From Sulfurivermis fontis (GTDB lineage: Bacteria; Pseudomonadota; Gammaproteobacteria; Thiohalomonadales; Thiohalomonadaceae): a stretch of DNA of 64,000 nt. Location: positions 3,092,501 to 3,156,500 of the forward strand of contig NZ_AP018724.1 of the NCBI RefSeq assembly GCF_004001245.1, given 5' to 3'. Position numbers and translations under genes: made by a program. Below the pieces are notes generated by a model, which was not told the origin of the DNA, made no database searches, and saw only the letters and a list, made by a program, of their open reading frames with translations. Positions 1-64,000 of this stretch are shown here, in pieces; positions within the stretch are counted from its first letter, which is position 1, and every line of letters starts with the position of its first letter.

Positions 1-118
1 CCTCACCGGCCGTGAGGCCATAACCGGCACTGAGGCTGTCGCCCAGCACCAGCACTGTCCCGGCCTGGGCATGACAGGCGACAATGAACAACAGGATTGC
101 CAACAGGAAATTTCGCAT
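1..118 (-). CDS. tesA: Arylesterase / acyl-CoA thioesterase I (TesA), N-terminal fragment
   Basis: Only the first 39 codons lie in the window; the gene runs off the left edge. The translation starts MRNFLLAILLFIVACHAQA, a typical signal peptide, followed by VLVLGDSLSAGYGL, the GDS(L) block with the nucleophile serine of SGNH hydrolases. TesA is a periplasmic lysophospholipase/thioesterase/arylesterase. It is divergent from ybbA, the usual arrangement for tesA and ybbA-ybbP in gammaproteobacteria, which supports the name. Its start codon region abuts the start of ybbA, so the two promoters must overlap the opposite coding ends. Confidence 0.88.
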   Translation of the reverse strand, partial: MRNFLLAILLFIVACHAQAGTVLVLGDSLSAGYGLTAGE

Positions 119-119
119 C

Positions 120-803
120 GTGGAATCGATTGTCACTGCCGAACAGGTCGGCAAGCAAGTGGAGGTGGCGGGCGGCACGCTCACCATTCTGCAGGACGTG
201 AGCTTTCGCGTCGGCGCCGGCGAGAGCCTGGCCATCGTCGGCGTGTCCGGCTCGGGCAAGTCCACCCTGCTCGGCCTGCTCGCCGGTCTCGACCTGCCGA
301 GCAGCGGCCGCATCCGGCTGGCCGGCGAAGAACTCAACGCGCTGGACGAGGACGGCCGCGCCCGCCTGCGCGGCCAAAAGGTCGGCTTCGTGTTCCAGAC
401 CTTCCAGCTGCTGCCCGGCCTCACCGCGCTGGAGAACGTCATGCTGCCGCTGGAGCTGGCCGGCAACGGCGGCGCGGCCAGCCAGGCCGGCACGCTGCTG
501 GAACGTGTCGGCCTGGGCCAGCGCCTCGACCACTATCCGAGGCAGTTGTCCGGCGGCGAGCAGCAGCGCGTCGCCATCGCCCGCGCCTTCGCCGGCGATC
601 CGGCGCTGCTGTTCGCCGACGAGCCCACCGGCAATCTGGATGCCGCCACCGGGGCGCGCATCATCGACCTGCTGTTCGACCTCAACGCCGAGCGCGGCAC
701 CACCCTGATCCTGGTCACCCACGACGACAAGCTGGCCGCCCGCTGTGGCCGCCGCCTGCACCTCGATGCCGGCCGCGTGGTGGCCGATGAGCGCAGGGAT
801 TAA
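120..803 (+). CDS. ybbA: ABC transporter ATP-binding protein YbbA (LolD-like)
   Basis: ATPase subunit of a MacB/LolCDE-type exporter, partner of the FtsX-like permease encoded directly downstream. With the GTG start at 120 (AGGAAA nine bases upstream) the protein has 227 residues: Walker A GVSGSGKST at about 41-49, Q-loop FQ near 92, signature LSGGEQQ at 143-149, Walker B LLFADE at 163-168 and the switch His in VTHDD near 201. An in-frame ATG at 84 would overlap the start of divergent tesA and add 12 residues with no family similarity that I recognise, so GTG is preferred. The substrate is not known from sequence; in E. coli the pair is linked to tesA only by position. Confidence 0.88.
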   Translation: MESIVTAEQVGKQVEVAGGTLTILQDVSFRVGAGESLAIVGVSGSGKSTLLGLLAGLDLPSSGRIRLAGEELNALDEDGRARLRGQKVGFVFQTFQLLPGLTALENVMLPLELAGNGGAASQAGTLLERVGLGQRLDHYPRQLSGGEQQRVAIARAFAGDPALLFADEPTGNLDAATGARIIDLLFDLNAERGTTLILVTHDDKLAARCGRRLHLDAGRVVADERRD

Positions 804-807
804 CGTC

Positions 808-3303
808 ATGCTGCACCGACTCAAGCTGGCCTGGCGTCTGCTGCTGCGCGACTGGCGCGCCGGCGAGCTGCGCATCCTGTTCGCCGCCCTGGTGATCGCC
901 GTGGGTGCCACCTCGGCCATCGGCTTCTTCACCGATCGCCTGCAACGGGCCATGGGCAGCCAGTCGGCGGAACTGCTCGGCGCCGATCTGATCCTGCGCG
1001 CGCCGCGGCCGGTGAGCGCAGACTGGCTGAGGCGGGCGGAACAGCTGGGACTGCGTCACGGCGAAACGCTGGAGTTTCCCAGCATGGTGCTGCACGGCGA
1101 CGAAATGCGCCTCGCCGGCATCAAGGCGGTACAGGACGGCTATCCGCTGCGCGGCAGCCTGCGCATCAGCGACGAGCCCTACGGCGCGGAGCGCGACAGC
1201 CGCAGCATCCCGCCCCCCGGCGAGGCCTGGGCGGAGGCGCGCCTGCTGCCGCTGCTCGGCATGGCGGTGGGCGAGACCCTCGCCCTCGGCGACATCGAGC
1301 TGAAGGTGACGCAGATCGTCGCCTTCGAACCGGGCGCCGGCGGCAACTTCGCCGCCCTGGCGCCGCGCCTGCTGGTCAACCGCGCCGACGTCGAGCGCGC
1401 CGGCATCCTCGGCCCCGGCAGCCGCCTCAGCCGCAACTACCTGTTCGCCGGCGAGCTGGCCGCGCTGGAACGTTACAAGCGCTGGCTCACGCCGCAGCTG
1501 GAACCCAGCCATCGCCTGGTGGACGTGCGCGAGGACCGCCCCACGGTGGGCGCGGCGCTGGAACGCGCCGAGCGTTATCTCGGTCTCGCCAGCCTCACCG
1601 CCGTGCTGCTCGCCGGCGTCGCCATCGCCATGGGCGCGCGCCGCTACAGCGAGCGCCACTTCGACGTCAGCGCCATGCTGCGCTGCCTCGGCGCCAGCCA
1701 GCGCGACCTCCTCGCCCTCTACCTGCCGCAACTGCTCCTGCTCGGCCTCATCGCCAGCGGCCTCGGCGTCGCCATCGGCGCCCTGGTGCAGGCCGGGCTG
1801 TTCGCCCTGCTGCACGAGCTGCTGCCGGTGCGCCTGCCGCCGCCGGGCTGGCTGCCGGCATTGCTGGGCCTGCTCACCGGGCTGGTGGTGCTGGGGGGCT
1901 TTGCCCTGCCGCCGATCCTGCGCCTGCGCCAGGTGCCGGCGCTGCGCGTGCTGCGCCGCGACCTCAACCCCCTGCCGCTGCGCGCCTGGCTGGTGTACGG
2001 CGCCGCCGTCGGCGCCATGGCCCTGTTGATGGCGCGCTATACCGGCAGTCCGGCGCTCACCCTCGGCGTGCTGGGCGGCACCGCGGCGGCACTGTTGCTG
2101 CTTGGCACCCTCGCCTGGCTGCTGCTGCGTGCCAGCCGCGGCCTGCACCGCCGCGTCGGCGCCGCCTGGCGCTACGGCCTCAACAACCTGTGGCGCCGCC
2201 CCTGGTCCAGCGCCGGCCAGATCCTCGCCTTCGGCCTCACGCTGATGGCGATGGCGCTGATCGCCCTGCTGCGCAACGACCTGCTCGACACCTGGCAGGC
2301 GCAGCTGCCGGAACGCGCGCCCAACCACTTCGTGGTCAACGTGCTGCCCGACGAGGTGGTGCGTTTCGGCGCCTTTCTGCAACAGCACCACATCGACAGT
2401 GCGCAACTCTATCCCCTGGTGCGCGGCCGCCTGGTCACGGTGAACGGCAGGCCGCTGGAAGAGGTGCTGGCGCCGGGCGACGACGGCGGCGGCGCGGTGC
2501 ACCGCGAGCTGAACCTCACCTGGAGCGACACGCTGCAGGAGGACAACACCATCGTCGCCGGGCGCTGGTGGACGGCGCAGGATCGTGGCCAGCCGCTGGT
2601 GTCGCTGGAGGCCAAACTGGCGCAACGGCTCGGTGCCGGGGTGGGTGATGAGCTGCGCTTCAGCTTCGGCAGCGGCAACGAACTGGCCGTGCGCATCGCC
2701 AGCCTGCGCACGGTGCAGTGGGACTCCTTCAAGCCCAACTTCTTCGTCATCTTCGCCCCCGGCGTGCTCGACGGCCAGCCGGCCACCTGGATGACCTCGC
2801 TGTATGCGGCGCCCGGACAGCGCGCCGCCATGGCGCAGATGGTGCGCGACTTCCCGGCGGTGACGGTGATCGATCTGGAGCGGCTGATGGCGCAGGTGCG
2901 CCGCATCATGGAACAGGTGACGCTGGCGGTGGAGTACGTGCTGATCTTCGTGCTGCTGGCGGGCTTTGCCGTGCTCTACGCCACCCTGCAGGCCAGCCTG
3001 GACGAGCGCCTGTACGAGGGCGCCCTGCTGCGCACCCTGGGCGCCAGCCGCTACCAGTTGCGCGCCGGCCACCTGGCCGAATACGCCCTGCTCGGCCTGC
3101 TCGCCGGCCTGTTCGCCGCCGCCGGCAGCGAGCTCATCGCCTGGCTGCTCTACACGCGGGTGTTCCAGCTCGATTACACCCTGCACTGGACGCTGTGGCT
3201 GGCGCTGCCGCCCGTGGGCGCGCTGTTGATTGGCGCCGCCGGCTACTGGGGCACGCGCCATGTGGTGCGGCGCAGCCCGCTGGCGGTGCTGCGGGCGCTG
3301 TAG
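808..3303 (+). CDS. ybbP: FtsX-like permease YbbP
   Basis: Integral membrane subunit of the YbbA-YbbP ABC system, 831 residues from the ATG at 808, four bases after the ybbA stop. It starts MLHRLKLAWRLLLRDWRAGEL with an N-terminal transmembrane helix (about 20-40), then a large periplasmic domain, a block of helices (about 245-400) containing the FtsX-type MLRCLGASQRDLLALYLPQ segment, a second periplasmic domain, and a C-terminal FtsX block with LLRTLGASRYQL. The duplicated FtsX domain architecture and size match E. coli YbbP (about 800 residues). A start at 745 would lie inside ybbA and is rejected. Role inferred: extraction or export of a lipid-like substrate across the envelope. Confidence 0.88.
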   Translation: MLHRLKLAWRLLLRDWRAGELRILFAALVIAVGATSAIGFFTDRLQRAMGSQSAELLGADLILRAPRPVSADWLRRAEQLGLRHGETLEFPSMVLHGDEMRLAGIKAVQDGYPLRGSLRISDEPYGAERDSRSIPPPGEAWAEARLLPLLGMAVGETLALGDIELKVTQIVAFEPGAGGNFAALAPRLLVNRADVERAGILGPGSRLSRNYLFAGELAALERYKRWLTPQLEPSHRLVDVREDRPTVGAALERAERYLGLASLTAVLLAGVAIAMGARRYSERHFDVSAMLRCLGASQRDLLALYLPQLLLLGLIASGLGVAIGALVQAGLFALLHELLPVRLPPPGWLPALLGLLTGLVVLGGFALPPILRLRQVPALRVLRRDLNPLPLRAWLVYGAAVGAMALLMARYTGSPALTLGVLGGTAAALLLLGTLAWLLLRASRGLHRRVGAAWRYGLNNLWRRPWSSAGQILAFGLTLMAMALIALLRNDLLDTWQAQLPERAPNHFVVNVLPDEVVRFGAFLQQHHIDSAQLYPLVRGRLVTVNGRPLEEVLAPGDDGGGAVHRELNLTWSDTLQEDNTIVAGRWWTAQDRGQPLVSLEAKLAQRLGAGVGDELRFSFGSGNELAVRIASLRTVQWDSFKPNFFVIFAPGVLDGQPATWMTSLYAAPGQRAAMAQMVRDFPAVTVIDLERLMAQVRRIMEQVTLAVEYVLIFVLLAGFAVLYATLQASLDERLYEGALLRTLGASRYQLRAGHLAEYALLGLLAGLFAAAGSELIAWLLYTRVFQLDYTLHWTLWLALPPVGALLIGAAGYWGTRHVVRRSPLAVLRAL

Positions 3304-3318
3304 GGGAAACGCCGTCGG

Positions 3319-3400
3319 GAGATATGAGGCACAAGGTACGAAGACCGTGCGCAGCACACGCCTTCTTCGTATCTCGTGCCTTGTCCCTCGTGCCTGGCGA
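3319..3400. repeat. Intergenic palindromic repeat, TACGAGG family, copy 1
   Basis: The 108-base gap between ybbP and the HPP gene is filled by an imperfect inverted repeat whose arms read like GGCACAAGGTACGAAG and CTTCGTATCTCGTGCCTTG. Related arms built from GTACGAGG/CTCGTATCTCGT recur near 20865, 25374 and 51929. Non-coding; may fold as a hairpin at the end of the ybbP transcript. Confidence 0.6.
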
Positions 3401-3411
3401 CCGTGCCCGCG

Positions 3412-4149
3412 CTACGCGGCCCTGGCCGCCGCCAGCGACAGGCGCGGCGCCTCCGGGGTGACGGCGTGGCGCATGGCGAGGGCGTAGATCTGCAGCAGAT
3501 CCTCCTCGCTCACGTCGATATAGGAATCCAGTTCCGACAGGGCATACACCAGGTCGCTGTGGGCGATGACGCATTTCTCCCCCACCGGGCAGACCACTTC
3601 GGGCGTCGGCCGCGCCGGCAGCAGGGCCAGGGGATAGCGGCGCCAGGCGAAGGCATAGTTGACCAGCATCGCCGCCAGCAGCAGCACCACGGCATTGAGC
3701 AGCACCGGCTGCAGCAGGAAGCCGTAACCCAGGTCATGGATCGCCGGTCCGCCCACCACCGCGACCAGGGCGGTGGCCCCGCCGGGCGGGTGCAGACAGC
3801 GCAGGTAGTACATCACGGCGATGGCCAGCCCCACCGCCAGCGGGGCGGCGAGCAGCGGATCGGCCACCCACTGCGCGCAGGTGACGCCCACCGCCGCCGA
3901 CAGCAGGTGGCCGCCGAGCAGCGGCCAGGGCTGCGCCAGGCTGCCGTGGGGCACGGCGAACAGCAGCACCGCCGAGGCCCCCATGGAAGCGACCACCAGC
4001 GCGGCACCGTGCAGATCCAGCAGATGGCTGCTGACCCCGAGGACCAGCAGCATGCCGGTGAAGCCGCCCAGGGCCGAAACCAGCCGCTCCCGATGGCTGG
4101 CCGGGTGATCGTCGCCCTGGCCCAGCCAGGTCATGAAACGTTGCCACAT
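3412..4149 (-). CDS. HPP family integral membrane protein
   Basis: About 245 residues from the ATG at 4149 (MWQRFMTWLG); the frame is open 13 codons further up, without benefit. Four strongly hydrophobic segments follow an N-terminal cytoplasmic stretch, and the second half holds CLHPPGGATAL, the motif after which the HPP family is named. Some HPP proteins transport nitrite into plastids; in bacteria the role is mostly unassigned. A hydrophilic C-terminal tail of about 70 residues ends the protein and shows no CBS domain that I can recognise. It is transcribed with the DsrC-like gene upstream (20 bases apart), so the two may be co-expressed. Confidence 0.75.
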   Translation of the reverse strand: MWQRFMTWLGQGDDHPASHRERLVSALGGFTGMLLVLGVSSHLLDLHGAALVVASMGASAVLLFAVPHGSLAQPWPLLGGHLLSAAVGVTCAQWVADPLLAAPLAVGLAIAVMYYLRCLHPPGGATALVAVVGGPAIHDLGYGFLLQPVLLNAVVLLLAAMLVNYAFAWRRYPLALLPARPTPEVVCPVGEKCVIAHSDLVYALSELDSYIDVSEEDLLQIYALAMRHAVTPEAPRLSLAAARAA

Positions 4150-4168
4150 AAATCCGCCCCCATACCGT

Positions 4169-4507
4169 TCAACCCGTACTCCAGGCACGCGGCCGCTTCA
4201 TGCCGGCGATCTTGCAGGCCTGCTTCACGTAGCCGTAGGGAAACAGCTTGAACAGGTGGTTCTGCGCCTTGCGGCCATAACCCAGCTCATCGGCGATGAA
4301 CTTGATGGTGAAGCGGGCATCGGGCGCGATCTGGTGCTCGGCGAAGTAGCCGCGCATGAAGCGGAACACCTGCCAGTGCTCGTCGTTCAGCTCCAGCTGC
4401 TCCTGCCAGGCCAGCTGCCGGGCGATATGCTCGTCCCAGGTCTCCGGGTCCACCAGATACCCCTCGTCGTCCGTCGTCACGGCCTGTCCGCTCTTGTCGC
4501 TGATCAT
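4169..4507 (-). CDS. DsrC/TusE-family sulfur-relay-like protein lacking the penultimate cysteine
   Basis: 112 residues from the ATG at 4507, preceded by GGAGGGG at good spacing; the longer frame to 4567 has no such site. The core WDEHIARQLAWQEQLELNDE, the FMRGYFAEH block and the C-terminal arm YVKQACKIAGMKRPRAW are typical of DsrC/TusE proteins, which carry sulfur as persulfide or trisulfide on a flexible arm. The usual C-terminal Cys (CysA, family ending PTGCV) is replaced by Trp and the tail continues STG; the cysteine 11 residues upstream (CysB, in QACKIAG) is kept. That argues against plain sulfur-relay TusE and suggests a regulatory or altered role. It is divergent from a LysR regulator that may control it. 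Confidence 0.82.
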   Translation of the reverse strand: MISDKSGQAVTTDDEGYLVDPETWDEHIARQLAWQEQLELNDEHWQVFRFMRGYFAEHQIAPDARFTIKFIADELGYGRKAQNHLFKLFPYGYVKQACKIAGMKRPRAWSTG

Positions 4508-4590
4508 GATTTGCCCCTCCGTTCCGTTCTGTCGGCGGCGGTCGCCACCTGCCAGGTACGGGATCATGGTATGGGCCGGTCATGCATCGA

Positions 4591-4626
4591 ACAAACGATA
4601 TTTTTTGTCTGTTAATATTTGAATAT
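4591..4626. promoter_or_regulatory. Candidate LysR operator between the DsrC-like gene and lysR
   Basis: Two dyads lie in the divergent intergenic region: ACAAA-N8-TTTGT at 4591-4608 and ATATT-TG-AATAT at 4615-4626. LysR-type regulators usually bind T-N11-A-centred dyads in such divergent spacers and often control the facing gene. The AT-rich stretch stands out from GC-rich surroundings. Function is inferred only. Confidence 0.4.
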
Positions 4627-4648
4627 CCGATAGATTGGACACCAAACC

Positions 4649-5506
4649 ATGGATATCGAGTTTGCCCGTACCTTTCTCGCCGTGGCCGCCGCCGGCAATT
4701 TCGTCGGCGCCGCCAACCGCCTGCACGTCACCCAGTCCACCGTCAGCGCCCGCATCCAGGCGCTGGAGACCCAGCTCGGGGCGCGCCTGTTCCGCCGCGG
4801 CCGCAGCGGCGCCGAACTCACCATGGCCGGACAGCGCTTCCTGCGTCATGCCAAGACCCTGGTGCAGACCCTGGAGGCGGCACGCCACGACGTCGGCCTG
4901 CCCGCCGGCTTCCAGGGCAGCCTGACCCTCGCCGCCCGCATCGCGCTGTGGGAGGGCTATCTGCCGCGCTGGGCGGAGTGGATGCAGCAGGAGGCGCCGG
5001 ACATATCCCTGCGCATGGAAACCGGCATGGAGGGGGAGATGATGCAGGGGCTGGTGCAGGGCAGCATCGACATCGCCCTGATGTATACCCCGGAGAGCCG
5101 CCCCGGCCTCGGCATCGAACGGCTGTTCGATGAAACCCTGGTGCTGGTGAGCAGCAACCCGGCGCGCGGCTGGCCCGATCCGGGCTATGTGCACATCGAC
5201 TGGGGACCGGAGTTTCACGCCCAGTTCAGCACCCGCTATCCCGACATCCCGCCGCCTGCCCTCACCGCCAACATCGGCTGGCTGGCGATGCAGTGCCTGT
5301 TTCACAGCGGCGGCGCCGCCTTCCTGCCGATCCGCATCGCCCGCCGCTGGCTGCAACAGGAACGCCTGTTCCGCGTCGAGGGCGGTCCGCAGTTCACCCT
5401 GCCGGCCTACATGGTCTATCCCACCGATCGTGCCGAAAAGACCCTGGCCACCGCGCTGGACGGCCTGCGCCTGCTGGCAGTGGAGGAACAGCGGCTGGCG
5501 CAGTAG
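4649..5506 (+). CDS. LysR-family transcriptional regulator
   Basis: 285 residues. The N-terminal winged HTH is clear: FARTFLAVAAAGNFVGAANR, then LHVTQSTVSARIQALETQLG with the recognition helix, then LFRRGRSGAELTMAGQRF. The remaining 200 residues form the effector-binding domain. It faces the DsrC-like gene across 140 bases containing two dyads, so it is a candidate regulator of that gene and possibly its own. The effector cannot be told from sequence. It is not cbbR, which is separate at 11.7 kb. Confidence 0.9.
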   Translation: MDIEFARTFLAVAAAGNFVGAANRLHVTQSTVSARIQALETQLGARLFRRGRSGAELTMAGQRFLRHAKTLVQTLEAARHDVGLPAGFQGSLTLAARIALWEGYLPRWAEWMQQEAPDISLRMETGMEGEMMQGLVQGSIDIALMYTPESRPGLGIERLFDETLVLVSSNPARGWPDPGYVHIDWGPEFHAQFSTRYPDIPPPALTANIGWLAMQCLFHSGGAAFLPIRIARRWLQQERLFRVEGGPQFTLPAYMVYPTDRAEKTLATALDGLRLLAVEEQRLAQ

Positions 5507-5512
5507 GACCGC

Positions 5513-5580
5513 TGTAGGGCCGACTTCAGTCGGCCAAACACCGCCGAACGCAGCAAGGTCGGCTGAAGCCGACCCTACAA
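5513..5580. repeat. Palindromic repeat GTAGGGCCGACTTCAGTCGG type
   Basis: Inverted repeat between the convergent lysR and sox-operon ends: TGTAGGGCCGAC on the left pairs with GTCGG...CCGACCCTACA on the right, with a small internal GCCGACTTCAGTCGGC dyad. A half copy recurs at 13538. REP-like, non-coding, may act as a convergent transcript end. Confidence 0.6.
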
Positions 5581-5596
5581 CCTGTCCGAGCCGCCC

Positions 5597-6271
5597 CTAC
5601 CGCTGCGCGGCGCGAAAACGCACCTCGGTGTACAGCCTGCCCTCGAACAGGGCCTCCAGCGTGACCCGGCCGGGCTCGTGCCGCACCGCAAAGCCCGGCT
5701 GCCCGGGCGGCGCGACGCTCACCACGCGCAGCCGCTCCGCCGGATACTCCAGGGTCAGGCTGACGCGCAGCGGGAAATAGCCGTCGAGGAAACGGCGCTG
5801 GAACGGACCATTGCGCAGCACGTACTCATCGCCCTCGCGGCGCAGCAGGCGTGCGGCGGCGGCGACGCACAACACGGCGCCGTGGCCGATGTTCTCCATC
5901 TGCACCGACTGTCCTTCCACCCAGGCCCGCTCGATCCCGCTGGCCGATACCACGCGCAGGTCGCGCATCTCGCGGTACGTGTACACCACCTCCGCCAGCG
6001 GCACCGGATCGAGATTCTCGTGACACTGCGACTGCTCCAGCCAGCCGTCGTCCAGGCTGGTGGGCAGGATGCGCAGACGGTTGCGCGAGTGGGGCACGCG
6101 CTTGTCCGGCATCACGGCGAGAAACTCCAGTTCGCCGCTGTTGACCTCAAAATCGTAAGGCTGGGCACGCGTGTCATCCTCGAACCAGCGCTCCAGTTCC
6201 TCCGGTGTCGGTTCCTGTGCCGCCAGGAACGGCGCGCACAGCAGCAACAGTGCGCAGAGCCCGCCTCTCAT
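5597..6271 (-). CDS. Unrecognised exported protein coupled to soxA
   Basis: 224 residues. The first 18 or so (MRGGLCALLLLCAPFLAAQ) form a signal peptide, so the protein is expected in the periplasm. The mature part has no CxxCH heme motif and only two cysteines (SQCHEN and VLCVAA), and appears rich in beta strands. Its ATG overlaps the soxA stop by four bases (ATGA), the same coupling as soxX/soxA, so it is made with SoxAX in similar amounts. In Allochromatium a small SoxK subunit gene follows soxA; this protein is about twice that length and I see no convincing resemblance. I do not recognise the family; a SoxAX accessory role is inferred from position. Confidence 0.75.
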   Translation of the reverse strand: MRGGLCALLLLCAPFLAAQEPTPEELERWFEDDTRAQPYDFEVNSGELEFLAVMPDKRVPHSRNRLRILPTSLDDGWLEQSQCHENLDPVPLAEVVYTYREMRDLRVVSASGIERAWVEGQSVQMENIGHGAVLCVAAAARLLRREGDEYVLRNGPFQRRFLDGYFPLRVSLTLEYPAERLRVVSVAPPGQPGFAVRHEPGRVTLEALFEGRLYTEVRFRAAQR

Positions 6272-7026
6272 CGCCGTATCCCCGGCGTCTCGATGGGCAG
6301 GCCGTTGCCGCGGGCGTTGAGATACACCTCCAGCGCGATGAACTCCTCCGAGCCGACCGCATAGGGCAGGGCGCGCAGCGTGGCATAGCAGTCGCGGAAC
6401 TTGCCGTGCAGGCTGGAGATGGCGCCGGTCTGCAGGCGGTGGGCGGGGAAGGCGTTGCTGTGCCCCTGATTGAGCACCTGATCGCGCAGGCGCAGATCCA
6501 CATAACGGTCATGGCAGTGATGGCAACTCATGTCGAGCTGGCCGATGCGCGTGTGGTACAGCGCCTTGCCGCTGTCGTACCACGGCTTGAGCGGCCCGCT
6601 GACATCGACATTCACCTTCTCGCCGCGCGCCAGATGACGCACATAGGTCTCCAGCGCGATCAGCTCGGCATCGTCGTAGGGCAGCGGAAACTCATCGAGC
6701 TGCCGCTCGCGGCAGTCGTTGATGCGCTGTTGCAGGGTAAGCGGTCCCTGATGCACCGCGCTGTAGACCGGATAGCGCGCGATACGTTTGGGGTCGAGCC
6801 TGCTGCCGTTGTCGCCGTGGCAACCGGCGCAGGACCGGCCGTTGTAGTCCGGCGCATGAAACAGCGCGCTGCCTTCCTCCACCGTGTACATGCCGGGGTT
6901 TTCAAATTCGTCATCCTGCATCGCCTGCATCTGCTCGGGCAGATAGGCATAGCCCGACACCGGCTTGTCCCAGGCCAGCAGCGGCACGGGCAACAGCAAC
7001 AGCACGACGCACACGACAGACTTCAT
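6268..7026 (-). CDS. soxA: SoxA, diheme c-type cytochrome subunit of SoxAX
   Basis: 252 residues with a signal peptide (MKSVVCVVLLLLPVPLLAW). Two heme-binding sites are visible, CAGCH at 66-70 and CHHCH at 168-172, plus Cys105 and Cys213 (GKFRDCYA) at the positions where SoxA cysteines serve as axial heme ligands; the latter carries the persulfide in known enzymes. SoxAX joins thiosulfate oxidatively to the SoxY carrier in the periplasm. This is the two-heme form of SoxA. The start overlaps the soxX stop by four bases. No soxB or soxYZ lies in the window, so the rest of the pathway must be elsewhere. Confidence 0.93.
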   Translation of the reverse strand: MKSVVCVVLLLLPVPLLAWDKPVSGYAYLPEQMQAMQDDEFENPGMYTVEEGSALFHAPDYNGRSCAGCHGDNGSRLDPKRIARYPVYSAVHQGPLTLQQRINDCRERQLDEFPLPYDDAELIALETYVRHLARGEKVNVDVSGPLKPWYDSGKALYHTRIGQLDMSCHHCHDRYVDLRLRDQVLNQGHSNAFPAHRLQTGAISSLHGKFRDCYATLRALPYAVGSEEFIALEVYLNARGNGLPIETPGIRR

Positions 7027-7463
7027 CGCAGCGTCACCAGGTAGGCAACCACGTCCTCCACCTCCTGCGCGCTGAGTATGGTGCTGGCGTAATCGGGGTG
7101 CGGCCGATGGTAGCGCGCCGGGTCACGATAGAAGGCCGGCATGATGGTGTCGGGATTGACCAGCTTTTCATCCACCACGCGCAGGCGCAGCTCGCCGGCC
7201 GAGAGACGCGCACCGACGCCGAACAACGGCGGTGCCAGCGTGCCATGCATGGGATGCTCGGGGATGGGCAGCATGTGGCAGGAGATACAGTTGCCGCGCT
7301 CGCGTGAGGCGACGATTTCGCGGCCGCGGGCGGCATCGCCGCGCAGCCCTCCCAGCGGTTGCGTAATGGCAAAGTTCTCCGCGCGCCAGGGCAGATAGGC
7401 CTCCTGTGCCGCCAGCGGCGCCATCAGGAGGCAGGAGAGGAAAATGAATGCAGCGGGTTTCAT
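7023..7463 (-). CDS. soxX: SoxX, monoheme c-type cytochrome subunit of SoxAX
   Basis: 146 residues, signal peptide MKPAAFIFLSCLLMAPLAAQ, single heme site CISCH at 59-63 and the Met ligand in NPDTIMPAFYR (Met108), a hallmark of SoxX. It accepts electrons from SoxA and passes them to soluble cytochrome c. First gene of soxX-soxA-unknown; divergent from adk with about 180 bases between, which must hold the promoter. Length is at the short end for SoxX. Confidence 0.93.
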   Translation of the reverse strand: MKPAAFIFLSCLLMAPLAAQEAYLPWRAENFAITQPLGGLRGDAARGREIVASRERGNCISCHMLPIPEHPMHGTLAPPLFGVGARLSAGELRLRVVDEKLVNPDTIMPAFYRDPARYHRPHPDYASTILSAQEVEDVVAYLVTLR

Positions 7464-7645
7464 CGGCAGACTTGGACTGGGTACAAAACGCAGTGTAGTG
7501 CATATGACACCGTCATGATCGCACTGTAATTCTGCTTATGCGCCGATAACGATAATTTGCCGTCATCTTCGCCGCCCAACCGTTAGAATCCCGGTTCAGC
7601 CATCGGCTATACACACAATAATTCATATTCTCGGAGACGAATGAC

Positions 7646-8314
7646 ATGCGACTGATTCTTCTGGGCGCCCCCGGCGCCGGCAAAGGCACCGTGGCCAAGA
7701 TGCTGACTGCCCTCGACGGTTCGGTGCAGATTTCCACCGGCGACATCCTGCGCGGCGCCGTGAAGGACGGCACCGAGCTGGGCAAGAAGGCCGATGCCTA
7801 CATGAAGGCCGGCGACCTGGTGCCGGACGACCTGATCCTCGGCATCATGGCCGAGCGCCTGCAGCAGCCGGACTGCGCCAACGGCTTCCTGCTCGACGGC
7901 TTCCCGCGCACCATTCCCCAGGCCGAGGCACTGGGCGGCATGCTCGACAAGCTGGGCATCAAGCTGGACTTCGCCGTGAACCTGGACGTGCCGCGCGAGG
8001 TGATCCTCGATCGCCTGACCACGCGCCGCACCTGCTCCAACCCGGCCTGCCAGGAGATCTACAACGTCAAGAGCAAGCCGACCAAGAAGGAAGGCGTGTG
8101 CGACAAGTGCGGCAGCCCGGTGATCCAGCGCGACGACGAAACCGAGGAAGCGATCAGCAAGCGCCTCGATACCTACAACGAGAAGACCGCACCGCTGGCC
8201 GATTACTACCGCAAGAAGGGCATGCTGCTCGACATCAACGCCACCTCCAGCGACACCGTGGTGAACACCATCAAGAGCAAGCTCGGCATCGGCTGCTGCG
8301 GCAGCTGCGCGTAA
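7646..8314 (+). CDS. adk: Adenylate kinase
   Basis: 222 residues; interconverts ATP + AMP and 2 ADP in the cytoplasm. The P-loop GAPGAGKGT is at 8-16, the AMP-binding STGDILR follows, and the DGFPRT block is intact. The LID domain has a zinc-type cysteine set (CSNPAC ... CDKCG), though the first pair is C-x4-C instead of the common C-x2-C. The C-terminus ends GCCGSCA, a Cys-rich tail that is not typical of the family. GGAGA lies about nine bases upstream of the ATG. Monocistronic, followed by repeats. Confidence 0.95.
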   Translation: MRLILLGAPGAGKGTVAKMLTALDGSVQISTGDILRGAVKDGTELGKKADAYMKAGDLVPDDLILGIMAERLQQPDCANGFLLDGFPRTIPQAEALGGMLDKLGIKLDFAVNLDVPREVILDRLTTRRTCSNPACQEIYNVKSKPTKKEGVCDKCGSPVIQRDDETEEAISKRLDTYNEKTAPLADYYRKKGMLLDINATSSDTVVNTIKSKLGIGCCGSCA

Positions 8315-8320
8315 CAAGCC

Positions 8321-8589
8321 GTTAAACGCAAAGACGCGAAGGCCGCAAAGAACGCCAAGGGAAGCTCTGAAAAAGTTCAGAGCTTCTTAAGGAAGGTCTG
8401 AATAAGTCCATCCTGGACTTCTCAGACCACGCCAAGCGAAAAGTGTGATTTTCGCTTGGCTTCATTTTTCAACGACTTATCGTCGTTGAAAAATGGCGGC
8501 ACATCCCTGTGCCGCGGAAGCTCTGAACTTATTCAGAGCTTCCTTAAGTACGCTTTGCGGTCCTTTGCGCCCTTTGCATTGAAGGCTGT
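8321..8589. repeat. GCAAAGACGC-family inverted repeat, split by a MITE-like element
   Basis: The 342-base gap between adk and efp carries no gene. Its outer parts are an inverted repeat: AACGCAAAGACGCGAAGG near 8325 and CGCTTTGCGGTCCTTTGCGC near 8550. The same family recurs between metK and ahcY and between ahcY and metF. Between the arms sits the hairpin element described separately, so this copy was interrupted by a later insertion. The right part of the gap holds the efp terminator. Confidence 0.6.
8387..8547. mobile_element. MITE-like element with terminal inverted repeats, copy A
   Basis: 161 bases bounded by TTAAGGAAGGTCTGAATAAG on the left and the reverse complement of TTAAGGAAGCTCTGAATAAG on the right (19 of 20 identical). 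Inside are consecutive hairpins: CCAAGCGAAAA/TTTTCGCTTGG (11 bp), TTTTTCAACGAC/GTCGTTGAAAAA (12 bp) and GCGGCACA/TGTGCCGC (8 bp). A further hairpin with a partial terminal-repeat sequence (GAAGCTCTGA/TTCAGAGCTTC) adjoins on the left at 8360-8386. A second copy lies inverted at 30163-30374. No ORF, so it would need a transposase in trans. Confidence 0.7.
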
Positions 8590-8604
8590 TTGTTCAGATA
8601 AAAG

Positions 8605-8636
8605 AAAAAGGGGCAACCTCGCGGCTGCCCCTTTTT
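8605..8636 (-). terminator. Rho-independent terminator of efp
   Basis: Stem AAAAAGGGGCA / TGCCCCTTTTT around a GC-rich loop, 20 bases past the efp stop. The A and T runs on both sides would also let it work on the opposite strand, ending any read-through from adk. Confidence 0.8.
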
Positions 8637-8656
8637 CATTTCACTGCGCGGCGCGC

Positions 8657-9214
8657 TTACTTGGCGCGGCTGCGGTATTCGTCGGTGCGGGTATCGATTT
8701 CGATCTTGTCACCGATCTCGACGAAGGCCGGCACGGAGATTTCGTAGCCGGTGTTCAGCTTGGCCATCTTCATCACCTTGCCGGAGGTGTCGCCCTTGAC
8801 GGCGGGTTCGGTGTAGACGACCTCGCGCACCACGGTGGTGGGCAGCTGGACGGAGATCGCCTTGCCGTTGTAGAAGGTCAGCTGGCAGGCCATGCCGTCT
8901 TCCAGGTACTTGAGGGCGTCTGCCATGTTCTCGGCCTCGACCTCGTACTGGTTGTACTCCTCGTCCATGAACACATACATGGGGTCGGCGAAGTAGGAGT
9001 AGGTGACGTCCTTGGTTTCCAGGATGACGGTTTCGAACTTGTCGTCGGCGCGGTACACGGTTTCCGTGCCGGTGCCGGTGAGCAGGTTCTTCAGCTTCAT
9101 CTTCACCACGGCGGCGTTGCGGCCGGACTTGTTGTACTCGGCCTTCAGCACGACCATCGGGTCATTGCCAACCATCATTACCTGGCCGGCGCGGATTTCC
9201 TGTGCGGTTTTCAT
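8657..9214 (-). CDS. efp: Elongation factor P, Arg32 (rhamnosylated) type
   Basis: 185 residues; relieves ribosome stalling at polyproline. The domain I loop reads [15 protein letters not shown] with arginine at position 32, where E. coli EF-P has a lysine modified by EpmA. The R32 form with the SGRNAA loop is the substrate of the arginine rhamnosyltransferase EarP, which is encoded directly upstream on the same strand (9284-10438). OB-fold domains II and III are complete, ending [18 protein letters not shown]. The modification requires dTDP-rhamnose, whose genes are not in the window. Confidence 0.95.
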
Positions 9215-9283
9215 AGTAGGGGTACTGTCTGGGTGGAAAAGAGGCCGGGATTATACCCGAATATCCGGCAAATTCGCACGCCC

Positions 9284-10438
9284 TTACCGGGCCTTTCCCT
9301 GGCGGCAAAAGGCGACCAGATTGGCCGCCAGATCGCCCAGATCCGCCATTTGTCGCGCCCACAGCTCGGCATGCACCGTATAGGCGGCGCGGTGGGCGAG
9401 AAAGCCGTCCCAGTGTGGTGCCATCCCTTCCTCCCGGTTCCAGGCCTGCCACAGGTCGCGCAGCACCGCCCCTTCCTGCACGCCCAGTCCGGCGCAGTAG
9501 CGATGCAGAAAGGCACGCAGCTTGTCGCTGTGGGCATCCTCCGCCTGGCGGTAAGGCTGCCAGACCAGCGGCCGGCCGGCCCACTGCGCCCGCACGAAGG
9601 AGTCCTCGCCGCGCACGAAGTTGACGTCGCAGGCCCACAGCAGGCGGTCATAGCGGTCCTGCTCCACGAAGGGCAGCACGTGCACCGTCAGCGCCCCCGC
9701 GCCCAAGACGGCACCGGCGGCGGCCTCCGCTACGCCATAGTGGCCACCGATGCGCCGCGCCAATGCCCCCTCCGGCACCAGCACGCGCAGCGGCCGGGCT
9801 GAACGTTCCCATAGCCGCAACAGGGGCACGACGCCGGCACAGTCATAGGCGAACAGCGACAGGCGCAGCTCGCCGTGCGCCGGCGGCAGACCCAGCCCGG
9901 CCCAGAACTCGGCCTGCGCCACCGCGTCGCCCTGGAAGGCGCGGCGCGCCTCCAGCAGGCCGCGCTCGCGCAGCAGGCCGCCGGTGCCGGCGGTGAACCC
10001 GGGGAAGAAAAAGTATTTGGTCAGCGGCAGGCCGGGCTGTGGCGAAGGCAGGCCGTGGCAGCCCGCCACCCAGTCCTCGGCGCTCAGGTGTTCGACGTTG
10101 ACCCAGCGCGGTTTCGGCTCACAAGCGGCCATGGCCCGCAGATAGGCCTCCGGCGGGGTGCAGGCGAAGGTGTCGAGCACCACCGCCGCCACCTCCTGCG
10201 GCGTTACCGCGGGAAACGGCGTCAGCCAGCGCCGCACCTCGACGCCGCGGCTGCGCTGCACATCCTGGTCCGGGTCGATCGCCGGGTTGATGCGGCGGAA
10301 GGAGGCGAGGTCATCCACCCACAGGCGGACATTCAGACCATGCTCACCGGCGAGCTGGCGCGCCAGACGCCAGCAGGTGCCGATGTCGCCGAAATTGTCG
10401 ACCACCGAGCAGAAGACATCCCAACGGGAAGCGGGCAT
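9284..10438 (-). CDS. earP: EF-P arginine rhamnosyltransferase EarP
   Basis: 384 residues. The N-terminus carries DNFGDIGTCWRLARQLA with the two aspartates (14 and 18) of the conserved DNFGDIG motif, the signature of EarP (formerly DUF2331), an inverting GT-B enzyme that adds rhamnose from dTDP-rhamnose to Arg32 of EF-P. The C-terminal half has WACDVNFVRGEDSFVRAQWAGRP, the nucleotide-sugar-binding block. Position 69 bases upstream of an R32-type efp on the same strand makes the assignment firm. Confidence 0.93.
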   Translation of the reverse strand: MPASRWDVFCSVVDNFGDIGTCWRLARQLAGEHGLNVRLWVDDLASFRRINPAIDPDQDVQRSRGVEVRRWLTPFPAVTPQEVAAVVLDTFACTPPEAYLRAMAACEPKPRWVNVEHLSAEDWVAGCHGLPSPQPGLPLTKYFFFPGFTAGTGGLLRERGLLEARRAFQGDAVAQAEFWAGLGLPPAHGELRLSLFAYDCAGVVPLLRLWERSARPLRVLVPEGALARRIGGHYGVAEAAAGAVLGAGALTVHVLPFVEQDRYDRLLWACDVNFVRGEDSFVRAQWAGRPLVWQPYRQAEDAHSDKLRAFLHRYCAGLGVQEGAVLRDLWQAWNREEGMAPHWDGFLAHRAAYTVHAELWARQMADLGDLAANLVAFCRQGKAR

Positions 10439-10517
10439 GAGGAAAACCGCAGCGGTCGGATCAGAGGGCGATCATGGCACAGGCGGGCAGGCCAAACGAA
10501 AAAACGCCGGCGGTGAT

Positions 10518-11411
10518 TTATTCGATGTCGCTGCCGGTGAGCTGGCGCAGGGCCTCGCGGTAACGCTCGGTGGTCTTCTGCACCACCTCGGCGGGCAGTT
10601 CCGGGGCGGGCGGCTTCTTGTTCCAGCCCAGACTTTCCAGATAGTCGCGCACATACTGCTTGTCGAAGCTGGGCGGATTGGCGCCGGGCGCATAGGAATC
10701 CACCGGCCAGAAGCGCGAGGAATCGGGGGTCAGCACCTCGTCCATCAGCACCAGGTCGCCGGCCTCGTCCTGACCGAACTCGAACTTGGTGTCGGCGATG
10801 ATGATGCCCTTGGTCAGCGCATACTCGGCGGCGAAGGTGTACAGCCTGATGCTGATGTCGCGCACCTGCTCGGCCAGCGGACGCCCCACCAGCTCCACCA
10901 TGCGCTCGAAGGAAATGTTTTCGTCGTGGTCACCCACCGCCGCCTTGGTGGAGGGTGTGAAGATCGGCTGCGGCAGCTTGTCGGCCTCGCGCAGGCCGGC
11001 GGGCAGCGGCATGGAGCAGACGGTGCCGGAGGTCTTGTACTCCTTCCAGCCGGAGCCGACGATGTAGCCGCGCACAATGGCCTCCACCGGCAGCGGCTTG
11101 AGCCTGCGCACCACCACGGCACGGCCGGCCACCTGCGCCGCCTCGGCGGCGGAGACGACGCTGGCCGGGTCGATGCCGGTGAGATGATTGGCAACGATGT
11201 GCTGAGTACGCGCGAACCAGAAATTGGACATGCCGGTGAGCACCTTGCCCTTGCCCGGGATCGGCGTCGGCAGCACCACGTCGAAGGCCGAGAGGCGATC
11301 GGTGGCCAGGAACAGCATCTTGCTGTCGTCGATGGCGTAGATGTCGCGCACCTTGCCGCGCTGGATCAGTTGGAGACTCTTCAGTTCGGAGTTGAAAACG
11401 ACTTCGGACAT
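10518..11411 (-). CDS. purC: Phosphoribosylaminoimidazole-succinocarboxamide synthase
   Basis: 297 residues; joins CAIR and aspartate with ATP to give SAICAR in purine synthesis. Visible blocks: LIQRGKVRDIYAIDDSKML with the nucleotide-binding start, FLATDRLSAFDVVLPTPIPGKG, VVRRLKPLPVEAIVRGYIVGSGWKEY and ADTKFEFGQDEAGDLVLMDEVLTPDSSRFW. The length is that of the longer (about 300 residue) form, not the 240-residue E. coli type. It stands alone, divergent from cbbR across about 300 bases. Confidence 0.95.
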   Translation of the reverse strand: MSEVVFNSELKSLQLIQRGKVRDIYAIDDSKMLFLATDRLSAFDVVLPTPIPGKGKVLTGMSNFWFARTQHIVANHLTGIDPASVVSAAEAAQVAGRAVVVRRLKPLPVEAIVRGYIVGSGWKEYKTSGTVCSMPLPAGLREADKLPQPIFTPSTKAAVGDHDENISFERMVELVGRPLAEQVRDISIRLYTFAAEYALTKGIIIADTKFEFGQDEAGDLVLMDEVLTPDSSRFWPVDSYAPGANPPSFDKQYVRDYLESLGWNKKPPAPELPAEVVQKTTERYREALRQLTGSDIE

Positions 11412-11709
11412 GGCTGGTTCCCGTGGGCTGTGGCGCCGGGTCGCAATGACCCGGCCGGAAAGGGTTTAATGATGCGGATTTGCAACCGCGCTGTCGATAA
11501 CCGTCAAATTAAAAGGCGGCGCCTCGTTGCCGATGCGCCGCCCCGGGCTCCCTCACAGATATTCTGTCTGCCGCGCCGGTGCCAATCTGTTTTTTGCTGC
11601 GGCCACCGCGGACTGCACTCTCGCTTTGAATCGTGCAGTGAAACTAGTGTAGACTTCATTGATATAATGTAAATTAAATTGTTGTAATGGAATACATAAG
11701 AAGATACTT
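11412..11709. promoter_or_regulatory. Divergent purC-cbbR promoter region
   Basis: About 300 non-coding bases. They hold a GC-rich hairpin (GGCGGCGC/GCGCCGCC near 11513-11541), then an AT-rich stretch with a TATAAT box at 11663-11668 pointing toward cbbR. A perfect dyad CATAAG-AAGATA-CTTATG at 11695-11712 overlaps the cbbR start codon and takes the place of a clear ribosome-binding site, which would fit autorepression by CbbR. No small ORF or RNA gene seen. Confidence 0.45.
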
Positions 11710-12660
11710 ATGAATATAACCCTGCGCCAACTCCGGGTCTTTTCCGCCGTCGCCCGACATCTCAGCTTCACCCGTGCCGCCGAGGAGCTGTGCCTGACGC
11801 AGCCCGCGGTGTCCATGCAGGTCAAGCAACTGGAAAACCAGCTCGACGTGCCGCTGTTCGAGCACCTGGGCAAGAAGATCTTCCTCACCGAGATGGGCAA
11901 GGAAGTCTACCACTACAGCCGCGCCATCCTGCAGCAGATCGATGAACTGCAGGGCGTGCTCAACAGCCTGAAAGGCCTCGGCAAGGGTCGCCTCAAAATC
12001 TCCGTCGCCTCCACCGCCAACTACTTCATCCCGGTCCTGCTCGCCGGTTTCTGCCAGCGCTATCCCGGCGTCACCGTCAGCCTCGACGTCACCAACCGCG
12101 AAACCCTGCTGACCCAGCTGGCGGAAAACGAAGTGGATCTGGTGGTGATGGGCCAGCCGCCGGAGGACATGGACCTCGGCTACGAGGCCTTCCTGGAAAA
12201 CCCGCTGGTCATCGTTGCCCCGCCGGAGCATCCGCTGGCCAAGGAAAAGAAGATACCGTTGAAACGCCTGGAACAGGAGGTGTTCCTGGTGCGCGAACCG
12301 GGCTCCGGCACGCGCATCGCCATGGAGCGCTTCTTCGCCCAGCACGACGTGCGCATCACCACCGGCATGGAAGTGGGCAGCAACGAGGCCATCAAGCAAT
12401 CGGTACAGGCCGGTCTCGGCCTCGGCCTGCTGTCACGCGACACGGTGGAGATGGAGCTGGCCCTCGGCCGCCTGGTAATCCTCCACGTCGCCGAGTTCCC
12501 CATCATGCGCTACTGGTATGTGGTGCACCGCCACGGCAAGCGCCTCTCCGTCGTGGCACAGGCGTTCAAGGACTACCTGATCAAGGAAAGCCCGTCCCTG
12601 CTCGGCAAGGGCGAGCAGAAGCTGCCGCGGGCGGCGACCAAGAAGACGCGCGGCGCCTGA
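11710..12660 (+). CDS. cbbR: CbbR-type LysR regulator of CO2 fixation
   Basis: 316 residues. The HTH part NITLRQLRVFSAVARHLSFTRA...LCLTQPAVSMQVKQLENQL and the effector domain (ISVASTANYFIPVLLAGF, EVDLVVMGQPPEDMDL) resemble CbbR proteins, which sense Calvin-cycle metabolites and activate cbb operons. The Calvin/glycolytic cluster tkt-gap-pgk-pyk-fba begins 4 kb downstream on the other strand, which supports the call, although cbb genes for RuBisCO are absent here. The ATG is embedded in a perfect dyad. A GC-rich hairpin follows the stop. Confidence 0.82.
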   Translation: MNITLRQLRVFSAVARHLSFTRAAEELCLTQPAVSMQVKQLENQLDVPLFEHLGKKIFLTEMGKEVYHYSRAILQQIDELQGVLNSLKGLGKGRLKISVASTANYFIPVLLAGFCQRYPGVTVSLDVTNRETLLTQLAENEVDLVVMGQPPEDMDLGYEAFLENPLVIVAPPEHPLAKEKKIPLKRLEQEVFLVREPGSGTRIAMERFFAQHDVRITTGMEVGSNEAIKQSVQAGLGLGLLSRDTVEMELALGRLVILHVAEFPIMRYWYVVHRHGKRLSVVAQAFKDYLIKESPSLLGKGEQKLPRAATKKTRGA

Positions 12661-12667
12661 CACCTCT

Positions 12668-12690
12668 CCTCCCCCGCGTGCGGGGGGAGG
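12668..12690. terminator. GC-rich hairpin between convergent cbbR and the membrane gene
   Basis: CCTCCCCCGC pairs with GCGGGGG(G)AGG across a three-base loop. There is no T-run, so it is a weak or factor-dependent end, or one of the common CCCTCCC-type repeats also seen at 15337 and 60289. Confidence 0.4.
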
Positions 12691-12704
12691 CGGGAGGGGG
12701 CCGC

Positions 12705-13118
12705 TCAGGAAAACCAGCGCAGGAATGCGGCCGCCGTCAGCGCGGTAACACCCAGCAGCAGCAACACACCCCACACTGCCTCGTGCCGCGGCGCGGGCCA
12801 GCGCAATGCCCTCAGCAACAGCAGCCCCGCCAGCACAAAACCCGTCGCCGCACAGGCCATCTTCAGCAGCAGCGCCGCCACGGCGATGCCATGGATATCG
12901 GGAAACGCGCCGTACCAGACATAACTGATGGCGCCGAAACCGGCGCCGCTCAGCCCCTGCACCGCCCAGCCGATCAGCACCAGCCAGGCCAGCGGCCGCC
13001 GCGCCGCCGCCTGCAGGCGCAGGGGCCAGCGCGCAAACAGCGGCGCACCCACCACCGCCACGGCACCGAAGTTGTGCGCCACCTGGGTCAGGGCATAGGC
13101 GAGATTCTGCAGGTCCAC
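12705..13118 (-). CDS. Small four-helix membrane protein, unknown
   Basis: 137 residues from a GTG at 13118, one base after the stop of the upstream exported-protein gene, so the two are surely co-transcribed. Four hydrophobic helices are evident (about 10-30, 42-66, 78-104, 115-135), with His15 and His75 near helix ends. The layout recalls small CopD-like or DUF-type heme/copper membrane proteins but no diagnostic motif is seen. Function unassigned. Confidence 0.65.
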   Translation of the reverse strand: MDLQNLAYALTQVAHNFGAVAVVGAPLFARWPLRLQAAARRPLAWLVLIGWAVQGLSGAGFGAISYVWYGAFPDIHGIAVAALLLKMACAATGFVLAGLLLLRALRWPAPRHEAVWGVLLLLGVTALTAAAFLRWFS

Positions 13119-13119
13119 C

Positions 13120-13464
13120 CTACTCCACCCTCACCTTCACGCACTGCTCGACGCCGATGGGCGTGTGTCCCTTGTTCACCACCTTGATGCACACCTCATG
13201 GCTGCCGGAATCCATGGCGGGCAGGGCATAACTGCCCTGGAGCCGGCGCAGCACCGCCACCTCCCTGCCGTCCACGTACAGATGCACGTGATCACCGCGC
13301 GGCCCCGGCTCGACCGCATAGCTGATGCGGTTCTCCGCCATGGCATCCAGCCGCGCGCCGTCCTGCGGCGCGGTGATGGTGACCGAACCCTCCGCCGCCC
13401 ACACGGCAGCGGACAGAAACAACCCTGAAAGAAGCGCCAGAACAAACCCGCGCAGACTGTGCAT
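13120..13464 (-). CDS. Small exported beta-rich protein, unknown
   Basis: 114 residues from the ATG at 13464, eight bases after a perfect AGGAGG; the frame extends upstream to 13533 without a better start. Signal peptide MHSLRGFVLALLSGLFLSAAVWA, then an Ig-like stretch SVTITAPQDGARLDAMAENRISYAVEPGPRGDHVHLYVDG with a ligand-like HVH, and a C-terminal C-x15-C pair that may form a disulfide. Resembles small periplasmic domains that follow copper or cytochrome proteins, but no family is certain. It forms a two-gene unit with the membrane protein downstream. Confidence 0.68.
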   Translation of the reverse strand: MHSLRGFVLALLSGLFLSAAVWAAEGSVTITAPQDGARLDAMAENRISYAVEPGPRGDHVHLYVDGREVAVLRRLQGSYALPAMDSGSHEVCIKVVNKGHTPIGVEQCVKVRVE

Positions 13465-13537
13465 GATCATCACCTCCTGCATTGTTGACTTGAACAGTAA
13501 ACATAGCAGGCAGACAGTTTCCCCACCAACCACGCCG

Positions 13538-13559
13538 TAGGGCCGACTTCACTCGGCCA
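13538..13559. repeat. Half copy of the GTAGGGCCGACTTC repeat
   Basis: GTAGGGCCGACTTCACTCGG matches the left half of the palindrome at 5513 with one change. It lies in the 247-base spacer before the DUF411 gene, which otherwise shows only the Shine-Dalgarno GGAGGT at 13699. Confidence 0.5.
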
Positions 13560-13711
13560 AACCGGACTCCCGCAAGGAGAGAGCCTTAAACCAACGCCAC
13601 GAACACCGTCACCGGACAACATCGGATCTACATCAAGTCGCACTCAGCGACGCCATGCCATGAAGGAACCACCCGCCGCCGCGCCGGTCGATCCCCTTGG
13701 AGGTAACCACC

Positions 13712-14179
13712 ATGACCACATCGAGAATGAACTACTGGCTGCTCGGCATCGGCGCCGCCCTGGCCATCACCACTGCGGCCCTGCTGCCCCTGCGCACCGC
13801 CACCTCGGCCCCCGAAGTGGTCGTCTACAAGAGCCCGACCTGCGGCTGCTGCAGCGCCTGGATCGACCACCTGCAGGACAACGGCTTCAAGGTCGTCGCC
13901 CGCGACACCACCGACCTCACCACCATCAAGAAACAACACGGCGTCACCCCCGAACTCGCCTCCTGCCACACCGCCCTCGTTGACGGCTACGTCCTCGAAG
14001 GCCACGTCCCCGCCGCCGACGTGCAGGCCCTGCTCGCACAGCGCCCGGCCATCACCGGCCTCGCCGTCCCCGGCATGCCCATCGGCTCCCCCGGCATGGA
14101 ACAGGGCGACACGAAGCAGCCCTATGACGTGGTCGCCTTCGATAAACAGGGCGTGAAGGTGTTCAGCAGCTATCGCTGA
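13712..14179 (+). CDS. DUF411 family metal-binding protein
   Basis: 155 residues from the ATG at 13712, seven bases after GGAGGT; the TTG at 13697 would sit on the ribosome site itself. An N-terminal hydrophobic segment (8-26) anchors or exports it. The DUF411 signature follows: VVVYKSPTCGCCSAWIDHL with Cys44, Cys46 and Cys47, then SCHTALVDGYVLEGHVPA with Cys85, His86 and His98, and VPGMPIGSPGME. DUF411 proteins are periplasmic, often found beside copper-resistance genes, and thought to bind Cu(I). Here no copper gene adjoins. A good terminator follows. Confidence 0.88.
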   Translation: MTTSRMNYWLLGIGAALAITTAALLPLRTATSAPEVVVYKSPTCGCCSAWIDHLQDNGFKVVARDTTDLTTIKKQHGVTPELASCHTALVDGYVLEGHVPAADVQALLAQRPAITGLAVPGMPIGSPGMEQGDTKQPYDVVAFDKQGVKVFSSYR

Positions 14180-14200
14180 GATGTGGCAGGCATAGAAACG

Positions 14201-14226
14201 AAAAGGGGGCCGATGGCCCCCTTGTT
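14201..14226 (+). terminator. Rho-independent terminator after the DUF411 gene
   Basis: AAAAGGGGGCC-GAT-GGCCCCCTTGTT: 7-bp GC stem, short loop, moderate T-rich tail, 22 bases past the stop. The 130 bases that follow hold no gene that I can support, only a decayed-looking stretch with CGGGGACAGACCACGG. Confidence 0.7.
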
Positions 14227-14355
14227 GCCTCGTTATTCAATTGATTTGCCAGATGCGCCTTGCCGTACTTGGCTAGCACGTCAGCAAGCGGAACGGCGTT
14301 AAGTTCACTGCGGTCAGAAAAACCGGGGACAGACCACGGTTCTCATGCACCGACT

Positions 14356-14688
14356 TCACGCTGCTTCGCCATTCAACTGCTCCAATCGAGCCAACGTGTC
14401 CGGGTACTTGCGCACCATCAAAATCAACGCTGCCGCCTGGGCGTTGGGTTTGGCCCGCCCCTGCTCCCAGTTCTCAAGTGTCCGGGTGGAAACGCGCAAA
14501 CGCCGAGCAAATACAGCCCGCGAAACATGCAGTTGTTCGCGCGTGGCGCGGATAAGTTCCGGAGCGATCTCTGGGCGCGGCAATTCGTCCACTTCATGGG
14601 TACGCAACGTGATCTTTCCTTCGCGCTGTTGGCGCATCGCATCGATGCCGCTCACCATCTCGTCGAACAGCTTGCGGTTCTTGCTCAT
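14356..14688 (-). CDS. HTH (XRE) antitoxin-like regulator
   Basis: 110 residues. The C-terminal half holds the HTH: IRATREQLHVSRAVFARRLRVSTRTLENWEQGRAKPNAQAA, with the TLENWEQG block typical of HigA/NadS-type antitoxins. The N-terminal 50 residues are polar and would bind a partner. Its usual toxin partner would lie just upstream; there the sequence holds a 34-codon ORF and then a RelE/YefM-type pair. The start ATGA overlaps the stop of the 34-codon ORF. It may autoregulate the whole group. Confidence 0.82.
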   Translation of the reverse strand: MSKNRKLFDEMVSGIDAMRQQREGKITLRTHEVDELPRPEIAPELIRATREQLHVSRAVFARRLRVSTRTLENWEQGRAKPNAQAAALILMVRKYPDTLARLEQLNGEAA

Positions 14689-14789
14689 GGTTTCTGTCTC
14701 CTGGCGGCCACTCCCTGCTGTATTGCCCGCTTCATTGCGGCATTTGTTCCCGGCATCAACTCGGAGAGGCTATCCTGGCCAAACGCCAT
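14685..14789 (-). CDS. 34-codon ORF between toxin and HTH gene
   Basis: Starts with an ATG immediately after the toxin TAG, in the same frame, and ends in a TGA that overlaps the HTH gene start (ATGA). The product begins MAFGQDSLSELMPGTNAAM and is basic at its end. It is too short for standard gene calling. It could be a real coupled peptide, the C-terminal remnant of a lost toxin that once paired with the HTH protein, or a read-through extension of the RelE toxin. No family recognised. Confidence 0.4.
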   Translation of the reverse strand: MAFGQDSLSELMPGTNAAMKRAIQQGVAARRQKP

Positions 14790-15050
14790 CTATCTATACA
14801 CTTCGCTTCTGTGCCCCGCACGCACAACCTCTACAATCAGCCGATCTTGGTAGAGTGCATAAATGACGCGGTAATCTCCGATGCAGATACGGTAACTGCA
14901 TTCGCTGCCGACAAGCTTGCGGCAATTTTGAGGTATTGGATTTGCGCCGAGGCCACTAACGGCCTCAACGATGCGGGGAATAACTTCGCGGGGTAATCTG
15001 CGAAGCTCCTTCTCCGCACTTCTCTTCCATTCAATCCTGTAGGAGACCAT
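14790..15050 (-). CDS. RelE/ParE-family toxin
   Basis: 86 residues, full length for the family. MVSYRIEWKRSAEKELRRLP at the N-terminus, the central basic stretch NCRKLVGSECSYRICIGDYRVIYAL, and the C-terminal IVEVVRAGHRSEVYR match RelE-fold mRNA interferases, where the GDYRV and HR..VYR residues line the active site. Its start lies inside the end of the antitoxin gene (about 20-base overlap), the usual coupling. Likely cuts mRNA on ribosomes when unbound. Confidence 0.9.
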   Translation of the reverse strand: MVSYRIEWKRSAEKELRRLPREVIPRIVEAVSGLGANPIPQNCRKLVGSECSYRICIGDYRVIYALYQDRLIVEVVRAGHRSEVYR

Positions 15051-15237
15051 CCCGCTTCAAGTCGGCGATTAGCTGGTCATGGCTGATGGTCGGCTCTTCG
15101 CGCCGCTCGGCGACGGCGGCCAAGGCATCAAGGTCTTCGAGCAGTTCGTTGTATTCGGCAACGGACAGGATCACTGATACGCGGTTGCCCTGCTCGTCGG
15201 TGACGTATTGGGGATGGAGCTGTTCGGCTGTATTCAT
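15031..15237 (-). CDS. Phd/YefM-type antitoxin
   Basis: 68 residues. The product contains QYVTDEQGNRVSVILSVAEYNELLEDLDALAA, a short strand-helix unit like the N-terminal dimer region of YefM/Phd or the related RelB-like antitoxins, then an acidic tail DQLIADLKRDGLLQD suited to wrap the toxin. It precedes and overlaps the RelE-type toxin gene. First gene of the cluster; its promoter lies in 15238-15380, which also has a CCCTCTCCC...GGGAGAGGG repeat and the edge of the ISL3 element. Confidence 0.85.
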   Translation of the reverse strand: MNTAEQLHPQYVTDEQGNRVSVILSVAEYNELLEDLDALAAVAERREEPTISHDQLIADLKRDGLLQD

Positions 15238-15336
15238 GGCACGATGTCCATAATGCTGCGGTATGGGTCGATTATAGCGGCTGATTGTCCTAGGGAGGCA
15301 AGGGGTTTATATCGACCGAAGAAACGTAGTTTATCC

Positions 15337-15370
15337 CCCCTCACCCTAGCCCTCTCCCTTAGGGAGAGGG
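15337..15370. repeat. CCCTCACCCTAGCCCTCTCC palindrome
   Basis: CCCTCTCCC-TTA-GGGAGAGGG, a perfect 9-bp stem with CCCCTCACCCTAG preceding it, a common dispersed repeat in proteobacterial genomes. It sits just left of the ISL3 target duplication. Confidence 0.6.
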
Positions 15371-15381
15371 GATAACAAAAC

Positions 15382-16690
15382 GGCTCTTCCCCGTATCGAG
15401 TGGGTAGCTTACCCTGTTGAGTCATGAGAGACATAGACCTATACGCCCAGATTCTTGGCTTACGGTCGCCGTGGAAGGTGGCCGATGTGCAGTTGCTGCG
15501 TGATGCCGAGGAGGTTCGGATTCACGTGGTCCCGGAGCCGGGAGTGACGTGGAGCTGTCCGCACTGTGGACGCCCCAGCCCCGGCTACGACAGCAGGCGT
15601 CGGCAATGGCGCCATCTGGACACCTGCCAGTACAAGACGGTGCTGGAAGCGGACGTGCCGCGGGTGCAATGTGCAGAGCACGGGGTGGTCACGGTGGCGG
15701 TCCCGTGGGCAGAACCGGGTTCGGGTTTCACGGCGCTGTTCGAGGCGCTGCTCATTGACTGGCTGAAGGAGGCGAGCACGCAGGCGGTGGCGCGACAATT
15801 GAAGCTGAGTTGGGGCGCCATCGACAGAGTGATGCAGCGCGCGGTGAAGCGCGGGCTGTCCCGACGTGAGAGCCAAGCGCCGGAATACTTGAGCGTGGAC
15901 GAGACCGCCTTCGCCCGGCGCCACGAGTACGTGACCGTGGTGACTGACCAGGAACGTGGCGTCGTGCTGCACGTGGCGGACGACCGCAAGACGGAGAGCC
16001 TGTCGGCCTACTATGCCGGGCTGAGTGATGAGCAGAAGGCCAACATCAAGGCGGTGGCGATGGACATGTGGCCGGCCTATATCAGCGCCACGGAGGCGCA
16101 CATCCCACAGGCGCGGGAGAAAATCGCCTTCGACAAGTTTCATGTCGCCAAGTACCTGAATGATGCGGTGGACAAGGTACGGCGACAGGAGCATCGCTCC
16201 CTGTTGGCCGTGGGCGAGGACTGCCTCAAGGGCAGCAAATATGACTGGCTCACCAACCCGGCCAACATGACGCGTGCGCAGCAGAACCGCTTTCGTGCAC
16301 TGCGCGATGGCAGCCTGAAAACGGCGCGGGCCTGGGCCATCAAGGAATTCGCCATGGGCCTGTGGCACTACGACAGCCGCACCTGGGCGGCCAAGGGCTG
16401 GACGCGCTGGCTGTCTTGGGCTGTACGCAGCCGACTGGAGCCGGTGAAGAAAACCGCCGCAACGATCAAGAAGCACCTGTGGGGCATCATCAATGCCGTG
16501 GTGTTGAAGGTACACAATGGCCATGCCGAAAGCATCAACAGCCGCATCCAGCACATGAAGAACCGGGCGCGGGGGTTCCGCAATCGGGAGCGTTTCCGTA
16601 CTGCCATCTACTTCCATCTCGGCGGCCTTGACCTATACCCCGCTCAGATGAGAAATCGGTGATTCAACCCACTCGATTAGGTGATGACCC
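15382..16690 (+). mobile_element. ISL3-family insertion sequence, complete
   Basis: 1309 bases. The left end GGCTCTTCCCCGTATCGAGT (15382) matches the reverse complement of the right end GGGTCATCACCTAATCGAGT (16690) over 24 bases, perfect over the last ten inner bases ATCGAGTGGGT. The 8 bases outside each end are identical, AACAAAAC at 15374-15381 and 16691-16698, the direct repeat size expected for ISL3. One intact transposase fills the element, so it may still be active. Confidence 0.95.
15424..16662 (+). CDS. ISL3-family transposase
   Basis: 412 residues, full length. The N-terminal zinc-finger-like part has Cys45, Cys48 (CPHCG) and Cys83/His86; a helix-turn-helix follows (STQAVARQLKLSWGAIDRVM). 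The DDE catalytic residues are visible: Asp159 in YLSVDETAF, Asp214 in VAMDMWPAYI and Glu369 in HNGHAESINSRI, followed by the typical MKNRARGFRNRERFRTAIYFH. Start codon at 15424 is 42 bases from the left end. No frameshift or stop. Confidence 0.95.
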   Translation: MRDIDLYAQILGLRSPWKVADVQLLRDAEEVRIHVVPEPGVTWSCPHCGRPSPGYDSRRRQWRHLDTCQYKTVLEADVPRVQCAEHGVVTVAVPWAEPGSGFTALFEALLIDWLKEASTQAVARQLKLSWGAIDRVMQRAVKRGLSRRESQAPEYLSVDETAFARRHEYVTVVTDQERGVVLHVADDRKTESLSAYYAGLSDEQKANIKAVAMDMWPAYISATEAHIPQAREKIAFDKFHVAKYLNDAVDKVRRQEHRSLLAVGEDCLKGSKYDWLTNPANMTRAQQNRFRALRDGSLKTARAWAIKEFAMGLWHYDSRTWAAKGWTRWLSWAVRSRLEPVKKTAATIKKHLWGIINAVVLKVHNGHAESINSRIQHMKNRARGFRNRERFRTAIYFHLGGLDLYPAQMRNR

Positions 16691-16698
16691 AACAAAAC

Positions 16699-16729
16699 AA
16701 AAAGGGGGCCTTGCGGCCCCCTTTTTGTT
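16699..16729 (-). terminator. Terminator of the tkt-fba cluster
   Basis: AAAAAGGGGGCC-TTGC-GGCCCCCTTTTT, symmetric and so usable from both sides, about 17 bases past the fba stop. The ISL3 insertion begins nine bases beyond, inside the old A/T tail, and leaves the stem intact. Confidence 0.85.
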
Positions 16730-16746
16730 GCAGCAAAGGTCGGTGC

Positions 16747-17811
16747 TTAGTTGATCTTCGGGTCCAGCGCGCCCTTGGCGTACAGGCCCGCCATCTTCTC
16801 CAGGGAGATCGGCTTGATCTTGGAGGCGTGGCCGGCGGCACCGAAAGCTTCGTAGCGGGCCTTGCAGATATCGCGCATTGCGTCTTCGGCCGCCTTGAAG
16901 TACTTGCGCGGGTCGAAGTTGGACTTGTTCTCGAACAGGTGCTTGCGGATGGCGCCGGTGGAGGCCATGCGCAGGTCGGTGTCGATGTTGACCTTGCGCA
17001 CGCCGTTCTTGATGCCTTCCACGATCTCTTCCACCGGCACGCCGTAGGTCTTGCCCATGTCGCCGCCGTAGTTGTTGATGATTTCCAGCCAGTCTTCCGG
17101 CACGGAGGAAGAACCGTGCATGACCAGATGCACGCTGGGGATACGGGCGTGGATTTCCTTGACGCGGTCGATGCGCAGAACCTTGCCGGTGGGCTTGGAG
17201 GTGAACTTGTAGGCGCCATGCGAGGTGCCGATGGCGATGGCCAGGGCGTCGACGCCGGTCTTCTTGACGAAATCGGCGGCCTCGTTGGGATCGGTCAGCA
17301 GGGCGGAGTGATCCAGCACGCCTTCGGCACCGTGGCCGTCTTCCTCACCCATCTTGCCGGTTTCCAGGGAGCCCAGGCAGCCCAGCTCGCCTTCGACGGA
17401 CACGCCACAGGCGTGGGCCATTTCCACCACGCGACGGGTGACGTCGACGTTGTACTCGTAGGAGGAGGGGGTCTTGCCGTCTTCCATCAGGGAGCCGTCC
17501 ATCATGACGGAGGAGAAACCGGACTGGATGGCATTGATACACACGGCCGGCGAGGCGCCGTGGTCCTGGTGCATGGCCACCGGGATGTGCGGGTAGGCCT
17601 CGATGGCTGCCAGGATCAGGTGGCGCAGAAACGGCTCGCCGGCGTACTTCCGGGCACCGGCGGAGCCCTGCAGGATCACCGGGCTGTCGGTGGCGGAAGC
17701 GGCCTCCATGATCGCCTTCACCTGCTCCATATTGTTGACGTTGAACGCCGGCAGGCCGTAGCCATTTTCAGCCGCGTGATCGAGAAGTTGACGCATGGAA
17801 ACCAGGGCCAT
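16747..17811 (-). CDS. fba: Fructose-bisphosphate aldolase, class II
   Basis: 354 residues from the ATG at 17811 (AAGGAG seven bases upstream; the frame to 17865 is discarded). It interconverts fructose-1,6-bisphosphate with GAP and DHAP and, in autotrophs, also makes sedoheptulose-1,7-bisphosphate. Seen: [21 protein letters not shown], the zinc/active-site block [13 protein letters not shown] (His81, Asp83, His84), [10 protein letters not shown] and [12 protein letters not shown]. Of the type often named CbbA in Calvin-cycle operons. Last gene of the cluster, closed by a terminator. Confidence 0.95.
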
Positions 17812-18003
17812 AGTAAATCTCCTTGTGCTCTCTTTATTAAGTTGAATGGTTCTACTGTAAACCACGCCGGACGGGAAAAAAACGGAGTTGTTGCAATGTC
17901 ATTGCGCGGCTGCGCTACCGTTGCGCCTGCTCCGTATGTCCCCTGTTCTGCGTGGTAAATCCCTGCTTCGTCTCCTTCTCCTTCAGGGGGAGGGAGGCAA
18001 GCA

Positions 18004-19437
18004 TTAAACCAGTTCGCCGACCTTGACGATCTTCATGGCGTTAGTACCGCCATGAACGCCCATCAGGTCGCCCTTGGTGATGATCACCAGATCGCCGTCG
18101 CGCACGGCGCCGCGACGCAGCAGTTCGTCGACGGCCTCGCGGTTCACCTCGGCATGGTCGGTGGTCTGCACATCGAAGCTGACCGGATACACGCCACGGT
18201 ACAGCGTCACCTTGCGCCGCGTCTCGACATGGCGCGTCATCGCGTAGATGGGGATACCGGAGCTGATGCGCGACATCCACAGCGGCGTGGAACCGGATTC
18301 GGTCAGCGCGGCGATGGCCTTCACGTTGAGGTGGTTGGCGGTGTACATCGTGGCCATGGCGATGGCCTCGTCGATGTAGGTGAATTGGGTGTGGATGCGG
18401 TGATCGGACTGGGTGGCGACGCGCTGCTTCTCCGCCTCGACGCATACACGATCCATCGCCTGGATCGCCTTGTCCGGATATTTGCCGCTGGCGGTTTCCG
18501 CCGACAGCATCACGGCGTCGGTGCCATCGAGCACGGCATTGGCCACGTCGAACACCTCGGCGCGGGTCGGGATCGGATTCTCGATCATCGACTCCATCAT
18601 CTGCGTCGCGGTGATCACCACGCGGTTCATCTTGCGCGCCAGTTGGATCAGATGTTTCTGCACCGGCGGCAGCGCGGCGTCGCCGATTTCCACGCCGAGA
18701 TCGCCGCGGGCGATCATGATGGCGTCGGAGGCGGCGATGATCTCCTCGATCACCGGCAGGGCCTCGGCGCGCTCGATCTTGGCGACGATGGCGCCGTAGC
18801 CGCCGGCGGCGCGCAGCAGGTCACGGGTTTCGTTGACGTCGGCGGCGCTGCGCGGGAAGGACAACGCAACGTAGTCGGCCTGCATCTTGGCCGCGATTTT
18901 GATGTCCTCGCGGTCCTTATCGGTCAGTGCCGGTGCGGTGAGACCACCGCCCTGGCGGTTGATGCCCTTGCGGTTGGACAGAATGCCGCCCACCACCACG
19001 CGACAGTGGATTTCGGGACCGTGCACCTGATCGACCCACAGCACGATGCGGCCGTCGTCGAGCAGCAAGGTGTCACCGCGTTTCACATCATCCGGCAGGG
19101 TCTTGTAACTGATGCCGACGCGGGTTTCGTCCCCGTCGTCAACGCCGAGCTTGGCGTCGAGAATGAAGGGCTTCCCCTCTTCCAGCATCACCTTGCCATT
19201 CTTGAAACGCTCGACGCGGATCTTGGGCCCCTGCAGATCGGCCAGCACGCCGACCTGGCGGCCATGGGCGCGGGCGCGGTTGCGCACGCGTTCTACGCGT
19301 TCGATATGTTCTTCGGCCTTGCCGTGGGAGAAATTGATGCGGACCACATCGACACCGGCCTCGATGATCTTGTCCAGCATCTTGGGGTCGTCGGTCGCCG
19401 GCCCCAAGGTAGCCACTATCTTCGTTCGTCTCGACAT
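18004..19437 (-). CDS. pyk: Pyruvate kinase
   Basis: 477 residues; phosphoenolpyruvate + ADP to pyruvate + ATP. N-terminal SRRTKIVATLGPATDDPKML, the B-domain, the active-site stretch ALPVIEEIIAASDAIMIARGDLGVEIG and ATQMMESMIENPIPTRAEVFDVANAVLDGTDAVMLSAETA are intact; the Lys of GAIVAKIERAEAL is the acid/base-site lysine. Placed between pgk and fba, a combination known from Calvin-cycle clusters of several autotrophic proteobacteria. Followed by 190 bases with no gene before fba. Confidence 0.95.
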   Translation of the reverse strand: MSRRTKIVATLGPATDDPKMLDKIIEAGVDVVRINFSHGKAEEHIERVERVRNRARAHGRQVGVLADLQGPKIRVERFKNGKVMLEEGKPFILDAKLGVDDGDETRVGISYKTLPDDVKRGDTLLLDDGRIVLWVDQVHGPEIHCRVVVGGILSNRKGINRQGGGLTAPALTDKDREDIKIAAKMQADYVALSFPRSAADVNETRDLLRAAGGYGAIVAKIERAEALPVIEEIIAASDAIMIARGDLGVEIGDAALPPVQKHLIQLARKMNRVVITATQMMESMIENPIPTRAEVFDVANAVLDGTDAVMLSAETASGKYPDKAIQAMDRVCVEAEKQRVATQSDHRIHTQFTYIDEAIAMATMYTANHLNVKAIAALTESGSTPLWMSRISSGIPIYAMTRHVETRRKVTLYRGVYPVSFDVQTTDHAEVNREAVDELLRRGAVRDGDLVIITKGDLMGVHGGTNAMKIVKVGELV

Positions 19438-19508
19438 ATGCTCTCGTATGCTCGCCTCTTAATGATTCGCCGTGAGCGAATCAGGGCAGCCCATGGCCAC
19501 CCGTGTAG

Positions 19509-19587
19509 CCGGCGTCGCGTACGACGCCGGTCTGTTTTTATAAACGCACAACGCGCACGGCGCGTTACTCACCGCACCGTGCGCGTT
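19509..19587 (-). promoter_or_regulatory. Two hairpins in the pgk-pyk spacer
   Basis: CCGGCGTC/GACGCCGG (19509-19530) and AACGCGCACGG/CCGTGCGCGTT (19550-19587, 11-bp perfect stem) lie between pgk and pyk. On the transcribed strand neither is followed by a T-run, so they are more likely RNA-processing or stabilising stems that set the pgk/pyk ratio than terminators. Confidence 0.45.
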
Positions 19588-19606
19588 GATTACCAGACAT
19601 CCGGCT

Positions 19607-20788
19607 TTAGTCCTTGGCCCGCTCTTCCAGAATGGCAACGGCAGGCAGCACCTTACCTTCCAGATATTCGAGGAACGCGCCGCCGGCGGTGGAGATGTAG
19701 GACACCTTGTCGTAGATGTCGTACTTCTGGATGGCGGCAATGGTGTCGCCGCCGCCGGCCAGGGTAAAGGCCTTGGTGTCGGCGATGGCCATGGCGATGG
19801 CCTTGGTACCTTCGCCGAACTGATCGAACTCGAACACGCCGACCGGGCCGTTCCACACCACGGTGCCGGCCTTCATGATGATGTCCACCAGCTCCTGCGC
19901 GCTCTTGGGGCCGATGTCGAAGATCATGTCGTCGTCGGCCACGGCATTGGCGTCTTTCAGCACGGCGGGCTCGTTGGCGTCAAACTTCTTGCCGCACACC
20001 ACATCCACGGCGATGGGGATCTTGGCGCCGCGGGCGGACATCTTCTCCATCAGCATCTTGGCGGTCGGAACCAGATCGTCTTCACACAGGGATTTGCCGA
20101 CGTTCTTGCCGGTGGCCTTGAGGAAGGTGTTGGCGATGCCGCCGCCGACCACCAGTTGGTCACACTTCTCGGCCAGTGACTCCAGCACGGTGAGCTTGGT
20201 GGAAACCTTGGAACCGCCGACGATGGCGACCATCGGACGGGCCGGATTGGCCAGGGCCTTGCCCAGGGCATCCAGCTCCTCGGTCAGCAGGATGCCGGCG
20301 CAGGCGATCGGCGCAAACTTGGCCACGCCGTGGGTAGAGGCCTCGGCGCGGTGGGCGGTGCCGAAGGCGTCCATCACGAACACGTCGCACAGGGCGGCGT
20401 ATTTCTTGGCGGTCTCTTCGACGTTCTTCTTCTCGCCCTTGTTGACACGGCAGTTTTCCAGCAGCACCAGCTCGCCTTCGGCGACATCGAAGCCACCGTC
20501 AACCCAATCCTTGATCAGGCGCACCGGCTTGCCCAGCTTGGCGGACAGCACGTCGGCGACCGGCTTCAGGGAAACCTCTTCGGTCCATTCACCTTCGGTG
20601 GGACGGCCCAGATGGGAGGTCACCATCACCTTGGCGCCGGCCCTCAGGGCGAACTCGATGGTGGGCATGGAAGCGGTGATGCGCGCATCGGAAGTGACCT
20701 TGCCGTCCTTCACCGGCACGTTCAGATCGGCACGGATGAAGACGCGCTTACCCTTCAGGTCGAGATCGGTCATCTTGATAACAGGCAT
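19607..20788 (-). CDS. pgk: Phosphoglycerate kinase
   Basis: 393 residues; in the Calvin cycle it phosphorylates 3-phosphoglycerate with ATP. N-terminal [18 protein letters not shown] and [12 protein letters not shown] (substrate-binding), the hinge region, GGSKVSTKL, and the nucleotide site [16 protein letters not shown] with [10 protein letters not shown] near the end are all present. AGGGAG precedes the ATG by seven bases. Cotranscribed with gap upstream, though a palindromic repeat lies between. Confidence 0.95.
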
Positions 20789-20864
20789 GTTTCAACTCCC
20801 TCGTAAAGTTTGAAAGTCATTGGCCAAACGCGGGCTTGGCGAATAACTCTGCGAGTCAGATACG

Positions 20865-20941
20865 AGGCACGAGGTGCGAGATACGAGGGGTTGAGCGCGC
20901 TACGCGCCCCCTCGTACCTAGTCCCTCGTATCTCGTCCCTT
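20865..20941. repeat. TACGAGG-family palindrome, copy 2
   Basis: Arms AGATACGAGGCACGAGG and CCTCGTATCTCG enclose a central GAGCGCGCTACGCGC. Located in the 160-base gap between gap and pgk, so within the presumed operon transcript, where it would fold into a long hairpin. Confidence 0.65.
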
Positions 20942-20948
20942 CTTTGCC

Positions 20949-21968
<1,020 letters not shown>

Positions 21969-22014
21969 TCAAGTGAAACCAAAATGCCGGGAACACGTTC
22001 CCCGCCGCTGGAAA

Positions 22015-24012
22015 TTACAGAACGCTTTCGACCGCCTTCACCACGTTCTCCACGGTGAAACCGAACTCCTTGAACAGCTGCCCGGCCGGGGCAGACTCAC
22101 CGAAGCGATCCAGGCCGACAACCTTGCCGTTGAGACCGACATACTTGTACCAACACGCGGTGACGCCGGCTTCCACGGCGACGCGCTTGGTGCAGGACGC
22201 CGGCAGCACGGATTCGCGGTAGGCGGCATCCTGGGCCTCGAAGGCATCGACGCTGGGCATGGACACCACGCGCACGTTCTTGCCCTTACCGGCCAGTTCC
22301 TCGGCGGCCTTCATCGCCAACTCCACTTCGGAACCGGTGGCGATGATGATGGCATCGGGATTGGCACCGCCATCACGCAACACGTAGCCGCCGCGGGCGA
22401 TATTGGCGATCTGCGCATCGCTGCGCGGCATGTGGGCCAGGTTCTGGCGGGAGAAAATCAGCGAGGTCGGTCCGTCCTTCTTCTCGATGGCACAACGCCA
22501 GGCCACCGCGGACTCCACCGCGTCGCATGGACGCCACACGCTCATGTTGGGGATCAGGCGCAGGGTGGCGGTCTGCTCCACCGGCTGGTGGGTCGGGCCG
22601 TCTTCGCCCAGACCGATGGAGTCGTGGGTGTAAACGAAGATGGAGCGAACCTTCATCAGCGCGGCCATACGCAGCGCGTTGCGGGCGTATTCGGAGAACA
22701 TCAGGAAGGTGCCGCCGAAGGGGATGAAACCACCGTGCAGGGCCACACCGTTCATGATGGCGGACATACCGAACTCACGCACACCGTAGGACAGGTAGTT
22801 GCCGTCGGACACGGTCCGGGTAATCGCCTTGGCCTCTTTCCAGGAGGTCAGGTTGGAGGGGGTCAGGTCGGCGGAACCGCCGAGGAACTCCGGCAGCGCC
22901 TTGGCGTAACCCTGGATGGCGTTCTGCGAGGCCTTGCGCGAGGCGATGGTTTCGCCCTTCTCGGCCACGGCCTTGATGAAATCGTCGGCCACCTGCTTCC
23001 AGTTGGACGGCAGCTCGCCCTTGATCACGCGGCGCTCGAACTCGGCGGCCAGCTCCGGGAATTCCTTCTTGTAGGCGGCGAACTTCTCTTCCCAGTGGGC
23101 CTGCGCCTTGGCGCCCTTTTCCCTGGCATCCCAGCCCTTGTAGATCTCGGCGGGAATGACGAACGGCTCGTGCTTCCAGCCCAGGTTTTCGCGGGTGGCG
23201 GCGATCTCATCGGCACCCAGCGGTGCACCGTGGCAGTCGTGGCTGCCGCACAGGTTGGGCGCGCCGTAACCGATCACGGTCTTGCAGCAGATCAAGCTGG
23301 GCTTGTCGTTGACGCTCTTGGCCTCGTGGATCGCCTTGTTGATGGCCTCGGCGTCATGGCCGTCCACATCGCGCACGACGTGCCAGCCGTAGGCCTCGAA
23401 GCGCTTCGGCGTATCGTCGGAGAACCAGTTCTCGACGTGACCGTCGATGGAAATGCCGTTGTCATCCCAGAAGGCAATCAGCTTGCCGAGGCCCAGGGTG
23501 CCGGCCAGCGAGCAGGCCTCGTGGGAGATGCCTTCCATCATGCAACCATCGCCCATGAACACGTAGGTGTAGTGGTCGACGATATGGTGGCCGGGACGGT
23601 TGAACTGGCCGGCCAGCACCTTCTCCGCCAACGCCATGCCGACGCCGTTGGTGATGCCCTGACCCAGCGGACCGGTGGTGGTCTCGACGCCCTCGGTGTA
23701 GCCGTACTCGGGATGCCCCGGGGTCTTGGAGTGCAGTTGGCGGAAGCTCTTCAGATCGTCGATGGAGAGGTTGTAGCCGGTGAGATGCAGCAGGGAGTAG
23801 ATCAACATCGAACCGTGGCCGTTGGACAGGATGAAACGGTCACGATCGGCCCACTTGGGATTGGCCGGGTTGTGCTTCATGTGGTCATTCCACAGCACCT
23901 CGGCGATGTCGGCCATGCCCATGGGCGCGCCGGGATGTCCCGAGTTGGCTTTCTGCACGCCGTCCATGCTCAGGGCGCGGATGGCATTGGCTAGTTCTCT
24001 ACGATTCGGCAT
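22015..24012 (-). CDS. tkt: Transketolase
   Basis: 665 residues from the ATG at 24012 (AGGAG six bases upstream); the frame runs to 24042 without a better site. Thiamine-diphosphate enzyme that moves two-carbon units in the Calvin and pentose-phosphate pathways. Seen: [19 protein letters not shown], the ThDP site [22 protein letters not shown]...[11 protein letters not shown], the second-subunit segment [21 protein letters not shown], and the C-terminal domain with KRVAVEAG. First gene of the tkt-gap-pgk-pyk-fba series; promoter expected in the 540-base upstream region. Confidence 0.95.
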
Positions 24013-24552
24013 GTGCTTCTCCTGGATAGTGTGAATACTCAAAACCTTGACTGCACGCGCACCGTCACGCGTGTTTGCAACCGGTCATGCTTTGACGTCA
24101 GGGGAGAATGAGACAGGGACGCGCACGCCGCGCACCGTTTGCCACGACGCGCCTCATGCTTCTTGTCATTGAACATTCATTCCGGTGCGGCGCTGGCGCG
24201 CACCGCGATACTCCCAGCAAGACATCAAAATTCTGTTGTTATCCCGGCGGCGCGCCATGCGCATCGCCGGGCCTGCGGGAGGGGCCTTTTCCGCCTTGTT
24301 AATCCCGCAGCTGTATTAGGAATTGTCGATTTTTACCCAATCGCGCCCCCTGCGGCAATATCCCCGTTATCCATAACTTTCTGTTTTATGCCTATAACTT
24401 CGGCTTTAGGCGGGGGAAACGCAGCGCCATGCCACCACCGGAACACACTACGGACTTGCCGCACGGGGAGGTCAACTTTACACTGCGGAAGCGGTAATTA
24501 CACATAACAATACCCTGATATATGCGGGGGATATAACGGAGGAGTCGGGTCG
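24013..24552. promoter_or_regulatory. Long divergent spacer between tkt and the PhnD-like gene, with CbbR-like dyads
   Basis: 540 bases with no gene I can support. A GC hairpin CCCGGCG/CGCCGGG lies at 24243-24271. At 24366-24377 is the dyad GTTAT-CC-ATAAC and at 24385-24398 a similar TTTATG-CC-TATAAC; their ATAAC halves are 21 bases apart, two helical turns, as in LysR-type recognition and activation sites. CbbR is the likely binder, by inference. Several short ORFs here have no sign of being genes. Confidence 0.4.
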
Positions 24553-25374
24553 ATGACCAACACGTCCCACCTTGCGGGGGCACGTGCGTTCGTGCGCCGC
24601 CTTATCGCTACGCTCGCCCTGCTTGCCGTCGTGACCGGTGCCACAGCTGCCGAACTCACCTTTGCCGTCCATCCGGTCCTGCCGCAGGCACGCACCATCC
24701 AGGTCTATCAGCCCCTGGCCACCTACTTGAGCAAGGCCACGGGCCAGAACATCAAGCTGGTCACCAGTCCCAACTTCCTCACCCACTGGCAAATGATGAA
24801 ACGCGGTGAGTATGACCTGATCCTCGACGGTCCGCATTTCACCGACTATCGGGTGAAAAAGATGGGCTATACCGTGCTGGCCAAGCTACCCGAGGTGGTC
24901 AGCCATGCCTTGGTGGCCAACGAGGAACAGATGATCCTGGAGCCGGCCGAACTGGTGGGCAAGACCATCGCCACCACCGCCGCGCCCGCCGTGGGTGCCC
25001 TGCAACTGGCGGAGCTCTATCCCAACCCATTGCGCCAGCCACGCATCGTCGAGACCCCGGATTTCCAGGAGGCCGCCGAGTTGGCGGCACAAGGTAAGGT
25101 CGCGGCGGCCATGATTCCCTCGCCGCTGGTGGGACGTTACCCCAATCTGATCACCGTGCACACCACCACCCAGGTTCCGTCCCCCGGCATCTCCGCCAGC
25201 CCCAAGGTGGGCGCTGAACTCCAGCAGGCACTGCGCCGGGCCCTCCTCGACGCGCCCAACAACCCCGACGGCCGCAAGGCCCTGGAGGCCCTCAACACCG
25301 CCGCGCTGGAGGCGGCCGACGACAGCAGCTTCCAGGGCATGGCGCGGCTGCTGGAAGGGATGTGGGGTTATTGA
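24553..25374 (+). CDS. PhnD/SsuA-type periplasmic substrate-binding protein
   Basis: 273 residues with a signal peptide ending near TGATAAELTF. The mature part AVHPVLPQARTIQVYQPLATYLSKATGQNIKLV, FLTHWQMMKRGEYDLILDGPHFTDYRVKKMGYTVLAKL follows the two-lobe PhnD fold (type-2 periplasmic binding protein), whose relatives bind phosphonate, phosphite or serve as sensor input domains. No permease or ATPase gene adjoins, so it may deliver to a distant transporter or a sensor kinase. Upstream GGAGGAG near 24540 is the ribosome site. Ligand unknown. Confidence 0.82.
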   Translation: MTNTSHLAGARAFVRRLIATLALLAVVTGATAAELTFAVHPVLPQARTIQVYQPLATYLSKATGQNIKLVTSPNFLTHWQMMKRGEYDLILDGPHFTDYRVKKMGYTVLAKLPEVVSHALVANEEQMILEPAELVGKTIATTAAPAVGALQLAELYPNPLRQPRIVETPDFQEAAELAAQGKVAAAMIPSPLVGRYPNLITVHTTTQVPSPGISASPKVGAELQQALRRALLDAPNNPDGRKALEALNTAALEAADDSSFQGMARLLEGMWGY

Positions 25375-25521
25375 GCACCCAGGCACGAGGAACGAGATAC
25401 AAGGAGCGCGGGCGGTATCCCCTCGCTCCCTACGCCCTGGTTCCTGCCTGGAGAATGCCTCAGGCGGCGTGATGAGCGCGCTGCGTACCATCCCCTCGCC
25501 TCTCGTATCTCGTACCCGTCT
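25374..25521. repeat. TACGAGG-family palindrome, copy 3
   Basis: Arms AGGCACGAGGAACGAGATAC and CTCGCCTCTCGTATCTCGTA flank a degenerate centre with GAGCGCGCTGCGTACC. It ends directly before the TATAAT box at 25525-25530 of metK, so it also forms the upstream edge of that promoter. Confidence 0.6.
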
Positions 25522-25589
25522 TCTTTATAATGCCCGGTCCAACTTTCACGGGTGGGCGCCGCGTGCGTCCGGTTAACCAGGGAACCAGC

Positions 25590-26753
<1,164 letters not shown>

Positions 26754-26763
26754 GGGAAAGCTT

Positions 26764-26890
26764 GTTAAACGCAAAGACGCAAAGGCCGCGAAGTTTGCGA
26801 AGCAATTATTGCTGAATTACCCACCGTTCGCGTAACGAGGCGTTTGGGCCTGTTTTTACTTTGCGTACTTTTGCACTCTTTGCGTTGAAA
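26764..26890. repeat. GCAAAGACGC-family inverted repeat, copy 2
   Basis: AAACGCAAAGACGCAAAGG on the left and CTTTGCGTACTTTTGCAC...TTTGCGTTGAAA on the right, about 50 bases between. It sits between the metK stop and the SAH riboswitch and contains no gene. Confidence 0.6.
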
Positions 26891-26913
26891 TCTTTTGCAG
26901 CAGTTTTTCGCCG

Positions 26914-26990
26914 CCCCCCTGAGGAGCGCTGCAGCAGGTACACACCTGTCAGGCTCAGGGCAGCGGTTCTGTAACAACGGCGCTCGTTCC
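26914..26990 (+). ncRNA. S-adenosylhomocysteine (SAH) riboswitch
   Basis: The consensus core GAGGAGCGCTGCAGC is present. P1 pairs CCCTGAG (26917-26923) with CTCAGGG (26954-26960); the P4 pseudoknot pairs GAGCGC (26924-26929) with GCGCTC (26980-26985); P2 pairs GCTGC-side bases with GCAGC through the AGGTACACACCT hairpin. This is the RF01057 architecture, found before ahcY in proteobacteria. SAH binding stabilises the fold and turns expression on, so excess SAH raises the enzyme that removes it. The ahcY ribosome site GGAG (26995-26998) follows directly, which suggests control of translation start. Confidence 0.93.
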
Positions 26991-27006
26991 TGACGGAGTC
27001 ATAGCC

Positions 27007-28422
<1,416 letters not shown>

Positions 28423-28438
28423 AAGGCCAAGAGCCTGT

Positions 28439-28508
28439 AACGCTAAGACGCCAAGGTCGCAAAGCCAGCTTTGCGTTCTTTGCGCGCTTTGCGCCTTTGC
28501 GTTCAACC
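28439..28508. repeat. GCAAAGACGC-family inverted repeat, copy 3
   Basis: AACGCTAAGACGCCAAGG, TCGCAAAG and then the mirrored CTTTGCGCGCTTTGCGCCTT fill the 105-base gap between ahcY and metF. Confidence 0.6.
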
Positions 28509-28527
28509 TGGTTTTCGGGGGGTTAAC

Positions 28528-29379
28528 ATGGAATCGCAAAAGAAGTATCGGCCCGGTTTCAGTTTCGAGTTCTTTCCGCCCAAGACGGCGGAGGGTCGCC
28601 AGAAGCTGCTTGCGGCACGCGACAAATTCGCTGCTTTGGAACCGGCATATGTGTCGGTCACCTACGGTGCCGGCGGCAGTACCCAGCAAGGCACCCTGGA
28701 AACCATCCGCGACATGTTGGCGGCTGGGCTCGATGCAGCACCGCACCTGTCCTGCATCGGTTCATCCAGCGAAATGCTGCGGGATATCCTCCAGGGCTAC
28801 AAGGCCATGGGCGTGAAGCGCATTGTCGCCCTGCGCGGCGACATGCCCTCCGGTATGCGCGAGGCCGGCGAATTCTCCTATGCCAATGAGTTGGTGGAAT
28901 TCATCCGCCGCGAAACCGGCGATCATTTCCACATCGAGGTGGCGGCCTATCCGGAGTTTCATCCGCAGGCAGCCAGCGCACAAAAGGATCTGCTCAACTT
29001 CAAACGCAAGGTCGAGGCCGGCGCCAATGCCGCCATCACCCAGTACTTCTACAACCTGGATGCCTATCTGCGCTTCGTCGACGAGTGTGAGAAGATGGGG
29101 CTCGCTCTGCCCATCGTGCCCGGCATCATGCCGATCACCAACTACAAGCAGCTGGCCCGCTTCTCCGAGGCCTGCGGCGCCGAGATCCCGCGCTGGCTGG
29201 CCAAACGACTGGAGGGCATGGGCGACGATCTGGAGTCAATCCGCGCCTATGGTCTGGAGGTGACGGTGGAGCTGTGCCGCCGCCTGCTGGAGGCCGGGGC
29301 GCCTGGATTGCACTTCTACACCATGAACCAGTTCGAACCCACCCGCGCCATCTGGCAGGCCCTGGGGTTGCCAGGCTAA
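28528..29379 (+). CDS. metF: 5,10-methylenetetrahydrofolate reductase
   Basis: 283 residues from the ATG at 28528, behind GGGGGG; the frame reaches back through the repeat without meaning. Reduces methylene-THF to methyl-THF for methionine remethylation, FAD-dependent. PGFSFEFFPPKTAEGR, the conserved ALRGDMPSGM, IEVAAYPEFHPQAAS and NAAITQYFYNLDAYLRFVDECEKMG are diagnostic. Completes, with metK and ahcY, the methyl cycle apart from methionine synthase. Confidence 0.95.
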   Translation: MESQKKYRPGFSFEFFPPKTAEGRQKLLAARDKFAALEPAYVSVTYGAGGSTQQGTLETIRDMLAAGLDAAPHLSCIGSSSEMLRDILQGYKAMGVKRIVALRGDMPSGMREAGEFSYANELVEFIRRETGDHFHIEVAAYPEFHPQAASAQKDLLNFKRKVEAGANAAITQYFYNLDAYLRFVDECEKMGLALPIVPGIMPITNYKQLARFSEACGAEIPRWLAKRLEGMGDDLESIRAYGLEVTVELCRRLLEAGAPGLHFYTMNQFEPTRAIWQALGLPG

Positions 29380-29396
29380 AGCCTGCCGCCGCCTGC

Positions 29397-30125
29397 ATGC
29401 GCCTCCCTCGCATCCATCAGCCGGGGCCGCTCAACCCCGGCACCATTGTCGAACTCGATGCCGGCGCTGCCAACCACGTAGCCCGGGTCCTGCGCCTGGC
29501 GCCCGGTGCCGCACTGCGCCTGTTCAACGGCGAGGGCGGCGAGTACGACGCGACTCTGCACGAGGTCGGCAAGCGCAACGTCACGGTGCGGGTGGCTGTG
29601 CATCATGCGCGGGAAGCCGAGTCGCCCTTGGCGATCACCCTGGCCCAGGGCATCGCCAAGGGCGAGCGCATGGACTATGCCATCCAGAAGGCGACGGAAT
29701 TGGGCGTGGTACGCGTGGTGCCGATCATCACCGATCGCTGCAACGTGCGCCTGTCCGACGAACGCTGGGAGAAAAAGCTGCACCACTGGCAAGCGGTGGC
29801 CATCAGCGCCTGCGAGCAGTGCGGCCGCAACCGCATTCCCGTCATCGAGCAACCGCTCACCCTGCCCGCCTGGCTGGCTCAGGATCAAAATGAACTGCGT
29901 CTCACCCTGGACCCGCAGGCGACGGGAGGCGTTGCGACGATCACGGAAACACCGCAGCAGCTGAGCCTGCTGGTGGGACCGGAGGGAGGACTGAGCGACG
30001 CCGAGCTGTCGGCCGCGCAGCGTGCCGGCTATCGCGGCATCCGGCTCGGTCCGCGCGTGCTGCGTACCGAAACCGCAGGCACCGCGGCCCTGGCGATATT
30101 GCAGGCGCACTGGGGAGATTTATAG
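29397..30125 (+). CDS. rsmE: 16S rRNA (uracil-1498-N3)-methyltransferase RsmE
   Basis: 242 residues from the ATG at 29397, 17 bases after metF. SPOUT-fold enzyme; N-terminal PUA-like part RIHQPGPLNPGTIVELDAGAANHVARVLRL, middle GERMDYAIQKATELGV-RVVPIITDRC, and the SAM-binding trefoil knot LSLLVGPEGGLSDAELSAA...GIRLGPRVLRTETAGTAAL. A SAM user placed after SAM-cycle genes, perhaps cotranscribed. The frame upstream of 29397 overlaps metF and is not used. Confidence 0.95.
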   Translation: MRLPRIHQPGPLNPGTIVELDAGAANHVARVLRLAPGAALRLFNGEGGEYDATLHEVGKRNVTVRVAVHHAREAESPLAITLAQGIAKGERMDYAIQKATELGVVRVVPIITDRCNVRLSDERWEKKLHHWQAVAISACEQCGRNRIPVIEQPLTLPAWLAQDQNELRLTLDPQATGGVATITETPQQLSLLVGPEGGLSDAELSAAQRAGYRGIRLGPRVLRTETAGTAALAILQAHWGDL

Positions 30126-30162
30126 CACGGCAGGAGCCGTGCTCCTGCAGGCACGGTTTGCT

Positions 30163-30374
30163 TTAGGGAAGCTCTGCATAAGTTCAGAGCTTCCGCGGCA
30201 CAGGGATGTGCCGCCAATTTTCAACGACGATAAGTCGTCGAAAAATGAAGCCGAGCGAAAATCACACTTTTCGCTTGGCGTGGTTTTGTCCACGGATGGA
30301 CTTATGTCGCGCAGCCCAGGGAGGGGCGGGAGCGACCTGAGAAGTCCAGGATGGACTTATTCAGACCTTCCTTA
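30163..30374. mobile_element. MITE-like element with terminal inverted repeats, copy B
   Basis: Inverted relative to copy A (8387-8547), with the same hairpins and ends: left TTAGGGAAGCTCTGCATAAG, right ACTTATTCAGACCTTCCTTA. It carries about 50 extra bases after the CGCTTGG stem and several stem mismatches, so it is a decayed or variant copy. Its last three bases TTA provide, on the other strand, the TAA stop of the cytochrome gene, so the insertion abuts or truncates that gene by at most a few codons. Confidence 0.68.
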
Positions 30375-31124
30375 GCGCAGCGAAGTCACGTAGTTGGCGA
30401 TGGCGCGGATGTCTTCATCCGACAGATTCTGCGTCACCTGCTCCATGCGCGGGTTGGTACGTTTAACCTCTTCCGGATCGGACCTGCCCTGGGCATTGGC
30501 TCGATAGCGCTGCAGGGTCTTCATGACGTATTCCGGCTTCTGGCCGGCGATACGGGCAAAACCGGCCTCGCCCTTGCCATTGGTACCGTGGCACATGAAG
30601 CAGACGGTATCGTAGGTACGCTTGCCACGGGCCGCCAGAGCCGCATCGTACTCCACCGGCTGCACCGGCATGCTGGAGTAGTAGATGGCCAGGTTGACCT
30701 TGTCTTCGTTGCTGAAGTTGGCCGCCAGCGACTGCATGACGAAGTTCTTGCGCTGGCCGCTGGCAAACAGCTGCAGCTGCTCCAGCAGATAGGCGGGCTG
30801 TTGGCCGGCCAGATTGGGGATATCCGGCTGCTTGCTGTTGCCGTCACGGCCGTGGCAGCTGCTGCACAGCAGCGAGCGGTCGGCGCCCTCGGCGATGGCG
30901 GTGGCACGCAGGGTGGTATCGCTTTCCACATCCTTGATGACCTGCAGCAGGCGGTTTCGTTCGGCCAGCGTGGCCTCCTCGCGCGCCACATCCTCCTGTT
31001 TCATCTGTATACCGAGCTGTTGCGCCAGGCGTTCGTCCTGTGTCGCGGCACCAACCGTGGCGGTAGCGACCGCCAGAACCGAGACCACCCCCATCACGGC
31101 TACAGATTTCATGCCCATCATCAT
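30372..31124 (-). CDS. Diheme cytochrome c4-like protein
   Basis: 250 residues with a signal peptide (cleavage near VGAAT). Two heme sites, CSSCH at 87-91 and CFMCH at 175-179, each followed by a c4-like domain with Met ligands in NFVMQSLA (Met130) and NPRMEQVT. Cytochrome c4 carries electrons to terminal oxidases. Unlike ordinary c4, a charged, probably helical stretch of about 55 residues (28-80) precedes the first heme. Its stop codon comes from the end of a MITE-like element. Monocistronic. Confidence 0.88.
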   Translation of the reverse strand: MMMGMKSVAVMGVVSVLAVATATVGAATQDERLAQQLGIQMKQEDVAREEATLAERNRLLQVIKDVESDTTLRATAIAEGADRSLLCSSCHGRDGNSKQPDIPNLAGQQPAYLLEQLQLFASGQRKNFVMQSLAANFSNEDKVNLAIYYSSMPVQPVEYDAALAARGKRTYDTVCFMCHGTNGKGEAGFARIAGQKPEYVMKTLQRYRANAQGRSDPEEVKRTNPRMEQVTQNLSDEDIRAIANYVTSLR

Positions 31125-31166
31125 GTTTGAAGTCCGATCGATTGCGAATTATCAATGCAGGGGATT

Positions 31167-31673
31167 CTAACCCACCCTGACACCCAGCTGTAACAATAGC
31201 CGCTCCAGCACATCGAGATTGGGAATTACACCCTCACGCCCGGCCACCCGCAGGCGCCCGGCGATTACCGCCAATTCCTCCCCCTCTCCGCCCTCCACCG
31301 TCTCGACCATATCCGGCTTCAGCTCCTGCAGGCGGGGGATGCCTTGCGCGAGAACGGCGATGAAAGGCATCACCGGATTGCTGTTCAAAGTGTTGCACAC
31401 CACGGCACGGGCATGCACGCCACCGGCACCGGCCGAACCGCCCAGGAGGGGCTCGATGGCAAGCAGGGGGATGGAGCGGCCACGCCACAACATCATACCC
31501 AACAGCCAGGCCGGCGCATCGGCGATGGGCTGTGGTGATTTGAACTCGGCGACCTCCGCCACCGCGGTGTTGGGCAACACCAGCAGCATACCGCTGAGCG
31601 GCACCAGCAGACTGCGCACCTTCACGTCGCCGAGCGCGTCGTTGACCGCTGGTGTGGTTGTCGTTTCGCTCAT
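31167..31673 (-). CDS. chpC: CheW-domain protein of the Pil-Chp system (ChpC-like)
   Basis: 168 residues. SLLVPLSGMLLVLPNTAVAEVAEFKSPQP and PAWLLGMMLWRGRSIPLLAIEPLLGG are CheW-type coupling folds; the rest is compatible. It follows chpA by 15 bases, the place of ChpC in Pseudomonas. It would link the histidine kinase ChpA to a second receptor input. The name rests on position plus the CheW fold. Confidence 0.78.
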   Translation of the reverse strand: MSETTTTPAVNDALGDVKVRSLLVPLSGMLLVLPNTAVAEVAEFKSPQPIADAPAWLLGMMLWRGRSIPLLAIEPLLGGSAGAGGVHARAVVCNTLNSNPVMPFIAVLAQGIPRLQELKPDMVETVEGGEGEELAVIAGRLRVAGREGVIPNLDVLERLLLQLGVRVG

Positions 31674-31688
31674 GCCCTGTCCCCAGCC

Positions 31689-34600
31689 TTACTTGCCACG
31701 CCGCTGTGCAATCAGCTTGTGGATGTTTTCCAGCAATTCGGCCTCCTGATACGGCTTGCTCATGTAGAAATCGACACCGATCTCCATGGCGCGCTGGCGG
31801 TGCTTCTCGCCGCTGCGCGAGGTGATCATGATGATCGGGAGGTGCTTGAGACGGTCGGTGTTGCGGATGTGCGTCGCCAGCTCGTAGCCGTCCATGCGCG
31901 GCATTTCGATGTCGAGCAGCATGACGTCCGGCATGACCTCCTCCAGCTGGGCAATGGCATCGACACCGTCTTTCGCCGTGACCGGGCGGATGTCGTTGCG
32001 CTCCAGCAAGCGCGAAGTGACCTTGCGCACGGTGATGGAGTCGTCCACCACCATCACCAGCGGCTGCGCACTGACCGGTGCGGCTTCCACCACTGCGGTA
32101 CTGCGCTGGGCCAGGCCGAGGCGGGCGAGCAGCGGCAGGTCGAGGATCAGGGCCACACTGCCGTCACCGAGGATGGTCGCACCGGACAGGCCGCGCAGCT
32201 TGGACAGCTGCGGACCGAGCGACTTCACCACGATTTCACGACTGCCGATGAGGTTGTCCGCCGCCCAGGCCACGTAGTGATCGCCGCTGTGGGCGAACAA
32301 CAGCGGGCGTTTGCTGACCTCGCCTTCGGCCGGTGCCGTAGTCGCCGGCGGCAGGCCGAGCGTGGCACTCAGCGGCAGCAGCTCATATTCGCGGCCCAGC
32401 CAGGTGTAGGTGGGGTTTTCCGCCGCCAGCAATTGTTCCAACTGGGCGCGATCCAGGCGCTCGATACCCTGGATGGAGGTCATCGGCACGGCATAGGTTT
32501 CCTCGCCGGCCTGAACCAGCAGGGCGCGACTGACCGACAGTGTCAGCGGCAGACGTATGGTAAAGGTGGTGCCTTCGCCCTGACGGGTATCGATTTCCAA
32601 CAGGCCGCCCAGCTGTTTGATCTCACTGTTGACCACGTCCATGCCGACACCGCGGCCGGCCACCTGGGTCAGGGTCTCGGCGGTGGAAAAGCCGGATTCC
32701 AGAATGAAGTGCACCACTTCCTTGTCGGAGAGACCGGCGTCGGGCTTCATCAGGCCACGTTCGATGGCCTTCTGGCGCACACGCTCCAGATTGATGCCGG
32801 CACCATCATCGATGATGCGCATCACTATCTCGGAACCTTCACGCACCTGCGCCAGGATGATCTGGCCGCGCGAGGGCTTGCCGGCCTTGCGGCGTTGCTC
32901 CGGCGTCTCGATGCCGTGGGCGATGGCGTTACGCAGCAGATGCTCGATGGGCGCCAACATGCGCTCGACCATGTGGCGATCCATTTCCACCTCCGCGCCA
33001 CGGAAGCTCAACTCCACCTCCTTGCCGAGCTCCGCACTGGTCTGGCGCACGATGCGGCGCAGGCGTGGCGCATGCTCCACCAGCGGCATCATGCGCGTAT
33101 GCATCAGGCCTTCCTGCAACTCGGTGCTGACACGCGACTGCTGCAGTAACAGAGTTTCCGTTTCGCGCGTCAGACTCTGCAGACCCTGTTGCACCTCGAC
33201 GAGGTCGTTGAGACTTTCCATCGCCGAACGCGACAGCTGCTGCATGTGGGTAAAGCGGTCGAACTCCAGGGGATCGAAATCCTCGTACTCGGTGCTGTCC
33301 ACATCCTCGTAGCGCGACTGCATCTGTGCCTCGGTCTCGATGGCGAACTGACGCAGCTGGTCGTGCATACGCTCGAGGATTTCACCGAAGTCACGCAGGC
33401 TGTAGTTGATGCTGCCCACCTGCTGCTCGACACGGGAACGGTAAATACTCACCTCACCGGCATAGTTGACCAGATTGTCCAGCAGGTCGGCGCGTACACG
33501 CACCACGTCCTGCTGCAGGCGCTGGCCGCGGCGGCGATCGGCAAGCTGTTCGGCCCCCTCTTCCGCTGCAGCCTCCGGCCTGGCCACGGGCTGCGGCGCC
33601 GGTGCCGGAATCACTTCCTTGGCGCGGCTTTCGGCCACCAGCTCGTCCATGGCCTCGACGAGCACTGCATCGGGGATCGGTGCATGGCCGCCACGCAGCT
33701 GATCGAGCATGGTGGCGAGACGATCGTGGCAGCGCTGCATCAATGCCAGCATGCGCGGTGACAGCGGCACATGACCGTCCGCCGTTGCAGCCACCATCAG
33801 TTCCGCACTGTAGGCCACATCGGCCATGCTGGCGATGCCGGCGTCACGCGCCGCCGCCTTCATATCCCGCAACTGGCGACCGATTTCCAGCAACAGCGGC
33901 TGCTTGTCCTGCTCCACGTCCCAGGCCCGCAATTGCACCTCGTAGGCTTCGAGGATGGCAGCGGCCTGTTCCAGGAAACCGGACAGCGGCGCCGCAGCCG
34001 CCTCCTCTTCCACCGCCGGCACTTGAGGCGCGGCACCGGAAAGATTGCGGATGCGGGCAATCAGATCATCGGCAGAAACCACCGGCGCGTTGTTGCGCAC
34101 CTGCTCCAGCATCGTCACCAGACGATCGTGTGCCAGCTGCAACAAATCGAACATCGCGCTGGAGCGGGTCAGCCGCCCTTCGACGATATCCTCGAAGATG
34201 GATTCCAGGGTATGGCTCAGATCACCGATGGGCGTGACGCCGGCCATGCGTGCACCCCCCTTGAGGGTATGCAACTGGCGCTGCAGCGCCTCGACCAGTG
34301 AACGATCGTCGGGGTGCTCGCGCCAGGCCTGCAGCGATTCCTCGCTGGCGTCGATGATCTCGGCACCTTCCTCCAGGAAGATATCGAGCAGTTCCTGATC
34401 GTATTCCGGCACCATGGCAGGCGCAGCGACCACCGGCGGCGATGGCGGCGCGGCCGGGGCCTCCTCCACCGCAATGGAGGACAGGATGTCCTCCAGCGGC
34501 GGCGCCTCTTCCTCGACCGGCTCCAGCGCCTCCAGGGTGATGTCTTCCTCTTCCGGCGCAACGAGGGTGATCTCCTCCTCTTCCGTTGCGGCAGGTTCCG

Positions 34601-37580
34601 GCATGGCCTCGACCTCGAAAGAGGCATCCTCTTCTGCGGGCACCTCCGGCGCAGCGCCCTCCAGCGTGATTTCTTCTTCCGGCGCCTCGAACTCGGGCAC
34701 CGCCTCGCCGGTGATCTCTTCCTCCACCTGCGGTGTGGCAGCGGCCGTCACCTCTTCCGGAGCCTGCGCCAGACCGGCCTCGGGGATCTCCTCCAGCCCT
34801 TCGGCAAGGCGCTGGGCCGCATGCTGCAGGGCCTCCGCCTCGTCGCGCAGGGTCTGGTGTCCGGGCACGGCCGCCCGCGTCCCCTGCAAGAAGGAAAGCA
34901 TGTCGCGGGTCAGCGCCACACATCGCTCCAGCGCGTTCAGCCCCTGCGGTGACACCGCCACATGAGCGGTATGCAACGCCTTGGCGTATTTCTCCAGCGG
35001 CAGGGCGACATCGGCCACGGCAATCACACCGGCCATGCGCGAGCTGCCCTGCAGGGTGTGCAGGGCGCGGGTCAGCGCCTCGGTCACCCGGCAGCCGTGC
35101 TCGGCGCGGCACTCGGCGATGAACTGCTCGATGATCGCCAGATGGGCGTCGGTTTCGTTGCCGTAGATTTCCAGCAGCACCGGGTCCAGCTCGGGCACCG
35201 CCGGTTCAACCGGGGCTGCGTTCTCCATCGTCACCGCGGCAGGGGGTGGCGGTGCCGGCGGCAGCATGGCCTCCAGGCCACCCGGGGTGCTCATGGCGTT
35301 CGCCGCCTCCTGCAGCCACTCCACGTCGGCACGGACCGCTGTCCCCTCGCGGAATTCGGCGACCAGTTCCGGCAAGGCCTCCGCCGCCTGATCCAGCAGG
35401 TCAAACATGGCGTTGCTCGGCTCGACGGTATTGTCGATGACCCGGTTCAGCATGTTCTCGAAGGCCCAGGCAAACTCGCCGATGCGCAGGGCACCGACCA
35501 GGCGCCCGCTGCCCTTCAGGGTGTGGAAAGAGCGGCGCAGGTCACGCAGCGTCTCGCTATCACCGCGGTTGGACTGCCAACGCGGCAGGAGTTCGTTGAT
35601 CTTGGTGATCTCCTCCGTGGCCTCTTCGATGAAGATCTCGACGATCTCCGGATCGAGCCCGGCACTCGCCGCCGGTGCCTGAGCGGGTGCGGCGGGGGTC
35701 ACCGGCACTGCGGCCGCGACAATGGCCTCTTCCGGCGCGGCGGCTGTGACCATTTCCTCCGGTGCCGCAACAGCGCTCTCTTCCACCTCCGCCGCAGGGG
35801 CCGTAATCGCCACTTCCCCGGCAGCGCCTTCCGCCTCATCCAGCGCCTCTTTCTCGACAGCCGCGGGCACGAGCTCCGGCAATGCATCGACCGGGTAGCC
35901 CAGTTTCGCGCAGGCGCGCTCGGCCACCTCCAGCACCATCCCCGGATGGACGCGACTTTCCACGAAGGCGTCCATGTAGTACTCGATAGAGGTCAGCGCA
36001 TCGGCCAGGGCATCGAGCATATCGGAACCCGGCAGGGTATCGGCCTTGGCGAGATCGTTGCCGATGTACAGCGAGCAGGCACGCAATACCCGGGCGGCGC
36101 GGGTATAGGACAGCAGAGTCAGGCTGCCGATGATTTCATGCAACAGTCCGGCCAGGGGCGCCAGCGGAGTGGCATCGCCGGGGGCGGCCACATAGGCGTC
36201 CACCGCGTCCTTGACACGCAACAGATTGCTGCGCGCTTCCTTCATCACCTGACGGATGACACGCTGATGCTCGGCTTCGGCCTCCGGCGACAGTTCCCCC
36301 GCCCCAACCTGACCGGCCAGATCGTCGGCCTGTTCCAACGGCCGCACCGTGCCCCAGTCGCGCAGGGCCGAGTCCACGGCCAGAACGGCGCTGGCGATAC
36401 CCATCAATAGGTTGTCGTCGGCAACCGACTCGACATCCTGCAAATCGCGGATCACCGCCACCTGCCGCTCCAGCGCCTCCTGCAATGCGGGCTGGCCCAT
36501 CATCACCAGGGTGCTGGCGATGCGCGACAGGGTGTCGGCCAGCGGCAGCAGGGAGGATGCCGCGCGCCGCTCGCTGCGCACGAAGATATCGAGGGCATCC
36601 TGGACCGAGGCCAGCTCTTCCAGTACATCGCCCGCCAGGGTCTTCTTCAGCTCGGCATTGAAGCCGCCGACACCGGCGGGTGCCGCCTCACCGGCCATCA
36701 GACGATTCAGCCCAAAGGCCGTCTTCAGCTCGCCGACGCGGCCTGCCGAACCAGCCGCCTGCGCCACCTGGAACAGCAGGCTGGTGAGCAGGGACGACAG
36801 GGACTCGGGCTTCACCGCCGCCTCACCACCCTCGCCGATCTGACGGATCACCTGCTCACCGTTGCTGAGCAGACGCTTGGCGGCGGTACGCACCACCTGG
36901 CCGTCGCCGGACAGGGACTCGATAAAACCACCGAATACCCAGAACCACTGCCGCAGCGCCGGAACCGTCGCTGCGGCCAGCAACTTGTCGCTCAGCACGC
37001 GCAGGGTCTTCAGGCTCTGGGGGGTTTCCTCGCCGCGCAGCAGGTGCAACAGGCTGGACTGGTAGTAGGGGCGCGCCTTCTGTGCCAAGACACGGATATC
37101 CACCGTGGGCGCCGGGGCCGCGGGCGGCATCACACTGAGGTCGGGCTGGAAGAAATCGCTTTCCGGGAGGGCCTGTTCGCCGCGCAGGCGGCGCATCTCG
37201 TTGATCAGCGGCAGCAGTACCAGGGCGTTGTCGGACAGGCCGGTCTGCAGACCCTCCAGGTAATCGGGCAGTTGCAGGATGGCACGCATCAGCACTTCGC
37301 AGGCGCGCTCGATATCCGCGATGCGCTTTTCCTGCAGGGCAACGGCGAGCCGCTCCATCTCGTCGGCAGCCCGGGCGGCGCCGTAGAGTTCGACCATCTG
37401 CAGGGTGCCGTGCACCTGATGCAGATGCATGACGCAGAAACCCATCTGGGTTTCATCGTCCGGCGTGGCGACAAACGCCTCCAGCGCCAGCCTGGCCTGG
37501 TCGAGGGAGGCGTCAATCTCGCCCTTGACCCAGTTCAGGGTGCTGACGTCGAACTTCGCGGTCATCGGCATGGCACCCAT
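31689..37580 (-). CDS. chpA: ChpA/PilL hybrid histidine kinase with multiple Hpt modules
   Basis: 1963 residues, the central kinase of twitching-motility chemosensing. N-terminal repeated Hpt-like modules: canonical HTLKGSGRL near 686, HTLQGSSRM near 841 and HTLKGGARM near 1103, and more divergent ones around His57, 480 and 1240 without the usual motif. Acidic, Pro/Glu-rich linkers separate them. Then the dimer/CheA region (about 1368), HATPase (EHLLRNAIAHGIE near 1550, DDGAGIN, GRGVGMDVV), CheW domain (about 1680-1800) and C-terminal receiver (MVVDDSITVRK, phospho-Asp near 1888 in MLLDIEMPRMDGY). Start could instead be one of the nearby ATGs, such as 37565. Confidence 0.95.
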   Translation of the reverse strand: MGAMPMTAKFDVSTLNWVKGEIDASLDQARLALEAFVATPDDETQMGFCVMHLHQVHGTLQMVELYGAARAADEMERLAVALQEKRIADIERACEVLMRAILQLPDYLEGLQTGLSDNALVLLPLINEMRRLRGEQALPESDFFQPDLSVMPPAAPAPTVDIRVLAQKARPYYQSSLLHLLRGEETPQSLKTLRVLSDKLLAAATVPALRQWFWVFGGFIESLSGDGQVVRTAAKRLLSNGEQVIRQIGEGGEAAVKPESLSSLLTSLLFQVAQAAGSAGRVGELKTAFGLNRLMAGEAAPAGVGGFNAELKKTLAGDVLEELASVQDALDIFVRSERRAASSLLPLADTLSRIASTLVMMGQPALQEALERQVAVIRDLQDVESVADDNLLMGIASAVLAVDSALRDWGTVRPLEQADDLAGQVGAGELSPEAEAEHQRVIRQVMKEARSNLLRVKDAVDAYVAAPGDATPLAPLAGLLHEIIGSLTLLSYTRAARVLRACSLYIGNDLAKADTLPGSDMLDALADALTSIEYYMDAFVESRVHPGMVLEVAERACAKLGYPVDALPELVPAAVEKEALDEAEGAAGEVAITAPAAEVEESAVAAPEEMVTAAAPEEAIVAAAVPVTPAAPAQAPAASAGLDPEIVEIFIEEATEEITKINELLPRWQSNRGDSETLRDLRRSFHTLKGSGRLVGALRIGEFAWAFENMLNRVIDNTVEPSNAMFDLLDQAAEALPELVAEFREGTAVRADVEWLQEAANAMSTPGGLEAMLPPAPPPPAAVTMENAAPVEPAVPELDPVLLEIYGNETDAHLAIIEQFIAECRAEHGCRVTEALTRALHTLQGSSRMAGVIAVADVALPLEKYAKALHTAHVAVSPQGLNALERCVALTRDMLSFLQGTRAAVPGHQTLRDEAEALQHAAQRLAEGLEEIPEAGLAQAPEEVTAAATPQVEEEITGEAVPEFEAPEEEITLEGAAPEVPAEEDASFEVEAMPEPAATEEEEITLVAPEEEDITLEALEPVEEEAPPLEDILSSIAVEEAPAAPPSPPVVAAPAMVPEYDQELLDIFLEEGAEIIDASEESLQAWREHPDDRSLVEALQRQLHTLKGGARMAGVTPIGDLSHTLESIFEDIVEGRLTRSSAMFDLLQLAHDRLVTMLEQVRNNAPVVSADDLIARIRNLSGAAPQVPAVEEEAAAAPLSGFLEQAAAILEAYEVQLRAWDVEQDKQPLLLEIGRQLRDMKAAARDAGIASMADVAYSAELMVAATADGHVPLSPRMLALMQRCHDRLATMLDQLRGGHAPIPDAVLVEAMDELVAESRAKEVIPAPAPQPVARPEAAAEEGAEQLADRRRGQRLQQDVVRVRADLLDNLVNYAGEVSIYRSRVEQQVGSINYSLRDFGEILERMHDQLRQFAIETEAQMQSRYEDVDSTEYEDFDPLEFDRFTHMQQLSRSAMESLNDLVEVQQGLQSLTRETETLLLQQSRVSTELQEGLMHTRMMPLVEHAPRLRRIVRQTSAELGKEVELSFRGAEVEMDRHMVERMLAPIEHLLRNAIAHGIETPEQRRKAGKPSRGQIILAQVREGSEIVMRIIDDGAGINLERVRQKAIERGLMKPDAGLSDKEVVHFILESGFSTAETLTQVAGRGVGMDVVNSEIKQLGGLLEIDTRQGEGTTFTIRLPLTLSVSRALLVQAGEETYAVPMTSIQGIERLDRAQLEQLLAAENPTYTWLGREYELLPLSATLGLPPATTAPAEGEVSKRPLLFAHSGDHYVAWAADNLIGSREIVVKSLGPQLSKLRGLSGATILGDGSVALILDLPLLARLGLAQRSTAVVEAAPVSAQPLVMVVDDSITVRKVTSRLLERNDIRPVTAKDGVDAIAQLEEVMPDVMLLDIEMPRMDGYELATHIRNTDRLKHLPIIMITSRSGEKHRQRAMEIGVDFYMSKPYQEAELLENIHKLIAQRRGK

Positions 37581-37611
37581 AGCGCGCTATACATCAAGGC
37601 CGGCAAGATTC

Positions 37612-39663
37612 TTAGCCGGGCAGCTTGAAGCCGGATACGGATTTCTTCAGATCGTTCGCCAGTTCGGCCAGATTACCGATAGCGGCAGCGGTATGCGTGG
37701 TACCGGCCGATGTCTGGGTGGTGATCTCCTGAATGACGTTCATGGTGTCGGACACGTTGGCCGCCGCCGCCGCCTGCTGGCGGGTGGCGCCGGAAATGCT
37801 CTGTACCAGCTCGGCGAGATGCAGCGACACGTTTTCGATTTCGCCCAGTGCGGTGCCGGCGTCCTCGGCCAGGCGGGCACCGTTCACCACGCCCGCGGTA
37901 CTTTGTTCCATGGAAATGACCGCTTCGTTGGTATCGGCCTGAATGGTCTTAACCAGGGCCTCAATCTGCTTGGTAGCGTCGGCGGAGCGTTCTGCCAGGC
38001 GTTGCACTTCGTCCGCAACCACCGCGAAGCCGCGGCCCGCTTCACCGGCCATCGCTGCCTGGATGGCGGCGTTCAGTGCCAGCACGTTGGTCTGCTCGGC
38101 GATATCGTTAATCAGTTCCACGATGTCACCGATTTCCTGCGAAGACTCACCCAGACGCTTGATACGCTTCGAGGTTTCCTGAATCTGCTCGCGAATGGCG
38201 TCCATGCCTTCGATGGTCTTCTGCACCGCCGCCGTACCCTTGGCGGCGATTTCCACCGAGCGTTGCGCCTCCTCGGCGAGCTGATCGGCGTTGCGCGACA
38301 CACCTTCGATGGAAATGGCCATTTCGTTAACTGCACTGGAGGCCGAGGCAATCTGCTGCGCCTGATGCTCGGAGGCCTCGGCGAGGTGCATGGCGGTGGC
38401 CTGGGTCTGCTGTGCCGCCGCCGACACCTGACTGGCGGTTTCGTTGATGGCGGTTACCAGGTTGCGCAATGCGTCGATGGCGTAGTTCATGGAGTCGGCG
38501 ATGGCGCCGGTGATGTCCTCGGTCACGGTCGCGTTCACGGTCAGGTCACCGTCGGCGAGGTCGCCCATTTCATCCAGCAGACGCATGATGGCCTGCTGGT
38601 TACGACGGTTGTGCTCCTCACTTTCCTTGCGCTGGGCATCGGCTTCCGCCAGACGGATCATGCCTTCCTTGCGCAGCGAGTAACCGAGATAAAGCAGCAG
38701 CAACAATGCGACCACGCCGAACAGGCTGCCCATCATGGTGTTGACGGTACGGCCGGCGGCATAGTTCTGGTAGGCGATTTCCAGACGGGAGATGGCATCC
38801 AGCAGACGGTCGGAGTGGGTCAGCACCTCCTGCACGGCCTCGGATACCTCGAACATCTCCGGACTGCGCTCGAGGATGGCGCTGACCTGGGCGCCGATTT
38901 CATCAAATAGTGCATTCACTTCCGTCAGCTTGGCACGAATCTCGTTGTTGGCGACGCGCTCGATGCCGAGACCGCGGTTGCCGTCCAGCAGCCCCTTGAT
39001 GACACGCCCGAACAGAGCGGCGTCACGGCCGAAACGGTCGGCGGCGGTCACCGCGCCTTCACCACCTTCGAGCACGCGGTTGACGTTGTTGACGATACGC
39101 TGCGACAACATGAGCTGACGGGCGGCGATGTACACCTGACCGGGTTCGGCGCCGCGCTGCGCCATCAGGGTAGCCACTTCGTCGGACAGGGCCAGCAGCT
39201 GGGCGGCGCGCTCGTTGATCGCCTGCACCGTTTCACGCATTGCACGCACCGCCTGCTCACGGCCGAGGATGACATTGATACTCTTGTCAAACTTGTTCCA
39301 CTCGGACTCCATGGCCGCAAGGGCATCGAGTACCTCGACCGGCGAGGGTGGCATGCCGGTCTCCGGATCGCCCTCCTTCAGCAGCATGAAGGAGTGTTCA
39401 AACTGCTCGTAGGACTTTTTCAATTTGGCGAACACATCCACAGTACCCTGCGTAGTCTGGCCTGCGTATTTGGTCATCTGCTGGGACAACACGCGCTCCT
39501 CACCCAGCAGGGTGATGTACTGCTTGTCGTAACCGTCCTGAATGGCCACGTAGATGTAAATGCCCGCCATGGCCAGCACGAAGAAAAGCAGGAAGAAGAT
39601 AAGAATGAAGACAGACTTATCGCCCCCTGCCGCACCAGCGGCCCCTTTGGATCGTGCTTTCAT
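37612..39663 (-). CDS. pilJ: PilJ, methyl-accepting chemotaxis receptor for twitching
   Basis: 683 residues. Transmembrane helix 1 (about 18-40) follows a basic cytoplasmic start; a periplasmic region with two type-IV-pili transducer-like repeats runs to a second helix near 310-330 ([21 protein letters not shown]), then HAMP-like and signalling domains. The hairpin tip is intact: [44 protein letters not shown]. It receives surface or pilus signals and activates ChpA through PilI. Follows pilI, precedes chpA. Confidence 0.95.
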
Positions 39664-39730
39664 TGTTCTCGCTCCTACACCACGAACACTTGCGGAAAAT
39701 CGAAGTTGTCATTAATCACCGTGCAGCCGG

Positions 39731-40273
39731 CTATGCCGCCACCTGCATGAATTCGGGACTGTCCACCAGCGCCGCCATACTGAACACTGGCCAGATTTCA
39801 CCTTCCTGGCGATAGCTGCCGCGCAGGTAACGCGCAAAGGCGGGGTCCACCGTCCCGCTCTCGGCGCTGAATTCTTCTTCGTAGAAATGCTTCAGACCCA
39901 GCACCTCGTCCACCATCAGCCCGGCGGATATCCCCTTGTGGCGCACCACCAGGATGCGGCTGCGGCGTCCCGGCAGCGTCACGCCACCCTGGATGAAACC
40001 GTGCAGGTCCATTACCGGCAGCAGGGTACCGCGAATGTTGGCCACGCCCCTCACCCAACGCTGCGCGCCGAATACCGAGGTCAGGCGCGGCACCGGCAGG
40101 ATTTCCTTCACCTCATCCACCGCCGCCACCAACTGTGTGTTACCGACACGAAAACCGACGCCGTCCCAAGTGACGCGGACGTCCAGCTGCTGGGGAAGTT
40201 CGAAGGCGTGAGCCTTGCTGCGTCGCTCAATCTCTTGCAGCAACAGGAGGGGGTGTTGGGACGGGACGGTCAT
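39731..40273 (-). CDS. pilI: PilI, CheW-type adaptor
   Basis: 180 residues. QLDVRVTWDGVGFRVGNTQLVAAVDEVKEILPVPRLTSVFGAQRWVRGVANIRGTLLPVMDLHGFI is a full CheW fold; the closing stretch VDEVLGLKHFYEEEF is typical. Couples PilJ to ChpA. Eight bases after pilH. Confidence 0.93.
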   Translation of the reverse strand: MTVPSQHPLLLLQEIERRSKAHAFELPQQLDVRVTWDGVGFRVGNTQLVAAVDEVKEILPVPRLTSVFGAQRWVRGVANIRGTLLPVMDLHGFIQGGVTLPGRRSRILVVRHKGISAGLMVDEVLGLKHFYEEEFSAESGTVDPAFARYLRGSYRQEGEIWPVFSMAALVDSPEFMQVAA

Positions 40274-40281
40274 GGTCCTGC

Positions 40282-40647
40282 TCAGGCGCCCAGCACCGCC
40301 TTGATCTTGGCGAGCAGCTCGGCCTCGGCCACCGGCTTGGTCACGTAATCCTTGGCGCCTTGGCGCAGGCCCCAGACGCGGTCGGTTTCCTGATCCTTGG
40401 TGGTGACGATGATCACCGGGATGTGCGCCGTGTCGGCGTCCTTGCTCAGCTGGCGCGTGGCCTGGAAGCCGTTCATGCCCGGCATCACCACGTCCATCAG
40501 CACCAGGTCGGGCTTCATCTCGCGGGCGGCGGCGACACCCTTTTCGCCATCGGCCGCGGTGGCGACCTCGTAGCCGTGCTTTTGCAGGATGCCGGTCAGG
40601 ACGTGAATCTCGGTGGGAGAGTCATCGACAATCAAAATACGGGCCAT
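40282..40647 (-). CDS. pilH: PilH, CheY-like response regulator
   Basis: 121 residues, single receiver: ILIVDDSPTEIHVLTGILQKHGYEV, phospho-acceptor Asp in DLVLMDVVMPGMNGFQ (about residue 52), and VTKPVAEAELLAKI with the conserved Lys. PilH is usually linked to PilT-driven retraction or acts as a phosphate sink. Positioned between pilG and pilI as in Pseudomonas. Confidence 0.93.
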   Translation of the reverse strand: MARILIVDDSPTEIHVLTGILQKHGYEVATAADGEKGVAAAREMKPDLVLMDVVMPGMNGFQATRQLSKDADTAHIPVIIVTTKDQETDRVWGLRQGAKDYVTKPVAEAELLAKIKAVLGA

Positions 40648-40721
40648 GGTTTTCCCCTCGCCTAACTATGCGTTACGCCGGCTGCGGCGGTCCGTCCGCC
40701 GCCACGCCTGGCCATTGCTGT

Positions 40722-41129
40722 TTATTTCGCCGCATCAAGCACATGGCGCTTGATGGCACCGAGCAGTTCTTCCCGGGTGAACGGCTTGGTCAGATATTCT
40801 TCGGAGCCCACGATACGCCCGCGGGCACGGTCGAACAACCCATCCTTGCTGGACAGCATGATGACGGGGGTGTTGCGGAATTTCTGGTTGTGCTTGATCA
40901 GGGCGCAGGTCTGGTAGCCATCCAGGCGCGGCATCATGATGTCGACGAAGATGATATCGGGGTTGTAATCGGCGATCTTGGACAAGGCCTCGAAGCCGTC
41001 GTTGGCGGTAATAACGTCGCAACCCTCCTTCTTGAGCAGGGTTTCGGCGGTACGCCGGATGGTCTTGCTGTCGTCAATCACCAGGACTTTCAGTCCCTGG
41101 AAGCCTTCTTCTGCTGCGTCGCTGGCCAC
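40722..41129 (-). CDS. pilG: PilG, CheY-like response regulator
   Basis: 135 residues, GTG start. VLVIDDSKTIRRTAETLLKKEGCDVITANDGFEALSKI, phospho-Asp in IIFVDIMMPRLDGYQ, and LTKPFTREELLGAI. PilG promotes pilus extension, with PilB as effector. First gene of the pilGHIJ-chpA-chpC cluster; divergent from gshA across 165 bases that must carry both promoters. Confidence 0.93.
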   Translation of the reverse strand: MASDAAEEGFQGLKVLVIDDSKTIRRTAETLLKKEGCDVITANDGFEALSKIADYNPDIIFVDIMMPRLDGYQTCALIKHNQKFRNTPVIMLSSKDGLFDRARGRIVGSEEYLTKPFTREELLGAIKRHVLDAAK

Positions 41130-41294
41130 TTCGCCCCCAATCTGCCTTGAGTTTGTGTTCTATAGTCCCTGACAGGCTCGGAGATTTTTATCATATTCTT
41201 TAAAAGCAATCCACAAGCCCTTATTAACCCGAACGTTTCCCCTGCGTTCCGCCTGCTACACTGCCCGGCCTGACTCGATGAACCACGGACCACT

Positions 41295-42587
41295 ATGACT
41301 ACTGCCCTGCACGCCGTCCCCCACCTCACCACCGCCCTCACCGGCCCGCTGCTGCAACTGGAATCCCATCTGCTTGACCATCAGGCGGAGATCGAGGCCT
41401 GGTTCCGCGCGCAATGGCGCCTGACCCCCGCCCCCTTCTATACCTCGGTGGACCTGCGCAATGCCGGCTTCAAGCTGGCCCCGGTGGACACCAACCTGTT
41501 TCCCGCCGGCTTCAACAACCTCAACCCCGCCTTCGAGGCCCTGTGTATCCAGGCCATCCAGTCCGCCCTGGAACGTCTCTACCCGAACGCCCGCCGCGTA
41601 CTGCTGGTGCCGGAGAACCATACCCGCAACCTGTTCTATCTGGAGAGCCTGGCCACACTGCGCGAACTCATCGCCCGCGCCGGCTACGAGACCCGCATCG
41701 GCTCCCTGCTGCCGGACCTGAACGGCCCCCATGTGGTCAAACTGCCTTCCGGCCGCAAGGTGACCCTGGAACCGGTGCGGCGCGTGGGCGACAAGGTGGG
41801 GCTGGACGATTTCTTCCCCTGCGTGGTGGTGCTGAACAACGACCTGTCCGGCGGCCGGCCGGCCATCCTCGAGAATCTGGATCAGGCGGTGGTACCGCCG
41901 CTGGGCATCGGCTGGTCGTCCCGCATCAAGTCCGGCCACTTCGGCCACTACCGCAAGGTGGCGGAGGAGTTCGCCGCCATGGTGGAGATCGATCCCTGGC
42001 TCATCGACCCGCTGTTCCGCAACTGTGGCGAGATCGACTTCATGAAGCGCGAAGGGGAGGACTGCCTGGCACGCAACGTGGACGCCGTGCTGTCCGCCAT
42101 CCGGCGGAAATACGACCAGTACGGCATCGACAAGCCGCCCTTCGTGGTAATCAAGTCCGAGTCCGGTACCTACGGCATGGCGGTGATGACCGCCCACAGC
42201 GTGGACGAGGTGCGTGAGCTGAACCGCAAGCAGCGCACCCACATGTCCAAGACCAAGGAAGGACAGGCGGTGAGCAAGGTGATCATCCAGGAGGGTGTCT
42301 ACACCTTCGAGACCTGGGGCGAAGCCAACGCGGTGGCCGAACCGGTGGTGTACATGATCGACCACTTCGTGGTGGGCGGCTTCTACCGTGTGCACACCGG
42401 GCGCGGCCCCAATGAAAACCTCAACGCCCCCGGCATGCACTTCGAACCGCTGGCCTTCGCCGAGCCCTGCAACATGCCCGATTGCGCCGAATTCCCCGAC
42501 GCCGGCGTCAATCGCTTCTACGCCTACGGCGTCATCGCCCGCCTCGCCCTGCTGGCCGCCGCGCGCGAGATTCGCGCCCTGGAGTGA
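41295..42587 (+). CDS. gshA: Glutamate-cysteine ligase (GshA type)
   Basis: 430 residues; first step of glutathione synthesis. The sequence FYTSVDLRNAGFKLAPVDTNLFPAGFNNLNPAFEALC, VLLVPENHTRNLFYLESLATLREL, and GIGWSSRIKSGHFGHYRKVAEEFA match the proteobacterial GshA type that differs from the E. coli enzyme. FVVIKSESGTYGMAVMT is the ATP-grasp-like part. It faces the pil cluster; in Pseudomonas gshB adjoins pilG, so a glutathione gene next to this cluster is a known pattern. gshB itself is not in the window. Confidence 0.93.
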   Translation: MTTALHAVPHLTTALTGPLLQLESHLLDHQAEIEAWFRAQWRLTPAPFYTSVDLRNAGFKLAPVDTNLFPAGFNNLNPAFEALCIQAIQSALERLYPNARRVLLVPENHTRNLFYLESLATLRELIARAGYETRIGSLLPDLNGPHVVKLPSGRKVTLEPVRRVGDKVGLDDFFPCVVVLNNDLSGGRPAILENLDQAVVPPLGIGWSSRIKSGHFGHYRKVAEEFAAMVEIDPWLIDPLFRNCGEIDFMKREGEDCLARNVDAVLSAIRRKYDQYGIDKPPFVVIKSESGTYGMAVMTAHSVDEVRELNRKQRTHMSKTKEGQAVSKVIIQEGVYTFETWGEANAVAEPVVYMIDHFVVGGFYRVHTGRGPNENLNAPGMHFEPLAFAEPCNMPDCAEFPDAGVNRFYAYGVIARLALLAAAREIRALE

Positions 42588-42672
42588 ACAGCCCGCCGGC
42601 ACAGGGAGGTGCCATGGGATATGCCGGACCTGTTAACATCGGTGCCATGTCCGCCTGCCACAACCAAAAAGC

Positions 42673-43878
42673 ATGACCCTCGACCTGGCGAAAAAGTCCG
42701 CCCTCGTCATCGACGACTTCCAGAACATGCGTGCGACCCTGCGCCAGATGCTGATCACCATCGGCGTGCAGGAGGTGGACGCGGCGAGTAGGGCCGAGGA
42801 GGCGCTGGAGCGCCTGCACGCCAAGCGCTACGACATCGTGCTGTGCGACTACAACCTCGGCACCGGCATGGACGGCCAGCAGCTGCTGGAAACCGCGCGT
42901 GCCCAGGGCCTGATCGGCTACGGCACCACCTTCATCATGGTCACCGCGGAAAACTCCAGCGAGATGGTGATGGGCGCCCTGGAAACCCTGCCCGACGCCT
43001 ACCTCACCAAGCCCTTCACCAAGGACCTGCTGCGCGCGCGCCTGACCCGCGCCCTGCCGCGCAAGATACCGTTACAGGCGGTGGACGACGCCCTGCGCAA
43101 GAACGATCGTGCCCGTGCCGTCGCCCTGCTCGATGAACTGCTCGCCGGCCGGCCGGCCAACGGCACCGAACTGCTGCGTCTCAAGGCCGAGCTGCTGTTC
43201 AGCGGGGGCGAGGCGACGGCGGCCGAGACGCTGTGCCGCCAGGTACAGGACAGCAAGCCGGTCGCCTGGGCGCTGACCCTGCTCGGCCGGATCGCCCTGC
43301 AGCGCCAGCAGTACGGAGAAGCGGAACAGCTGTTCCGCGACGCCATCACCCTTACCCCGGCCTACATGGCCGCCCACGACGGCCTTGCCGCGGCGCTGGA
43401 AGCGGATGGCCGCCGTCAGGAGGCCCTCAGCGTGCTGGTTACTGCCGTGGAACGCTCGGCCAAGTCACTGCCGCGCCAACTGCACCTCGCGCGGCTGGCG
43501 CAAGATCTGCGACAACTGGACATCGCCGAACGCGCCTGGCGTCGTGCCCTCAGTCTGGCGCGCCAGATGGAGCAGGATCAGCCGGCCTACCACGCCGCCT
43601 TCACCGCCACCCTGGCCGCCAAGGGCGAGTACCGCGATGCCCAGGCCGCCGTGAAGAAACTGGCCCAGGAGTTCCGCCTGCACGTGGAGGTCCCCTGGTG
43701 GACCCTGACGGCAAAACTGCATATCCTCGCCTTCCATCCCGGCCCCGAGCGCGCGAGCCTGCTGCAGGAATTCGATACCCTGCTGCGGGGCGGCCCGCCG
43801 CCGGCCGCGGTTGTCGCGCAGTTGGGAGCGGCACTGCACGCGCTGGGCGAAGACAAGCGCGCCGCACAACTAGGATGA
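42673..43878 (+). CDS. Response regulator with C-terminal TPR repeats
   Basis: 401 residues. Receiver domain 1-120: SALVIDDFQNMR with acidic pair 14/15, phospho-Asp59 in DIVLCDYNLGTGMDG, Lys113 in AYLTKPFTKDLL. After a short linker, TPR-like helices from about 130 to 400 (WALTLLGRIALQRQQYGEAEQLFRDAITLTPAYMAAHDGLAAAL). The closest known layout is VieB-like REC-TPR proteins; no DNA-binding domain, so output should be by protein contact. The next gene, 21 bases downstream, encodes a small kinase that may phosphorylate it. Confidence 0.88.
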   Translation: MTLDLAKKSALVIDDFQNMRATLRQMLITIGVQEVDAASRAEEALERLHAKRYDIVLCDYNLGTGMDGQQLLETARAQGLIGYGTTFIMVTAENSSEMVMGALETLPDAYLTKPFTKDLLRARLTRALPRKIPLQAVDDALRKNDRARAVALLDELLAGRPANGTELLRLKAELLFSGGEATAAETLCRQVQDSKPVAWALTLLGRIALQRQQYGEAEQLFRDAITLTPAYMAAHDGLAAALEADGRRQEALSVLVTAVERSAKSLPRQLHLARLAQDLRQLDIAERAWRRALSLARQMEQDQPAYHAAFTATLAAKGEYRDAQAAVKKLAQEFRLHVEVPWWTLTAKLHILAFHPGPERASLLQEFDTLLRGGPPPAAVVAQLGAALHALGEDKRAAQLG

Positions 43879-43899
43879 TTTCCCAGGAAAAACTCACCC

Positions 43900-44586
43900 G
43901 TGAGCCACATCGATTTCAGCACCATCCTCGCGATCAGCATTCACGACACCAAGAATGCCCTCGGCATGGTGCTCAATTCGCTGGACGGCCTGCTCGACCC
44001 CGCCACCGGCGCATGCCGCTGCGACGCCTCCCACATCGCCCGCCTGCAATACGAGGCGCGCCGCGTCAACGACAACCTGGTGCAACTGCTCACGCTGTAT
44101 CGTGCCGACAAGGGGCTGTACCAACCGCGCATCGGTCCCTGCCCGGTGTACGAGATACTGGAAGACTATTACCTCGCCAACAAACCGATGATGGATCACC
44201 ACGGCATCCGCTGCGATATCGACTGTGCCGAAGACCTCTACTGGCCCCTGGACCGGGCGATGGTGGCCGCGGTGCTGGAAAACGTCATCACCAACACCGT
44301 GCGCTACACCCGTGATTGCATCCGCATCGCCGCAGAAAATACCGAGGGCTGGCTGCTGCTCGACGTGGAGGACAACGGCCCCGGCTTTCCCACCGCCATG
44401 CTCGGCCGCCGCGCCGTTGCCAAGGACACCCCCCTCGACCCCACGGCCGGACGTACCGGCCTCGGACTCTACTTCTGCAGCCTCATCGCCCAGATGCATG
44501 ACAGCGGCGACCGCCACGGCTACATCGAACTGTCCAACGACGGCAGCCTCGGCGGCGGCCGCTTCCGGCTGGCCCTGCCCGGATGA
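43900..44586 (+). CDS. Minimal soluble histidine kinase
   Basis: 228 residues from a GTG. No signal peptide or membrane helix and no input domain: it begins almost at the phospho-acceptor region SIHDTKNALGMVLNSLDGLL with His15, then goes to the ATPase: N box AVLENVITNTVRYT, G1 LDVEDNGPGFP, G2 GRTGLGLYFCSLIA, and a final GGGRFRLALPG. Likely cytoplasmic partner of the REC-TPR protein upstream. It would need its signal from another protein. Confidence 0.85.
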   Translation: MSHIDFSTILAISIHDTKNALGMVLNSLDGLLDPATGACRCDASHIARLQYEARRVNDNLVQLLTLYRADKGLYQPRIGPCPVYEILEDYYLANKPMMDHHGIRCDIDCAEDLYWPLDRAMVAAVLENVITNTVRYTRDCIRIAAENTEGWLLLDVEDNGPGFPTAMLGRRAVAKDTPLDPTAGRTGLGLYFCSLIAQMHDSGDRHGYIELSNDGSLGGGRFRLALPG

Positions 44587-44688
44587 GTCATGTCGCCTGG
44601 CGGCGTGACCCCGTTCCAAACCGGTCACAAAACCGCCATTTCAGGCCGTATCCGCCGCATTCTCCGGCTTCGGCCGCCGTCCTTTTGA

Positions 44689-44694
44689 TATAAT
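44689..44694 (+). promoter_or_regulatory. -10 box of the FabMG-like gene
   Basis: TATAAT, 29 bases before the ATG; the bases GA in front and a T-run (CCTTTTGATATAAT) suit a sigma-70 promoter, though no good -35 is visible. The gap 44587-44722 has no other feature. Confidence 0.5.
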
Positions 44695-44722
44695 CGCGGC
44701 CAACAATAATTCGGGGGTTCCA

Positions 44723-46036
44723 ATGTCTGTACTCACGCCACTCCGTGACCTGCCCACCGCGAACATCTTCCGCCGCGGTGATGTCTTCGTCCTGTTCGGC
44801 GAATTGTTCGGCCGTGGTTACGCCAACGGCCTCATCGATGAAGCCCGCAAGGCCGGCATGACCATCCTCGGCATCACCGTCGGACGCCGTGATGAAAACG
44901 ACCACCTGCGCCCGCTCAACACCGAAGAGTTGCAAGAGGCGGAAACCCGCCTCGGCGGCCGCATCATAAACATCCCGCTGATGGCGGGCTTCGACATGGA
45001 TGCGCCGGAAGGCACACCCACACCCACCGCCCTGCTGGCCGAACTGAAGCTGACCAACTGGCAGGAGGCCAAACTGGACTGGGCCCAGATCGAACGCTGC
45101 CGCGAGGTCGGCGTCGCCCGCTTCAAGTCCGCCCTGGCCCAGGTGATGGCCGAGCTGGACCAGGCCATTCCCGATGGTGCCAACGTCTTCTTCGCCCACA
45201 CCATGGCCGGCGGCATCCCCAAGACCAAGGTGTTTCTCGCCATCGCCAACCGCATCTACAAGGGGCGCGGCGAGCGTTTCCTGTCCTCGCGCGCCCTGCT
45301 CGATTCCGACCTGGGCAAGATGATCCTGATGAACTTCGACGAGGTCACCGCCAACACCTTCCAGTACCTCATCGAGGCGAGCGCCGGCATCCGCGCCCGC
45401 ATCGGCAAGACCGGCGGCGAGGTCCGTTACACCGCCTACGGCTACCACGGTACCGAGATCCTCATCAACGGCACCTATCAGTGGCAGACCTACACCAACT
45501 ACACCCAGGGATATGCCAAGATGCGCCTGGAACGCCACGCCGAAGCGGCCTGGTCCCAGGGCGTCAAGGCCACGGTGTTCAACTGCCCGGAGATCCGCAC
45601 CAACTCCAGCGACATCTTCGTCGGTGTGGAACTGTCGCTGTTCCCGCTGCTCAACGCACTGAAGAAAGAAGGCTGCGGCGCCTGGGCGGAACAACAGTGG
45701 GCACATTGCCAGTCGCTGCTGCAAGACGGCATCAGACTGCAGGACATCCTCGACAAGATCGAACGCTACAACAACGACCCGGCCATCGCCCGCTTCCGTG
45801 ATTTCGCCGCCTGGCCGATGGACAACAGCGCCGAGCTGGCCGAGGTGATGGTAGGAACGTCGGAAGAAATCGTGGATCTGCACAAGGACCGCAAGGTGCT
45901 GATCAGCGATCACCTGAGCTCCCTGGTGCTGGAAGGCACCGGACCGCTGATGTTCCACGAGGCCGCCGCACCGCACGGCCCGGTGCTGTGGCTCAACCAC
46001 GACATCATCGCCAAACAACTCGCCAGGCTGCACTGA
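44723..46036 (+). CDS. FabMG-like enoyl-ACP reductase family protein
   Basis: 437 residues. It begins VLTPLRDLPTANIFRRGDVFVLFGELFGRGYANGLIDEARKAGMTILGITVGRRDEN, a nucleotide-binding Rossmann-like start of the long SDR kind, and continues YKGRGERFLSSRALLDSDLGKMILMNFDEV and AYGYHGTEILINGTYQWQTYTNYTQGYAK. I recall this family as the FabMG group, proposed as an alternative enoyl-ACP reductase found in triclosan-resistant clones. If right, it would reduce enoyl-ACP with NAD(P)H in fatty-acid synthesis. The assignment rests on memory of the N-terminal block; no other fatty-acid gene is near. Confidence 0.55.
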   Translation: MSVLTPLRDLPTANIFRRGDVFVLFGELFGRGYANGLIDEARKAGMTILGITVGRRDENDHLRPLNTEELQEAETRLGGRIINIPLMAGFDMDAPEGTPTPTALLAELKLTNWQEAKLDWAQIERCREVGVARFKSALAQVMAELDQAIPDGANVFFAHTMAGGIPKTKVFLAIANRIYKGRGERFLSSRALLDSDLGKMILMNFDEVTANTFQYLIEASAGIRARIGKTGGEVRYTAYGYHGTEILINGTYQWQTYTNYTQGYAKMRLERHAEAAWSQGVKATVFNCPEIRTNSSDIFVGVELSLFPLLNALKKEGCGAWAEQQWAHCQSLLQDGIRLQDILDKIERYNNDPAIARFRDFAAWPMDNSAELAEVMVGTSEEIVDLHKDRKVLISDHLSSLVLEGTGPLMFHEAAAPHGPVLWLNHDIIAKQLARLH

Positions 46037-46145
46037 CCAGCCACAGCCCCGGCCCGGGCGGGCAGCGGGGCTGGCGCAGTGCTGCGGAAAATCCCCTCCC
46101 CCGCAGCTAGACTTTGAGCACAGATTCATTGCTCATGGTACCGCC

Positions 46146-46667
46146 ATGCATGTCCTCCATCGCCGCCTCCTGCTCGCTCTCGTGCCACTCGTACTGGGCG
46201 CCTGCGCACCCACCCCGCTGCCGTTGCGCGAGGCCCCGGAGCACGGCCCGGGACCGGATCAGGTGCGCGTCGCGCCCGAGCAATACACGGGCACCGTCGT
46301 CCGCTGGGGCGGCATCATCACCGCCGTGGACAACGGCCCCGCGGACAGCGTGGTGGAACTGGTATCACGTCCGCTGTGCGGCAACGGGCGACCGTTGGAA
46401 ACGGATCAGTCAGAAGGACGCTTTCTGGTCCATATCAGCGGCTTTCTCGATCCGGTGGTCTATGCCAACGGCCGGGAACTGTCCGTGGTCGGCCGCGTGG
46501 AAGGGGTGGAGCAACGCAACATCGGCGCATATCGCTACAGCTACCCCGTACTGCGCGCCATAGGCCACCACCTCTGGCCGCCGCGCCTGCCGTCGCAGCC
46601 CGATCCGTTTTACTATCCGCCCTATCACCGACCGTGGTATCCCTACGGTCCCTACCCCTGGCCCTGA
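46146..46667 (+). CDS. Slp-family outer-membrane lipoprotein, first copy
   Basis: 173 residues. Signal peptide with lipobox LVLGAC, then YTGTVVRWGGIITAVDNGPADSVVELVSRPLCGNGRP, GRFLVHISGFLDPVVYANGRELSVVGRVEGVEQRNIG and YPVLRAIGHHLWP, the pattern of Slp (starvation-lipoprotein) proteins. A Pro/Tyr-rich tail (YYPPYHRPWYPYGPYPWP) ends it. A second Slp gene begins three bases after the stop, so they form a tandem pair. Role in the outer membrane is poorly known. Confidence 0.85.
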   Translation: MHVLHRRLLLALVPLVLGACAPTPLPLREAPEHGPGPDQVRVAPEQYTGTVVRWGGIITAVDNGPADSVVELVSRPLCGNGRPLETDQSEGRFLVHISGFLDPVVYANGRELSVVGRVEGVEQRNIGAYRYSYPVLRAIGHHLWPPRLPSQPDPFYYPPYHRPWYPYGPYPWP

Positions 46668-46670
46668 GCG

Positions 46671-47162
46671 ATGCTGCGCCCCTTCCTGATTGCCGCCGTC
46701 CTTCTCGGCCTGACCGCCTGCGCCGGCGGACCGCGCTACGACACCCGTGCAGCAACGACCGACCTCACCGCCGCACAGGTGAGTGCCGCCCCCGGCACGC
46801 ATCTCGGCACACAGGTCATCTGGGGCGGCGTCATCGTCGCCACCCGCAACCTGACCGACTACACGGAGATCGAAGTGTTGGCGTATCCGCTGGACCGCAA
46901 TCAGCGCCCGGATACCGGCAGTGGCGAGCAGGGCCGCTTTCTCGCCCGCTACAGCGGCTATCTGGAGAGCGTCGACTACGCCCCCGGCCGCCGTCTCACC
47001 GCCCGCGGCCGCGTGGAGCAAACCGTCGCCGGCAAGGTCGGCGACGCGCCCTACACCTTTCCACTGCTCCAGGCGGCCGATATCTATCTGTGGCCGCGTG
47101 ATGGCAGCGCCCCCAGCGGGCCGCAATTCCAGTTCGGCATCGGCGTGATCTTCAGCCGCTGA
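46671..47162 (+). CDS. Slp-family outer-membrane lipoprotein, second copy
   Basis: 163 residues, lipobox LGLTAC, then GTQVIWGGVIVATRNLTDYTEIEVLAYPLDRNQRP, GRFLARYSGYLESVDYAPGRRLTARGRVEQTVAGKVGDAPYTFPLLQAADIYLWP. Same fold as its upstream neighbour but only moderately alike, so an old duplication. Starts three bases after that gene; likely translated together. Confidence 0.85.
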   Translation: MLRPFLIAAVLLGLTACAGGPRYDTRAATTDLTAAQVSAAPGTHLGTQVIWGGVIVATRNLTDYTEIEVLAYPLDRNQRPDTGSGEQGRFLARYSGYLESVDYAPGRRLTARGRVEQTVAGKVGDAPYTFPLLQAADIYLWPRDGSAPSGPQFQFGIGVIFSR

Positions 47163-47202
47163 CACGACAACAGCCGGCGTGCGCAACGACAGGGAGCACA
47201 CT

Positions 47203-47838
47203 ATGTACGCCAAATCGGGAGCGCCGTTCATGGCGCTGTGCATCCTGGCCGGCACGCCCCCTATGGCCCATGCCACCAGCGACGACAGCTATGTCTTCCG
47301 CATCGGCAAATTCGAGGCCACGGACACGACACCGCCACCCAAGCACACCGGCGTCGCCCTCGGCCTCGGCTTCGAGCGTCGACAGGACAGCGGCCTGCGC
47401 TACGGCATTGAGGTAACCGCCCATTTCTCCGATTACGCCACTCCCGGCACCGTTTACGGCGGCCCCTTCACCGTCATCGACGACACCATGACGCTCACCA
47501 CCGTGGGCGTCGCGGGTACGCTGGCGCAGGCCTACGCCACCGCTGCGGTCGACCTCTACGCCGGTGGCAGCGCCGGCCTGTACTACGCCAACATGCGTGC
47601 CCACGGCAGCACGCTCGGTTTTCCGGGCACCCATGACGAGCGTGATACCGGCCTGGGCGTCAGCCTGTTCGCCGGTCTCGAGTTCCCCGTCACTAGAGAG
47701 AGTCACCTCGGCCTCGAGGTGCGCCGCCTCTTCCTCGAGGCCGATTTCGGCCCGCTGTCCAATGGTGAAATGGCCATCGGCGGCACTTCGGTGCTGCTGT
47801 CCTATCGCAGCAAGTTCGCTGGCAAGGCAGCGCCGTAA
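47203..47838 (+). CDS. Small outer-membrane beta-barrel protein
   Basis: 211 residues from the ATG at 47203. Signal peptide MYAKSGAPFMALCILAGTPPMAHA, then alternating hydrophobic strands typical of an 8-stranded barrel (GVALGLGFERRQDSGLRYGIEVTAHFSDY ... VGVAGTLAQAYATAAVDLYAGGSAGLYYANMR ... LGVSLFAGLEFPVTRESHLGLEVRRLF). No family name fits clearly. Follows the two Slp genes on the same strand and ends in a shared terminator. Confidence 0.75.
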   Translation: MYAKSGAPFMALCILAGTPPMAHATSDDSYVFRIGKFEATDTTPPPKHTGVALGLGFERRQDSGLRYGIEVTAHFSDYATPGTVYGGPFTVIDDTMTLTTVGVAGTLAQAYATAAVDLYAGGSAGLYYANMRAHGSTLGFPGTHDERDTGLGVSLFAGLEFPVTRESHLGLEVRRLFLEADFGPLSNGEMAIGGTSVLLSYRSKFAGKAAP

Positions 47839-47880
47839 GCGGGGCAAAGCCGCAGGCGGCGGGCTGCCGTACAGGAATGA

Positions 47881-47906
47881 AAAAGGCCGGGTCACCCCGG
47901 CCTTTT
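47881..47906. terminator. Bidirectional terminator between the barrel gene and cytochrome c5
   Basis: AAAAGGCCGG-GTCA-CCCCGGCCTTTT: GC stem flanked by A and T runs on both sides, between convergent genes. Confidence 0.85.
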
Positions 47907-47926
47907 CACTTCACTACTCGGCCTTT

Positions 47927-48418
47927 TTACTTGGCCTTGGACACCATGTACTCCACGGCCGCCTTCAGCTCGCCATCGGAGCAGGTACCGCAGGTGCCGC
48001 GCGGCGGCATCACACCGCTCTTGCCCTGGAAGCCGGAGATGGCGTGCTTGACCAGGGTGTCCATGCCCTGGGCGATGCGATCACCCCAGGCGGCCTTGTC
48101 GCCCAGCTTGGGAGCGCCGGCGGCACCGGTGCCGTGGCAGGCCACGCAGGAGGCGTTGTATACGGCATCGCCGGAACGGGCGGCCGCGGGAGCCGCCGCA
48201 GCCGGCGCCGGAGCGGCAGCCACGGCGATGGGTGCGCCGGTGTTCAGCTTGCCGACCGGCTTGATACGGGCCTCGACCGCCGCCGCGCTCATGTCGGCGC
48301 TGGCCGTGCCGCCGCCGAGCACGGAGGTCATGATGTTGAGGATCAGGGCCACCAGGCCGCCGACCACGACTAGAGTCACCACGGAAGTACCGAAATAGGT
48401 ATTGGTTTTCTGGCTCAC
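47927..48418 (-). CDS. Membrane-anchored cytochrome c5
   Basis: 163 residues. The N-terminal helix (about 11-32) likely stays as an anchor. An Ala/Pro-rich linker (60-80) leads to the c5 domain: heme site CVACH at 91-95, Met ligand in SGVMPPRG (Met137) and the c5-type cysteine pair Cys143/Cys146 in GTCGTCSDGEL. c5 proteins feed electrons to terminal oxidases. In a sulfur oxidiser this and the c4-like protein are likely routes from SoxAX to oxygen. Confidence 0.9.
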   Translation of the reverse strand: MSQKTNTYFGTSVVTLVVVGGLVALILNIMTSVLGGGTASADMSAAAVEARIKPVGKLNTGAPIAVAAAPAPAAAAPAAARSGDAVYNASCVACHGTGAAGAPKLGDKAAWGDRIAQGMDTLVKHAISGFQGKSGVMPPRGTCGTCSDGELKAAVEYMVSKAK

Positions 48419-48592
48419 GCCTGTTCCCTCGCTCTCTTGAAGTATTAACGCCGCATGGGCGCCTGATTGCTGATTAATTGGTTATTCCGGCCACTGGCCG
48501 CAGATTGGCCGCGTAGTATAGCCGCAAGGACCCCGTGCCGAAACCCCGCCATGGACGCGCCCGGGCCTGCCATGTAAGCTATGCCGTCCCGC

Positions 48593-48669
<77 letters not shown>

Positions 48670-48678
48670 TAACTCTTC

Positions 48679-48701
48679 AACCCGCCATATGGCGGGTTTT
48701 T
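48679..48701 (+). terminator. Terminator of tRNA-Arg
   Basis: AACCCGCC-ATAT-GGCGGGTTTTT, ten bases past the tRNA end. Confidence 0.88.
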
Positions 48702-48980
48702 CGTTTCTGCACCGTATTGACCACACCGGATCGCAGCGCTACGTTGGTGCTCCACTCACCGCTCAGGAGAATTGAATGGACGCCTCCCACCCCGTGAGCG
48801 CTGAACACGAGTTATCCGGCGCGCTGGCCGTCTTCGGTATGGAGGGACCTGCGGCGCCCGGCGCCGTGGATAGCTTTGCGGTGTGGGTGGGATGAAGGTG
48901 GACCCTCACGGGCCGACGGCATCGAAGTGCCCAAGGTGGAAGATACTGAAGGTCTTCACAGGCAAACCGGAGGGTCCGAA

Positions 48981-50006
48981 ATGAATGGTAGCAAAACGGT
49001 CGTTGGCGTGGATATCGCCAAGCGGGTATTTCAGTTGCACTGGATCGACATGGAGACCGGAGAGATCGTGAGCCTGCAGCTCAAGCGCGAGAAGTTCCTC
49101 GAACACTTCGCTAACCGGCAACCATGCCTCATTGGGATGGAAGCCTGCGGCGGTGCGCAGCACTGGGCGAGGAAACTCACGGCGCTGGGCCACCAGGTCA
49201 AGCTCCTGCCAGGCAAGGCGGTGAAGCCGTTCGTCACCGGCAACAAGAACGACCGGCAGGACGCGCGGGCGATCTGGACAGCGGTGCAGCAGCCGCACGT
49301 CAAGGCGGTGGCGATCAAGACGGAAGAACAGCAGGCCATCCTGGCGCTGCACCGCATGAGGAGCCAGTTGGTCAAGTTCCGCACCGCGCAGATTAACGGC
49401 CTGCGGGGGTTGCTCGCCGAATACGGTGAAGTGATGCCGCAGGGCAAAGCGGGGGTCAGGAAGGGAATTGCTGCGGCTTTGGCCAGACTGGAAGACCGGC
49501 TGCCGGCAATGGTGATCGATACGTTGCGCGAGCAATGGGCGCGCATCGAGAAGCTGGATGGGGAAATCGCCGCCATCGAGCAGCGCATCCAGCTGTGGCT
49601 CAAGCAAGACGAAGCTTGCAAGCGAATCGCTGAAATTCCTGGTGTCGGGCCGCTGACCGCCACGGCGGCGGTCGCCATCATGGGCGACGCCAAAGCCTTC
49701 AAGTCGGGGCGAGAGTTCGCCGCCTTCGCCGGCCTGGTGCCGCGACAGGTGGGCACTGGTGGGCGCATCAAACTGCTCGGCATCAGCAAGCGCGGTGACA
49801 CCTACCTGCGCACCTTGCTGATTCACGGTGCGCGATCCGTGCTGACCCACGCCAAAGACCCCGGCCCGTGGGTCACGAAATTACGCCAGCGCCGGCCGCT
49901 GAATGTCGCGGTCGTGGCCCTGGCCAACAAGATGGCGCGAACGATCTGGGCGATGCTCGCCCATGAACGGACGTACCAAAAGGGATTCGTCAGTCAGCCG
50001 GCATAG
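48981..50006 (+). CDS. IS110-family transposase (recombinase), copy 1
   Basis: 341 residues from the ATG at 48981 (GGAGGG seven bases upstream); an upstream in-frame extension to 48876 is not needed. N-terminal RuvC-like DEDD part: VVGVDIAKRVFQLHW, LIGMEACGGAQHWARKL, NKNDRQDARAI; then a coiled-coil, and the C-terminal Tnp domain IAEIPGVGPLTATAAVAIMGD with GGRIKLLGISKRGDTYLRTLLIHGARSVL bearing the serine nucleophile. Intact. Confidence 0.95.
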   Translation: MNGSKTVVGVDIAKRVFQLHWIDMETGEIVSLQLKREKFLEHFANRQPCLIGMEACGGAQHWARKLTALGHQVKLLPGKAVKPFVTGNKNDRQDARAIWTAVQQPHVKAVAIKTEEQQAILALHRMRSQLVKFRTAQINGLRGLLAEYGEVMPQGKAGVRKGIAAALARLEDRLPAMVIDTLREQWARIEKLDGEIAAIEQRIQLWLKQDEACKRIAEIPGVGPLTATAAVAIMGDAKAFKSGREFAAFAGLVPRQVGTGGRIKLLGISKRGDTYLRTLLIHGARSVLTHAKDPGPWVTKLRQRRPLNVAVVALANKMARTIWAMLAHERTYQKGFVSQPA

Positions 50007-50019
50007 GTGCCTGACGAGT

Positions 50020-50250
50020 GTATCAACCACTTTGAAGAAAGGAGTGGCCGCCGTAAAGGTTGCGCAAGGTCGATAAAGTGTGATGGCAAACAGGTCAGAC
50101 CGTGACCCGCCAAACCTGTATGGCGGTAAGGACTTCGAGTCCTTCAGGAGAATGAGGCGCGGGTCAGCGGATTCCATCAGGGCCAGCAGGTCTATTCCTG
50201 CACAACAGGCCGGATATAGAACTGCAGCCTATCTGTCCCAACACACCAAA
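50020..50250 (+). ncRNA. Candidate bridge RNA of the IS110-type element, copy 1
   Basis: The 3' non-coding region folds well: TGACCCGC (50103-50110) pairs with GCGGGTCA (50159-50166), enclosing AAGGACT-TCG-AGTCCTT (50128-50144); CCGCCA/TGGCGG (50107-50126) competes with the outer stem; GCAGG/CCTGC (50186-50201) follows. IS110-family elements express a bridge RNA from a non-coding end that pairs with donor and target DNA; in the IS1111 group it is downstream of the recombinase. GGATATAGAACTGCAG near 50213 resembles the joined element ends. Boundaries are a guess. Copy 2 has the same at 55773-56003. Confidence 0.35.
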
Positions 50251-50289
50251 ATCGCCCTTGGCAAACGGGAGGCGTCCATATAGCCTGTC

Positions 50290-51909
50290 ATGGCACGGAA
50301 AACCCTGCTGCTCGTCCCCCTGCTGTTTGTTTCCCTGCCTCTTGTCGCGCGCGACATCCCGAGTACCAGCACGGTCAGTGCCGTCACGGTGTATCCCGAC
50401 CGGGCCCAGGTGACGCGGCAGGTGAAGCTGGAGCTGCCGGCGGGCAGTCACACGGTACTCATCGCCAATCTGCCGCCGCGCCTTATCGAACAGTCGCTGC
50501 AGGTGCGTGGCCAGGGCAACGGCAGGCTGCTCATCGGCGCAGTGGAGGCCCGGCGCGTGTTCAGTACGCAACTGGCGGGGGAGCGCGAACAGAAACTGGC
50601 CGAGACGCTGCGTGCGCTGCAGGATGACAGGGCCGTACTGGACGGCCGTCGCCAGGCACTCGATACCCAGGCGGCGTTCATCGAGAAGCTGGCGCAACTG
50701 CCCGCCACGCCCAACAAGGATCACAGCAACACCTTCGCGCCGGAAAAGTGGCCGGCGGCCTGGCAGGCCATCGGCAACGGCATGGCCGAAACCAACAAGG
50801 CGCGCGTGGCGCTGCAACGGGAGCTGCGCCTGCTCGACGAGCAGATCAAGAAAACGGAGCAGGAACTGGACCAGATCCGCAGCGGGCGCAAGGACAGCCT
50901 CACCGCCGCCATTCATGTCGAGGCGGCGCAGGCGGGAGCGGCCAGCTTCGAGCTGAGTTATCAGACACCCGGCGCCTCCTGGTCACCGGTCTACGATGCG
51001 CGGCTGGCAACGGAATCGCGCGCCGTGCAGCTGACCCAGGCCGCCTGGGTGCGCCAGGCCAGTGGCGAGGACTGGAAGGATGTCGCGCTTACCCTGTCCA
51101 CGGCACGGCCAGCCGCAGGGGCCGCCATGCCGGAACTCGCGCCCTGGTGGATTGACTTCCAGCGCTCACGGCCTGCAGCACAGCGTGCACTGCGCGAAAT
51201 GAGTGCCGTAGACATGATGGCCAGCAAGATGGCCGAGACACCGGAAATGGCCGCAGAAGAGCTGGAGGCCACGGCCGACGTGAGTGAGTTTGCCGTCAGC
51301 TATCGCGTGCCTGGCAAGGTATCAGTGGCCTCCGACAACGCGCGCCAGCGTTTTGTGCTCGGCAAGCAGGACATCGCCGTGCAACTTGCGGCACGCAGCG
51401 CACCGCGTCTGGACAGCCGTGCCTTCCTGTATGCCGAGTTCGACTATGCCGGCGAGGCGCCGCTGCTGCCGGGCACCTGGCGGCTGACCCGCGACGACAC
51501 CTACGTCGGTGAAGTGGAGCAGGCGGCGCTGCGTCCCGGTGCCCATCTCGCCCTCGCCTTCGGCAACGATGACGCGGTGGAGGTACAGCACCATGTGGTG
51601 AAGGACGAACGCGGTGAAAAAGGCGTGTTCAACAAGGACAACCGTGTGGAGCGGCGTTACCGCATCGAGGTGTATAACCGCCACCGCATTGCCCTGCCGG
51701 TGACGATCTACGATCAGCTCCCGGTGGCGCGTGATGAGCAGATCAAGGTGGCGCTCAGCGAGGACACGACACCGCCGACCCAGCGCGATGTCGACAATCG
51801 CAGCGGTGTGCTGGCCTGGAAGCAGGAACTGAAGCCGCAGGGCAAGCAGGTGATCCAGTTCGGCTACAGCGTGAGCTTCCCGCAGGGGCGGGATGTGCCT
51901 GGGTTCTGA
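50290..51909 (+). CDS. DUF4139 family exported protein
   Basis: 539 residues. Signal peptide MARKTLLLVPLLFVSLPLVA, then STVSAVTVYPDRAQVTRQVKLELPAGSHTVLIANLP, the DUF4140 N-terminal block, a coiled-coil around 85-200, and the DUF4139 beta-rich part SFELSYQTPGASWSPVYDARLA...RRYRIEVYNRHRIALPVTIYDQLPVARDEQIKV...GVLAWKQELKPQGKQVIQFGYSVSFP. Some such proteins are called mucoidy inhibitor A; function is unknown. IS110 copy 1 ends six bases before its ATG, so its native promoter and ribosome site have been moved away. Confidence 0.82.
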   Translation: MARKTLLLVPLLFVSLPLVARDIPSTSTVSAVTVYPDRAQVTRQVKLELPAGSHTVLIANLPPRLIEQSLQVRGQGNGRLLIGAVEARRVFSTQLAGEREQKLAETLRALQDDRAVLDGRRQALDTQAAFIEKLAQLPATPNKDHSNTFAPEKWPAAWQAIGNGMAETNKARVALQRELRLLDEQIKKTEQELDQIRSGRKDSLTAAIHVEAAQAGAASFELSYQTPGASWSPVYDARLATESRAVQLTQAAWVRQASGEDWKDVALTLSTARPAAGAAMPELAPWWIDFQRSRPAAQRALREMSAVDMMASKMAETPEMAAEELEATADVSEFAVSYRVPGKVSVASDNARQRFVLGKQDIAVQLAARSAPRLDSRAFLYAEFDYAGEAPLLPGTWRLTRDDTYVGEVEQAALRPGAHLALAFGNDDAVEVQHHVVKDERGEKGVFNKDNRVERRYRIEVYNRHRIALPVTIYDQLPVARDEQIKVALSEDTTPPTQRDVDNRSGVLAWKQELKPQGKQVIQFGYSVSFPQGRDVPGF

Positions 51910-51928
51910 GTGGCTGTCGCCGCACAGA

Positions 51929-52050
51929 ACCAGGTACGAGGGACGAGTAGAAGGGGGCGAGGAGTGAGTGCGCTGCGCGCACGCTAAGCATCAAATAGCG
52001 TCCGCGCAGCCGGCTTATTCCCTCGTATCTCGCCCCTCGTATCTCTTACT
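51929..52050. repeat. TACGAGG-family palindrome, copy 4
   Basis: Arms GGTACGAGGGACGAG and CCCTCGTATCTCGCCCCTCG surround the palindrome GTGCGCTGCGCGCACGC. Lies between convergent DUF4139 and DUF4156 genes. Confidence 0.65.
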
Positions 52051-52051
52051 G

Positions 52052-52378
52052 TCACCTTGGTACGCAGCGATAGACGGCGAAGGTCTGCTTGCCGTCTTCC
52101 ACCGCACTGATCGGCACCACGGTATCGCCGTCCAGCTCCACCGCGCTGTTGCGCGCCAGGATATTCAGCTCCTCCTGCACCTTCTGTGGATTGCGCTCGA
52201 TGCCGGCGAGCTTGGCGAGCAGCGACACGGTGGTCTGTCCGACCTTCTTGCACTTGGTCACTTCCTCGGCCGACAACACGCGCACCTTCTCGCCCTGCGC
52301 CGTGGGCTCCACCCAGGTACAGGCCGACAACGCCAAGACCAGCGCCGCCATCGTTCCCGCTCGTTTTGCCAGATTCAT
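52052..52378 (-). CDS. DUF4156-type lipoprotein
   Basis: 108 residues. Lipobox LALSAC near 20, then GEKVRVLSAEEVTKCKKVGQTTVSLLAKLAGIERNPQKVQEELNILARNSAVELDGDTVVPI and a closing YRCVPR. The two cysteines in KCKK and YRCV likely pair. This is the DUF4156 pattern of small outer-membrane lipoproteins of unknown role. Divergent from the VOC-protein gene. Confidence 0.78.
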   Translation of the reverse strand: MNLAKRAGTMAALVLALSACTWVEPTAQGEKVRVLSAEEVTKCKKVGQTTVSLLAKLAGIERNPQKVQEELNILARNSAVELDGDTVVPISAVEDGKQTFAVYRCVPR

Positions 52379-52439
52379 TTCATTGCCTCCCGCGCTGCGG
52401 ACTAAACTGTACGTACTCTATCTGCAACGGAGCGCCGCC

Positions 52440-52880
52440 ATGGCTGAACTCGCTCACATCGTGTTCTACGTGCGCAATCTCGCGCAGTCACTCGCCTTCT
52501 ACCGCGATGCCGTCGGCCTGCAAGTGGTCGGCAGTGTATTCAACGGCCGCGCCACTGTGCTCAGCGGCGGCCGCAGCCATCACGAACTGCTGCTCATCGA
52601 ACTGGGCGATGCCCCCGGCCCGCTGGCCGGACGGCGCCTCGGCCTGTACCACACCGGCTGGAAGGTGGGCAATTCGCTGGACGAGCTGCGCGCCGTCAAG
52701 GCCCGGCTGGAGTCGCTGGACATCGAAATCGAGGGGATGTCCGATCACACCGTCAGCCAGAGCCTGTACCTCAGCGACCCCGACGGCAACGAGGTGGAGC
52801 TGTTCGTGGACGACCCGGCGGTGGACTGGCGCCACGACCGCTCCTGGCTGGCGGCGCCGGTCAAGCCGCTGGAACTTTGA
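52440..52880 (+). CDS. VOC (glyoxalase/dioxygenase) superfamily protein
   Basis: 146 residues from the ATG at 52440. Two beta-alpha-beta-beta-beta modules: AELAHIVFYVRNLAQSLAFYRDAVGLQVVG with a candidate metal His, HHELLLIEL, and LYLSDPDGNEVELFVD with the C-terminal Glu ligand. The fold covers glyoxalases, extradiol dioxygenases and fosfomycin-resistance enzymes; resemblance is to the CatE-like ring-cleavage group, but substrate is open. Confidence 0.8.
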   Translation: MAELAHIVFYVRNLAQSLAFYRDAVGLQVVGSVFNGRATVLSGGRSHHELLLIELGDAPGPLAGRRLGLYHTGWKVGNSLDELRAVKARLESLDIEIEGMSDHTVSQSLYLSDPDGNEVELFVDDPAVDWRHDRSWLAAPVKPLEL

Positions 52881-52900
52881 CGCGGTCGCGTCAAAGGCAG

Positions 52901-53246
52901 TTACAAGTGACAAGATACAAGTTACAACAAGCGTGTCCTGACCCTCATCACATCGCCACGGGACATCCAAGTCACCCTGGCAACATTCGGATTCAGGACA
53001 AACATGCGCTTCGCGCGGCCCCGGCACGTCCTGCGTCCCACGGGCCTCGTTGAGGCCCTGGCCACAAATGACTCTACGCCGACACACCTTGGCTGCTCCG
53101 CCCGCCAAGGCCCGGCTACCGGGGGCTCCTTCGCCGTCCGGGCTCAGTCAGTGGAGGAGTGCGCTGCGCGCACGGTTGCCTGAATTCATATTAATACGAG
53201 CGCAGCGAGTTCACGTGTTTGTAACTTGCAACTTGTCACTTGTATC
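52901..53246. repeat. Intergenic element with ACAAGTGACAAG terminal inverted repeats
   Basis: The 371-base gap has no gene. Its ends are inverted repeats about 27 bases long, TTACAAGTGACAAGATACAA at 52901 and TTGCAACTTGTCACTTGTAT near 53226, with about 290 bases between. The centre includes GTGCGCTGCGCGCACGG, also seen in the TACGAGG repeat at 51929. It looks like a non-autonomous element or an expanded member of that repeat class. Confidence 0.55.
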
Positions 53247-53251
53247 TGCCC

Positions 53252-53560
53252 CTAGGCCCTGCCGACATTGCTGTCGGTCGGCGCGTGGAAATACTCGCTG
53301 CCGGCGGCGAGTTCCTCGGTCAGCTGCAGCAGCTCCGCCAGGCGTGCCTCGGCGGTGCTGAACGGCGCGCAGTCCTCGCAGCGCGGATCGCCGCAGGGCT
53401 GGCGCGAATACAGCCAGTACTGGATGGCGCCGGCGAGGAGGCCGTCGGCCACATCCCACAGATCGGCCTCGGCATCGTCGGCGGCGATGCGGTTGCCCAG
53501 CTCCACCGCCTCGCGCGCCGCCTCGTCGTATACCGTCACATCGTCATGCATGGAATCCAT
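53252..53560 (-). CDS. Small acidic protein with CGDPRCEDC motif, unknown
   Basis: 102 residues from the ATG at 53560, four bases after GGAGGT; two other in-frame starts are possible. Acidic and helical: VYDEAAREAVELGNRIAADDAEADLWDVADGLLAGAIQYWLYSRQPCGDPRCEDCAPFSTAEARLAELLQLTEELAAGSEYF. The three-cysteine motif CGDPRCEDC could bind metal. Probable pair with the DUF2288 gene upstream (24 bases apart). No function known to me. Confidence 0.7.
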   Translation of the reverse strand: MDSMHDDVTVYDEAAREAVELGNRIAADDAEADLWDVADGLLAGAIQYWLYSRQPCGDPRCEDCAPFSTAEARLAELLQLTEELAAGSEYFHAPTDSNVGRA

Positions 53561-53583
53561 CGTCACCTCCACCGCCATTCTGC

Positions 53584-53898
53584 TCAGGAATCCAGCCGCG
53601 GCTGGCTTTCCTGTATCACCACCCAGGGCGCCACCACCACCGCCCAGAACTCCGCCTGGCGCGCATGCCAGTCACGGGCCTGTTCGGTCTCGGCGCGGGC
53701 CACCTGGCCGGCCTGCAACCAGGCCGTCAGTGCCGCGCTGTCGTCACGCGCCATGGCATGGGCCACCTCGATGAGGTCCAGACCCGGCGCCACCCACACC
53801 ACCACGCCGCGGGCAAAATGGCGCTCCAGCTCCGGCCAGGCAATCCTGGCCGTCTCGCTGTTCAGTTTGGCCCGCAAATCCACATCCTGCTCGTCCAT
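53584..53898 (-). CDS. DUF2288 family protein
   Basis: 104 residues from the ATG at 53898. DLRAKLNSETARIAWPELERHFARGVVVWVAPGLDLIEVAHAMARDDSAALTAWLQAGQVARAETEQARDWHARQAEFWAVVVAPWVVIQ fits the DUF2288 pattern of small soluble proteins. Function unknown. Adjacent to and cotranscribed with the small acidic protein gene. Confidence 0.78.
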   Translation of the reverse strand: MDEQDVDLRAKLNSETARIAWPELERHFARGVVVWVAPGLDLIEVAHAMARDDSAALTAWLQAGQVARAETEQARDWHARQAEFWAVVVAPWVVIQESQPRLDS

Positions 53899-54040
53899 CA
53901 CACCTTACCCGGAATATAGGGGCGTGCATTCTAGCGCATAACAACCCGCATTCCGCCCCTGCCGCCCTCTCCCCAGCCGCATTGCCGCCCGCTATAATCC
54001 GCGCGCCCTTCCCATCGGGTCTTCTTTCAGGAGGCTTGCC

Positions 54041-54421
54041 GTGGACAATCCCTGTCTGCGGTGCGGCGCATGTTGCGCCTACTATCGCGCATCGTTTTAC
54101 TGGACCGAGGCGGACCCCTTCCTCGGCGGCACCGTGCCGCCCGAGCTCACCGTGCCGCTTACTCCGCACCTCGTCGCCATGCGCGGCACCACCCATCCGC
54201 CCATGCGCTGCGTGGCCCTGGACGGCACCATCGGCGAACAGGTGTTGTGCACCATCTACCCGCGTCGCTCCAGCAGCTGCCATGACGTGGAGCCGTGGGA
54301 AGAGGACGGCAGCCCCGGCACGCGCTGCAGCAAGGCGCGCGCCGCCCACGGCCTGCCGCCGCTGGAACCACGCACCGACAGACCGGGACCGGGCGACAGC
54401 CCGCTGCCGCTCAGCGCATAA
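54041..54421 (+). CDS. YkgJ-family cysteine-cluster protein
   Basis: 126 residues from a GTG. N-terminal PCLRCGACCAYYRASFYW, a middle Cys in MRCVAL and LCTIYPRRSSSCHD, and GTRCSKARAAHGLPPLEP form the spread of cysteines of the YkgJ (zinc/iron-chelating) family. The CTIYP..R..SC block is the most typical. Biochemical role uncertain. IS110 copy 2 begins 100 bases downstream. Confidence 0.88.
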   Translation: MDNPCLRCGACCAYYRASFYWTEADPFLGGTVPPELTVPLTPHLVAMRGTTHPPMRCVALDGTIGEQVLCTIYPRRSSSCHDVEPWEEDGSPGTRCSKARAAHGLPPLEPRTDRPGPGDSPLPLSA

Positions 54422-54520
54422 AACGCAATTTCCCTCCCGCCAGCGGAACCGACCGGCATCCGGACCGCCTTCGGCACGAATTTTTCGCTACCATGGCGCC
54501 TTTCCCGAGACAGCCGCAGA

Positions 54521-56036
54521 AGAATTGAATGGACGCCTCCCACCCCGTGAGCGCTGAACACGAGTTATCCGGCGCGCTGGCCGTCTTCGGTATGGAGGGA
54601 CCTGCGGCGCCCGGCGCCGTGGATAGCTTTGCGGTGTGGGTGGGATGAAGGTGGACCCTCACGGGCCGACGGCATCGAAGTGCCCAAGGTGGAAGATACT
54701 GAAGGTCTTCACAGGCAAACCGGAGGGTCCGAAATGAATGGTAGCAAAACGGTCGTTGGCGTGGATATCGCCAAGCGGGTATTTCAGTTGCACTGGATCG
54801 ACATGGAGACCGGAGAGATCGTGAGCCTGCAGCTCAAGCGCGAGAAGTTCCTCGAACACTTCGCTAACCGGCAACCATGCCTCATTGGGATGGAAGCCTG
54901 CGGCGGTGCGCAGCACTGGGCGAGGAAACTCACGGCGCTGGGCCACCAGGTCAAGCTCCTGCCAGGCAAGGCGGTGAAGCCGTTCGTCACCGGCAACAAG
55001 AACGACCGGCAGGACGCGCGGGCGATCTGGACAGCGGTGCAGCAGCCGCACGTCAAGGCGGTGGCGATCAAGACGGAAGAACAGCAGGCCATCCTGGCGC
55101 TGCACCGCATGAGGAGCCAGTTGGTCAAGTTCCGCACCGCGCAGATTAACGGCCTGCGGGGGTTGCTCGCCGAATACGGTGAAGTGATGCCGCAGGGCAA
55201 AGCGGGGGTCAGGAAGGGAATTGCTGCGGCTTTGGCCAGACTGGAAGACCGGCTGCCGGCAATGGTGATCGATACGTTGCGCGAGCAATGGGCGCGCATC
55301 GAGAAGCTGGATGGGGAAATCGCCGCCATCGAGCAGCGCATCCAGCTGTGGCTCAAGCAAGACGAAGCTTGCAAGCGAATCGCTGAAATTCCTGGTGTCG
55401 GGCCGCTGACCGCCACGGCGGCGGTCGCCATCATGGGCGACGCCAAAGCCTTCAAGTCGGGGCGAGAGTTCGCCGCCTTCGCCGGCCTGGTGCCGCGACA
55501 GGTGGGCACTGGTGGGCGCATCAAACTGCTCGGCATCAGCAAGCGCGGTGACACCTACCTGCGCACCTTGCTGATTCACGGTGCGCGATCCGTGCTGACC
55601 CACGCCAAAGACCCCGGCCCGTGGGTCACGAAATTACGCCAGCGCCGGCCGCTGAATGTCGCGGTCGTGGCCCTGGCCAACAAGATGGCGCGAACGATCT
55701 GGGCGATGCTCGCCCATGAACGGACGTACCAAAAGGGATTCGTCAGTCAGCCGGCATAGGTGCCTGACGAGTGTATCAACCACTTTGAAGAAAGGAGTGG
55801 CCGCCGTAAAGGTTGCGCAAGGTCGATAAAGTGTGATGGCAAACAGGTCAGACCGTGACCCGCCAAACCTGTATGGCGGTAAGGACTTCGAGTCCTTCAG
55901 GAGAATGAGGCGCGGGTCAGCGGATTCCATCAGGGCCAGCAGGTCTATTCCTGCACAACAGGCCGGATATAGAACTGCAGCCTATCTGTCCCAACACACC
56001 AAAATCGCCCTTGGCAAACGGGAGGCGTCCATATAG
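54521..56036 (+). mobile_element. IS110-family (IS1111-like) insertion sequence, copy 2
   Basis: Same length and orientation as copy 1 and matching it throughout my reading, 5753 bases further on. Subterminal repeats at 54529 and 56020-56032. Flanks CAGA and TCTG give no target duplication. Ends six bases before the ATG of the EgtB-like gene. As a direct repeat of 1516 bases it can recombine with copy 1. Confidence 0.9.
54734..55759 (+). CDS. IS110-family transposase (recombinase), copy 2
   Basis: Translation identical to the first transposase over all 341 residues (DEDD part with VVGVDIAKRVF, NKNDRQDARAI; C-terminal serine in LIHGARSVL), so transposition or conversion was recent. Start at 54734 behind GGAGGG. 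Confidence 0.95.
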   Translation: MNGSKTVVGVDIAKRVFQLHWIDMETGEIVSLQLKREKFLEHFANRQPCLIGMEACGGAQHWARKLTALGHQVKLLPGKAVKPFVTGNKNDRQDARAIWTAVQQPHVKAVAIKTEEQQAILALHRMRSQLVKFRTAQINGLRGLLAEYGEVMPQGKAGVRKGIAAALARLEDRLPAMVIDTLREQWARIEKLDGEIAAIEQRIQLWLKQDEACKRIAEIPGVGPLTATAAVAIMGDAKAFKSGREFAAFAGLVPRQVGTGGRIKLLGISKRGDTYLRTLLIHGARSVLTHAKDPGPWVTKLRQRRPLNVAVVALANKMARTIWAMLAHERTYQKGFVSQPA

Positions 56037-56042
56037 TCTGCC

Positions 56043-57242
56043 ATGAAGTCACATGAACTGCTCGGTCAGTTGAGCGTAGTGCATCAGATGATGAGCCATC
56101 TCATCGACTCGGTGCCCGAGGACGACGGCTACCGCCGCCATCACCCCGACATTCCCCCGCTCGCCTGGCTGCTGGGCCGCGCCGTGTATCTGGAGACCTA
56201 CTGGCTGCGCGAGGTGGTGCAACAGGACGCCAGTATGACGGCACGGGTGCGACCGCTGTTCGGTACCGGTGCAGAGCTGACGGATGCACTGATGCAGCAG
56301 CTGCCGCCGCGTGAACACCTGCTCAACTGGGCGCTGGAGTTGCAGGACCAGAACACCATGCTGCTGGCCAACCCGGCCCTGCTGCCACCCCATGCACTGG
56401 TACGGGAACAGCGCCTGCTGCCCCTGCTGTTGCAGCAGCAGGCGCAACTGTGCGAGCTGATGCTGGCCCAGCTCAGTGAGCGGCGCCTGCAGCAAAGCGT
56501 CGCTTACCGCGTCACCACACCGCTGCGAGCGGCGGCGCCGTCGCAGGACCATGTCGACGTGCAGCAGGGACATTACCGCGTCGGCGCCAAGGACGACCCG
56601 GCGGCACTGGACAACGAACTGCCGCCACAGATGGTGCACCTGCACAGCTTCCGCATCGACACCCGCCCGGTGAGCAACGGCGCCTGGCTGTCTTTCATCG
56701 AGGCCGGCGGCTACGACACACAAGCGTGGTGGAGCGAGGCCGGCTGGCACTGGCGACAGAGCCAGCCCCCCCACCCCCATCACTGGCGCCGCGACAGCGC
56801 CGGGCTGTGGTACGGCGTCGGTCTCAACGGCCCCTTCGACCTGCTGGCGGAGGACGCCGTCTACGGCATCAGCCTGTACGAGGCCGAGGCCTACGCGCAG
56901 TGGGTATCATCGCTGGGCGGCAAGCTGGCCGGTGCCGTGGTGCAGCACGAATACCAGTGGGAGGTGGCGGCGCGCACCCAGGCCATCAGCGACTACGGCC
57001 GCGCCTGGGAATGGTGCGCCAACCCGTTCCACCGCTACACCGGCTATCAGGCACCCGCCGATGCGGAAGCGGCCACGATGGATTTCGATGCCGGCCATCA
57101 CAGCCTGCGCGGCGGCGGCCTGCACAGCCAGCGCATCCAGCGCCGCCGCAGCTATCGCCACCATGCCGCTCCCGGGCAACGCCATTTGTTCAGCGGCACG
57201 CGGCTGGTGTTCCCGCCCTCCAAGATGCCATGGCATAAATAG
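56043..57242 (+). CDS. EgtB-like (DinB + FGE-sulfatase) protein lacking the iron-binding histidines
   Basis: 399 residues. N-terminal four-helix DinB-like part (PDIPPLAWLLGRAVYLETYWLREVV; LLPLLLQQQAQLCELMLAQL) and C-terminal formylglycine-enzyme-like domain (DTRPVSNGAWLSFIEAGGY; YEAEAYAQWVSSLGGKLAGAVVQHEYQWEVAAR; WEWCANPFHRYTGY; LRGGGLHSQRIQRRRSYRHH; LFSGTRLVF). This is the layout of EgtB/SenA sulfoxide and selenoxide synthases, but where EgtB has LGH and HEQQHQE iron ligands this protein reads LGR and QQQAQLC. So an enzyme of this fold without the usual iron site, or not iron-dependent. IS110 copy 2 separates it from its native upstream region. Confidence 0.75.
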   Translation: MKSHELLGQLSVVHQMMSHLIDSVPEDDGYRRHHPDIPPLAWLLGRAVYLETYWLREVVQQDASMTARVRPLFGTGAELTDALMQQLPPREHLLNWALELQDQNTMLLANPALLPPHALVREQRLLPLLLQQQAQLCELMLAQLSERRLQQSVAYRVTTPLRAAAPSQDHVDVQQGHYRVGAKDDPAALDNELPPQMVHLHSFRIDTRPVSNGAWLSFIEAGGYDTQAWWSEAGWHWRQSQPPHPHHWRRDSAGLWYGVGLNGPFDLLAEDAVYGISLYEAEAYAQWVSSLGGKLAGAVVQHEYQWEVAARTQAISDYGRAWEWCANPFHRYTGYQAPADAEAATMDFDAGHHSLRGGGLHSQRIQRRRSYRHHAAPGQRHLFSGTRLVFPPSKMPWHK

Positions 57243-57335
57243 GAAGCGGTGCGCATTCAACGTAGCGCAACGGTGGCTATAGTTATCGCAGCTATGCACC
57301 CATCAAGACAGGCAGCCGCCTGAAGGAGCCTTGAC

Positions 57336-57542
57336 ATGAAACGCCTCGCCCTATTGCTCACGCTCACCCTGCTCGCCGGCTGCGGCGTGGAAACGGCATC
57401 GACCGCCGCCACGGCCGGTGCCGCCAAGGCCAGGGAAGCCGAACAGGCACAAAACACCAAGGAGCGGATGCAGCAACAGATCGATGCCGCCAGCGCCCAG
57501 GCGGCCGCACGCCTGCAGGCCGCCGACGAAGCAGCGCGCTGA
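57336..57542 (+). CDS. Small Ala-rich lipoprotein
   Basis: 68 residues. Lipobox LLAGC at 12-16, then an Ala/Gln-rich helix (KAREAEQAQNTKERMQQQIDAASAQAAARLQAADEAAR) that could form a coiled coil. AGGAG precedes the ATG. Resembles small outer-membrane lipoproteins by size only. Confidence 0.75.
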   Translation: MKRLALLLTLTLLAGCGVETASTAATAGAAKAREAEQAQNTKERMQQQIDAASAQAAARLQAADEAAR

Positions 57543-57572
57543 TCCCGTCACGCCAGCGCAGCGCGGACTGCG

Positions 57573-58736
57573 CTATGCCGGCCAATACTCTGTCGCGATC
57601 CCTGCGCCGAGGTCGGCCTCGACGAGGCGGCGCCGCACCTCCAGCAACTTTTCAATCAGGGCCGGCTCGCGCTGCTCGTAGGCTGCCGCATCAGGGACAC
57701 GGCTGACCACCACACCGAGCAGCTCGGTGATGGCGTTGCCGATGGAGTTCTGCGAAATGGTGACAATCAGCTTGCCCTGCTCGTTGCGGTAGATGAGCTG
57801 CTTGAAGGCCGGCTGCCAGCGGATGGCATTGGCATAGGCCGGGTCCTTGATGCAGCGGTCCCGCACCATCTTCGCAGTCTTGAGGAAGTCGTTGTCGAAC
57901 AACAGCACACTCTCCACTTGGGCGGGGAAATACAGATCCGGCAACATCGGGGCATTGCGGCTGGACACCTGCGAGAAGAAGGTGCGGTAGAAATCGAGAA
58001 AGCCCTTCAGCACCAGATCGTATTCATGCCAGAAGCGCACATCCTGCAACGCCGCCGCGCCGCCCGGCACCTCCCAACTCGGCAAACCCTGCGGATAGCC
58101 GGTCAGGTCGATGCGCGCCGAGTCATCACTCACCGGACGCAGCACCTCTAGATGCAACGCCTTGCAGATGAACTCGCGGTACACGCCGTGCATGTATTTC
58201 TCGAACAGCGAATGCTGGCCGCCGTCGGTGAGGTTGGGGTTGTTGGGGTCGGCCAGCTTGGCGTTGCGCAGCTGTTCCATGGGGAACACGATGAAGTGAT
58301 TGTGCAGCATGCGGATGCTGGGCACACCGGGCGAGGTGAGCGGCCAGGTGGCATCGAGACTGGCCTCGCCCGCCAACACCAGATGCTGCTGCGGGTCCGG
58401 GTACTGCTCCAGCATGTAGTCGATGATGATCTGGTTCATGCGATTCCACACGTGGCGCACATGATCCGGCACCTGGGTGCGGCGCACCGGACGGCCGAGG
58501 GGATTGAGGATCGTCTGCGAGGTGTTGTAGATGATGGAGGTGTCGAACTCGGTGCTGTGACCCAGGGCCTTGCGATACAGCAGCAGGTTCTCGGGGTTGA
58601 GCAACAGGCCATTGTTGTGCACCAGATCATTGAGATTCTCGGTGCTGTTGAAGAATTCGTTGGGCTTCATCCCCTCCGGCACCTCCAGCGGAATGGGACG
58701 GAAGGGGGTGACGATCTCGCGTGGGCCGCACTGCAT
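57573..58736 (-). CDS. Unrecognised conserved-looking 387-residue protein
   Basis: No signal peptide or membrane helix. Notable stretches: EGMKPNEFFNSTENLNDLVHNNGLLLNPENLLLYRKALG, WNRMNQIIIDYMLEQYPDPQQHLVLAGEASLDATWPLTSPGVPSIRMLHNHFIVFPMEQL, DLYFPAQVESVLLFDNDFLKTAKMVRDRC, and IYRNEQGKLIVTISQNSIGNAITELLGVVVSRVP. The HNHFIVFP segment is reminiscent of HIT/GalT-type histidine motifs, but I cannot place the family. Codon use looks native. Convergent with the small lipoprotein gene and divergent from the radical-SAM gene. Confidence 0.72.
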   Translation of the reverse strand: MQCGPREIVTPFRPIPLEVPEGMKPNEFFNSTENLNDLVHNNGLLLNPENLLLYRKALGHSTEFDTSIIYNTSQTILNPLGRPVRRTQVPDHVRHVWNRMNQIIIDYMLEQYPDPQQHLVLAGEASLDATWPLTSPGVPSIRMLHNHFIVFPMEQLRNAKLADPNNPNLTDGGQHSLFEKYMHGVYREFICKALHLEVLRPVSDDSARIDLTGYPQGLPSWEVPGGAAALQDVRFWHEYDLVLKGFLDFYRTFFSQVSSRNAPMLPDLYFPAQVESVLLFDNDFLKTAKMVRDRCIKDPAYANAIRWQPAFKQLIYRNEQGKLIVTISQNSIGNAITELLGVVVSRVPDAAAYEQREPALIEKLLEVRRRLVEADLGAGIATEYWPA

Positions 58737-58863
58737 GACTACACCTCAGACATTACTTTTATGGGCGCATAAGCCGTTGAAATGAAGTGATTTCGGGGGC
58801 TGCGCGCACCATAGCACCTTGCACTGCACAGCGGTATATGCACGAAGTGACACAGACGGCCAG

Positions 58864-59754
58864 GTGAAAAAATTGCCCATCGACTACGACCATCCGCTGT
58901 ACCGTCCGCCGGGCGAGAGCGACAACCTGATCATCCAGGCCACGCTGGGTTGCAGCTATAACCAGTGCAGCTTCTGCGCCATGTATCGCGGCAAGCACTA
59001 TCAGGCGCGGCCGCTGGAACAGGTGTACGCCGACATCGACGCCGCAGCACAGGACTGGCCCGATGCGCGCCGCCTGTTTCTCGCCGACGGTGATGCCCTC
59101 GCCTTGCCGACACCACACCTGCTGCAACTGCTGGATTATCTCGCCCTGCGTCTGCCGCGGATGACGCGTGTCTCCTGCTATGCCACGCCGGCCAATATCC
59201 GCCGCAAGTCGACCGCTGAACTCGCGCAATTGCGCGCACATAAACTGTCGTTGCTGTATGTGGGGATCGAATCAGGCTCGGCGCTGATCCTGAAGAAGAT
59301 CACCAAGGGCGCCACACCGCACGGCATCACCGCCGCATTGCATCAGGCACATGCTGCCGGGATGAGGATATCCGCCACGGTAATCCTCGGCCTCGGCGGC
59401 AGGGAGTACAGCACAGAACACATTACCGGCACCCTTGCCCTGCTCAACAGCGCACCGCTGACACAACTATCCACCCTGCAGCTGTATCTGGATGACGGCA
59501 TGCAATCGGAATTCGCACACAAGTTCGGCACACCGTTCGCGTTGCCGGATGATCACGCCCTGCTGTATGAGCAGCGGCGGCTCGTCGCCGGCCTGATGCC
59601 GCCGCAGGCCATCGTGTTCCGTTCCGATCACGCCTCCAATGCGCTGGCATTGCAAGGTGTATTACCCAGGGATCGCACCCGCCTGCTGGCCGCAATCGAC
59701 GCGGCCCGGGCCGGACGGCGGCCGTTGCGGCCGCCGCATCAACGCGGCCTTTGA
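58864..59754 (+). CDS. Radical SAM protein
   Basis: About 296 residues from the GTG at 58864; a TTG at 58819 is a less likely alternative. The 4Fe-4S site ATLGCSYNQCSFCAMYRGK (CxxxCxxC) is clear, followed by VYADIDAAAQDWPDARRLFLADGDAL and YVGIESGSALILKKITKGAT with the SAM-binding stretch, and TVILGLGGREYSTEHI. Resembles the oxygen-independent-coproporphyrinogen/HemN-like broad group; substrate unknown. Confidence 0.85.
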   Translation: MKKLPIDYDHPLYRPPGESDNLIIQATLGCSYNQCSFCAMYRGKHYQARPLEQVYADIDAAAQDWPDARRLFLADGDALALPTPHLLQLLDYLALRLPRMTRVSCYATPANIRRKSTAELAQLRAHKLSLLYVGIESGSALILKKITKGATPHGITAALHQAHAAGMRISATVILGLGGREYSTEHITGTLALLNSAPLTQLSTLQLYLDDGMQSEFAHKFGTPFALPDDHALLYEQRRLVAGLMPPQAIVFRSDHASNALALQGVLPRDRTRLLAAIDAARAGRRPLRPPHQRGL

Positions 59755-59755
59755 G

Positions 59756-60175
59756 CTACGCCATCCACAGGCCACAGTCGCAATCCTCGCGGACCGCGCC
59801 GGGCACCACGCGCGGCAAACCGTTTTCCAGACCGATCTTCCAGTCGGTGACGAACTGTTGCAGCGACTCGACAAAATCCGCCTCGTGACTGGGACGATTG
59901 CTGGTGCAATGCACGGTGACGCCGCCGTTGCCTTCCGCCGTGACGGTCCACTGCACGGCGTTGATGCAGGCCGGTAGCATGAAGCGCACGCCATCGCGGA
60001 TCACGTCACGACGCACGCGCATCTGGCCCCATACGCAGTAGATGTCGCCGCGATCGCCTTCGTGCGACAGCACCTTGTCGATGGAGGCGCACCATTGCGG
60101 CAGATTGTCGATACGCAGATGGCGCTGCAGGTCTTCGGCACGCAACCGCACCGGGGTGTTGGCAAAAAACTCCAT
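59756..60175 (-). CDS. Unknown 139-residue protein between two radical-SAM genes
   Basis: AGGAGG precedes the ATG. EFFANTPVRLRAEDLQRHLRIDNLPQWCASIDKVLSHEGDRGDIYCVWGQMRVRRDVIRDGVRFMLPACINAVQWTVTAEGNGGVTVHCTSNRPSHEADFVESLQQFVTDWKIGLENGLPRV and a closing EDCDCGLWMA. Cytoplasmic, five or more cysteines. Convergent with the first radical-SAM gene (two bases apart) and divergent from the second. No family recognised. Confidence 0.72.
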   Translation of the reverse strand: MEFFANTPVRLRAEDLQRHLRIDNLPQWCASIDKVLSHEGDRGDIYCVWGQMRVRRDVIRDGVRFMLPACINAVQWTVTAEGNGGVTVHCTSNRPSHEADFVESLQQFVTDWKIGLENGLPRVVPGAVREDCDCGLWMA

Positions 60176-60288
60176 GGACTCCTCCTCACTGGCTATGGCT
60201 GTTTTTCTTCAGTGGCTCCCGAGGCGTATGATTCTTGTGGTCTTTTCCTGCAACGGGGGCCCGGCGAATGTAGCACGTTCTGCCCCCG

Positions 60289-60341
60289 GCACGCCCCTCC
60301 CCGCCCTCCCGCGCACGCGGCGGAGGGTGGGGGAGGGCAAC
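60289..60341. repeat. CCCTCCC/GGGAGGG palindrome
   Basis: CCCTCCCGCGCACGCGGCGGAGGG and a wider CCCCTCCCC/GGGGGAGGG pairing in the divergent spacer before the second radical-SAM gene; same class as at 12668 and 15337. Confidence 0.5.
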
Positions 60342-60378
60342 GTAGCGTAGAATGCCCTGCGCCACATTGATCCCGATC

Positions 60379-61890
60379 ATGACCGACATCGTTCTCGCCA
60401 CCCTCAACGCCAAATACCAGCATGCCTCCCTCGGCCTGCGCTATCTGCTCGCCAACATGGGCGAGCTGCGCCCGCAGACCCGGCTGATGGAATTCGTGTG
60501 GGATCAGCGCAGCACGGAGATCGCCGAGCGCCTGCTGACGGAACGGCCGCGCATCATCGGCCTGGGCGTCTACATCTGGAACGCGCGTGAAACCCTGCAA
60601 CTGGTCCAGGTATTGAAGGCGGTGGCGCCGGAGGTAATCATCGTGCTCGGCGGCCCGGAGGTGAGCTACGAACAGGAAGAGCAGGCCGTCGTGACGGCGG
60701 CCGACTACGTCATCGCCGGCCAGGGCGACCTGGCCTTCGCCGCCCTGTGCCAGCAGTTGCTGCACGGCGAACGGCCCGCACAGAAGATCATCCACGTCAC
60801 GCCGCCGCCGCTGGAGCAGATCAATCTGCCCTACGATGAGTACACGGATACCGACATCGCCCAGCGCCTGGTGTACGTAGAGGCCTCGCGCGGCTGCCCG
60901 TTCAAGTGCGAGTTCTGTCTCTCGGCCCTGGACAAGACAGCCTGGCCGTTTGAGCTGGAGCGCTTTCTTGCCGCGCTGGCGCGGCTGCACGCACGCGGCG
61001 TGCGCCATTTCAAATTCGTCGACCGCACCTTCAATCTCAACGTCAAGGCCAGCCGCCGCATCCTGCAATTCTTTCTCGACCGCCTGAGCGACGATCTGTT
61101 CCTGCACTTCGAGGTAATCCCCGATCACCTGCCCGAGGGCCTGAAGGAACTACTGGTGCGGTTCCCGCCGGGCACGCTGCAACTGGAGGTGGGTGTGCAG
61201 AGTTTCAATCCGGCGGTGCAGCAGCGCATCAGCCGCAAACAGGACAACGCGGCGACGGAGGCGAACCTGCGCTGGCTGCGCGCCCACAGCCACGCCCACC
61301 TGCACGCCGACCTCATCATCGGCCTGCCCGGCGAGGATCTCGCCAGCTTCGCCACCGGCTTCAACCGGCTGTGGGCGCTGCGGCCGCACGAGATCCAGGT
61401 GGGTACCCTGAAGCGCCTGCGCGGTGCGCCCATCGCGCGCCACACCGACGAGTTCGCCATGCGCTACGATCCGCAGCCGCCCTATACCCTGCTGGCCAAC
61501 CGCGACCTCGACTTCTCCACCATGCAAAGCCTGACGCGCTTCGCCCGCTACTGGGACCTAGTGGCCAACTCCGGCCGCTTCGGTCACGCCCTGCCCCTGC
61601 TGCTCGGTGACGATGCCTTCGGCCGTTTCCTCCAGTTCGCCGACTGGCTCTATGCGGCCACCGGCCAGACCCACAAGATCGCCCTGCCGCGTCTGTTCCA
61701 GTTGCTGCATCAAGCCCTGGTCGAGGTATTTGCAGTGCCGGAACAGGACAGCCTGACGGCCCTGGCGCGCGACTGCGCCGCCTTCGGTGCCAAGGGCTGC
61801 CCCGAATTTCTCCATGGCCACCTGCAGCAGGTGCAGCAGGCGGCGCGCCGCAACGCCCCGGTCCGGCAGGCGCGGCATCTGCAAAACTGA
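60379..61890 (+). CDS. B12-binding radical SAM protein (DUF4080-type)
   Basis: 503 residues from the ATG at 60379. N-terminal cobalamin-binding-like domain (DIVLATLNAKYQHASLGLRYLLANMGEL ... RIIGLGVYIWNARETLQLVQVLKAVAPEVIIVLGGPEVSYE), then the Fe-S site EASRGCPFKCEFCLSAL, YTFNL-like FVDRTFNLNVKASRRILQFFL, and a C-terminal DUF4080-like domain. Substrate unknown; such proteins often modify tRNA, lipids or cofactors. Confidence 0.88.
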   Translation: MTDIVLATLNAKYQHASLGLRYLLANMGELRPQTRLMEFVWDQRSTEIAERLLTERPRIIGLGVYIWNARETLQLVQVLKAVAPEVIIVLGGPEVSYEQEEQAVVTAADYVIAGQGDLAFAALCQQLLHGERPAQKIIHVTPPPLEQINLPYDEYTDTDIAQRLVYVEASRGCPFKCEFCLSALDKTAWPFELERFLAALARLHARGVRHFKFVDRTFNLNVKASRRILQFFLDRLSDDLFLHFEVIPDHLPEGLKELLVRFPPGTLQLEVGVQSFNPAVQQRISRKQDNAATEANLRWLRAHSHAHLHADLIIGLPGEDLASFATGFNRLWALRPHEIQVGTLKRLRGAPIARHTDEFAMRYDPQPPYTLLANRDLDFSTMQSLTRFARYWDLVANSGRFGHALPLLLGDDAFGRFLQFADWLYAATGQTHKIALPRLFQLLHQALVEVFAVPEQDSLTALARDCAAFGAKGCPEFLHGHLQQVQQAARRNAPVRQARHLQN

Positions 61891-61902
61891 CCGTCCGAAA
61901 AG

Positions 61903-61939
61903 CATCAGGCCCGCGGGGTCTCCCCCCGCGGGCCTGATG
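61903..61939 (-). terminator. Strong hairpin terminator of the DsrC-like gene
   Basis: CATCAGGCCCGCGGGG pairs perfectly over 16 bases with its complement 61924-61939; on the minus strand CTTTTC follows. It separates two convergent genes. Confidence 0.8.
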
Positions 61940-61956
61940 GTGTGATGCGCAACCGC

Positions 61957-62250
61957 TTAAACGCAGCCGGTCGGCTTGGGCAGGCCGCCGTACTTGGTGA
62001 TCGGCTTCATCGGGCCGGTCAGCCATAACTTGAACATCTCCTTCTGGTCCACCTCCAGGTACTTGGAGAACTTGCGGATCGGCGGCACCGAACCGAATTC
62101 CTCGTAGTACTCGCGGGCCTTCATGATCTGGTTCCACTTTTCGTCGGTCAGCTCGACGCCGTCGGCCTCGGCCATGGCACGACCGATTTCCGGGGTCCAC
62201 AGGTTCATGTTGGTGAGGTAACCGTCACCGTCACGTTCCGGCAGTTGCAT
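61957..62250 (-). CDS. DsrC/TusE-family protein keeping only the C-terminal cysteine
   Basis: 97 residues, GGAGGG seven bases before the ATG. WTPEIGRAMAEADGVELTDEKWNQIMKAREYYEEFGSVPPIRKFSKYLEVDQKEMFKLWLTGPMKPITKYGGLPKPTGCV is a short DsrC-family sequence. CysA (GCV end) is kept; the CysB position 11 residues before it is Thr (PITKYGG). That is the TusE-like pattern: a sulfur-relay partner of the TusBCD kind, or one of the multiple DsrC paralogues of sulfur oxidisers. Its sister at 4169-4507 has the opposite cysteine pattern. Own promoter and terminator visible. Confidence 0.88.
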   Translation of the reverse strand: MQLPERDGDGYLTNMNLWTPEIGRAMAEADGVELTDEKWNQIMKAREYYEEFGSVPPIRKFSKYLEVDQKEMFKLWLTGPMKPITKYGGLPKPTGCV

Positions 62251-62448
62251 GGGATTTCCCTCCGTATAGTTGGTTTAAGCCTTTCAGGGCGCCGCGCTTG
62301 GGCGCCCCATACCCGAGTGATGTTGTTGGGTATTTAAGCAAATACCTTGTAGGAAGGTCAAGTATTATTTTGATAAACAGCAAAACCAGGGGGCAGAACG
62401 CTGGGCGGGAGCGGCCGGCCAGGCCGGGATGCCCCGGACCCGGCCGGT
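62251..62448 (-). promoter_or_regulatory. Promoter and leader of the DsrC-like gene
   Basis: TTGACC (62361-62356) and TTAAAT (62337-62332), 18 bases apart, read toward the DsrC-like gene. The leader holds a hairpin GGGCGCC/GGCGCCC near 62287-62307, 37 bases before the start. No other feature in this spacer. Confidence 0.55.
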
Positions 62449-63237
62449 TCAGCGGCCGAAAGTGTCGCGTAGAAAGGTTTTCAGCTCGGCCCAGGACCGG
62501 GCGTCGGCCTCGGGGTGATAGGCCAGGGGCAGACCGAAGCGCTGGCCATATCCGTCGGCATCGGGATTGGTGAAGGCGTGCCTGGCGCCGGCATAGTTGA
62601 CGAAGCGATAGTCGACGCCGGCGGCGGTCATCTCCTGATGGAACACCTCGATCTGCCGCTCCGTGACCATCGGATCGGCGGCGCCGTTCAACACCAGCAC
62701 CCGCGCCTTGACCGTGCCCGGCTCGGCCAGCTTCCTGCTGGCGATGGCGCCATGGAAACTGGCCACCGCCCTCAGGTCGACACCCTCACGCGCCATGTTG
62801 AGCACCACGCCGCCGCCGAAACAGTAGCCGATGGCGGCGATCGCATCGGCTGCCACCGTGGGATGCCGCTCCAGCAGCGCCTTGGCGGCGAGAAAACGGG
62901 CACGGCGCTGCGCCATGTCGCTGTTCACCGCCGTGGCAAACTTGCCGGCATCCTCAGGATGCTCCGCGGTCTTGCCGTCCCCGTACATGTCTACCGCCAG
63001 TGCGGTGTAGCCCAGTTCGGCCAGCATGCGCGCACGCTTGCGTGCGTACTCGTTGTGACCCCACCACTCATGAACCACCAGCACCCCGGGGCGCTTGCCC
63101 TGGATCGCGTCGTCGTAGGCCAGATAGCCCTTCATCACCGTGTCACCGGCACGGTAGCTCACTTCTGCGCCAATCACGGCCGCCCGAACACCGGCTGCGA
63201 ACAGCATGCACAGCATTGCAGCAACCATTGTTCTCAT
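62449..63237 (-). CDS. Exported dienelactone hydrolase family protein
   Basis: 262 residues. Signal peptide MRTMVAAMLCMLFAAGVRA, then the alpha/beta hydrolase fold with GVLVVHEWWGHNEYARKRARMLAELGYTALAVDMYGDGK, nucleophile Cys in AAIGYCFGGGVVLN, acid in LNGAADPMV and His in YAGARHAFTNPDADGYG. The Cys nucleophile and E/WWG block mark the dienelactone hydrolase family; the real substrate of exported members is usually unknown. GGGAGG is nine bases before the ATG. Confidence 0.88.
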   Translation of the reverse strand: MRTMVAAMLCMLFAAGVRAAVIGAEVSYRAGDTVMKGYLAYDDAIQGKRPGVLVVHEWWGHNEYARKRARMLAELGYTALAVDMYGDGKTAEHPEDAGKFATAVNSDMAQRRARFLAAKALLERHPTVAADAIAAIGYCFGGGVVLNMAREGVDLRAVASFHGAIASRKLAEPGTVKARVLVLNGAADPMVTERQIEVFHQEMTAAGVDYRFVNYAGARHAFTNPDADGYGQRFGLPLAYHPEADARSWAELKTFLRDTFGR

Positions 63238-63317
63238 CGCAGTTCCTCCCGTTCGTGAATGGAGTGTAGATGGCAGACGGACGCTGCTCTATGGCACATC
63301 CTGTGGGGGTATTCGCC

Positions 63318-64000
63318 TCAGGGCTCATCCTCGGCGCGGCAGCAGTTGCGCCCCGCCGCCTTGGCCCGATACATGGCGGCATCGGCCCGGGCGAACACCG
63401 TGTCGGGATCATCCTGCTCACGAAACTGCGCCAGACCGCAGGAGATGGTGATCAGCACGCGCTCGCCGCGGTAGTGGAACTCGCAGGACTCTACTGCGGC
63501 ACGGATCTTTTCCGTCACCATGCGGGCCTGGGCCAGATCCGTCTCCGGCAACAGGATGATGAACTCCTCGCCGCCGTAGCGGGCGACGAAATCCGTTTCC
63601 CGTACCTGGGTCGACAACAGTTTTGCCACCACCTTGAGCACCTTGTCGCCGGCCTGGTGGCCGTAGGTATCGTTGATGCGCTTGAAGTGATCCACGTCCC
63701 ATACGGTAAAGACCAGGGACGAGCGGTAGCGTTTCCAACGGGCGTATTCCTGGGCGATGCGCTCGTTGTAGGCGAGACGGTTGGCGATCTCGGTCAGGGG
63801 GTCGATCAATGCCTGGCTGCGCTCCTGCTGGATGCGCCCGCGCAGCGCTTCGGTTTCGCTCTCCAGGGTACGCAACCGGGCATTGAGCCGCTCCACCTCC
63901 CGCTCCGCCCGCTCGATGCGCTCGTCTTCGGTATTGCGGAACACCTCCATGTGCCGGCGGATGGTAGCGACGCGTTCCTGCACCGCCTGCTTGAGATGTT
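63318..64000 (-). CDS. GGDEF diguanylate cyclase, C-terminal part
   Basis: The frame is open to the right edge, so the protein begins outside the window. What is seen ends with a coiled-coil (RIERAEREVERLNARLRTLESETEALRGRIQQERSQALIDPLTE) and a full GGDEF domain: DHFKRINDTYGHQAGDKVL, active site RYGGEEFIILLPE, and an inhibitory-site RETD five residues before GGEEF. It should make c-di-GMP with product feedback. Linking signal-transducing coil lengths suggest a sensor domain before it. Confidence 0.9.
   Translation of the reverse strand, partial: HLKQAVQERVATIRRHMEVFRNTEDERIERAEREVERLNARLRTLESETEALRGRIQQERSQALIDPLTEIANRLAYNERIAQEYARWKRYRSSLVFTVWDVDHFKRINDTYGHQAGDKVLKVVAKLLSTQVRETDFVARYGGEEFIILLPETDLAQARMVTEKIRAAVESCEFHYRGERVLITISCGLAQFREQDDPDTVFARADAAMYRAKAAGRNCCRAEDEP

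Follow-up and report, generated by a model that had tools for sequence, protein, structure and literature searches.

The closest described relatives of the protein analyzed here are EgtB, the selenoneine synthase SenA and OvoA, whose models were the nearest ones found for it in NCBIfam. EgtB, the sulfoxide synthase of the pathway to the antioxidant ergothioneine, combines a DinB-like bundle with an FGE-like domain, holds iron through three histidines and requires hercynine, which is supplied by EgtD. For the histidine triad, the catalytic Tyr377 and the substrate residues Arg87, Arg90 and Tyr380 of EgtB, we follow the roles given in PMC4768315 and PMC10903977. The FGE fold has also been re-used without its catalytic residues. 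The precedent is OCTIN, an FGE-domain protein that forms crystals in Mucorales and has relatives in bacteria; it is reported to be without the catalytic cysteines of FGE and to form assemblies (PMC5915273). Within the superfamily of OCTIN, the same source lists DinB-FGE proteins as a group of their own; the likeness to our case is one of published description. We found no EgtB relative without iron ligands among the titles and abstract openings of the literature matches listed, a search that left subscription journals mostly outside its scope.

We analyzed a 64,000-nucleotide stretch of the Sulfurivermis fontis genome (the window), which encodes a 399-amino acid protein related to EgtB. The gene and the codons discussed below are as follows.

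56043..57242, plus strand: EgtB-derived protein without the iron triad, 399 amino acids (ORF call, profile searches and AlphaFold2 model)
56178..56180, plus strand: codon of R46, in the column of the iron ligand His51 (alignments)
56280..56291, plus strand: codons of residues 80–83, spanning the columns of the substrate-binding Arg87 and Arg90, here T80 and L83 (alignments; role from PMC4768315)
56436..56450, plus strand: codons of residues 132–136, spanning the columns of the ligands His134 and His138, here Q132 and L136 (alignments)
57060..57062, plus strand: codon of D340, in the column of the catalytic Tyr377 (alignments)
57159..57161, plus strand: codon of H373, in the column of EgtB Asn414 (alignments)

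The protein consists of a DinB-like bundle (about residues 1–150) and an FGE-like domain (about residues 165–393). It remained below the curated cut-offs of all three NCBIfam models, with 186.7 bits for EgtB (TIGR03440, cut-off 360), 175.8 bits for SenA (NF041186, cut-off 420) and 76.5 bits for OvoA (TIGR04344, cut-off 400). An AlphaFold2 model built from 17 sequences reached a pLDDT of 76, with values below 50 at residues 317–340 and 342–373; part of the former active site falls within this poorly modelled stretch (317–373). Foldseek ranked SenA 8ryz and EgtB 6qki at the top. The model superimposed on EgtB 8qf6 over 342 residues with a Z score of 28.3 and an rmsd of 3.3, and the crystallised EgtB structures (4x8b; 6o6l/6o6m, 6qki/6qkj, 8qf6) matched it along the chain with Z scores of 27.1–28.3 at 22–23% identity. 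SenA (8k5i, 8k5j, 8ryz) has a similar fold, with Z scores of 26.3–26.9. A sequence-only reading of this gene had called the DinB and FGE-like parts complete. Structurally this applies to both parts, so that the EgtB architecture is present. In Pfam terms it applies to the FGE part alone: FGE-sulfatase was matched, whereas DinB_2 was absent from the matches at E ≤ 1. DinB_2 was likewise absent at E ≤ 0.01 from all three triad-less relatives checked and was matched at that threshold in both intact relatives and in one canonical EgtB.

The alignment to Mycolicibacterium thermoresistibile EgtB (4x8b) placed R46, Q132 and L136 in the columns of His51, His134 and His138, and in the family-HMM alignment the same three residues stand opposite the histidines of intact relatives. 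Two alignments thus bear out the earlier observation that the EgtB histidine ligands are missing and that the respective motifs read LGR and QQQAQLC. The three-histidine iron site that the crystallised EgtB proteins have, and the triad columns of SenA, are changed in this protein. The losses extend beyond the metal. Tyr377, Arg87, Arg90 and Tyr380 are replaced by D340, T80, L83 and A343, respectively; OvoA and type II EgtB likewise differ at some of these positions. We also followed the column of Asn414, which we count among the active-site columns. The histidines of the HHPDIPP motif had been named as possible ligands at shifted positions that would speak against the loss. This explanation fails, since H34 is a histidine in 39/39 of the triad-bearing relatives, where all three ligands are present, and in 16/26 of the triad-less ones, while H33 is a histidine in 3/26 of the latter. 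A salt bridge between Arg46 and Glu132 in place of the metal, with arginine paired to glutamate or aspartate in 12/26 rows and to glutamine in 5/26, would be suggestive only.

Relatives were collected from three sources. A genome-contig search gave 18 loci, including a cyanobacterial one that was matched only distantly. Within the own family some match was present in 16 of 20 genomes, and in 13 of 20 at E ≤ 1e-60. A class sample of 369 genomes contained 50 with a match at E ≤ 1e-50. Nine of these 50 carry a triad-less gene; 39 of the other 41 entered the tree with all three histidines kept, and the remaining two genes run off their contigs and were left unscored. Loci L002–L006 and L010 hold the same genes as L021–L025 and L027. 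L007 (the same gene as L088), L031 (a split gene) and L108 and L109 (incomplete because the contig ends) were left out of the tree.

In the tree, calculated with the triad columns masked, all 26 triad-less rows formed a single branch (SH-aLRT 100) nested among 39 rows that all have the triad. Canonical EgtB and SenA fell outside both groups, though the search was a quick one without bootstrap and SenA and 4x8b sit on long branches of unsure placement. As the loss of the triad is common to 26 of 26 members of one clade, it goes beyond chance. The His51, His134 and His138 columns hold histidine in 39/39 intact rows each, compared to 1/26, 2/26 and 0/26 triad-less rows. Twenty-three triad-less rows have none of the ligand histidines and three have one (the first in L085, the second in L027 and L086). 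The other functional columns show the same division: Tyr377 is kept in 39/39 intact versus 5/26 triad-less rows, Tyr380 in 37/39 versus 0/26, Arg90 in 39/39 versus 1/26 and Asn414 in 39/39 versus 3/26. Residues retained in both groups include W42, E51, W54, D190, E192, W248, E323, W324, C325 and R372. In the class sample the members of the clade fall under four family codes. Record titles of its loci include Thiohalomonas, Sedimenticola, Thiodiazotropha, Endoriftia, Lamprocystis, Thiosymbion, Cocleimonas and Thiotrichaceae, and many are metagenome-assembled genomes. The bacteria of the clade thus mostly look like sulfur oxidisers.

The intact relatives, an EgtB-like sister group from Gammaproteobacteria, are homologous to the triad-less proteins over the whole chain and of similar length, and nadC lies near some loci of both groups. 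All five sister-group members tested scored below the EgtB and SenA cut-offs. The sister group has the three-histidine site, Tyr377, Arg90 and Asn414, mostly together with egtC and often with egtD, whereas the triad-less clade has mostly lost these residues and neither neighbour was found there. We counted neighbours by tblastn over 33 intact and 25 triad-less loci, a set that differs from the tree rows in taking in L031, L108 and L109 and in omitting L009, L011 and eight intact genes with short loci. An egtC-like gene adjoins the EgtB-like gene in 29/33 intact and 0/25 triad-less loci, and egtD does so in 19/33 and 0/25; EgtC and EgtD exceeded their curated cut-offs at two loci each. The fetched stretches are unequal and some are short, with two of the 33 intact loci cut within the gene, so that the absence of a neighbour from any one locus means little. 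nadC was nearby in 21/33 intact and 7/25 triad-less loci. The seven triad-less loci with nadC (L026, L030, L032, L036, L082, L084 and L086) also have an FKBP gene near the EgtB-like gene, and five of them have antiporter-like genes; in intact loci FKBP was near in 5/33 and antiporter-like genes in 3/33. This context suggests that, for part of the clade, we are looking at the same gene at its old place, an argument that rests on part of the data because 18/25 triad-less loci have no nadC in the stretch and FKBP and antiporter genes are rare in intact loci.

The sequence-only reading had proposed a neighbourhood search for an EgtD-like methyltransferase. Carried out here, it found egtD beside the intact genes as counted above, while EgtD (PF10017) was unmatched at E ≤ 0.001 in the S. 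fontis genome, which is a single contig with a completeness of 100. The EgtD that would supply hercynine to an EgtB is thus lacking in this genome. A second PF03781 protein was not found in this complete genome either. EgtD was matched in 20/21 genomes with the intact gene, two of these matches being partial (G104 and G227). Among genomes with the triad-less gene it was full-length in 6/18, with 12/18 having no full-length match, and in five of these six (G015, G018, G019, G366 and G103) a canonical EgtB adjoins EgtD, away from the triad-less gene. The sixth, G012, is the exception: its EgtD (PF10017) gene (L114, G012:C78) has no canonical EgtB within the 12 kb examined.

The triad-less gene was examined for signs of constraint. 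Nei-Gojobori dN/dS was 0.12–0.25 in eight unsaturated triad-less pairs (a ninth was saturated) and 0.14–0.19 in three intact pairs; as sequences recur in more than one pair, these values are not independent of each other. Constraint was seen in both domains, and the 26 triad-less tree rows have full-length frames. These values suggest that the triad-less gene is maintained under selection. Against maintenance in every strain stand two cases. In G007 (G007:C41, L031 8001–9199) the gene is divided between two overlapping frames and may therefore be broken or mis-assembled. In S. fontis itself an insertion sequence interrupts the leader.

54521..56036, plus strand: IS110-family element of 1516 bp (Pfam), with its right end 6 bp before the start codon of the EgtB-like gene

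This element has 11 near-identical copies in the genome, two in the window (48768–50283 and 54521–56036) and nine more at L120–L128; a full copy was not found in the 19 other family genomes searched. In all 11 copies a same-sense ATG starts 6–8 nucleotides past the right end, and in eight of them this ATG opens a frame of at least 90 amino acids. The left flank ends in GG in 9/11 copies. The element's own first ATG lies 8 nucleotides after its left end and opens a frame of 39 amino acids. The element thus appears to home into the gap between the ribosome-binding site and the start codon. No sigma-70-like promoter was found in 55700–57700, and both Rfam matches in 54400–56200 were below their gathering scores.

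Taken together, we consider it likely that the protein is an EgtB-derived pseudoenzyme that has been retained in a binding or scaffold role without catalysis. The earlier proposal that the iron site was lost with a shift of function is strengthened by the clade-wide loss of the triad and of catalytic and substrate residues, by the low dN/dS and by egtC and egtD not adjoining the gene. Of the new roles it had offered, binding or scaffolding would be the likeliest remaining option, and another metal site received little support. The gene could instead be decaying and on its way out, as the relaxed catalytic columns, the split in G007 and the IS110 copy just before the start in S. fontis would allow. 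We regard this as highly unlikely, given the dN/dS range, the full-length frames of the tree rows and the distribution of a single clade over four family codes.

Two further explanations keep a chemical function. The protein could still be an enzyme that performs other, iron-free chemistry with the unchanged FGE-domain residues C325, H302 and E303. C325 and E303 are invariant in 26/26 triad-less and 39/39 intact rows and H302 is present in 26/26 and 35/39, and Q301, Q305 and Q363 are newly conserved mainly in the triad-less clade. However, the unchanged residues are common to the intact relatives and may therefore be structural, and only 12 positions passed the test for new conservation, among them one histidine and no cysteine, aspartate or glutamate. 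We therefore think an iron-free enzyme improbable. A different metal held through new ligands is less probable still, although some candidate residues stand out. H92 was gained in 24/26 triad-less versus 0/39 intact rows and H177 in 22/26 versus 7/39, which are the clearest gains among histidine, cysteine, aspartate and glutamate in the clade. Smaller rises were seen for H361 (25/26 versus 17/39), D251 (24/26 versus 18/39) and H330 (20/26 versus 14/39); H330 and H361 lie in the poorly modelled part at 317–373. The gained residues are scattered over both domains, however, and the three old ligand columns hold mainly arginine, glutamate or glutamine, and leucine. Column conservation over the 26 triad-less and 39 intact rows thus revealed no clear new metal site.

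For the pseudoenzyme we propose the following course. The ancestor-like state is represented by the closest intact-triad relatives, whose genes lie mostly beside egtC and often beside egtD and nadC. In one gammaproteobacterial clade, where egtC and egtD were not found beside the gene, the iron triad was lost in all members, and the catalytic tyrosine and the substrate-binding residues went in most of them, while the fold stayed and dN/dS is low. With iron and the sulfoxide-synthase pocket gone, hercynine could presumably no longer be joined to a thiol, and the protein would now act by binding a ligand or a partner protein.

Such a partner should be sought first in sulfur-carrier traffic, since every clade genome of the class sample has dsrA and some members of the clade encode a DsrC/TusE-like protein beside the EgtB-like gene. 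In the 369-genome class sample dsrA was above cut-off in 9/9 triad-less genomes versus 103/360 others. It was also found in 18/41 genomes with the intact gene, and the link may therefore be lineage history. The candidate partner is encoded in the window as follows.

61957..62250, minus strand: single-Cys DsrC/TusE-like protein, whose homologue immediately precedes the EgtB-like gene in L026, L030, L032 and L082

This protein has one conserved C-terminal cysteine; single-Cys TusE-like proteins are treated in PMC8190135. Its gene was near 10/25 triad-less versus 0/33 intact loci. In the class sample a close match (at least 172 bits) was found in 5/9 triad-less versus 31/360 other genomes, and a match at E ≤ 1e-30 in 5/9 versus 38/360. 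When only genomes with dsrA are compared, a weak excess is left (5/9 versus 24/103, Fisher p 0.05 with relatedness ignored), and the own-family genomes G003, G004 and G005 have no close match. With a close match in just 5/9 triad-less genomes, the DsrC/TusE-like protein is ruled out as an obligatory partner; as a partner of the EgtB-derived protein it is possible. We put forward tentatively, and think rather unlikely in this full form, that the iron centre was lost a single time, in the ancestor of a dsrA-bearing group of Gammaproteobacteria, and that the EgtB fold now serves as a scaffold or receptor to which a single-Cys DsrC/TusE-like sulfur carrier, or the cargo of this carrier, binds.

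Other genes of the window also have homologues near EgtB-like genes.

58819..59754, plus strand: radical SAM protein, with a homologue adjoining the EgtB-like gene in L036

A gene for a CxxCxxCC protein, putatively zinc- or iron-chelating, lies at 54041–54421 on the plus strand; in L021, 78 bp separate the end of its homologue from the start of the EgtB-like gene that follows, and in the window the IS110 copy stands between the two. A 387-amino acid protein encoded at 57573–58736 (minus strand) has no family match above cut-off; L021, L022 and L024 have homologues of it close to their EgtB-like genes, and the candidate neighbour cluster c15 turned out to be a shadow frame of this gene. A B12-binding radical SAM protein with a DUF4080 tail (60352–61890, plus strand) was below the curated cut-off of each of the 25 NCBIfam models listed for it. 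As general partners, the radical SAM (5/25 loci), HutZ-like (3/25 loci), CxxCxxCC (four loci) and AAA ATPase (three loci) neighbours are too rare.

The triad-less clade would represent a clear case of a bacterial enzyme that became a conserved non-enzyme while an ancestor-like gene cluster survives in relatives for comparison. For its members, annotation as a nonheme iron enzyme or as part of ergothioneine synthesis would be misleading. If the link to a sulfur carrier is true, it would point to an unknown component around the Dsr-type sulfur metabolism of symbionts and purple sulfur bacteria.
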